From: a virus
IMG/VR virus record: IMGVR_UViG_3300047550_000641
Location: 1 to 23,056 of that record
Reading direction: 5' to 3' (one strand)
DNA: 23,056 nucleotides
Within the stretch, counting starts at the first letter, position 1, and every line of letters begins with the position of its first letter. The position numbers and the translations under genes were made by a program. This document shows, piece by piece, positions 1 to 23,056 of the stretch. The notes under the pieces are model-generated. The model saw nothing but the letters and a program-made list of their open reading frames with translations. It was not told where the DNA came from and made no database searches.

Positions 1-1617
1 AGCGTCAAAATCTGCCGCTAATTCACGGTAACCGCGAGCCAAGTCCTTATCTGCGGTTACGGAAGCCTTAGCGCGGAATTCAGCCGCTTTATTTAATAGT
101 TCGGAAACTTCCGACATATCAATTTTCACGCCTGAACGCTTTGGGCCTCCAGATACTGCCTTGCTTTTTGCCGTTGCTAATTCGGCTTGTAACTTATTAA
201 TTTCCTCTTGATAGGAATTAATCTCGGTAGTTACCGCGTCCTTTGCACTCTTTACGGCTTTTTCTACAATTGCAGTAATTGTCTTTTCAGACAAATCTTC
301 GTCATCTTCTTCTTCGTCAATAATGGTGCCAATTTCTTCCGTTGTTGGTGTCGGAATAATTTCTGTAACACTCTTAGGTGTTTGTGCTGGCGATACCATT
401 GTTGCGGTAGTCATATTGGAAGTTGTTCCATCTGGTAGAACAGTTTGTCCACCGCCGTGTGAGTTACCTACTTGATTACAACCGCACTCTAGGCACTTGG
501 TTGCTTCGGCACTTTTGCCTTCGGCTTCTTCAACTTCTTCTTCAGCGGCAGAAGGCTTGCTACCTTCGGCAGTTTCTTCTTCGGCGCTTTCGCCATATTG
601 ACGCTTTTCTTCAACTTCTTCTTCATCTTCGCCGTCAATTTCAATTTCTACGCCAGCCTCTTTACACATAGCAGTAATTTCTTTTAGTGCTTGTTTAGCG
701 GCGGCATAGCGTTCTAGTAGTTCTTCTTTGGAAGGCTTTTCGGAAACCGCCTTCTCATCTTCTTTATGTTCCATTGTTACTCCTTTGGCAGTTTCTACAA
801 GTTCTTCCAACTTAGTGAAGTCAGAACCATTATCAGATTTCGCAAGCATTAGTTTTGCGTTAGGGTTTGCTGGTCTATCTACTAGCGATACTTCTACAAT
901 TTGTCCGTCAATAATGCGACCATTAGCCGCTTTATTATCACGCACAACACGTGGCGAACGGATACCAATTGAGAAACCTTTTAATACGCCAGTTTCTACC
1001 TTCTTAACAGAAACAGGGTCCACAACCAAAGCAGAAATGTAATGTCCGTCAGATTTGCTATCCAATTCTTTAGCAACACCTGCGGCAATATTTGAATGTT
1101 GTTCGCGGATATTACCGCCAGTTTTAAACCACTCTGGCATAGCCTTTTCTAACCAACCAGCGTCACAAATTTGCTGGTCAATATCTACGCTGTCGTCAGT
1201 TGCCTTACCATAAACAAGTAACGTTCCGTCTTCTTGCTTTTCTTGCTTAATAATTGCGGCATACGCATTTGTTGTATCTATTGCCATTGACTTATCCTTT
1301 TTCTTTTCTCTCTCCGCTATGGAATTCGCCCACGATTTGCCAGCATCTCCGCCCCATAAAAGCCAAGCAATATAACCCTTTGAAGGATTTTTAGCGTTAC
1401 CCCAGTTTTCTCCTTTTTTATCAACTTCGTGTCTGGCGAAATAACTTACCATACGATTAATGGTTTCTAAAGGAATTGATTTACCATTTGATAAATCTCT
1501 TGCGCGAGCAACGCCTACTTCGGTTCCACCTCTGCCAAATTCGCGGCGTAATTCTAAACCACGTGCGGCATTTTGTTGAACACTTTTAGGTGGTACAAAA
1601 CCATTTGCCGAAGGCAT
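1..1617 (-). CDS. Prohead protease/scaffold polyprotein, C-terminus beyond the window
   Basis: Open for 539 codons from ATG at 1617 to the left edge. Three parts are visible. Residues 1-110 form a small module (RGLELRREFGRGGTEVGVAR, then YIAWLLWGGDAGKSWAN) that I have seen in front of phage head proteases. Residues 111-281 look like an HK97-type prohead protease, with candidate catalytic His174 (REQHSN) and Ser216 (LKGFSIGIRS). From 282 on the protein is very acidic and Glu-rich with a coiled-coil-like stretch near 450-490, as in scaffolds. The protease would mature the prohead and the scaffold would shape the shell. The start shares one base with the stop of the MuF-like gene (TAATG). Two strong internal in-frame starts lie at the domain borders and are listed separately. 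Family assignment is from motifs and gene order. Confidence 0.85.
   Translation of the reverse strand, partial: MPSANGFVPPKSVQQNAARGLELRREFGRGGTEVGVARARDLSNGKSIPLETINRMVSYFARHEVDKKGENWGNAKNPSKGYIAWLLWGGDAGKSWANSIAEREKKKDKSMAIDTTNAYAAIIKQEKQEDGTLLVYGKATDDSVDIDQQICDAGWLEKAMPEWFKTGGNIREQHSNIAAGVAKELDSKSDGHYISALVVDPVSVKKVETGVLKGFSIGIRSPRVVRDNKAANGRIIDGQIVEVSLVDRPANPNAKLMLAKSDNGSDFTKLEELVETAKGVTMEHKEDEKAVSEKPSKEELLERYAAAKQALKEITAMCKEAGVEIEIDGEDEEEVEEKRQYGESAEEETAEGSKPSAAEEEVEEAEGKSAEATKCLECGCNQVGNSHGGGQTVLPDGTTSNMTTATMVSPAQTPKSVTEIIPTPTTEEIGTIIDEEEDDEDLSEKTITAIVEKAVKSAKDAVTTEINSYQEEINKLQAELATAKSKAVSGGPKRSGVKIDMSEVSELLNKAAEFRAKASVTADKDLARGYRELAADFDA
772..786 (-). promoter_or_regulatory. Internal RBS and in-frame ATG for a nested scaffold
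   Basis: AAAGGAG (780-786) lies 5 nt before an in-frame ATG (774-772), codon 282, at the border between the protease and the acidic scaffold-like region. This is one of the best ribosome-binding sites in the window. The layout matches lambda, where scaffold Nu3 is translated from inside protease gene C. Independent production of the scaffold is inferred. Confidence 0.65.
1285..1300 (-). promoter_or_regulatory. Internal RBS and in-frame ATG at the protease domain border
   Basis: AAAGGA (1295-1300) precedes an in-frame ATG (1287-1285) by 7 nt, at codon 111 of the polyprotein, exactly where the N-terminal module ends and the protease begins. It could yield a protease lacking the N-terminal module. 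Use of this start is inferred. Confidence 0.55.
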
Positions 1618-2525
1618 TAATCCTCGTTTCCTAGAATTATGGATATAGCGTCTTCACCTAAATTGCGCGTATCTACTACGTAAGGCGCAATATCACAAAC
1701 ACAATTTGGGTGCGCTGGTGGTTCCGTATCTCCACTAGGAAAACGCTCGTCAATACGGATAGGCGAAGCGTCTGCGTTCTCTTGGCATAAGTCGCAAGGT
1801 TCAGCAACCAACCACTCTACCAGTTCAACGCCACTATCTTCATATAATTCGCGGTTAGCCACGCTGACGGCACGGCTCATTTCCGTTTGAGCAATATTTA
1901 AAGCGCGCTCGCTATCGGACAAAATATCGTCAATTTCTATTTCTAAATCCTTTGCCAACTTCTCACGATAACCAGCAATTTCTTCCAAAATAGTGCCTAC
2001 TACGGCTTGCGGTGTTTGACCTTTCTTTAAAGCGTTAGCAAGTGCCGTTCCTATTCGGTCTAACGAAGTTCTATTTAAACCTTGAATTGTTACACCGCGC
2101 CTATCTAATAACGTTTGTAATCCTTTAGGCGGTTGAACTAATGCGGCGGCGGCTCTATTGCCCGGTTTCCAGTTAGCCCAATTAACACCGATAGCACGTT
2201 GTAATTGTTGTTTAGTAGGTGCTTTATTTATCTTTGCTTTAGCAATTGCCGATAACGCAATATCTTCACCTAATACATACGCTTCGCTATAAACAGTTCT
2301 AAACGCCGCCATTAACGCCGTATTATTTGGTCTAACGTTTGCTCTTGCCCAGTCACGTGCTTGCTCGGTAGTCATATTTACGCTAGGCATATTATGTAAA
2401 AATGCTTCAACCACATCTTTGGTATTAATACTTTCTTTAATACCATCACGAATTAATTTGGCACGTCTAGCGGCTAACCGAACCTTTGCGCTATTACGTT
2501 GCTTCCACGCACGGCTTTCCTTCAT
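1617..2525 (-). CDS. MuF-like/SPP1 gp7-like phage head morphogenesis protein
   Basis: 302-residue minor head protein expected to sit near the portal and take part in capsid assembly or DNA ejection. The N-terminal half is helical and basic. The C-terminal part carries the family's Cys/His-rich block: VEWLVAEPCDLCQENA, then RFPSGDTEPPAHPNCVCDIA (about residues 238-282), which resembles Mu gpF-type proteins. It lies 6 nt downstream of the portal gene and its stop overlaps the next start, the usual portal-MuF-protease order. The start at 2525 is the first ATG after the portal stop. Confidence 0.88.
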   Translation of the reverse strand: MKESRAWKQRNSAKVRLAARRAKLIRDGIKESINTKDVVEAFLHNMPSVNMTTEQARDWARANVRPNNTALMAAFRTVYSEAYVLGEDIALSAIAKAKINKAPTKQQLQRAIGVNWANWKPGNRAAAALVQPPKGLQTLLDRRGVTIQGLNRTSLDRIGTALANALKKGQTPQAVVGTILEEIAGYREKLAKDLEIEIDDILSDSERALNIAQTEMSRAVSVANRELYEDSGVELVEWLVAEPCDLCQENADASPIRIDERFPSGDTEPPAHPNCVCDIAPYVVDTRNLGEDAISIILGNED

Positions 2526-2531
2526 TTTTAC

Positions 2532-4382
2532 CTACGCTAAATAACGTTCGGCATACCAGCGTGCGCTGTCGTAATCCTTTGTGGCTACAAATTTATTCAA
2601 AACGTCAGCATAAACAACTGGCGTTTCTTTAAATCGGAATGAACGTTCTGGCGATTTGCGTAACCAGCGCAAGAATTGTTTTAGTTCCTCTTGAACTGCT
2701 TTACCTTCGTCAATTTGTTCACGTTCGCCTTCGCCTTGAACTGTTCCTAATTCTTCGGCAGTTGGTTCTGGCGTAGGTGCGTCAATTGCGCCTAATAGTT
2801 CATCTCCACCTTCAACTGGTGTTTCTAGTGGTTTAAATCCACCTTCGGTAACTAAATACGCACCATTACCTACGGCAACAATAGGCATATCTGCCTCTGG
2901 TGCTTCAATTAATGGGCGACCTGTTAATGAACGTGCTTCGTTAAGTGTTAATGCGCCAGACTTTAACTCAATATCGCGTGTTCGAGCAACTGATTCCAAA
3001 TCTTGACGACCACTTTCCATAAACTTAAATTCAAGTTCGCGTGGCATACCTAAGAACATATAAGACAAATGCGAAAGCATACGAGATACCCACGTTGCTA
3101 ACGGAATTGCGCCTAATACTTCCGAACTTTGTGCTTGTCCTAATTGAAAACCAGAGCCGCCTAATCCGTTCTTTGGATTAAATCCAATTTCGCTAGGCAA
3201 TACGCCGTAGTGACCGCAAATAGAATTAACTAAATACTCATCTAACGTATCTTTAAAACGTTCGCCATATCCGTCATATTGAACTGGTTCCATACCTGCT
3301 GGAAGAAGTCTTACGCGCTTACGTTGTTCTGTTTGTCCAGCCAAATCGGAATTAAAAATATCTTCATACGCCTTTAGCAAGTTAGGATTATTACCAAAGT
3401 TTGCGTCCGTTTTCATAATCAATTCTGGTGTAACGCCATCTGTATATTCGGCGCGTAACCATTGTTGCCTACGCAAATAAATATCGGCTAATGGCAAAGC
3501 GCGTTCAGTTGGGCTATAACCATAAACAGTTGTGGCTCTACGATTACGAATAAAGTAAGCAAGTTCATCGGAAGTAAATTCGCCATCTGCGGTTTCACTT
3601 TCGGTTGGTGCGGCAAATTCGCTACGTGGAAAACCATAAAGAATTTGTTGATAAGAAGGAAATGGCGGAGTAGGGCGCATACCTCTATCGTCAATTAATG
3701 GCTTAATAGTTGAACCATCAAGAATTTGTAATCCAAATAAATCGCCGCCTACTGTTGGTTGCGGCCAAATTGCCCACGCGTCAAGCACCAATATTTCTTC
3801 AAGTGCGATATTCAACCAGTCATAAAAGAGTAATCCGTTAGCCTTATCTGGTTGTTCCCAAAATGAACGAAGGCGCGCAATTTCTTCCGTATATCTTTCA
3901 CGTGCCACCGACATAGCGCGAACGCGAGCGCCACCGATTTCGCTAATAAGTTTTTCTGCGCTATCTTCGGCAAGAACAATATCCCAATTTAAACCAAGTA
4001 TTTTTGCCTTACTTACTTCAATACAACGGCGCAAAATATCAATTTGGTCTGCCGCAGCGCGTAGAGTTTTAAACGGAACTAATCTAGTTTCCGTAATATT
4101 AATATTTTGTGCTACTTGATATTCATAGCGGCGTGGGTCTGGTCTTCCACTTTCGGAAGGTGGATTAATTGCGCCCGGAATAATAGGCGAACCTGGTGAG
4201 AACGGAACAGTAGGCGTAATGGCGTTACGTGGCAAAGGGTCAGTTTGTCCGTAAGTTACATTTGTGCGCCCCGATATATTACGCATTTGCTGTTCAGTTA
4301 AGGTTACCGAACCTACAGGAAGATTAGGTGCTTTCTGTAATTGTTCGGCAACCTTTTCAGCAAATCGGTCTATTAGACCCAT
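2532..4382 (-). CDS. Phage portal protein
   Basis: 616 residues, large for the HK97-type family because of a Pro-rich N-terminal extension (about 50-90) and an acidic C-terminal tail (about 505-560). The dodecameric portal is the DNA entry channel and docks the terminase. Support comes from the helical core, the segment EIGFNPKNGLGGSGFQLGQA (about 393-412), the NEARSLTGRPLIEAPE segment near 470-485 that resembles the LT.NEaR...G...i end of HK97-type portals, and its place just before a MuF-like gene and protease. Three fibre-like genes separate it from the large terminase gene, which is unusual since these two are normally adjacent. Confidence 0.87.
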   Translation of the reverse strand: MGLIDRFAEKVAEQLQKAPNLPVGSVTLTEQQMRNISGRTNVTYGQTDPLPRNAITPTVPFSPGSPIIPGAINPPSESGRPDPRRYEYQVAQNINITETRLVPFKTLRAAADQIDILRRCIEVSKAKILGLNWDIVLAEDSAEKLISEIGGARVRAMSVARERYTEEIARLRSFWEQPDKANGLLFYDWLNIALEEILVLDAWAIWPQPTVGGDLFGLQILDGSTIKPLIDDRGMRPTPPFPSYQQILYGFPRSEFAAPTESETADGEFTSDELAYFIRNRRATTVYGYSPTERALPLADIYLRRQQWLRAEYTDGVTPELIMKTDANFGNNPNLLKAYEDIFNSDLAGQTEQRKRVRLLPAGMEPVQYDGYGERFKDTLDEYLVNSICGHYGVLPSEIGFNPKNGLGGSGFQLGQAQSSEVLGAIPLATWVSRMLSHLSYMFLGMPRELEFKFMESGRQDLESVARTRDIELKSGALTLNEARSLTGRPLIEAPEADMPIVAVGNGAYLVTEGGFKPLETPVEGGDELLGAIDAPTPEPTAEELGTVQGEGEREQIDEGKAVQEELKQFLRWLRKSPERSFRFKETPVVYADVLNKFVATKDYDSARWYAERYLA

Positions 4383-4395
4383 TTATGCCCCCTAA

Positions 4396-5892
4396 TTAAC
4401 CGTGAACAACTACACGATATTGATTTGAAGTTGGTGCTACCGAGAACAATAACGTAATAGCGGTGGTAGAAGTATGTTGAACGTCGCAAATAACTTCCGC
4501 GTATGGCGAGGAATTATCATAAACGGCAACAGTTACATCTTTAGTTCCAAGATTATGTGAAACTACATAAGAAGTTGCGGTGCCATCGCCTACGTTTGCG
4601 GCATATTTCTTAACAACTACCGCAGTATCAATATCAAATCCGCTTGCGCCAACAGTTAGACCGCCACCGCTTACTACTACGCCAGAGAAATTAGAACCAA
4701 CAAGTTGAACACCATTACTTGCGGTATAAGTTCCAGCACCAGAGAATTGTTGCCAAACAATTGCGGTTGTTCCAACAGTTACGCCAGTTGAAGTTTGAAC
4801 CCAACCAGTATTGTCGTAAGAAGTTCCACCAGTAACAAATACGAAATCGCCACCTTGAATTTCGGCAGAAGTATTAAAGTCAGTTGCGCGTGTTAATACC
4901 CAGTTAGTTGAAACTGAACCAGTATCGGTAACTGTATAAATACCATTTTGTGACTGCGTTGTTTGGTTCTTTACTAGAACGCGGTCAGATACTGAAAGAG
5001 TTACGCCATCAATTACTAATGCGGCTTGTGTTCCACTATTAGTAAGAGTTGCGCCTACGCCGCTAGTTCCGTTGTCGTAAGTCGCAGTTAAATTTGCGGT
5101 TGTTGCGGCAACTACCGAAGCGTGGATATGTAAACCTTCTGCTACGCCATCAACGTAGCCTTTAGTTGCGGCGTCAGTTGCGTTAGTTGGTGTAGCAAGG
5201 TTTGTAATTTTGTAGTTATTAAATGAAACATCTGCGGTTGGAGTTGCGAGCGCAGAAAGATTAATTGCGGAGTGCGCCGCGTTATCGTGCGTAGGAGTTC
5301 CGTGCGTATGGTCGGCACGTGCTACGTCTGTGCTTGAACCATTTCCGCTAGAAGCACCAAATGAAGTTTGCGCAGTTACGTTTCCAAAATCTGGCATTTC
5401 GTGGACGTGGTCTTCACGAGCAGGTGCGGTTCCAGTTCCTACTGCGCCATTAGCACCGATAGAAAGTGAAGAAGGCGTATTGTTTGTTAATGCTGGCGTT
5501 CCGTGAGTATGGTCTGCGCGAGCAAAGTTTGTGCTACTTCCATTACCACTACTTGCGCCATAAGAAGTTTGCGCAGTTACTGAACCAAAGTTATTAATTT
5601 GTGTCCAAGTAGTTCCATCATCAAAATAAAGAAGATAATTATCAGTTGCGTAGTAAAGACGACCAGCAACACCAGCCGCAGGGCGAGCCGCAAGTGTTCC
5701 AGAAATAACTTCGGATTCATTTAGAACCGATACCCAACCGCCGCCGTCGTAGTAATAAAGTTCATTGTCGCCAGTATTAAAGTAAATTTGACCTGCTTGC
5801 GGTGAAGAAGGAGCAGTGCCTAGATTTTGAATTACGGCATTTTGTAATTCGTTTTTATTAAGGTCAATAGATACTAAAAACTTACGTGCCAT
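4396..5892 (-). CDS. Tail-fibre-like structural protein with HxH repeats
   Basis: 498 residues, probably a trimeric fibre or appendage protein. The N-terminus has two short modules of the type GQIYFNTGDNELYYYDGGGW and GRLYYATDNYLLYFDDGTTW, common in phage fibres. Next come two copies of a repeat containing TAQTS(Y/F)GASSGNGSST and ARADHTHGTP, with a third variant AREDHVHEMP between them. HxH motifs are known to hold metal ions in T4 gp37 fibre tips. A region with ATKGYVDG and VTLSVSDRVLVKNQTTQSQN follows, as in fibre shafts. The C-terminal 70 residues (SHNLGTKDVTVAVYD...) resemble the C-terminus of the 92-residue protein next door. Its place between terminase and portal genes is odd. Confidence 0.8.
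   Translation of the reverse strand: MARKFLVSIDLNKNELQNAVIQNLGTAPSSPQAGQIYFNTGDNELYYYDGGGWVSVLNESEVISGTLAARPAAGVAGRLYYATDNYLLYFDDGTTWTQINNFGSVTAQTSYGASSGNGSSTNFARADHTHGTPALTNNTPSSLSIGANGAVGTGTAPAREDHVHEMPDFGNVTAQTSFGASSGNGSSTDVARADHTHGTPTHDNAAHSAINLSALATPTADVSFNNYKITNLATPTNATDAATKGYVDGVAEGLHIHASVVAATTANLTATYDNGTSGVGATLTNSGTQAALVIDGVTLSVSDRVLVKNQTTQSQNGIYTVTDTGSVSTNWVLTRATDFNTSAEIQGGDFVFVTGGTSYDNTGWVQTSTGVTVGTTAIVWQQFSGAGTYTASNGVQLVGSNFSGVVVSGGGLTVGASGFDIDTAVVVKKYAANVGDGTATSYVVSHNLGTKDVTVAVYDNSSPYAEVICDVQHTSTTAITLLFSVAPTSNQYRVVVHG
5297..5589 (-). repeat. Two 92-bp direct repeats within the fibre gene
   Basis: Copies at 5297-5388 and 5498-5589 are 201 bp (67 codons) apart and clearly similar but diverged. 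They encode the TAQTS.GASSGNGSST...ARADHTHGTP unit. The in-frame spacing suggests expansion of the fibre by domain duplication. Confidence 0.75.
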
Positions 5893-5902
5893 TATTTATC
5901 TC

Positions 5903-6181
5903 CTAAATCACATACGCCGTGCCTGTAAAGGCACTGGTGAAGGTTATCACCATTTGGTTTTTACTTGGGTAACTAAACGTGCCTTCACATTGTGTTCCTG
6001 CGCTATCTAGCACAACTGCGGTTGGTTCACCATTTAAGTTATGGTTAATTGTCCAAACCGCACTTGAAACCGCTTGCGTATGAACGTAGAAAATCTGCGT
6101 TCCGCCCGGTCCTTGCGGTCCAACTGCGGAAACTGTGACCGTAGGGATAACGGGTTTAATTACAACTACTTCGTCAGCCAT
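5903..6181 (-). CDS. Small fibre-type structural protein
   Basis: 92 residues: a short N-terminal segment with a collagen-like GPQGPGG (residues 21-27), then a compact beta-rich domain with WTINHNLNGEPTAVVLDSAG and a closing ITFTSAFTGTAYVI. This domain type ends many phage fibre proteins, and a related version (SHNLGTKDVTVAVYD) ends the neighbouring 498-residue fibre. Its start overlaps the stop of the 182-residue gene by one base. It probably builds the same appendage. The exact role is unknown. Confidence 0.65.
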   Translation of the reverse strand: MADEVVVIKPVIPTVTVSAVGPQGPGGTQIFYVHTQAVSSAVWTINHNLNGEPTAVVLDSAGTQCEGTFSYPSKNQMVITFTSAFTGTAYVI

Positions 6182-6729
6182 TATCTAGTCACCTCTGCAG
6201 ATACGATTACTTGACCTTGCGCAACTCGTGTAACAATACCACTAAGACTTGTAATTTCAATGTCGTAGTAATACGTGCCTTCATCAATTAGTGTCGTTTG
6301 TGCCGCAGTTGCGTGGCAAGCAATTGTGCCAGTTAAAGCCGTAATGGCAATACCGCCATTAGAAGTATTAAGCGTTAATACTGCGTCTGGGCTAGAAGGT
6401 AATGAACGTATTTGTAGTTCAGCCGTATAACTTGTCAAATTAACTGGCGCGTAAGCAATACCGCCAGATATATAAACGCCAGTTGCGCTATTAGTAACAT
6501 TAAAGTTTGACGCAGTTGCCGAAGCAACCGATACATTTTGAAAGTTATATTGGCTTGGTAATACGCCACTAATAGAAACAGTTTGTCCTGCTGTAAATCC
6601 ATTAGTCGCCGTAAAAGTTACAGTTGTTCCATTACCGACCACGTTAGTAATTTCGGCTGGTTGATTATAAACAAAATTGATATACCAGTCAGCGCCTTGG
6701 TCTATTTCTACGTTATATACAACTGCCAT
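6181..6729 (-). CDS. Structural protein with an inserted Ig-like beta module
   Basis: 182 residues with no catalytic motifs. The N-terminal IDQGADWYINFVY and residues from about 93 (VNLTSYTAELQIR ... ALTGTIACHATAAQTTLIDE ... YYYDIEIT) look like one familiar phage baseplate/fibre beta domain. Between them, about residues 28-90, sits an autonomous-looking module (ITNVVGNGTTVTFTATNGF, then VSISGVLPSQYN) of the kind that recurs in phage virion proteins. I read it as a domain inserted into a loop. Its start overlaps the TerL stop and its stop overlaps the next start, each by one base. A role in the virion appendage is inferred. Confidence 0.6.
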   Translation of the reverse strand: MAVVYNVEIDQGADWYINFVYNQPAEITNVVGNGTTVTFTATNGFTAGQTVSISGVLPSQYNFQNVSVASATASNFNVTNSATGVYISGGIAYAPVNLTSYTAELQIRSLPSSPDAVLTLNTSNGGIAITALTGTIACHATAAQTTLIDEGTYYYDIEITSLSGIVTRVAQGQVIVSAEVTR

Positions 6730-8075
6730 TATTCTCCTAAAGGATTACCGCATTTAAAACAGTTTACCGCTTGCTTAGGACTTGGCATACCACATTTGCT
6801 ACAAATCTTTGCCATTGCGGCAAGTGTAAGCATACTAGAACCACTTGTGTTTAATTCAGTTAATGCCCATACCAGCGCGTCAAGTCTATCTGGACTTTCA
6901 TTACTTAGTGGTGTCCACTCGCACATTTGTTCTTCCAATTCTGGAAAATAACCTACGTGGTGAACTCTGCCTTGTTCATATAACGCACTAATCGGTTCGG
7001 CTCGCAATTGCTTTCCTCTAGTCGCTGTAACCTTTTGCGTAGCAACCGACCTATCTACCTGCTGTAAAGTCATAATAACCATATCGCCGCCATTGTTTGT
7101 TTCGGCAACTATTTTGTCGGCTTTATATTCGTGGTAAAGATTAACGGCTTGTCTTGCCCACGTATCTGGCGTTGCGCGTAACGATTTATCGGATAGAACG
7201 TAGTAATGCCCATCAGCCGTTAAACCAGCCGCAACAATTCCAGTTAAGTCGCTATTAACGTTACTGGTAACGGCAGGGTCAATTGCTACGACAACGCGAA
7301 CTAATGGCGGACATTCTCTTACTCGCGCCGCTTCAATTAGTTCTCTTGTCCATAACGCACCTTCCACGTTATCTAATATTTCGCCGTATAACTCTTGCCG
7401 ACCTAATCGCGTATTCTCGTAACGTAATCTAAGTTCCGCGAGCGCACTTGCCGCTAAGTTATCTGCGTTATCAAAAGTTGAACCACGCACGACACGAACG
7501 CCGTCACGAGATATTAAATCCTTAATTAACTTTGTCGGGCGTGGCGTAGTAGTAACAATAGTTTGTGGGTATTCGCCTAAACGTAATCCAAATTGATACT
7601 GGTCCCACGCGTCTGGATATTTAAATGCCGCTAACTCGTCAAACCAACCGCCGTGAAATTGTGGTCCACGAAAGCGGTCAGGTTCTTCACCACTAAATAA
7701 CTTAATACGGCTTCCATTAGTTAAAAAGATTTCTCCGATACTGCGGTTGTAATCTTTAAGTGTTCCGTATTCTTTTAGTATTTGAATAATGCCAGATACG
7801 CCTTCCGCGCACGTATCTCTAACATCTGAATAGGTTGGTGCGGCAATAGCCCAACGTGTGCGTGGATTACTGCTGGCTTGCCACGCCAACCATTCAGCCG
7901 CAGTTCGGGTCTTCCCAGCACCGCGACCTGCTAAATACAACCATACCAACCACGATTTATCTTCAGTTGGAACTTGTTCCGTTCTCGCTAACTGGCGTGT
8001 CCAGCGCACGTGTCGGCTGGCTATCAAGGAGAGCGACAAGTCGCTTGACCTCTGCGTCAATGGTGTCGTAGTCAT
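6729..8075 (-). CDS. terL: Terminase large subunit with C-terminal zinc ribbon
   Basis: 448-residue packaging motor: an ATPase that pumps DNA into the prohead and a nuclease that cuts genome units. Walker A AGRGAGKT is at 49-56, Walker B WFDE at 144-147 and a coupling-type TTTPRP at 175-180. Candidate RNase H-like nuclease acids are D266 (VVAIDPA), E325 (IVAET) and D396/D399 (DRLDALVWAL). The last 24 residues add CSKC-x10-CFKC, a zinc ribbon beyond the usual end of the family. The start at 8075 lies 113 nt inside terS in another frame and is supported by AGAGGT about 9 nt upstream and by homology-like sequence soon after (ARTEQVPTEDKSW). Confidence 0.95.
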   Translation of the reverse strand: MTTTPLTQRSSDLSLSLIASRHVRWTRQLARTEQVPTEDKSWLVWLYLAGRGAGKTRTAAEWLAWQASSNPRTRWAIAAPTYSDVRDTCAEGVSGIIQILKEYGTLKDYNRSIGEIFLTNGSRIKLFSGEEPDRFRGPQFHGGWFDELAAFKYPDAWDQYQFGLRLGEYPQTIVTTTPRPTKLIKDLISRDGVRVVRGSTFDNADNLAASALAELRLRYENTRLGRQELYGEILDNVEGALWTRELIEAARVRECPPLVRVVVAIDPAVTSNVNSDLTGIVAAGLTADGHYYVLSDKSLRATPDTWARQAVNLYHEYKADKIVAETNNGGDMVIMTLQQVDRSVATQKVTATRGKQLRAEPISALYEQGRVHHVGYFPELEEQMCEWTPLSNESPDRLDALVWALTELNTSGSSMLTLAAMAKICSKCGMPSPKQAVNCFKCGNPLGE

Positions 8076-8424
8076 AATGCGTTACCTCTAACTGCGTTTT
8101 AATTGGTACATCTAAACCAAGCAAACGCGCTCGCCGTTCCATAATCTTTATTAATGCCATTACTGCCGATACCGTGCCTTGTAATACTTCGTTCCATATT
8201 GCCGCTTGCGCAATATCTAATCTATCCATTTCAGTATTACGTAACGCAACTACATCTTCATAAACAACACGCGAACACGCACGTTGATAAGCCTTTTGCG
8301 CCGAACTAGCGTTAGCGTAACCAACACGCTCTGCGATTAAGTCAAATGTTAATCCGCCGCGCCGTAGTTCTAATACGCGCTTTTCTTTTTCAAGTATTTC
8401 TGGATTACTTTTTCCTTTTGGCAT
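7963..8424 (-). CDS. terS: Terminase small subunit
   Basis: 153 residues. The basic N-terminal MPKGKSNPEILEKEKRVLEL leads into an HTH-like segment (GLTFDLIAERVGYANASSAQ, about 29-48), expected to bind the packaging-initiation site. A long helical region follows (about 60-105, with IKIMERRARLLGLD) that typically oligomerises, and the acidic C-terminus would contact TerL. A GGAAGG stretch lies some 14 nt before the ATG. The last 113 nt also encode the N-terminus of TerL in another frame. Assignment rests on HTH plus oligomerisation layout and the position just before terL. Confidence 0.85.
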   Translation of the reverse strand: MPKGKSNPEILEKEKRVLELRRGGLTFDLIAERVGYANASSAQKAYQRACSRVVYEDVVALRNTEMDRLDIAQAAIWNEVLQGTVSAVMALIKIMERRARLLGLDVPIKTQLEVTHYDYDTIDAEVKRLVALLDSQPTRALDTPVSENGTSSN

Positions 8425-8461
8425 AATCGTTATATCCTTCCATATATCGGATAAAAAAGCA

Positions 8462-9592
8462 TTAATGAACTGGTCGTGGTGCTAATACTTCTGCCACTTC
8501 GGGATATTCTTCACCTGCGTATCTGAAACCGCTAGTAATACGGCTACGGCTAAGCCCTATACGGCTAGATATTGAAGACGTTCTACCGCGTTGTGCCACG
8601 CGAGAGGGCTTCCTAATCATTTCCCATCTATCACTAAAGTTCAACGCCCTAATCAACGCTGGGTGGCTCGTAGTTATATACGTAAGTAACCCTTGCGCCT
8701 TTAGACCGCCAGCAATTGCGTTCATAAATTTAGTGGCAAGCCCGATACCCTGAAAGTCTGGTAATACCACTATCCGCGATATACGTCTAGCATTTCTAAC
8801 GTTAGCGTTTATTAAAGGTAACACCGCTAGTAACACCGCAGGTTGGTCGTTAATAACGCCGATATAGATTTGCGCTGATTTATTTAAATCGGAACTTAAA
8901 TAGTGATGGCGTGCGAACGTGTGCCACGCTTCATACTTTGCGTAAATGATTTCAAGGTTGATTTGTGGTCGGGGTTGAACCAACCTCCAAACAAACGTTC
9001 CTAAATGGGGTTGATATACCCAGTCAGGTTGGAGCCATTCCTCTATATCGTAGTGGCACGATACGGCAACAAATTTCTGTTTGCGTTTTCTAACAGTTTT
9101 CGCAATTGCGGAAGAACCTATTTGGGCGACCGTGCGGTCAATAACGGAAGTAAATTCATCTACAACCGCAAGCCCTTTGTTTTCACATAATACGCGAGCC
9201 ATTTCAACTCTAAACTTCTCGCCATTACTTAACGCGTTATATGGTCTTAGCCAAGCAGGTGGCGAACTAAAACCTACCGAAGAAAGTATTTCAGTAATAT
9301 CTTTAATGGGCATATCGCTAGGAAAGTTATCTATAACTGCCTTATTGCCAGCCCATTTCATATCTTCGCTATTATGTAATTCTTGATTAAACATCTTTTG
9401 CGCAATTGTGGATTTACCTGCGCCCGATGGTCCAACAATTAAGCCCACGTTCCATTCACGTTCCGATAAATCTGGAAAGTTAAATGGAATTTCCGTAACG
9501 CTAAATTTAGAAGGCGATAAGTCAAACATTCCTTCCAATTGCATTACGCGTGGCGTTCTTTCTATTTCCGTTTTTAACGTTATAACGCTCAT
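8462..9592 (-). CDS. ABC-type ATPase fused to a GNAT (Mom-like) acyltransferase
   Basis: 376 residues with two enzyme domains and no membrane segment, so not a transporter. ATPase: Walker A GPSGAGKST at 54-62, signature LSNGEKFRVEMAR at 121-133, Walker B LAVVDEF at 141-147, H-loop His180. GNAT: HHYLSSDLNKSAQIYIGVI at 229-247, then ISRIVVLPDFQGIGLATKF at 271-289 with the acyl-CoA-binding QGIGLA. The basic C-terminus (about 328-358) is rich in Arg and Ser and may touch DNA. Phage Mu Mom, which modifies adenine in DNA, is a GNAT-fold enzyme, and the gene for a ParB-like protein lies 11 nt upstream. I infer a DNA-modifying role. Substrate and chemistry are unknown. AAGGAAGG precedes the ATG by 5 nt. 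Confidence 0.85.
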   Translation of the reverse strand: MSVITLKTEIERTPRVMQLEGMFDLSPSKFSVTEIPFNFPDLSEREWNVGLIVGPSGAGKSTIAQKMFNQELHNSEDMKWAGNKAVIDNFPSDMPIKDITEILSSVGFSSPPAWLRPYNALSNGEKFRVEMARVLCENKGLAVVDEFTSVIDRTVAQIGSSAIAKTVRKRKQKFVAVSCHYDIEEWLQPDWVYQPHLGTFVWRLVQPRPQINLEIIYAKYEAWHTFARHHYLSSDLNKSAQIYIGVINDQPAVLLAVLPLINANVRNARRISRIVVLPDFQGIGLATKFMNAIAGGLKAQGLLTYITTSHPALIRALNFSDRWEMIRKPSRVAQRGRTSSISSRIGLSRSRITSGFRYAGEEYPEVAEVLAPRPVH

Positions 9593-9603
9593 ATAAACCT
9601 TCC

Positions 9604-10131
9604 TTAGATAACAATTGCTTTAACGCGTAATCCTTCTTGTGATAGGCGTAGCAATAATGCGGTTTGTTCGTTCTCATCTGCGCACTCAATTACAACTTCA
9701 TAACGCTCTGCGTATTCTTGTAATCCAGTTTCAATTTCATCTTTAGTCTTTAAATCAAAATCTTTAAAGCCTAAGTCATTAACGTTCCAGCCGCTAATAT
9801 CAAGTTCTCTTAATTGGTCTAGCAATATCGTGCTATCCCAAGCGGCTAGTTCCGCCGTGCGATTATCTGTTAGCGCATACGCTTTAATTGTTTCTTCGTT
9901 CCAGTCAGTAGGAACTCTTACGCAATTAATGCCTTTCCAGCCAATAGATATTGCCGCTTCTAACGTTCCGTTACCAGCAACAACAACATTATCTTGCGTA
10001 ATAACTATGGGTTTTTGTTGCCCAAATTGTTGTAAAGATTTAGCAATTGCGTCTAAATTCTTTTTGCTGTGCTTACGTGCGTTATTAGGGTCAAGTGTTA
10101 ATTCATCTACGTTAATTAATTCAGTTTTCAT
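9604..10131 (-). CDS. ParB/Srx-fold domain protein
   Basis: 175 residues. The N-terminal 100 residues match a ParB N-terminal domain: LTLDPNNARKHSKKNLDAIA (11-30), QFGQQKPIVI (35-44), VVAGNGTLEAA (50-60, the GNGR-like motif, here GNGT) and ALTDNRTAELA (86-96). There is no HTH domain, so it is not a partition ParB. Such ParB domains bind CTP or act as nucleases and occur beside phage DNA methylases and other base-modifying enzymes. The C-terminal 40 residues (YEVVIECADENEQTALLLRL) form a separate small domain. The gene precedes the ABC-GNAT gene and follows a strong hairpin. Possible roles are choosing DNA sites for modification or acting in packaging. Confidence 0.85.
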   Translation of the reverse strand: MKTELINVDELTLDPNNARKHSKKNLDAIAKSLQQFGQQKPIVITQDNVVVAGNGTLEAAISIGWKGINCVRVPTDWNEETIKAYALTDNRTAELAAWDSTILLDQLRELDISGWNVNDLGFKDFDLKTKDEIETGLQEYAERYEVVIECADENEQTALLLRLSQEGLRVKAIVI

Positions 10132-10150
10132 TTTTGCCTTTCAAATTTAG

Positions 10151-10186
10151 AAGAAGGTGCGCTAGTTAGGGTTAGCGCACCTTCTT
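10151..10186 (-). terminator. 14-bp perfect hairpin before the ParB-like gene
   Basis: AAGAAGGTGCGCTA (10151-10164) and its exact complement (10173-10186) flank an 8-nt loop. It lies 6 nt past the end of the HTH gene and about 20 nt before the ParB start. The U-tract on the minus strand is poor (TTCTTCTAAATTT), so it may be a weak terminator, an attenuator or an RNA-processing and stability hairpin that sets the level of the downstream genes. Confidence 0.7.
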
Positions 10187-10192
10187 TGCCCG

Positions 10193-10381
10193 TTACGCCG
10201 AAGGGATAGCGGTTGTTCGGGCTGCCTTCACCTGCTCAACATTCGCTAAGGTGAATAACGAACGGCGCCTTTCCTTACCAACAGGTGAAAGAAGTTTGCG
10301 GAAAACTAATTGTCGCAAATTATTTTGCGTAATGCCAAGCATTTCTGCGGCAGTAACGCTATCTACAAGTTGTTCGGTCAT
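10193..10381 (-). CDS. Small HTH (excisionase/MerR-like) DNA-binding protein
   Basis: 62 residues. VTAAEMLGITQNNLRQLVFR (about 9-28) is a typical winged-helix start of excisionase/MerR-like proteins, followed by a basic wing (GKERRRSLFTLANVEQVKAA). Probably a transcription regulator or a DNA-architectural factor. No integrase is in the window, so an excisionase role cannot be supported. It is 12 nt downstream of ssb and ends at a hairpin. Confidence 0.7.
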   Translation of the reverse strand: MTEQLVDSVTAAEMLGITQNNLRQLVFRKLLSPVGKERRRSLFTLANVEQVKAARTTAIPSA

Positions 10382-10393
10382 ATATTTGCCTTT

Positions 10394-10798
10394 CTACGCC
10401 CAAGGGTCGTCAATAGGGTCTTCAATTGGTCTATCGCTCTGCGGAACAATAGGTTCAGATACATTACGCGGAACAATACCGTAATGGTCGGCATTAATTT
10501 CTAACGTTTTACGTTCAACGCCTTCTTTATCCATATAGTTATTAACACTAAATCTTCCGTGAATTACAACTTTCATACCTTTACGTAATTCGTTAGCCGC
10601 GCCAGTTGCGTTCTTACCCCAGACAAAACAACGAAACCAAATTGTTTCGCCGTCTAACCATTCATTAGTTTTTTTATCTAAAGTGCGTGGCGTATTTGCT
10701 AAATTAAATGACGTAACGGAAACACCATTAGGCGTTAAACGTAATTCCGCGTCACCGCCTAAGTTACCTTCAACAGTAACTATTGCTTCACCAGCCAT
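10394..10798 (-). CDS. ssb: Single-stranded DNA-binding protein
   Basis: 134 residues. The OB-fold signature is clear: IVTVEGNLGGDAELRLTPNG at the N-terminus, FNLANTPR, TIWFRCFVWGKNATGAANEL and KGMKVVIHGRFSVNNYMDKE. The C-terminal tail is short and acidic (DRPIEDPIDDPWA) but ends in PWA rather than the usual DDDIPF-type tip that binds host repair proteins. It coats ssDNA during replication and recombination. The start overlaps the end of the HNH gene by 11 nt. Confidence 0.93.
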   Translation of the reverse strand: MAGEAIVTVEGNLGGDAELRLTPNGVSVTSFNLANTPRTLDKKTNEWLDGETIWFRCFVWGKNATGAANELRKGMKVVIHGRFSVNNYMDKEGVERKTLEINADHYGIVPRNVSEPIVPQSDRPIEDPIDDPWA

Positions 10799-11132
10799 AA
10801 CCTTCTCTTTCTACTAGATACGTGCCTTCAACCGTTAGTTTAACAATAGAACCATTAGGAAGCACTAACGGATAATCAAAAGGTTCTGCGTGTCGTGGAA
10901 CTATATGTCCAGTTTCAGTTGCTCTTTTGATATTAGTATGAACAGCATTATTACCGAGATTATGGCACTCGTGATGTAAAGCAATTAAATTATCTAACGT
11001 ATCTTTACCGCCACGCGAGCGCAGTTTTCTATGGTGTAAAGCAAACGTGTCGTTTAATCCGAAACCGCATAATTCACAATATCCTGCGCAACGTGTTAAT
11101 ACTTGCTCACGCAGATTTGCCCAGTCCGTCAT
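10788..11132 (-). CDS. HNH endonuclease
   Basis: 114 residues. CELCG (19-23) with later Cys56 makes the zinc-binding part. FALHHRKLRSRGGKDTLDNL (30-49) and IALHHECHN (50-58) give the HNH core with H34, N48 and H57 as candidate key residues. The C-terminal 45 residues are not nuclease-like. HNH proteins in phages cut DNA at packaging sites or act as homing nucleases. This one lies in the replication block between rusA and ssb, so a role in DNA processing is more likely than packaging, but this is open. Confidence 0.85.
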   Translation of the reverse strand: MTDWANLREQVLTRCAGYCELCGFGLNDTFALHHRKLRSRGGKDTLDNLIALHHECHNLGNNAVHTNIKRATETGHIVPRHAEPFDYPLVLPNGSIVKLTVEGTYLVEREGYGW

Positions 11133-11161
11133 ATACCGCCTTCGCTGATTTCAATAACGAT

Positions 11162-11722
11162 TTAATCGCAATTGGAGTTTATGTTCATATTAGCGAAATC
11201 GTCAATGACGTTTTCACTAGCGAGCAAACTGCGGCGTAATTTATCTTTATCGGTAATACGTATCCAAACACCTTGATTTGTTCCGTATTCTTTTATGGCA
11301 GTTAATTTAACAACTTGCTGGTCGTCTTCGTAAGCAACACCTGTTAATCCATCTAAGACCGCACGAGCAAGTTTGTCTATATCTGGTCTTATATGCGGTT
11401 CTAAACGATTAACAGATTTAGGTTTTAACATTACAAAAGTAAGATGAACTTCTACACCTTCTTTAGCAATATCTAATTGCGCGTTACGTGCCGCGTTAGC
11501 AATATCTGCTCGCCATAACGCTAAGTCTTGCGCTCTAACGTGTATGGCGTGTCCGTTAATAAACTTCAAAGACCCTTGCGGAATTGGTCTTCCAGTAACG
11601 AAAAATTGCGCGCTAATACCAGTAATGGCTTCGCCAAAATTTCCACGCTTCGCAAGGTGTTCCATAGCGGTGCTCAATATACCGCAAACCGTTAGCAATT
11701 TGGTCTGCTGGGTGTTTTTCAT
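11162..11722 (-). CDS. RusA-like Holliday junction resolvase
   Basis: RusA family member that resolves branched DNA. The acidic core PHIRPDIDKLARAVLDGL (109-126) and GVAYEDDQQVVKL (128-140) supplies D114, D116, D124, D133 and D134. The first conserved strand is ISAQFFVTGRPIPQGSLKF (36-54). The start is uncertain. ATG at 11722 gives 186 residues, an ATG at 11665 gives 167, and either forces a 50-110 nt overlap with the transglycosylase gene in another frame, because no ATG or GTG exists between that gene's stop and the conserved core. I prefer the shorter form on family length. The C-terminus has a tail of about 30 unrelated residues. Confidence 0.85.
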   Translation of the reverse strand: MKNTQQTKLLTVCGILSTAMEHLAKRGNFGEAITGISAQFFVTGRPIPQGSLKFINGHAIHVRAQDLALWRADIANAARNAQLDIAKEGVEVHLTFVMLKPKSVNRLEPHIRPDIDKLARAVLDGLTGVAYEDDQQVVKLTAIKEYGTNQGVWIRITDKDKLRRSLLASENVIDDFANMNINSNCD

Positions 11723-12044
11723 CTTCGCCTAACATTTGGGCAATTCCGTATGCCGTGCTATTAGGATTATCTGCTTTATGCCGCCAGTTGCTTTCTTTTG
11801 TCCATAACTGGTCAAGACAAGTCATTTGATTATCTTTCCAGCCGTATTTATCAAAAAGCGTTAGCGCGTAGGCTTTAGGGTCTTCATAAGCCGCATTTTT
11901 AATTTGTAACTCTTTGATAGCGGCTAATCTTTCGGGATTTATTTGTTCAAAATGCGGTGCTTCGGCTTTTGCTGGCGTTATTAATATTCCTAACGTAGTA
12001 ATAGACCAAATTAACAGCAGTTTTATTTTTATTGATAATGGCAT
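11613..12044 (-). CDS. Secreted SLT-type lytic transglycosylase
   Basis: 143 residues. The first 28 form a Sec signal peptide: basic SIKIK, hydrophobic LLLIWSITTLGILI and a TPAKAEA cleavage site. The rest is a lysozyme-like domain: CLDQLWTKESNWRHKADNP (about 77-95) with E84 as candidate catalytic acid, STAYGIAQML (97-106), then GLRYIEHRYGTPCEAWKFWR (119-138). This form, with a closing CxAWxxWxxxxWY, is typical of actinobacterial transglycosylases and is my main evidence for the host group. It would cleave peptidoglycan outside the membrane. Its location among replication genes, far from CHAP and holin, is unusual. The 3' end overlaps rusA. Confidence 0.85.
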   Translation of the reverse strand: MPLSIKIKLLLIWSITTLGILITPAKAEAPHFEQINPERLAAIKELQIKNAAYEDPKAYALTLFDKYGWKDNQMTCLDQLWTKESNWRHKADNPNSTAYGIAQMLGEDEKHPADQIANGLRYIEHRYGTPCEAWKFWRSHYWY

Positions 12045-12055
12045 TTCCTACTCCT

Positions 12056-12349
12056 TTACAGGGTTCGGGTTTTGCTTGCTTCTTCTTTGTCGTAGTAGTC
12101 GCTAGATTTCAGCGAGGAACGCTCACGCAAGCGTTGATTCATTTCTTCACTAGAACGTGAAGTATTTTGTATATGCGCCCTTTCTGGGTCACAGGTTGGG
12201 CAAAATAATACGCCGTCATACCAAGTTTCCACAACCTTTTGTCCTTCGGGCGTGTTTATATATCGTTTATCCGCATAACGCGTATGGATAAATCCTTTAA
12301 CGCAACCATCTTTATGCGTACAAATACAATTAACTCTTCCGCAGTGCAT
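12056..12349 (-). CDS. Cys-rich protein, probable zinc binder
   Basis: 97 residues, not recognised. CGRVNCICTHKDGC at 3-16 and FCPTC at 49-53 give four or more Cys plus His for one zinc site. The last 45 residues are charged and likely disordered (RSSEEMNQRLRERSS). Its ATG directly follows the stop of the upstream 56-codon gene (TAAATG). Similar small Cys-rich proteins occur in actinophages, but no function can be given. Confidence 0.7.
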   Translation of the reverse strand: MHCGRVNCICTHKDGCVKGFIHTRYADKRYINTPEGQKVVETWYDGVLFCPTCDPERAHIQNTSRSSEEMNQRLRERSSLKSSDYYDKEEASKTRTL

Positions 12350-12520
12350 TTATAATTCCTTCCTAATTATGTTCATAGCGTTATCTAACGCTAATTCGTG
12401 ACCTTCTCTATAAACAAAGGCTAATTCGTTCATAGGGGTATCTTGAATACGAAGTTCCTCAATACCCCTAAGAACACGCATTAAAACGTCAAACGTCTTT
12501 TCTGGCGTTTGTTCCGTCAT
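12350..12520 (-). CDS. 56-residue protein of unknown function
   Basis: Reads MTEQTPEKTFDVLMRVLRGI, followed by a mostly helical amphipathic remainder (NELAFVYREGHELALDNAMN). It has a TAAAGG sequence just before the ATG, overlaps the preceding gene by 32 nt and its stop abuts the next start. It fills an otherwise empty slot, which supports it. Function unknown. Confidence 0.6.
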   Translation of the reverse strand: MTEQTPEKTFDVLMRVLRGIEELRIQDTPMNELAFVYREGHELALDNAMNIIRKEL

Positions 12521-12791
12521 TACCTTTACCTAACGCAATATCGGCGCAAATTGCTTGAACGGCTAGTAACGCATTGTCCATACTGCCAGCCATTTTTATT
12601 ATTTGCGTCCGATTATCTAATGGTTTGAAATCGCAAATTTGTTCATAGATATTTAATCTTATTTGCGCTTCTAACACTTTAATTACTTGCTTTGCTAACT
12701 CTTGTTCTTTTTCAGTATCGGTGGTAAGAAATAATTGCCCTTCCTTAACAAACCAATGCTTACTCGAACAAAGTTTATTTCGTAACTTCAT
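12489..12791 (-). CDS. 100-residue protein of unknown function
   Basis: Mostly helical, with KEQELAKQVIKVLEAQIRLN (about 28-47) and DNALLAVQAICADIALGKG near the end. The start overlaps the upstream gene by 17 nt. No domain recognised. Genes on both sides are similar short orphan proteins of the early region. Confidence 0.6.
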   Translation of the reverse strand: MKLRNKLCSSKHWFVKEGQLFLTTDTEKEQELAKQVIKVLEAQIRLNIYEQICDFKPLDNRTQIIKMAGSMDNALLAVQAICADIALGKGNDGTNARKDV

Positions 12792-12957
12792 TTTTCACCT
12801 TCTCGGTTAACACTTTAATTAAATCACTATATTCGTATATCTCGCCTTTAACATAGCGTTCAATTTCGGTCATTAATTTACTGTTAGATTTAACAGCGTC
12901 AAATGTTGAACCAATATCGGCAGAAACCATATTGATTAGCCAGTTAATATCGCCCAT
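12775..12957 (-). CDS. 60-residue protein of unknown function
   Basis: Helical small protein starting MGDINWLINMVSADIGSTFD. The ATG shares a base with the TGA of the 107-residue gene (TGATG), which suggests translational coupling. No motif recognised. Confidence 0.55.
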   Translation of the reverse strand: MGDINWLINMVSADIGSTFDAVKSNSKLMTEIERYVKGEIYEYSDLIKVLTEKVKNEVTK

Positions 12958-13280
12958 CAGCCGCGGTCTCTCTTATGGTCGTTTGCTAGGTCGTAATGGT
13001 AGGTACATAAATCTTTACCCATTTTTTTATGTTCTGCTGGTTCGTTACAAACAAAACAATTTGGTAAATCTAAACCATCATTAACTTTTCTATCCCATTT
13101 TGTTTCTTCGGTGATTTCTTTTAACCCACAATTTTCAATGAACTTATCTTCGTCAAATAACGGGTTATTTTCACGCAATATAACAACAAATTCACCTACT
13201 AAATCGCCGTAATCGTGCTTATTAATTGGGTGATTAAAAAACCAATTATTAAGAATTTCTGAGATTATATTTTCGTTCAT
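12957..13280 (-). CDS. 107-residue protein with a C-terminal zinc-knuckle-like site
   Basis: Not recognised. The N-terminal 65 residues are helical and acidic. Near the end CFVCNEPAEH (about 75-84) and CTYHYDLANDH (91-101) give two Cys, then Cys and His residues, a possible zinc site. Its ATG overlaps the stop of the replication gene (ATGA). Confidence 0.6.
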   Translation of the reverse strand: MNENIISEILNNWFFNHPINKHDYGDLVGEFVVILRENNPLFDEDKFIENCGLKEITEETKWDRKVNDGLDLPNCFVCNEPAEHKKMGKDLCTYHYDLANDHKRDRG

Positions 13281-14077
13281 TTATCTTTTTGCCTTTCTTT
13301 ATACATATTTTGCGCTACGCGATATGCGTAACTAACTAAATCCGTTAAATCTTTACTCGCCGCTTCATCTATGGCAAGTAACGCAATACGACCAAAACGT
13401 TTAGTCATTTGACCGATACGACCAATTTCCGCGCTAGTTAAAGTGCGGCTTTGGAGTTCTGTTACATACCACGCAGTTAATGCGATACAACCGCCAATGT
13501 CGTTACCGTTATGTAACTTATCCCATTCATCTTCAACAAGTCTGGATAAGTTCCAAGCGTTAATCCCATTAGCACGTGCTTCTGCCAACTTATTAGAAAT
13601 ATTTTCAACTGCTAATTTGGCACTTCGCACTCGCGGCGCAGGAAGTAGTTTATTTATTTCTGTATTCTGTATTATGTCTTCTGTATTCTGTATTCTGTAT
13701 TCTGGCTCCGTTAGTAACGCGTTATCAAATTCGTCATTATCAAACGCGTGCTTCTCTCGGTAACGTTTTTGCCTTTCTCTTAAATTGGCACGTTTATCTT
13801 CAACTTGTTGGCGTGAAGTTTGATGTGCCAAGTAATCGTGTATGGTGAAACCGTTATTACTAATATCTTCTTTTAGTAATCCCGATTTAGTAAGTTCCGC
13901 CACGTAACTCATATCCTCGTCAGCAAATCTGGCAATAATCGTCATAGGTATAAAACCATCTGTTAAATATCTACCAGCGTAACAAAGTGCGGATATATAA
14001 ACGCGAAAAGATTTATCCGATAACCCAACCACCTTTGGGTGGTCGGGAAAACTATCGTCAATTTTTATCCACGTCAT
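13277..14077 (-). CDS. Phage replication initiator/replisome-organiser-like protein
   Basis: 266 residues. The N-terminal 90 (MTWIKIDDSFPDHPKVVGLS ... AELTKSGLLKEDISNNGFTI) look like the winged-helix domain at the front of many phage replication initiators. A charged helix (KRANLRERQKRYREK, about 94-108) and a low-complexity linker follow (about 125-145), encoded by an array of 7-bp repeats. The C-terminal domain (about 155-260) is helical and may recruit the helicase. Lambda O has the same plan, with origin iterons inside the gene. It follows a Cas4-like nuclease and a 24-codon gene, and precedes ssb further on. Assignment is by layout and position. Confidence 0.7.
   Translation of the reverse strand: MTWIKIDDSFPDHPKVVGLSDKSFRVYISALCYAGRYLTDGFIPMTIIARFADEDMSYVAELTKSGLLKEDISNNGFTIHDYLAHQTSRQQVEDKRANLRERQKRYREKHAFDNDEFDNALLTEPEYRIQNTEDIIQNTEINKLLPAPRVRSAKLAVENISNKLAEARANGINAWNLSRLVEDEWDKLHNGNDIGGCIALTAWYVTELQSRTLTSAEIGRIGQMTKRFGRIALLAIDEAASKDLTDLVSYAYRVAQNMYKERQKDK
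13659..13704 (-). repeat. Heptamer repeat array (ATACAGA), iteron-like
   Basis: On the plus strand TCTGTAT occurs exactly at 13659, 13666, 13680, 13687 and 13694, with one degenerate unit at 13673 and a partial one at 13701, all in 7-bp phase. The array encodes the linker of the replication protein (EYRIQNTEDIIQNTEINK). It could be an origin with iterons, as in lambda O, or simple slippage in a tolerant linker. Confidence 0.85.
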
Positions 14078-14151
14078 TATTCACATTCCTTACAATGACA
14101 TTTATCGCAATTAGGTTCTTTGCAATTATCCCAATTATCTTTTGCCGTCAT
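14077..14151 (-). CDS. 24-residue Cys-rich micropeptide
   Basis: MTAKDNWDNCKEPNCDKC, then HCKECE. Five Cys (10, 15, 18, 20, 23) and His19 in 24 residues could hold one metal ion. The start overlaps the stop of the nuclease gene (ATGA) and the stop overlaps the start of the replication gene (TAATG), so it exactly fills the gap. That fit and the Cys pattern make it a credible gene. Alternatively it only couples translation of its neighbours. Confidence 0.6.
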   Translation of the reverse strand: MTAKDNWDNCKEPNCDKCHCKECE

Positions 14152-15065
14152 TTAATTGTTAACCTCATTTGCGGTTCGCCTTGCTTCTTTGGAACTTCGC
14201 CCATAGCCGCTTTAACTGCGTCTTCATCTATTGAAGACCGACCAGCAACTTGCGACCACGCAACCTTTAGACCACTAGGCGTTACGCCATTAACGTTCTC
14301 TAACGCAACTTTTATACCGTCTTTTAACGTTTCACGTTCCTTAATTTCTTCGGAAAGTTTTACGTATTGTTCAACCGCAGTAATTATTTCCTTATCGGTA
14401 ATAGTTTCCTGCGTAACTTCTTTTCCCTTACCACCGCAATTCTCGCCGTAGTATGGGCAATAGAACTTACAGAATTGAGCCGCATATCGCTCTGGTTCTG
14501 GAACTTCGGTTCGTTGTTGAATATCTTGATACCACGCCCACGCTTCAGCGGCAATATCTTCCGAATATTCTTCAGTATGGATTTTGATTTGGCGTTCGTC
14601 ACCATCACGCGGTATTGCCACTAACGTAACTGTTTTAGGGTTATATCCGTTTTTCTCTAGCAAATATGCGTAAGTATGAACCTGCCAGCGTTGTTGCTTA
14701 CTAGGAAAATAATCAAGGTTCTTTAACTTGGTTGTCTTCCAGTCAATAACTGCGCCGATTTCGGGGATAAATAAATCAATATGCCCTTTTAATCCAGAAT
14801 ATTCAACTTCCATTTCAATTAAATATTCAGCCCAGTTTTGTTTTACATCTAATAACAACGCTTCTTCTATCATCTTATGAATACCTGTTCCCATAAGTGC
14901 TGGAAGTTTTAACGTGTCGTTAGTCTTATTAGTATTTTGTAATTGATACCAGACTTGTCGGCGGCAACCACCTAATTGCGATACACCGATTTGTTTTTGC
15001 TGGCTACGTTCGCGGCTATCGTTATAAGCCGATAACGCTTTAAGAAGCATTTCATTTACTAACAT
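14148..15065 (-). CDS. Cas4/RecB-like PD-(D/E)XK exonuclease with Fe-S cysteines
   Basis: 305 residues. The nuclease core shows H63 (GTGIHKMIEEA), D97 (GHIDLFIPE), D108 and K110 (AVIDWKTTK) and the QVHTYAYLL helix (128-136). Four Cys, C34 (GGCRRQVWY) and C199, C203 and C210 (CKFYCPYYGENC), match the Fe-S cluster of the Cas4/AddB group. It probably resects DNA ends to make ssDNA for the Bet-type annealing protein upstream, taking the place of lambda Exo. The C-terminal 80 residues are a helical extension. It overlaps the preceding 52-residue gene by 14 nt. Confidence 0.88.
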   Translation of the reverse strand: MLVNEMLLKALSAYNDSRERSQQKQIGVSQLGGCRRQVWYQLQNTNKTNDTLKLPALMGTGIHKMIEEALLLDVKQNWAEYLIEMEVEYSGLKGHIDLFIPEIGAVIDWKTTKLKNLDYFPSKQQRWQVHTYAYLLEKNGYNPKTVTLVAIPRDGDERQIKIHTEEYSEDIAAEAWAWYQDIQQRTEVPEPERYAAQFCKFYCPYYGENCGGKGKEVTQETITDKEIITAVEQYVKLSEEIKERETLKDGIKVALENVNGVTPSGLKVAWSQVAGRSSIDEDAVKAAMGEVPKKQGEPQMRLTIK

Positions 15066-15210
15066 TTTTACCTTCTTTACAAGGCATACAACTTACTTTG
15101 TTAGTCGCAATTGAATATGCGTATTGTGGCAATTTCTCGCCATTATTCAGCGTAATAAACATATCTTCTGTTCCACAAACGGAACAAATTAGTTTTTCTT
15201 TGGTTTTCAT
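15052..15210 (-). CDS. 52-residue zinc-ribbon protein
   Basis: MKTKEKLICSVCGTEDMF at the start and VSCMPCKEG near the end give a CxxC-CxxC zinc ribbon. The start has AGGGAAAA just upstream and the 3' end overlaps the nuclease gene. Function unknown. It is one of several mini zinc proteins in this window. Confidence 0.65.
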   Translation of the reverse strand: MKTKEKLICSVCGTEDMFITLNNGEKLPQYAYSIATNKVSCMPCKEGKNVSK

Positions 15211-15220
15211 TTTTCCCTTC

Positions 15221-15559
15221 CTACATTTCTAAACTTGCTCTAACGGAAGTTCCGATAGAACGCGCAATATCCACTTGTGTTCGGATACGCGTTGCGTTCG
15301 CACGAGCCGCCTTGACTTGTGCTTCTGCGATTTGTAGTGCTTGATATTCAGTTTCCGTTTCAAGTAACGCTAAATCTTGTATATCTTGAACACGTAACTT
15401 ACTCTGGTGGTGCGACAAACGCGCACGTGCTACCGCTATTTCAAATGCGGCTTTTGATTTATGGTAGGCGCGTTCAGCGTCTTCCAAATAATTATGGGCG
15501 TCATCTATTTCTTTAGATAACGCCAATAATCTTTGTTCAATTGTTTGCGGTGTTACCAT
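15221..15559 (-). CDS. Coiled-coil protein of unknown function
   Basis: 112 residues, almost all heptad-rich helix from about 5 to 95 (LLALSKEIDDAHNYLEDAER, KAAFEIAVARARLSHHQSKL). No catalytic motif. It lies between Bet and the Cas4-like nuclease, so a helper role in recombination is possible but unproven. Confidence 0.65.
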   Translation of the reverse strand: MVTPQTIEQRLLALSKEIDDAHNYLEDAERAYHKSKAAFEIAVARARLSHHQSKLRVQDIQDLALLETETEYQALQIAEAQVKAARANATRIRTQVDIARSIGTSVRASLEM

Positions 15560-15659
15560 TTAACTTTCCCTTTCCACTATTGCCACAAACGGAACAAATA
15601 TCGTCTGCGCCAGTTTTCCAGTTACCGCAATACCAACATCTATGCGGTTCGTTCGGCAT
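15537..15659 (-). CDS. 40-residue zinc-ribbon micropeptide
   Basis: MPNEPHRCWYCGNWKTGADD then ICSVCGNSG: two CxxC pairs 10 residues apart, a complete zinc ribbon. It overlaps both neighbours (20 and 23 nt) in other frames. The strict Cys spacing argues against chance. Function unknown. Confidence 0.6.
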   Translation of the reverse strand: MPNEPHRCWYCGNWKTGADDICSVCGNSGKGKLNGNTANN

Positions 15660-15891
15660 TTGTAACCACCGTATTTACAATTGATAACGCTTCATCTTTT
15701 TCAAATCCAACCAGTATCAAATTGCCGTAAAGTTCAAACAATTTATCCAAAGGAATTGGAATTAAATCTGGTTCGGATTTAGTAATAGTTGTAACAGAAC
15801 TAATACTAAGAGAAGTTGAAGTATTAGGTTGCGTAGTGTTGTAAATGGTATTTAGTAAATCTATCCATTCACGATTTGTTCTTCCAGACAT
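15640..15891 (-). CDS. 83-residue protein of unknown function
   Basis: The N-terminus (SGRTNREWIDLLNTIYNT) is followed by a Ser/Thr-rich linker and a helical C-terminal half (PLDKLFELYGNLILVGFEKD). The ATG shares a base with the stop of the 108-residue gene. No family recognised. Confidence 0.55.
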   Translation of the reverse strand: MSGRTNREWIDLLNTIYNTTQPNTSTSLSISSVTTITKSEPDLIPIPLDKLFELYGNLILVGFEKDEALSIVNTVVTNAERTA

Positions 15892-16217
15892 TAATTACTC
15901 CTAATCGTTCTAAGTTCAAATACATCTGCCCACTCTGGGTGTTTATCAATTAAGAGCCGTGAATAATATGGCGCGTAATTGTTATTAATTTTGAAGTCGG
16001 AATTAGGGTCGGAAGTTTCCATATAGTAATTCCACCGCAATACTTCAAATAGCATTTTGATACCGATACGCTTACGACCACGATTTGTTAATTCTCTAGT
16101 CATACTTTCCAAAGCGTTAAACACCTGCGGATTAAGTTCGTGAAAACGTTCAAACTTTTCCGCAGGTGTTAGTTCTATATCAAAGTCAAGTTCTAATAAC
16201 CCGAAGTTAGTTACCAC
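15891..16217 (-). CDS. Conserved-type phage protein, 108 residues
   Basis: I recognise the pattern but not a function: FERFHELNPQVFNALESMTR (23-42), GIKMLFEVLRWNYYMETSD and FKINNNYAPYYSRLLIDKHP. Proteins of this kind occur near replication or recombination genes in many phages and may be DNA-binding. It overlaps the end of the Bet gene by 11 nt. Confidence 0.7.
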   Translation of the reverse strand: MVTNFGLLELDFDIELTPAEKFERFHELNPQVFNALESMTRELTNRGRKRIGIKMLFEVLRWNYYMETSDPNSDFKINNNYAPYYSRLLIDKHPEWADVFELRTIRSN

Positions 16218-17007
16218 TTGTTTGCGCCTCTAAATCGGATTTTTTATCCATAATTTCAGCACGTATGGTTGTAATTTCGTCATTGTAAGAAAATTCAAAA
16301 TCTAGTAAGACTTTGTATTGTTCAAATAATGAACGTAATACTGGAATTGACTTAGCGTTATTAACAAGTTCTAACGCGGCTAAACAATTCTCACGTGTTA
16401 TTTCCGTATTTGATTTAATCGGAGTAACGTTATTATCTGGAATTTCCAAAGTAGTAGTTTTAACTGGTACTACTTCGGCTTGTTCCATTTCCTCGCTGGT
16501 ATAAATACCACTAAGGTCATTTGGAAACGCCTTGCGCAACGCTAGTGCTTCGGCGCATTTCGCTATCATTGTATCTGGCATTTTTTTCCAAATAGGTGAG
16601 TTTGCGTTATAACTATCAAACTTTGCTACGCCCCATAAAGGTTCAGTAAAGCCCAACCGCATAACGCCCACTTTTGCCGCAATTGGCGGTGTTTTTTCTA
16701 ACCAAACATCTGTCCATACACCATCTTCACCGCACCAAAACGGCCCAACTTGCCCAGCATATTCACCAGAGCGTTGCGCAACAATACGTAATCCATCAAT
16801 ACTTGCTTGAATTGTGTATGTACCGCCACGATTTATCATATAAATTTGCCGCGCAAATGGGTCTAACCCTGTTCTTTGTGCGTAATGTAGAAATACGGCA
16901 AGTTCCGCTTTTGGCGCATTAGATAATCCAATTTGCTTCAATGCGGCTTCTTGCTTGTCGTTCCACCAACTTTGTTCGCCAGTAACGGCGAGCGCGCTAT
17001 TACTCAT
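16207..17007 (-). CDS. bet: Bet-type single-strand annealing protein
   Basis: 266 residues. The first 180 carry the lambda Bet signature: AQRTGLDPFARQIYMINRGG, TIQASIDGLRIVAQRSGEYA, GPFWCGEDGVWTDVWLEK and MIAKCAEALALRKAFPNDLS with GIYTSEEMEQAE. It anneals complementary ssDNA during phage recombination. The C-terminal 80 residues are a variable helical region. The start overlaps the previous stop (ATGA). Paired here with a Cas4-like nuclease, SSB and RusA in the same operon. Confidence 0.95.
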   Translation of the reverse strand: MSNSALAVTGEQSWWNDKQEAALKQIGLSNAPKAELAVFLHYAQRTGLDPFARQIYMINRGGTYTIQASIDGLRIVAQRSGEYAGQVGPFWCGEDGVWTDVWLEKTPPIAAKVGVMRLGFTEPLWGVAKFDSYNANSPIWKKMPDTMIAKCAEALALRKAFPNDLSGIYTSEEMEQAEVVPVKTTTLEIPDNNVTPIKSNTEITRENCLAALELVNNAKSIPVLRSLFEQYKVLLDFEFSYNDEITTIRAEIMDKKSDLEAQTSGN

Positions 17008-17171
17008 TTACTTATCCCTTCGTTAGTTGTTTCTTCAATATAAATTCTGCCCGTTACAACGCCTTCGTCTAACGTATCCGCTATATCGCGCAGAATTGGG
17101 TTGTTATTCATACTTGCTATTACTTGTAACTCCGCTATCCAACCGCGTACCTTTTCGGCATTAATCGCCAT
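17004..17171 (-). CDS. 55-residue protein of unknown function
   Basis: Starts MAINAEKVRGWIAELQVIAS, mostly helical, with an acidic C-terminal half (IADTLDEGVVTGRIYIEETT). It overlaps the upstream 64-residue gene by 11 nt and bet by 4 nt (ATGA), filling the gap exactly. Function unknown. Confidence 0.6.
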   Translation of the reverse strand: MAINAEKVRGWIAELQVIASMNNNPILRDIADTLDEGVVTGRIYIEETTNEGISK

Positions 17172-17355
17172 TATTTGTTTCCCTTCTTGATAAGTTCAAA
17201 CGCAAGATTTCTGGGTTCATATCGGACAACGTATCTTTAATAACTGTTTCTGCGTGGCTACGCAGTAAAGAGTTCTTATCAGACGTTGAACCAGTAGTAA
17301 TTTCTGGTGCTGGCATTTCTACTCCGATAATTGCCTTAACCTTGATTTTGTCCAT
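17161..17355 (-). CDS. 64-residue protein of unknown function
   Basis: Starts MDKIKVKAIIGVEMPAPEIT, no motif recognised. Preceded by AGGAAGGCAAACAA before the ATG, a good ribosome-binding site. First of the coupled group leading to bet. Confidence 0.55.
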   Translation of the reverse strand: MDKIKVKAIIGVEMPAPEITTGSTSDKNSLLRSHAETVIKDTLSDMNPEILRLNLSRRETNNGD

Positions 17356-17375
17356 TTGTTTGCCTTCCTAATTGG

Positions 17376-17606
17376 TTATCTCCAGCGCACTTCGCACGGA
17401 GTTGTTGCTTGTGGTCGCAAATCGCAATTCCATTCAACGTGAAGAATGTATTGCCCTAATAAAAAGCCCAGCACAATAAACACGATAAATACAAAATACT
17501 TACCGCGTTTAGTTAATTTGGCTGGATTATTAGTGTGCTTAATAACAAGTAATGCGATAACGCCGCAAAATACGCCATAAAGAATAGCGATTAAATTACT
17601 TATCAT
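17376..17606 (-). CDS. Small two-helix membrane protein
   Basis: 76 residues with two membrane segments, about 4-22 (NLIAILYGVFCGVIALLVI) and 36-54 (YFVFIVFIVLGFLLGQYIL), joined by a short basic loop, with a hydrophilic Cys-containing C-terminus. I chose the ATG at 17606, not the one at 17621, because GGAGG lies 8 nt before it. Possible roles are superinfection exclusion or lysis control. Holin function is less likely because a holin-like gene sits beside the lysin elsewhere. First gene after a terminator. Confidence 0.65.
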   Translation of the reverse strand: MISNLIAILYGVFCGVIALLVIKHTNNPAKLTKRGKYFVFIVFIVLGFLLGQYILHVEWNCDLRPQATTPCEVRWR

Positions 17607-17654
17607 TGGGTTTGCCTCCATTTCCTATTCTACTTGGGGAAGTTAATTAATCAA

Positions 17655-17697
17655 TAGAACAAAACGTGGCGGATACCAATTAGATATCCGCCACGTT
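17655..17697 (-). terminator. Rho-independent terminator after the DUF932 gene
   Basis: AACGTGGCGGATA (17663-17675) and its complement (17685-17697) form a 13-bp GC-rich stem with a 9-nt loop, followed on the minus strand by TTTTGTTCT. It closes the ribozyme/DUF932 transcription unit. Confidence 0.85.
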
Positions 17698-17713
17698 ATT
17701 TGTGTGTGTGGTA

Positions 17714-18706
17714 TTAAAGAAGTGCCAGAACCTTGTTCTTAAATCGGTCACCAGCACCGCTAATAATACGTTCAGCACGTAATGTTTCTGGGTTCTTACC
17801 ACGAATTGGTGAAGCCCAGTCAGAGTATTCAATGAACGCGTTATACGCCGCCCATTTTGTGTTAGCAATATTTGCTTGCGTAGGTGCTTTCCAAAGACCC
17901 ATCAAAGTTCCGCGAGCAGTTTCCGCAATTGTTGTTGCGCGCTGGCTTTCTTCGTCAATTGGAAATACCTTTTCAACCAAAGTGGCAAATTGCTTATCGG
18001 TCATTTCTTGACTAATAAGTTTTTCTGCCATCTTCTCAAACTCTTCCGTATATTTGAAAGTAAGTTTGAGTGCGTCACGAGCCGCCTGAATTTTGCCATT
18101 AACGCCCGGTGTGTGGCGTAACGCATAATTAGATTTTGCGCTATTAATCGCCGCAGTTAGCGTGTTCTGGCAAACAACTCGTATCGGAGTAACCAAAAGA
18201 TTAAACGCGGAAGTTCCGTCGTGCGTATTCCACGCCATCAAATACAAATCAATTGCGTCTTGCCCACCGATTTGTAAACCTTCTGGCATTTTCATAGTCA
18301 TAAATACCTTACGACCATTATTCATTGAACCAGCCGTTTCAAATATCGCGCCTGATTCATCTGCTACGTAGTTCAAAAACGAAAATGCTTCCGCGTTCTG
18401 AACTGGCGTATAACGATTACCAACAACGCCCAAAGCGTCAGCCTTATTAGTCTTTGGGTGGTATCGGTAAGTCATATATTTATCTGGAAACGTAATCTTG
18501 CTAGTGCTTTTTCCGTCAGCAGTTGGAACAATTGATTCAACTGGCGTATCGGATTTAATTACCTTCCAGTCAAGCAACGCAGTTTTAAGTGCTTCTTCTG
18601 CGGTTAATGCGTTAGGTGTAACAACACCTAGTGAGTGCCAAGCGGGCTCACGATTTGTGAAAAACGCCGCTGTTCCATCTTCAAACTCATCTGGAACCAT
18701 ACCCAT
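17714..18706 (-). CDS. DUF932 (phage/plasmid-like) protein
   Basis: 330 residues. Family marks are EPAWHSLGVVTPNALTAEEA (19-38), GVVGNRYTPVQNAEAFSFLN (94-113), the block AWNTHDGTSAFNLLVTPIRV (158-177) followed by VCQNTL, and a helical C-terminus ending ERIISGAGDRFKNKVLALL. DUF932 proteins are widespread in phages and plasmids with no settled function. A role in DNA replication or recombination has been suggested from context only. AAGG lies 8 nt before the ATG. It follows an acidic 155-residue protein and ends in a strong terminator. Confidence 0.88.
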   Translation of the reverse strand: MGMVPDEFEDGTAAFFTNREPAWHSLGVVTPNALTAEEALKTALLDWKVIKSDTPVESIVPTADGKSTSKITFPDKYMTYRYHPKTNKADALGVVGNRYTPVQNAEAFSFLNYVADESGAIFETAGSMNNGRKVFMTMKMPEGLQIGGQDAIDLYLMAWNTHDGTSAFNLLVTPIRVVCQNTLTAAINSAKSNYALRHTPGVNGKIQAARDALKLTFKYTEEFEKMAEKLISQEMTDKQFATLVEKVFPIDEESQRATTIAETARGTLMGLWKAPTQANIANTKWAAYNAFIEYSDWASPIRGKNPETLRAERIISGAGDRFKNKVLALL

Positions 18707-18756
18707 TTTATTGCCTTCTTTCTATTAGTTGTTTGTTTGGTTTATTTAGTTGTTAT

Positions 18757-19224
18757 TTAGTTGTCGTCAGATACGTCAAAATCTTCAATATCTGAATATT
18801 CTTCTTCCATATCCACGTCATTATCGCCACCGCGATAGTTAATGGTTACGTCAAAATCACTTTCGTCAATGGTTTCCACGTCAAAATCAAGTGGAACTGT
18901 TGCGGTGAATTTAACATCAACTTTGAACGTAACTTCAATTTCCTTAGTTAGTTCAATATCCATCTTTTCTGCGAACTCTTTCAAGTCGTCAGTTGTAATA
19001 TCGTCACTTTTAACAAAGTCAATTACAAACTCTGTTGTCTTACTACGCCAGTGATTTAACGCTTGACGTGCTTGGTCGTAATCGCTACGTGTATTTTCAA
19101 GACCACGTGTTAAGTGAGCAATACGATTAACAATGTCCGTAACGGAATTGTTCTTGACAAATTCAGCCGCTAATTCTTCATTAGTTGGCTTTGGTGTTTC
19201 AGTTGTAGTTGTTTCAGTAGTCAT
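18757..19224 (-). CDS. Acidic protein of unknown function downstream of ribozyme A
   Basis: 155 residues. Thr/Glu-rich start (MTTETTTTETPKPT), helical middle (IAHLTRGLENTRSDYDQARQ), then a beta-like part (EIEVTFKVDVKFTATVPLDF) and an extremely acidic tail of Asp and Glu. Such tails can mimic DNA or bind basic partners. The RBS AGGGA and the whole leader match that of the 139-residue gene. The leader carries a hammerhead ribozyme 26 nt upstream. Probably co-expressed with DUF932. Confidence 0.75.
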   Translation of the reverse strand: MTTETTTTETPKPTNEELAAEFVKNNSVTDIVNRIAHLTRGLENTRSDYDQARQALNHWRSKTTEFVIDFVKSDDITTDDLKEFAEKMDIELTKEIEVTFKVDVKFTATVPLDFDVETIDESDFDVTINYRGGDNDVDMEEEYSDIEDFDVSDDN

Positions 19225-19249
19225 TTGTTTCCCTAACGTTATGCTGACG

Positions 19250-19306
19250 AGGCTCGTCAGTATCGGTTATTTACCGATAGACCGCCCACGTGGGGCGGTT
19301 TCGCCT
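19250..19306 (-). ncRNA. Hammerhead ribozyme A (type II, stem II open)
   Basis: Minus strand 5' to 3': AGGC (19306-19303), GAAA (19302-19299), stem III ACCGCCC/GGGCGGU closed by CACGU, C17 at 19280, stem I UAUCGGU/ACCGAUA with loop AAAUA, core CUGACGA (19260-19254), then GCCU (19253-19250) closing stem II with AGGC. All hammerhead core positions fit: C3-A9 with N7 = C, G12-A14, the A15.1-U16.1 pair, H17 = C and the G10.1-C11.1 pair. Cleavage is predicted between 19280 and 19279. The first base of stem II is the last base of the upstream ORF's stop codon. Confidence 0.93.
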
Positions 19307-19449
19307 TAGTCGTATAAATGTTCCTCACTATTAGCGCAATTGCTATCTGGACAAACAAACATTGGAACCCATTGTGCTTGTCTAAGATTTTTACCGCATA
19401 TACCGCAACGTAAATGACCGCTACGTTTTGGTTCTTTAGTTGTAGTCAC
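19306..19449 (-). CDS. 47-residue zinc-ribbon protein, GTG start
   Basis: Starts VTTTKEPKRSGHLRCGICGK and continues to FVCPDSNCAN: CGIC and CPDSNC make a four-Cys zinc site. GTG at 19449 has AAAGG 8 nt upstream. It overlaps the 50-residue gene by 14 nt. Its stop codon abuts ribozyme A, so it would lie on the 5' cleavage product. Function unknown. Confidence 0.6.
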   Translation of the reverse strand: MTTTKEPKRSGHLRCGICGKNLRQAQWVPMFVCPDSNCANSEEHLYD

Positions 19450-19588
19450 TTAATTTGCCTTTCTTTAGTAGTTCTGAATATAAATCTACGCATTTAACGC
19501 AAATGCCAGATGTAAATTGGTCGCCGTTGTCGTAAACAAACCAGCGATATGTAACTACTTTGCCTTTACCGCATATTTGGCATCTCAT
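19436..19588 (-). CDS. 50-residue zinc-ribbon protein
   Basis: MRCQICGKGKVVTYRWFVYD at the start and GICVKCVDLYSELLKKGK near the end: CQIC and CVKC flank a 24-residue loop, a standard treble-clef-like zinc site. The ATG overlaps the stop of the 139-residue gene (ATGA). Function unknown. Confidence 0.65.
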   Translation of the reverse strand: MRCQICGKGKVVTYRWFVYDNGDQFTSGICVKCVDLYSELLKKGKLSDYN

Positions 19589-20004
19589 TTTGTAAGTTCC
19601 TCTACGCGTTTAACAATTGCGGCAACTCCATTAGTTAGTTTTTCTTCTAATCTAACTACTAACAATTGCTCGCAAATGCCGCGGTGGTATGCGCCAATAA
19701 TGTTATTGACGTATTCACCATCAATAGTTTGATAGTTACTACGAACACCCCACGCACCTTTACTGCGGTTCCAATTAACGTAATCAACCGACCATTTGAA
19801 ATTAAGGCTTGGTGATTTATCGCCTAATCCATATTGATTTGGTTCAATTACTTCAACTGAACAACGAATTGACTTAATCATTACTTTGTCTTTATTACCG
19901 CTAGTAGATACGCCAATGTAATGTTCCTCATTAAGCGTCATTGAACCTGTAACGTTCATAAAGAAACTGCCGAACGAATTGAAGTTTTTTTCCATTGTTG
20001 TCAT
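19585..20004 (-). CDS. Orphan protein downstream of ribozyme B
   Basis: 139 residues, not recognised. Mixed alpha/beta with SFGSFFMNVTGSMTLNEEHY near the start, then FKWSVDYVNWNRSKGAWGVR and a helical end (EQLLVVRLEEKLTNGVAAIV). The leader and RBS (GTTAGGGATAAAAA before the ATG) are the same as those of the 155-residue gene, and both genes begin MTT, yet the proteins are unrelated. It is the first ORF after the ribozyme B cleavage site. Confidence 0.7.
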   Translation of the reverse strand: MTTMEKNFNSFGSFFMNVTGSMTLNEEHYIGVSTSGNKDKVMIKSIRCSVEVIEPNQYGLGDKSPSLNFKWSVDYVNWNRSKGAWGVRSNYQTIDGEYVNNIIGAYHRGICEQLLVVRLEEKLTNGVAAIVKRVEELTK

Positions 20005-20034
20005 TTTTTATCCCTAACTTTCTGTTAATGGCTG

Positions 20035-20099
20035 TCCTCATCAGTTACTACTCGCCACGTAGTAAGACCGCCCAACTTTTAGTGTTGAGCGGTTTCGGA
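20035..20099 (-). ncRNA. Hammerhead ribozyme B (type II, stem II open)
   Basis: Minus strand 5' to 3': UCC (20099-20097), GAAA (20096-20093), stem III ACCGCUCAAC/GUUGGGCGGU (10 pairs, one G-U) with a 7-nt loop, C17 at 20066, stem I UUACUAC/GUAGUAA with loop GUGGCGA, core CUGAUGA (20044-20038), then GGA closing a 3-bp stem II with UCC. Every invariant hammerhead position is present. Cleavage is predicted between 20066 and 20065. Stem I differs from copy A at five of seven pairs, yet all pairs are kept. The short stem II may be helped by loop I pairing with GCCAU just downstream (20032-20028). Confidence 0.92.
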
Positions 20100-20724
20100 T
20101 TAATTCCTAGGTATATTTTTTGTTAAGGCTGGTTCGCCATTGGGTCCTTCGCTGTTATTTGACGTTGCGCTGGCTTCCTAATTGTCACTCGCTCGCCTTT
20201 CGGGTCTTCGCGATTAAGAAGTTGATTCCTATATCTGGAATGAGCGTCGCCTTTATTTGCGGGTCATAACTTGTAACGGAACGTATTACGTATTGCGGTT
20301 GGAAACCCCGAAGTGACTACCGTAATGTGTAGAACCTGTTACGGATTTCTGTTACTTGTTACTGGCTACGTGTAAATTAACCAAAGTAATTACCAAAACT
20401 TTTTGGTTAATTCTTGCCTTCTCTATTTAATTTTCTAGGTACTGGTACGAAACTCTTGATTTCCGATAGGAACTGTCCGAAGACTTATCAAGTTGTTTGT
20501 ACTAAGAGAACTATACGTGAGAAGCGTTACAAAGGGCATTAGGGGTAGGGGGCATTTCCCTACGTGAAAAGACCCTTTAAAACGTCGCTAGGGGTCGCTA
20601 GGGGGGTTTTGGGGTCTGAACCCATATACCGATATAGAAAGACGTATTAACGCTTTAAATCGCCATACACGCCGCAATTACGGCTCTTGCGTGTCGCCGT
20701 ATAACTGGCGGTAAAGTTCGGCGT
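20100..20724. other. About 620 bp without a convincing gene, between divergent genes
   Basis: Only short fragments of reading frames are open on either strand. Visible elements are: GTTAC-type repeats around 20336-20362 and ACGTATT at 20281, 20288 and 20642; an 11-bp inverted repeat 20375-20385/20402-20412; a GTAGGG/CCCTAC hairpin at 20545-20563; and a G-rich stretch with a tandem 10-mer GTCGCTAGGG at 20584-20603. It must hold the promoter for the ribozyme operon to the left and probably one for the plus-strand gene to the right. It might also be an origin or encode an RNA, but none of these is proven. Confidence 0.5.
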
Positions 20725-20940
20725 ATGGCTGATGTTTATACACACGTTCAAATTCGTTGCGGTGGTTTGGAAGTAAGTATCGGAACTGATACTCAATATC
20801 CAGATATGGTTACCGATATTACTAGCCGTTGTCTAAATACTTTCAACGAGGCATTAACTACCGCAAAAAATAATGGCGTGGATATTTCTGATATGCGGCT
20901 TATCACCAGCGATTATGGTGACGATTACGAAGAAGATTAA
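20725..20940 (+). CDS. 71-residue acidic protein on the plus strand
   Basis: Starts MADVYTHVQIRCGGLEVSIG, one beta-like half and one helical half (CLNTFNEALTTAKNN), with a very acidic end (SDYGDDYEED). Not recognised. The upstream sequence has only a weak GGCGG. It is supported by length, composition and the lack of any minus-strand gene here. It is one of at most two plus-strand genes and converges on the phosphoesterase gene. Confidence 0.55.
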   Translation: MADVYTHVQIRCGGLEVSIGTDTQYPDMVTDITSRCLNTFNEALTTAKNNGVDISDMRLITSDYGDDYEED

Positions 20941-21107
20941 TGTGCCTTCAATGCGGCAAATGCTGGATACAGCACACTTTTACCTCTGACGATACTGTTG
21001 ACGCAACCGATTTTTTAATCCAACCAAACCTTGTATTCGGCGGTAACTCTGCCTTTAATCGGGTCAATAAAATGGAGCCGCTGACTAGGGATAGCGCTCG
21101 CGGCTAA
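20940..21107 (+). CDS. Possible 55-residue Cys-containing protein
   Basis: Starts MCLQCGKCWIQHTFTSDDTV, one base overlap with the upstream stop (TAATG). A CxxC-xx-C group at the start could hold a metal. The last 31 codons lie antisense to the 3' end of the phosphoesterase gene, which weakens the case. The Cys cluster and coupling keep it plausible. Confidence 0.35.
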   Translation: MCLQCGKCWIQHTFTSDDTVDATDFLIQPNLVFGGNSAFNRVNKMEPLTRDSARG

Positions 21108-22049
21108 TAAATCTCTGGCATAGCGGTTATCGCTTTCCGTGCTACCAGTTTGATAAACCGAACCTAATCCGTTTGCCATAGGCCAACAGGCGTGCGTATG
21201 GTAATGACCGATATATACGTCACGGAATTCCCACGGATAAGCACCGCTACGCCATCTATTAGCGTGTTGAACAATTGCGGCTGGTGAAGCAAAGCCATTA
21301 CGACCAACTTCATCTCCGTGTATTAACAAAGCGCGATAATTACCAATTTCTACACGTTGAACATCTTCGGGGCAGTCTGCCCAAGTTAATCGTTTTTCAT
21401 CTACTAACAATTGCCGCGCTAACTCGTAGCACATTCTGTCCACGTTATCGGAACGTGGAACATCTGCGCGTTTGCTACCGATACGCCCGTGATTACCCCA
21501 TTCCGCAACCACTAATACTTTTTCGTATATTGCTAATGCTTCTCTAACTGTATCCACAATTAATCTGGATACTGTTACGTATTGTTCAAATAGCGTTGCG
21601 TCTATTTCGTGTAATTGCGCTGGATAGTTAAATAAACCTTCCACCATATCGCCACCAAACATAATAACTACATCTTTAACAGGGTGGTCAGCACGTTGAA
21701 TTTCCGTAATACGTTTTGCTTTAGTTACAAATTCCATTACGCGTTTGCGCATTATTTGGCTGTTATAGGTGGTTGTCTTTTTACTACCTTGCCAGTCAGT
21801 TAAATGCCATAACGCAACTTCCGATTTAATTTTTCTTTTATCGGCAATAGGCGCAATAACTTCTTTAATCTCGCCCATTGATAACGTGGCGTCAAATGCG
21901 GCTTGAATAGTTGCTTCAACTAATTCTTCCGTGCGTTGTTTGGCTTCTTTTAATTGTTTTTGTGTTCGTATTAATGCTTTGCGTAGTTCTACTACATCTG
22001 AACTGGCTACCTCGTCAGGTATTTCTTCCAGTTGTTTCTTTAAACTCAT
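21015..22049 (-). CDS. Calcineurin-like metallophosphoesterase
   Basis: 344 residues. A helical N-terminus (about 1-70) precedes the metal site: DWQ (89-91, DxQ in place of the usual DxH), GGDMVEG (129-135), EWGNHGR (about 183-189), LIHGDE (about 242-247) and IGHYHTH (about 281-287). It is expected to be a two-metal phosphodiesterase or nuclease acting on DNA or nucleotides. Phage members often lie among replication genes. The start overlaps the stop of the 92-residue gene (ATGA). No partner nuclease subunit (SbcC-like) is in the window. Confidence 0.88.
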   Translation of the reverse strand: MSLKKQLEEIPDEVASSDVVELRKALIRTQKQLKEAKQRTEELVEATIQAAFDATLSMGEIKEVIAPIADKRKIKSEVALWHLTDWQGSKKTTTYNSQIMRKRVMEFVTKAKRITEIQRADHPVKDVVIMFGGDMVEGLFNYPAQLHEIDATLFEQYVTVSRLIVDTVREALAIYEKVLVVAEWGNHGRIGSKRADVPRSDNVDRMCYELARQLLVDEKRLTWADCPEDVQRVEIGNYRALLIHGDEVGRNGFASPAAIVQHANRWRSGAYPWEFRDVYIGHYHTHACWPMANGLGSVYQTGSTESDNRYARDLLAASAIPSQRLHFIDPIKGRVTAEYKVWLD

Positions 22050-22324
22050 TTTTTCTTTGCCGCGTCATAAAAAGCACAACTTTGTGCGTGAGTTGTATAT
22101 CCGATTTTGTCTAACCAGTTATCTTCGTGTTCTGGGTTTTTGAACGCTCTTACTGTTTTAAATGCGTCCATCATTAACGCAACTTTATAAGGTTCAATAG
22201 GTTCTACACCAAGTAATGCGCCCCATATTTTTCCTATGGTAATAAAGTTTTGATAGAAATCGCCGTGATACATCTGGCGTTGTTCAAGTATTTCTTTTAC
22301 TCGTTGTTCTGCCGACACCGACAT
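22046..22324 (-). CDS. DUF6378-like phage protein
   Basis: 92 residues. HGDFYQNFITIGKIWGALLG (20-39), KVALMMDAFKTVRAFKNPEH and EDNWLDKIGYTTHAQSCAFY match a small helical family common in phages (YG.F..N...IA.lW.a.lg ... DN..DiaGYa). Its function is unknown. It overlaps the upstream HTH gene by 28 nt, with AAAAGG 5 nt before the ATG. Confidence 0.75.
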   Translation of the reverse strand: MSVSAEQRVKEILEQRQMYHGDFYQNFITIGKIWGALLGVEPIEPYKVALMMDAFKTVRAFKNPEHEDNWLDKIGYTTHAQSCAFYDAAKKK

Positions 22325-22536
22325 AAACCTTTTCTATGTTGAGAAATACTAATTTCAGCAATTCTGTAACCTTCTTTACGTAATGCGGTAGCAAGAGTTA
22401 CATCTGGTAGGCGTTTGTTAATAGCCGCGTCAAGGGCTTTTTTATCGGCTTCACTTAATCCGTCTATTAATCTGGCAAAAGGACAAAGACTATTGCCCTT
22501 ATAACGTGCTTCTTCAATAGAGTTTTCTAAAGACAT
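22297..22536 (-). CDS. Small HTH-like protein with C-terminal Cys motif
   Basis: 79 residues. SEADKKALDAAINKRLPDVT (28-47), then LATALRKEGYRIAEISISQH (48-67) reads as an HTH, and it ends HRKGLCRCRQN. Small phage proteins with the ending (S/T)(I/V)..HR.G.C.C are familiar and presumed to bind DNA. No Shine-Dalgarno sequence precedes the ATG, and the promoter predicts a leaderless mRNA. First gene of its operon, so it may be an early regulator. Confidence 0.7.
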   Translation of the reverse strand: MSLENSIEEARYKGNSLCPFARLIDGLSEADKKALDAAINKRLPDVTLATALRKEGYRIAEISISQHRKGLCRCRQNNE

Positions 22537-22542
22537 AGCAGA

Positions 22543-22572
22543 AGAATACCGAAAAGATTAGACAAAAGACAA
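22543..22572 (-). promoter_or_regulatory. Promoter giving a leaderless transcript
   Basis: TTGTCT (22572-22567) and TATTCT (22548-22543) with an 18-nt spacer. Initiation 7 nt downstream falls at the A of the ATG at 22536. It lies just after the terminator of the lysis genes. Leaderless mRNAs are common in actinobacteria. Confidence 0.55.
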
Positions 22573-22597
22573 TAACGCCACGCCTTAGTCTTTACCT

Positions 22598-22652
22598 AAA
22601 AAAATAAGCCTTTACCTAGCAGGTCACTTCCCCATAACCGCTAGGTAAAGGC
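22598..22652 (-). terminator. Rho-independent terminator after the lysis genes
   Basis: A 13-bp stem GCCTTTACCTAGC (22608-22620) with its complement (22640-22652) and a 19-nt loop, followed on the minus strand by TTATTTTTTT. It ends the holin transcript 8 nt past the stop codon. Confidence 0.9.
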
Positions 22653-22659
22653 AAATTTG

Positions 22660-22899
22660 TTATTTAGTTTTTTTCTTGCTTATTGGCTTTTTAGCCAATT
22701 CTTTTTCCACTACGTCGGCAACTTTACCAAAAGCAGGGTCATTTGGGTTAATAGCGCGAATAGCAGGAGCAATAACGGCAATTAATCCTGCCGTTGCTAT
22801 GTCTTTGATATCGGTTGCGCCTAGCGTGTAAGCGGTAATAGCCGCAACTAGGAACGAACGAGCATAGGATTCAATTGCTGATTTCACTTTCGGGTTCAT
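22660..22899 (-). CDS. Holin-like protein
   Basis: 79 residues. I take ATG at 22899 as the start because a perfect AAGGAGG lies 5 nt before it. The longer frame from 23025 overlaps the lysin gene. Two hydrophobic segments, about 13-29 (YARSFLVAAITAYTLGA) and 34-50 (DIATAGLIAVIAPAIRA), and a Lys-rich C-terminus (KKPISKKKTK) fit a class II holin that opens the membrane for the lysin. It directly follows a CHAP lysin gene and is followed by a terminator. Confidence 0.8.
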   Translation of the reverse strand: MNPKVKSAIESYARSFLVAAITAYTLGATDIKDIATAGLIAVIAPAIRAINPNDPAFGKVADVVEKELAKKPISKKKTK

Positions 22900-22909
22900 T
22901 TCTGCCTCC

Positions 22910-23056
22910 TTATGGGCGCGCAACTGCCATAACAACGGAATATGGTCGCTTTTTGCGATATACGCCGCCACCATTTGACTGCGAGCCTTTCTTATCGGGT
23001 GAGGTATTTCCTTCAACACAAACAAGTTGTTTGCCCGTGTTTTTGATAACTATACC
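22910..23056 (-). CDS. CHAP-domain lysin, C-terminal 48 residues only
   Basis: Partial: the 5' end is beyond the right edge. The remaining frame shows VCVEGNTSPDKKGSQSNGG then GVYRKKRP and ends VVMAVARP. The EGN..(8-10)..NGGGVY block is the last part of CHAP amidase/endopeptidase domains that cut peptidoglycan cross-links. The stop TAA overlaps the RBS of the holin-like gene. Identification rests on this short block, but the neighbour supports it. Confidence 0.75.
   Translation of the reverse strand, partial: GIVIKNTGKQLVCVEGNTSPDKKGSQSNGGGVYRKKRPYSVVMAVARP

Follow-up and report, generated by a model that had tools for sequence, protein, structure and literature searches.

The minus strand of the viral record IMGVR_UViG_3300047550_000641 of IMG/VR, which was analysed over its whole 23,056 bases (the window), carries two type II hammerhead ribozymes, HH1 and HH2, in one phage operon; they represent two structural classes, found mostly in first and mostly in later elements of related operons, and the second ends in a tail exactly complementary to its own catalytic core. 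We put the probability at roughly 0.6 that they make up a self-processing early operon, in which the cuts leave hairpins at both new ends and the helix between core and tail, termed here the anti-core helix, makes the cut one-way. The features concerned are the following:

20101-20445, minus strand: whole leader RNA, conserved in close relatives, without open reading frames (ORFs)
20114-20259, minus strand: conserved structured module of the leader RNA, immediately upstream of HH1 (covariance model R1)
20026-20100, minus strand: HH1, class A type II hammerhead; RF02276 match of 41.8 bits; predicted cleavage 20066/20065
20029-20057, minus strand: pseudoknot of HH1, loop I UGGC (20057-20054) with GCCA (20032-20029)
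19585-20004, minus strand: ORF of 139 aa after HH1, family F11; no family match
19436-19588, minus strand: ORF of 50 aa with CxxC pairs (zinc-ribbon-like); no family match
19306-19449, minus strand: ORF of 47 aa with GTG start and cysteine pairs; no family match
19306-19308, minus strand: stop codon UAA of the 47-aa frame, abutting stem II of HH2
19244-19306, minus strand: HH2, class B type II hammerhead with anti-core tail; RF02276 match of 40.4 bits; predicted cleavage 19280/19279
19254-19260, minus strand: catalytic core CUGACGA of HH2, 5' arm of the anti-core helix
19244-19250, minus strand: anti-core UCGUCAG of HH2, perfect core complement; covariation of N7 and its partner; predicted energy below that of the hammerhead secondary fold
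18757-19224, minus strand: ORF of 155 aa (ORF155) directly after HH2, family F2; present in most related loci
17714-18706, minus strand: DUF932 protein (PF06067, phrog_1221), family F1; last long gene of the unit
17663-17697, minus strand: terminator-like hairpin of 15 bp and T-rich run after the DUF932 gene; pattern match only

The Rfam covariance models, run over the full length of the record, return HH1 and HH2 as its sole Hammerhead_II (RF02276) matches, both above the gathering score of 37. The initial annotation had read a pair of type II hammerheads within a single phage operon and had called for such a scan; the two scores, together with the 109 sense-strand against 0 antisense elements in the relatives, uphold that reading. 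Both elements present, in this order, CUGANGA, GAAA, the pair A15.1-U16.1 and C17, with stem II open and with CUGAUGA and CUGACGA as cores. The core and the stem lengths had been given correctly for both, the change of stem I holds (seven pairs in each element, of which five differ), and the proposed cleavage positions agree with the layout of core and stems; judged from their sequence, both hammerheads are likely to be catalytically active. The place assigned to the elements was also right, but they extend slightly beyond the limits given: the pseudoknot partner of HH1 reaches 20029 and the partner of the additional helix of HH2 occupies 19250-19244. The two structural classes, the anti-core helix of HH2, the placement relative to stop codons and ribosome-binding sites, and the leader RNA before HH1 had been overlooked in that first reading.

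The hammerheads are widespread among related phages. Fifty-two IMG/VR loci, fetched solely through the neighbouring DUF932 protein and amounting to 545,582 bases, were scanned for GAAA, a stem III of at least five pairs, C or A at position 17, a stem I of at least four pairs and CUGANGA. All 109 elements found by this stem-and-core scan lie on the sense strand; the same scan comes out empty on the reversed and the complemented sequence of the 52 loci and on bacterial control loci totalling 297,560 bases, so that the hammerheads are not due to chance. At least one element occurs in 48 of the 52 loci, and all of these 48 but one hold between two and five, five being the maximum and reached in one locus; with a stricter pattern, applied to 30 whole contigs, most contigs show one cluster in one orientation. 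Isolated matches away from the clusters, such as G019:39082, look like chance, and contig G010 escaped the stricter pattern owing to other letters at its fixed positions. Homologues of HH1 occupy the equivalent place in the relatives L001-L005, L047 and L048. At the gathering score, RF02276 gives 8 matches across 13 loci and none in eight loci that hold many elements; the Rfam type II model at its curated cut-off overlooks most elements of this phage group (window 19244-20100; L006-L070). One locus (L060:1863-3500) presents five tandem class B hammerheads, about one per gene, with start codons that lack an AAGGG-like ribosome-binding site. Among isolated phages, DUF932 relatives were found in 571 records, all below 60% identity, the closest infecting Actinobacteria (Arthrobacter, Gordonia, Microbacterium); two of these phages, Antuna and Sonali, gave no hammerheads in the scan. 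A search for relatives of ORF155 among isolated phages found none, and a DNA search gave no useful match.

The genes of the operon differ in their constancy. In L001-L005 and L047, whose DUF932 proteins are 93-98% identical and whose hammerheads are near-identical, the genes between the hammerheads differ, and the stretch between the first and the second element appears in these relatives as a variable slot for accessory genes bounded by ribozymes. ORF155 (F2) and the DUF932 protein (F1), which follow the last elements, are largely constant among the relatives. The 15-bp hairpin at 17663-17697 is, from its sequence pattern, probably the end of this transcription unit. The Rfam family AaHKsRNA41, matched at 17660-17765 with 25.8 bits against a gathering score of 97, overlaps this hairpin and was taken as chance. 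The promoter scan recognised none and returned fewer sites than in shuffled sequences.

The position of the elements with respect to the genes is precise. For 127 elements, the median distance from the cleavage site to the start codon is 56 nt (10th-90th percentile 52-61), and the start codons that follow are mostly preceded by an AAGGG-like ribosome-binding site. An upstream open frame of at least 40 codons, with its stop codon 2-13 nt before GAAA, was found for 55 of the 58 later elements (second and following), and in 45 of the 58 the stop codon lies 3-4 nt before GAAA, which is the foot of stem II; this spacing implies that the later elements fill exactly the gap from a stop codon to the ribosome-binding site of the next gene. 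By the same test, 17 of 43 first elements have such a frame, and their spacing is not fixed.

The distinctive property of HH2, which lacks the pseudoknot, is a tail exactly complementary to its core: CUGACGA, GCC and UCGUCAG follow one another. With elements picked by the outer four pairs as the sole criterion, at least six anti-core pairs can be formed in 45 of 93 non-redundant elements, a set that includes loci fetched by an anti-core pattern in which N7 and its partner were left free, against 1.7 (maximum 7) with shuffled tails. In this selection, made without regard to N7, the combination of N7 and partner was C-G in 23, U-A in 22, U-G in 1 and mismatched in 2; in an ungapped alignment of 16 rows it was U-A in 9 and C-G in 7 without exception, and the remaining pairs are fixed by the core, except for the outer C-G pair, which is broken in 3. 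This covariation rests on one pair, N7 being the only variable base of the core, and on about five events: the DUF932 tree shows five changes of N7, the partner goes along in 3.9 of 4 independent pairs, and the sign test on these gives p of about 0.125, a value that so few events cannot bring to significance. Core and tail are 2 to 5 nt apart, depending on the element, and some of the pairs are G-U (UCGUUAG, UCAUUAG). A search of bacterial genomes with the anti-core pattern returned 40 matches; hammerhead stems accompany none of them, Rfam recognised no hammerhead in the 18 on which it was run, and the matches were regarded as chance. As for energetics, the hammerhead fold of HH2 is the predicted minimum from the completion of stem II to +4 nt, and from +6 nt the anti-core fold is predicted at -29.7 vs -23.4 kcal/mol for the hammerhead, tertiary contacts and magnesium not being counted. 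In the prediction, the 3' product of HH2 opens with stem I, which starts at nucleotide 1 and directly adjoins the anti-core hairpin, and the 5' product carries the stem III hairpin at its end. The anti-core fold is predicted to be the more stable one in the uncut RNA too, and on this modelling HH2 could be mostly in an OFF state.

The distribution of the two structures along the operon is ordered. The loop I pseudoknot is a tertiary contact of most type II hammerheads, although it is not strictly required. In the loci fetched by the DUF932 protein, to which the class tally is limited, 21 of 34 non-redundant first elements have this pseudoknot without the anti-core, and at least six anti-core pairs occur in 4 of these 34 vs 29 of 38 later elements; some later elements have just 4-5 anti-core pairs, or none. 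The pseudoknot is present in HH1 and most first elements and absent from HH2 and most later ones, and among the first elements it varies on both sides (UAGGC/GCCUA, UUGGC/GCCAA, UCGC/GCGA, UGAUC/GAUCA, UCACC/GGUGA). This contact between loop I and the 3' tail of type II hammerheads has been described as important for the speed of cleavage (PMC3088659). Helices I and III are backed by compensatory changes: in class B, helix I shows double changes at six of its seven pairs and is 98.2% paired in the 16-row alignment, and helix III was judged by eye across the relatives. In the same alignment (A1, columns 7 and 12; window 19261-19279) the pair that closes the class B loop I is U-G in 15 of 16 rows although the loop varies, a conservation that suggests a tertiary contact of this loop.

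Upstream of HH1 lies a further RNA, with strong covariation, that appears to be a novel candidate structured RNA. The minus strand at 20445-20101 contains no ORF of 50 aa, and Rfam gave no match to the leader. The R1 model, built on the 145-nt 3' part of the leader, detects relatives in 14 loci outside the training group (E ≤ 0.003), each adjoining the first hammerhead at a distance of 3-59 nt, save for one alignment (L025) that overlaps the hammerhead by 25 nt, and none beside later hammerheads in those loci; altogether the module adjoins the first hammerhead in at least 20 loci. Double changes are seen at 25 of its 31 pairs in 19 sequences, whose alignment was fitted to the model, which favours this result; the corresponding cells number 111 in these model-fitted sequences vs 33 in shuffles and at most 26 in slid controls. 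The 5' half of the leader has confident matches in close relatives only. A 30-nt core of the leader (GACCCGAAAGGCGAGCGAG) is also present near a gene start in a second phage group (L133:1227-1256, plus strand; L130:4451-4480, minus strand), and both of these loci hold two hammerheads of their own on the same strand as the leader core.

The reading we prefer is that of an early operon processed by its own transcript. The minus-strand transcript would start in the intergenic region at 20.1-20.7 kb, with the structured leader RNA first; the cut at HH1 would part the leader from the first coding segment, and that at HH2 would part the small accessory genes from ORF155 and DUF932. To our knowledge, type II is the sole hammerhead permutation whose cleavage separates two complete hairpins. 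As stem II is left open, a cut would leave one such hairpin on either side: the upstream RNA would close, directly behind its stop codon, with stem III as a terminal hairpin bearing a 2',3'-cyclic phosphate, and the downstream mRNA would carry a 5'-OH and form the stem I hairpin from its very first nucleotide, some 56 nt ahead of the start codon. The active fold of HH1 would be stabilised by the loop I pseudoknot; in HH2, the core would next pair with the tail UCGUCAG, stacked on stem I, and this helix would block religation. RNAs with a 5'-OH or a base-paired 5' end are poor substrates for the 5'-monophosphate-dependent decay by RNase E, and the two-hairpin 5' end of the HH2 product should withstand decay that depends on the 5' end. 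The start of transcription, cleavage in the cell, the order of folding and the protection of the mRNA are all inferred here, as is the role of the anti-core helix as a latch. More tentatively, and with somewhat less than even odds, the elements may be described as self-latching hammerheads, in which the core is reused in a 5'-protective helix, or as a translation-gated switch, with an operon-wide processing that also releases a leader RNA of 150-340 nt.

The anti-core helix can also be read as an OFF switch or timer, by which HH2 would cut briefly, before the tail is transcribed, or whenever a ribosome or protein keeps the tail single-stranded, the cell thereby choosing between polycistronic and cut mRNA. 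This possibility, which we consider clearly less probable than self-processing with a latch, agrees with the predicted order of folding, which gives a window of about 5 nt before an inactive fold 6 kcal/mol lower takes over, and with the location of the element, flanked by a stop codon and a ribosome-binding site, at which ribosomes might intervene. Nevertheless, the elements show no sensor or ligand domain, and in all relatives little distance separates tail, core and start codon; moreover, the anti-core helix would form after cleavage as well, so that the data fit latch and switch alike. The latch is preferred, and held loosely, because both classes yield a compact double-helical 5' end on the same 56-nt leader. 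A plainer explanation would see ordinary tandem phage hammerheads, the anti-core being a by-product of a tertiary contact between the tail and loop I; the U-G pair that closes loop I in 15 of 16 class B elements points to a constraint of this loop's own, yet the tail changes along with N7 of the core rather than with the variable loop I, and we hold this explanation to be improbable.

Two further readings concern the segment between the elements and the repeat itself. The 786 nt between the cuts are flanked by two direct copies, and the ends of the products would be ligatable, which speaks for excision of a separate or circular RNA in the manner of retrozymes and viroid-like RNAs. Such a fate is very unlikely, given that in the relatives as many as five elements alternate with differing genes, that the elements are of type II and not of type I or III and lack retroelement features, and that the terminal hairpins of stems III and I and the anti-core helix disfavour ligation; in addition, Perreault et al. 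(PMC3088659) examined bacterial arrays for products that were circular or spliced, with a negative result. That the core-tail inverted repeat (CTGATGAGCCTCATCAG) acts as a DNA operator is hardly credible: as DNA it does form a dyad near gene starts, but the variation of the spacer and the G-U pairs suit an RNA helix, not a dyad of fixed spacing, the repeat lies between genes within the operon and joined to hammerheads, and none of the 40 bacterial pattern matches has hammerhead stems.

The role of hammerheads in bacteria and phages has been asked since 2011, and the fixed geometry, the ordered classes and the core-complementary tail now make a specific role testable, namely the division of early phage mRNA into pieces with protected ends, the elements having a one-way latch or switch of their own; a further use could be as small self-capping insulators between the genes of engineered operons. 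Part of this arrangement is already known. Type II hammerheads, the loop I pseudoknot and tandem arrays around phage genes, including arrays in prophages, are described in Perreault et al. 2011 (PMC3088659). According to the same source, many prophage clusters flank single genes or short gene blocks, and nearly every relative has two to five elements, so that the earlier view of a direct tandem around protein genes as unusual is not supported. Cleavage was shown there for three arrays; activity of tandem phage hammerheads is documented both in vitro and within E. coli, and prophage clusters are thought to process long transcripts (PMC3088659). Apparently new are the core-complementary lock and the folded leader RNA upstream: the literature, which was incompletely covered, yielded no description of a hammerhead tail complementary to the core, of two ordered classes or of the leader.

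In comparison with the known systems, the elements share with RF02276 the same core, three helices, open stem II and C17, and HH1 also the loop I pseudoknot, whereas HH2-type elements lack the pseudoknot and possess a 3' core complement, and most elements of this phage group score below the gathering threshold. Retrozymes and viroid-like circular RNAs also contain direct hammerhead pairs; in contrast, the elements of the window are of type II, lie in a protein-coding phage operon and lack circularisation features, and around the pair no retroelement features were seen, the context being a phage operon with variable genes between the elements. In the haloviruses HF1/HF2, too, an early operon has a hammerhead close upstream of its start codon, at 13 nt, and its 5' end maps at most 3 nt from the cleavage site (PMC3088659); this hammerhead differs in having a core variant and, as far as the accessible text goes, a single described site and no mention of an anti-core tail. 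The prophage clusters of the Agrobacterium ardA triple array, Clostridium scindens and Azorhizobium (PMC3088659) likewise place several hammerheads around phage genes, whereas the phage group of the window repeats this arrangement at fixed distances, with its two classes in order and a structured leader RNA in front.
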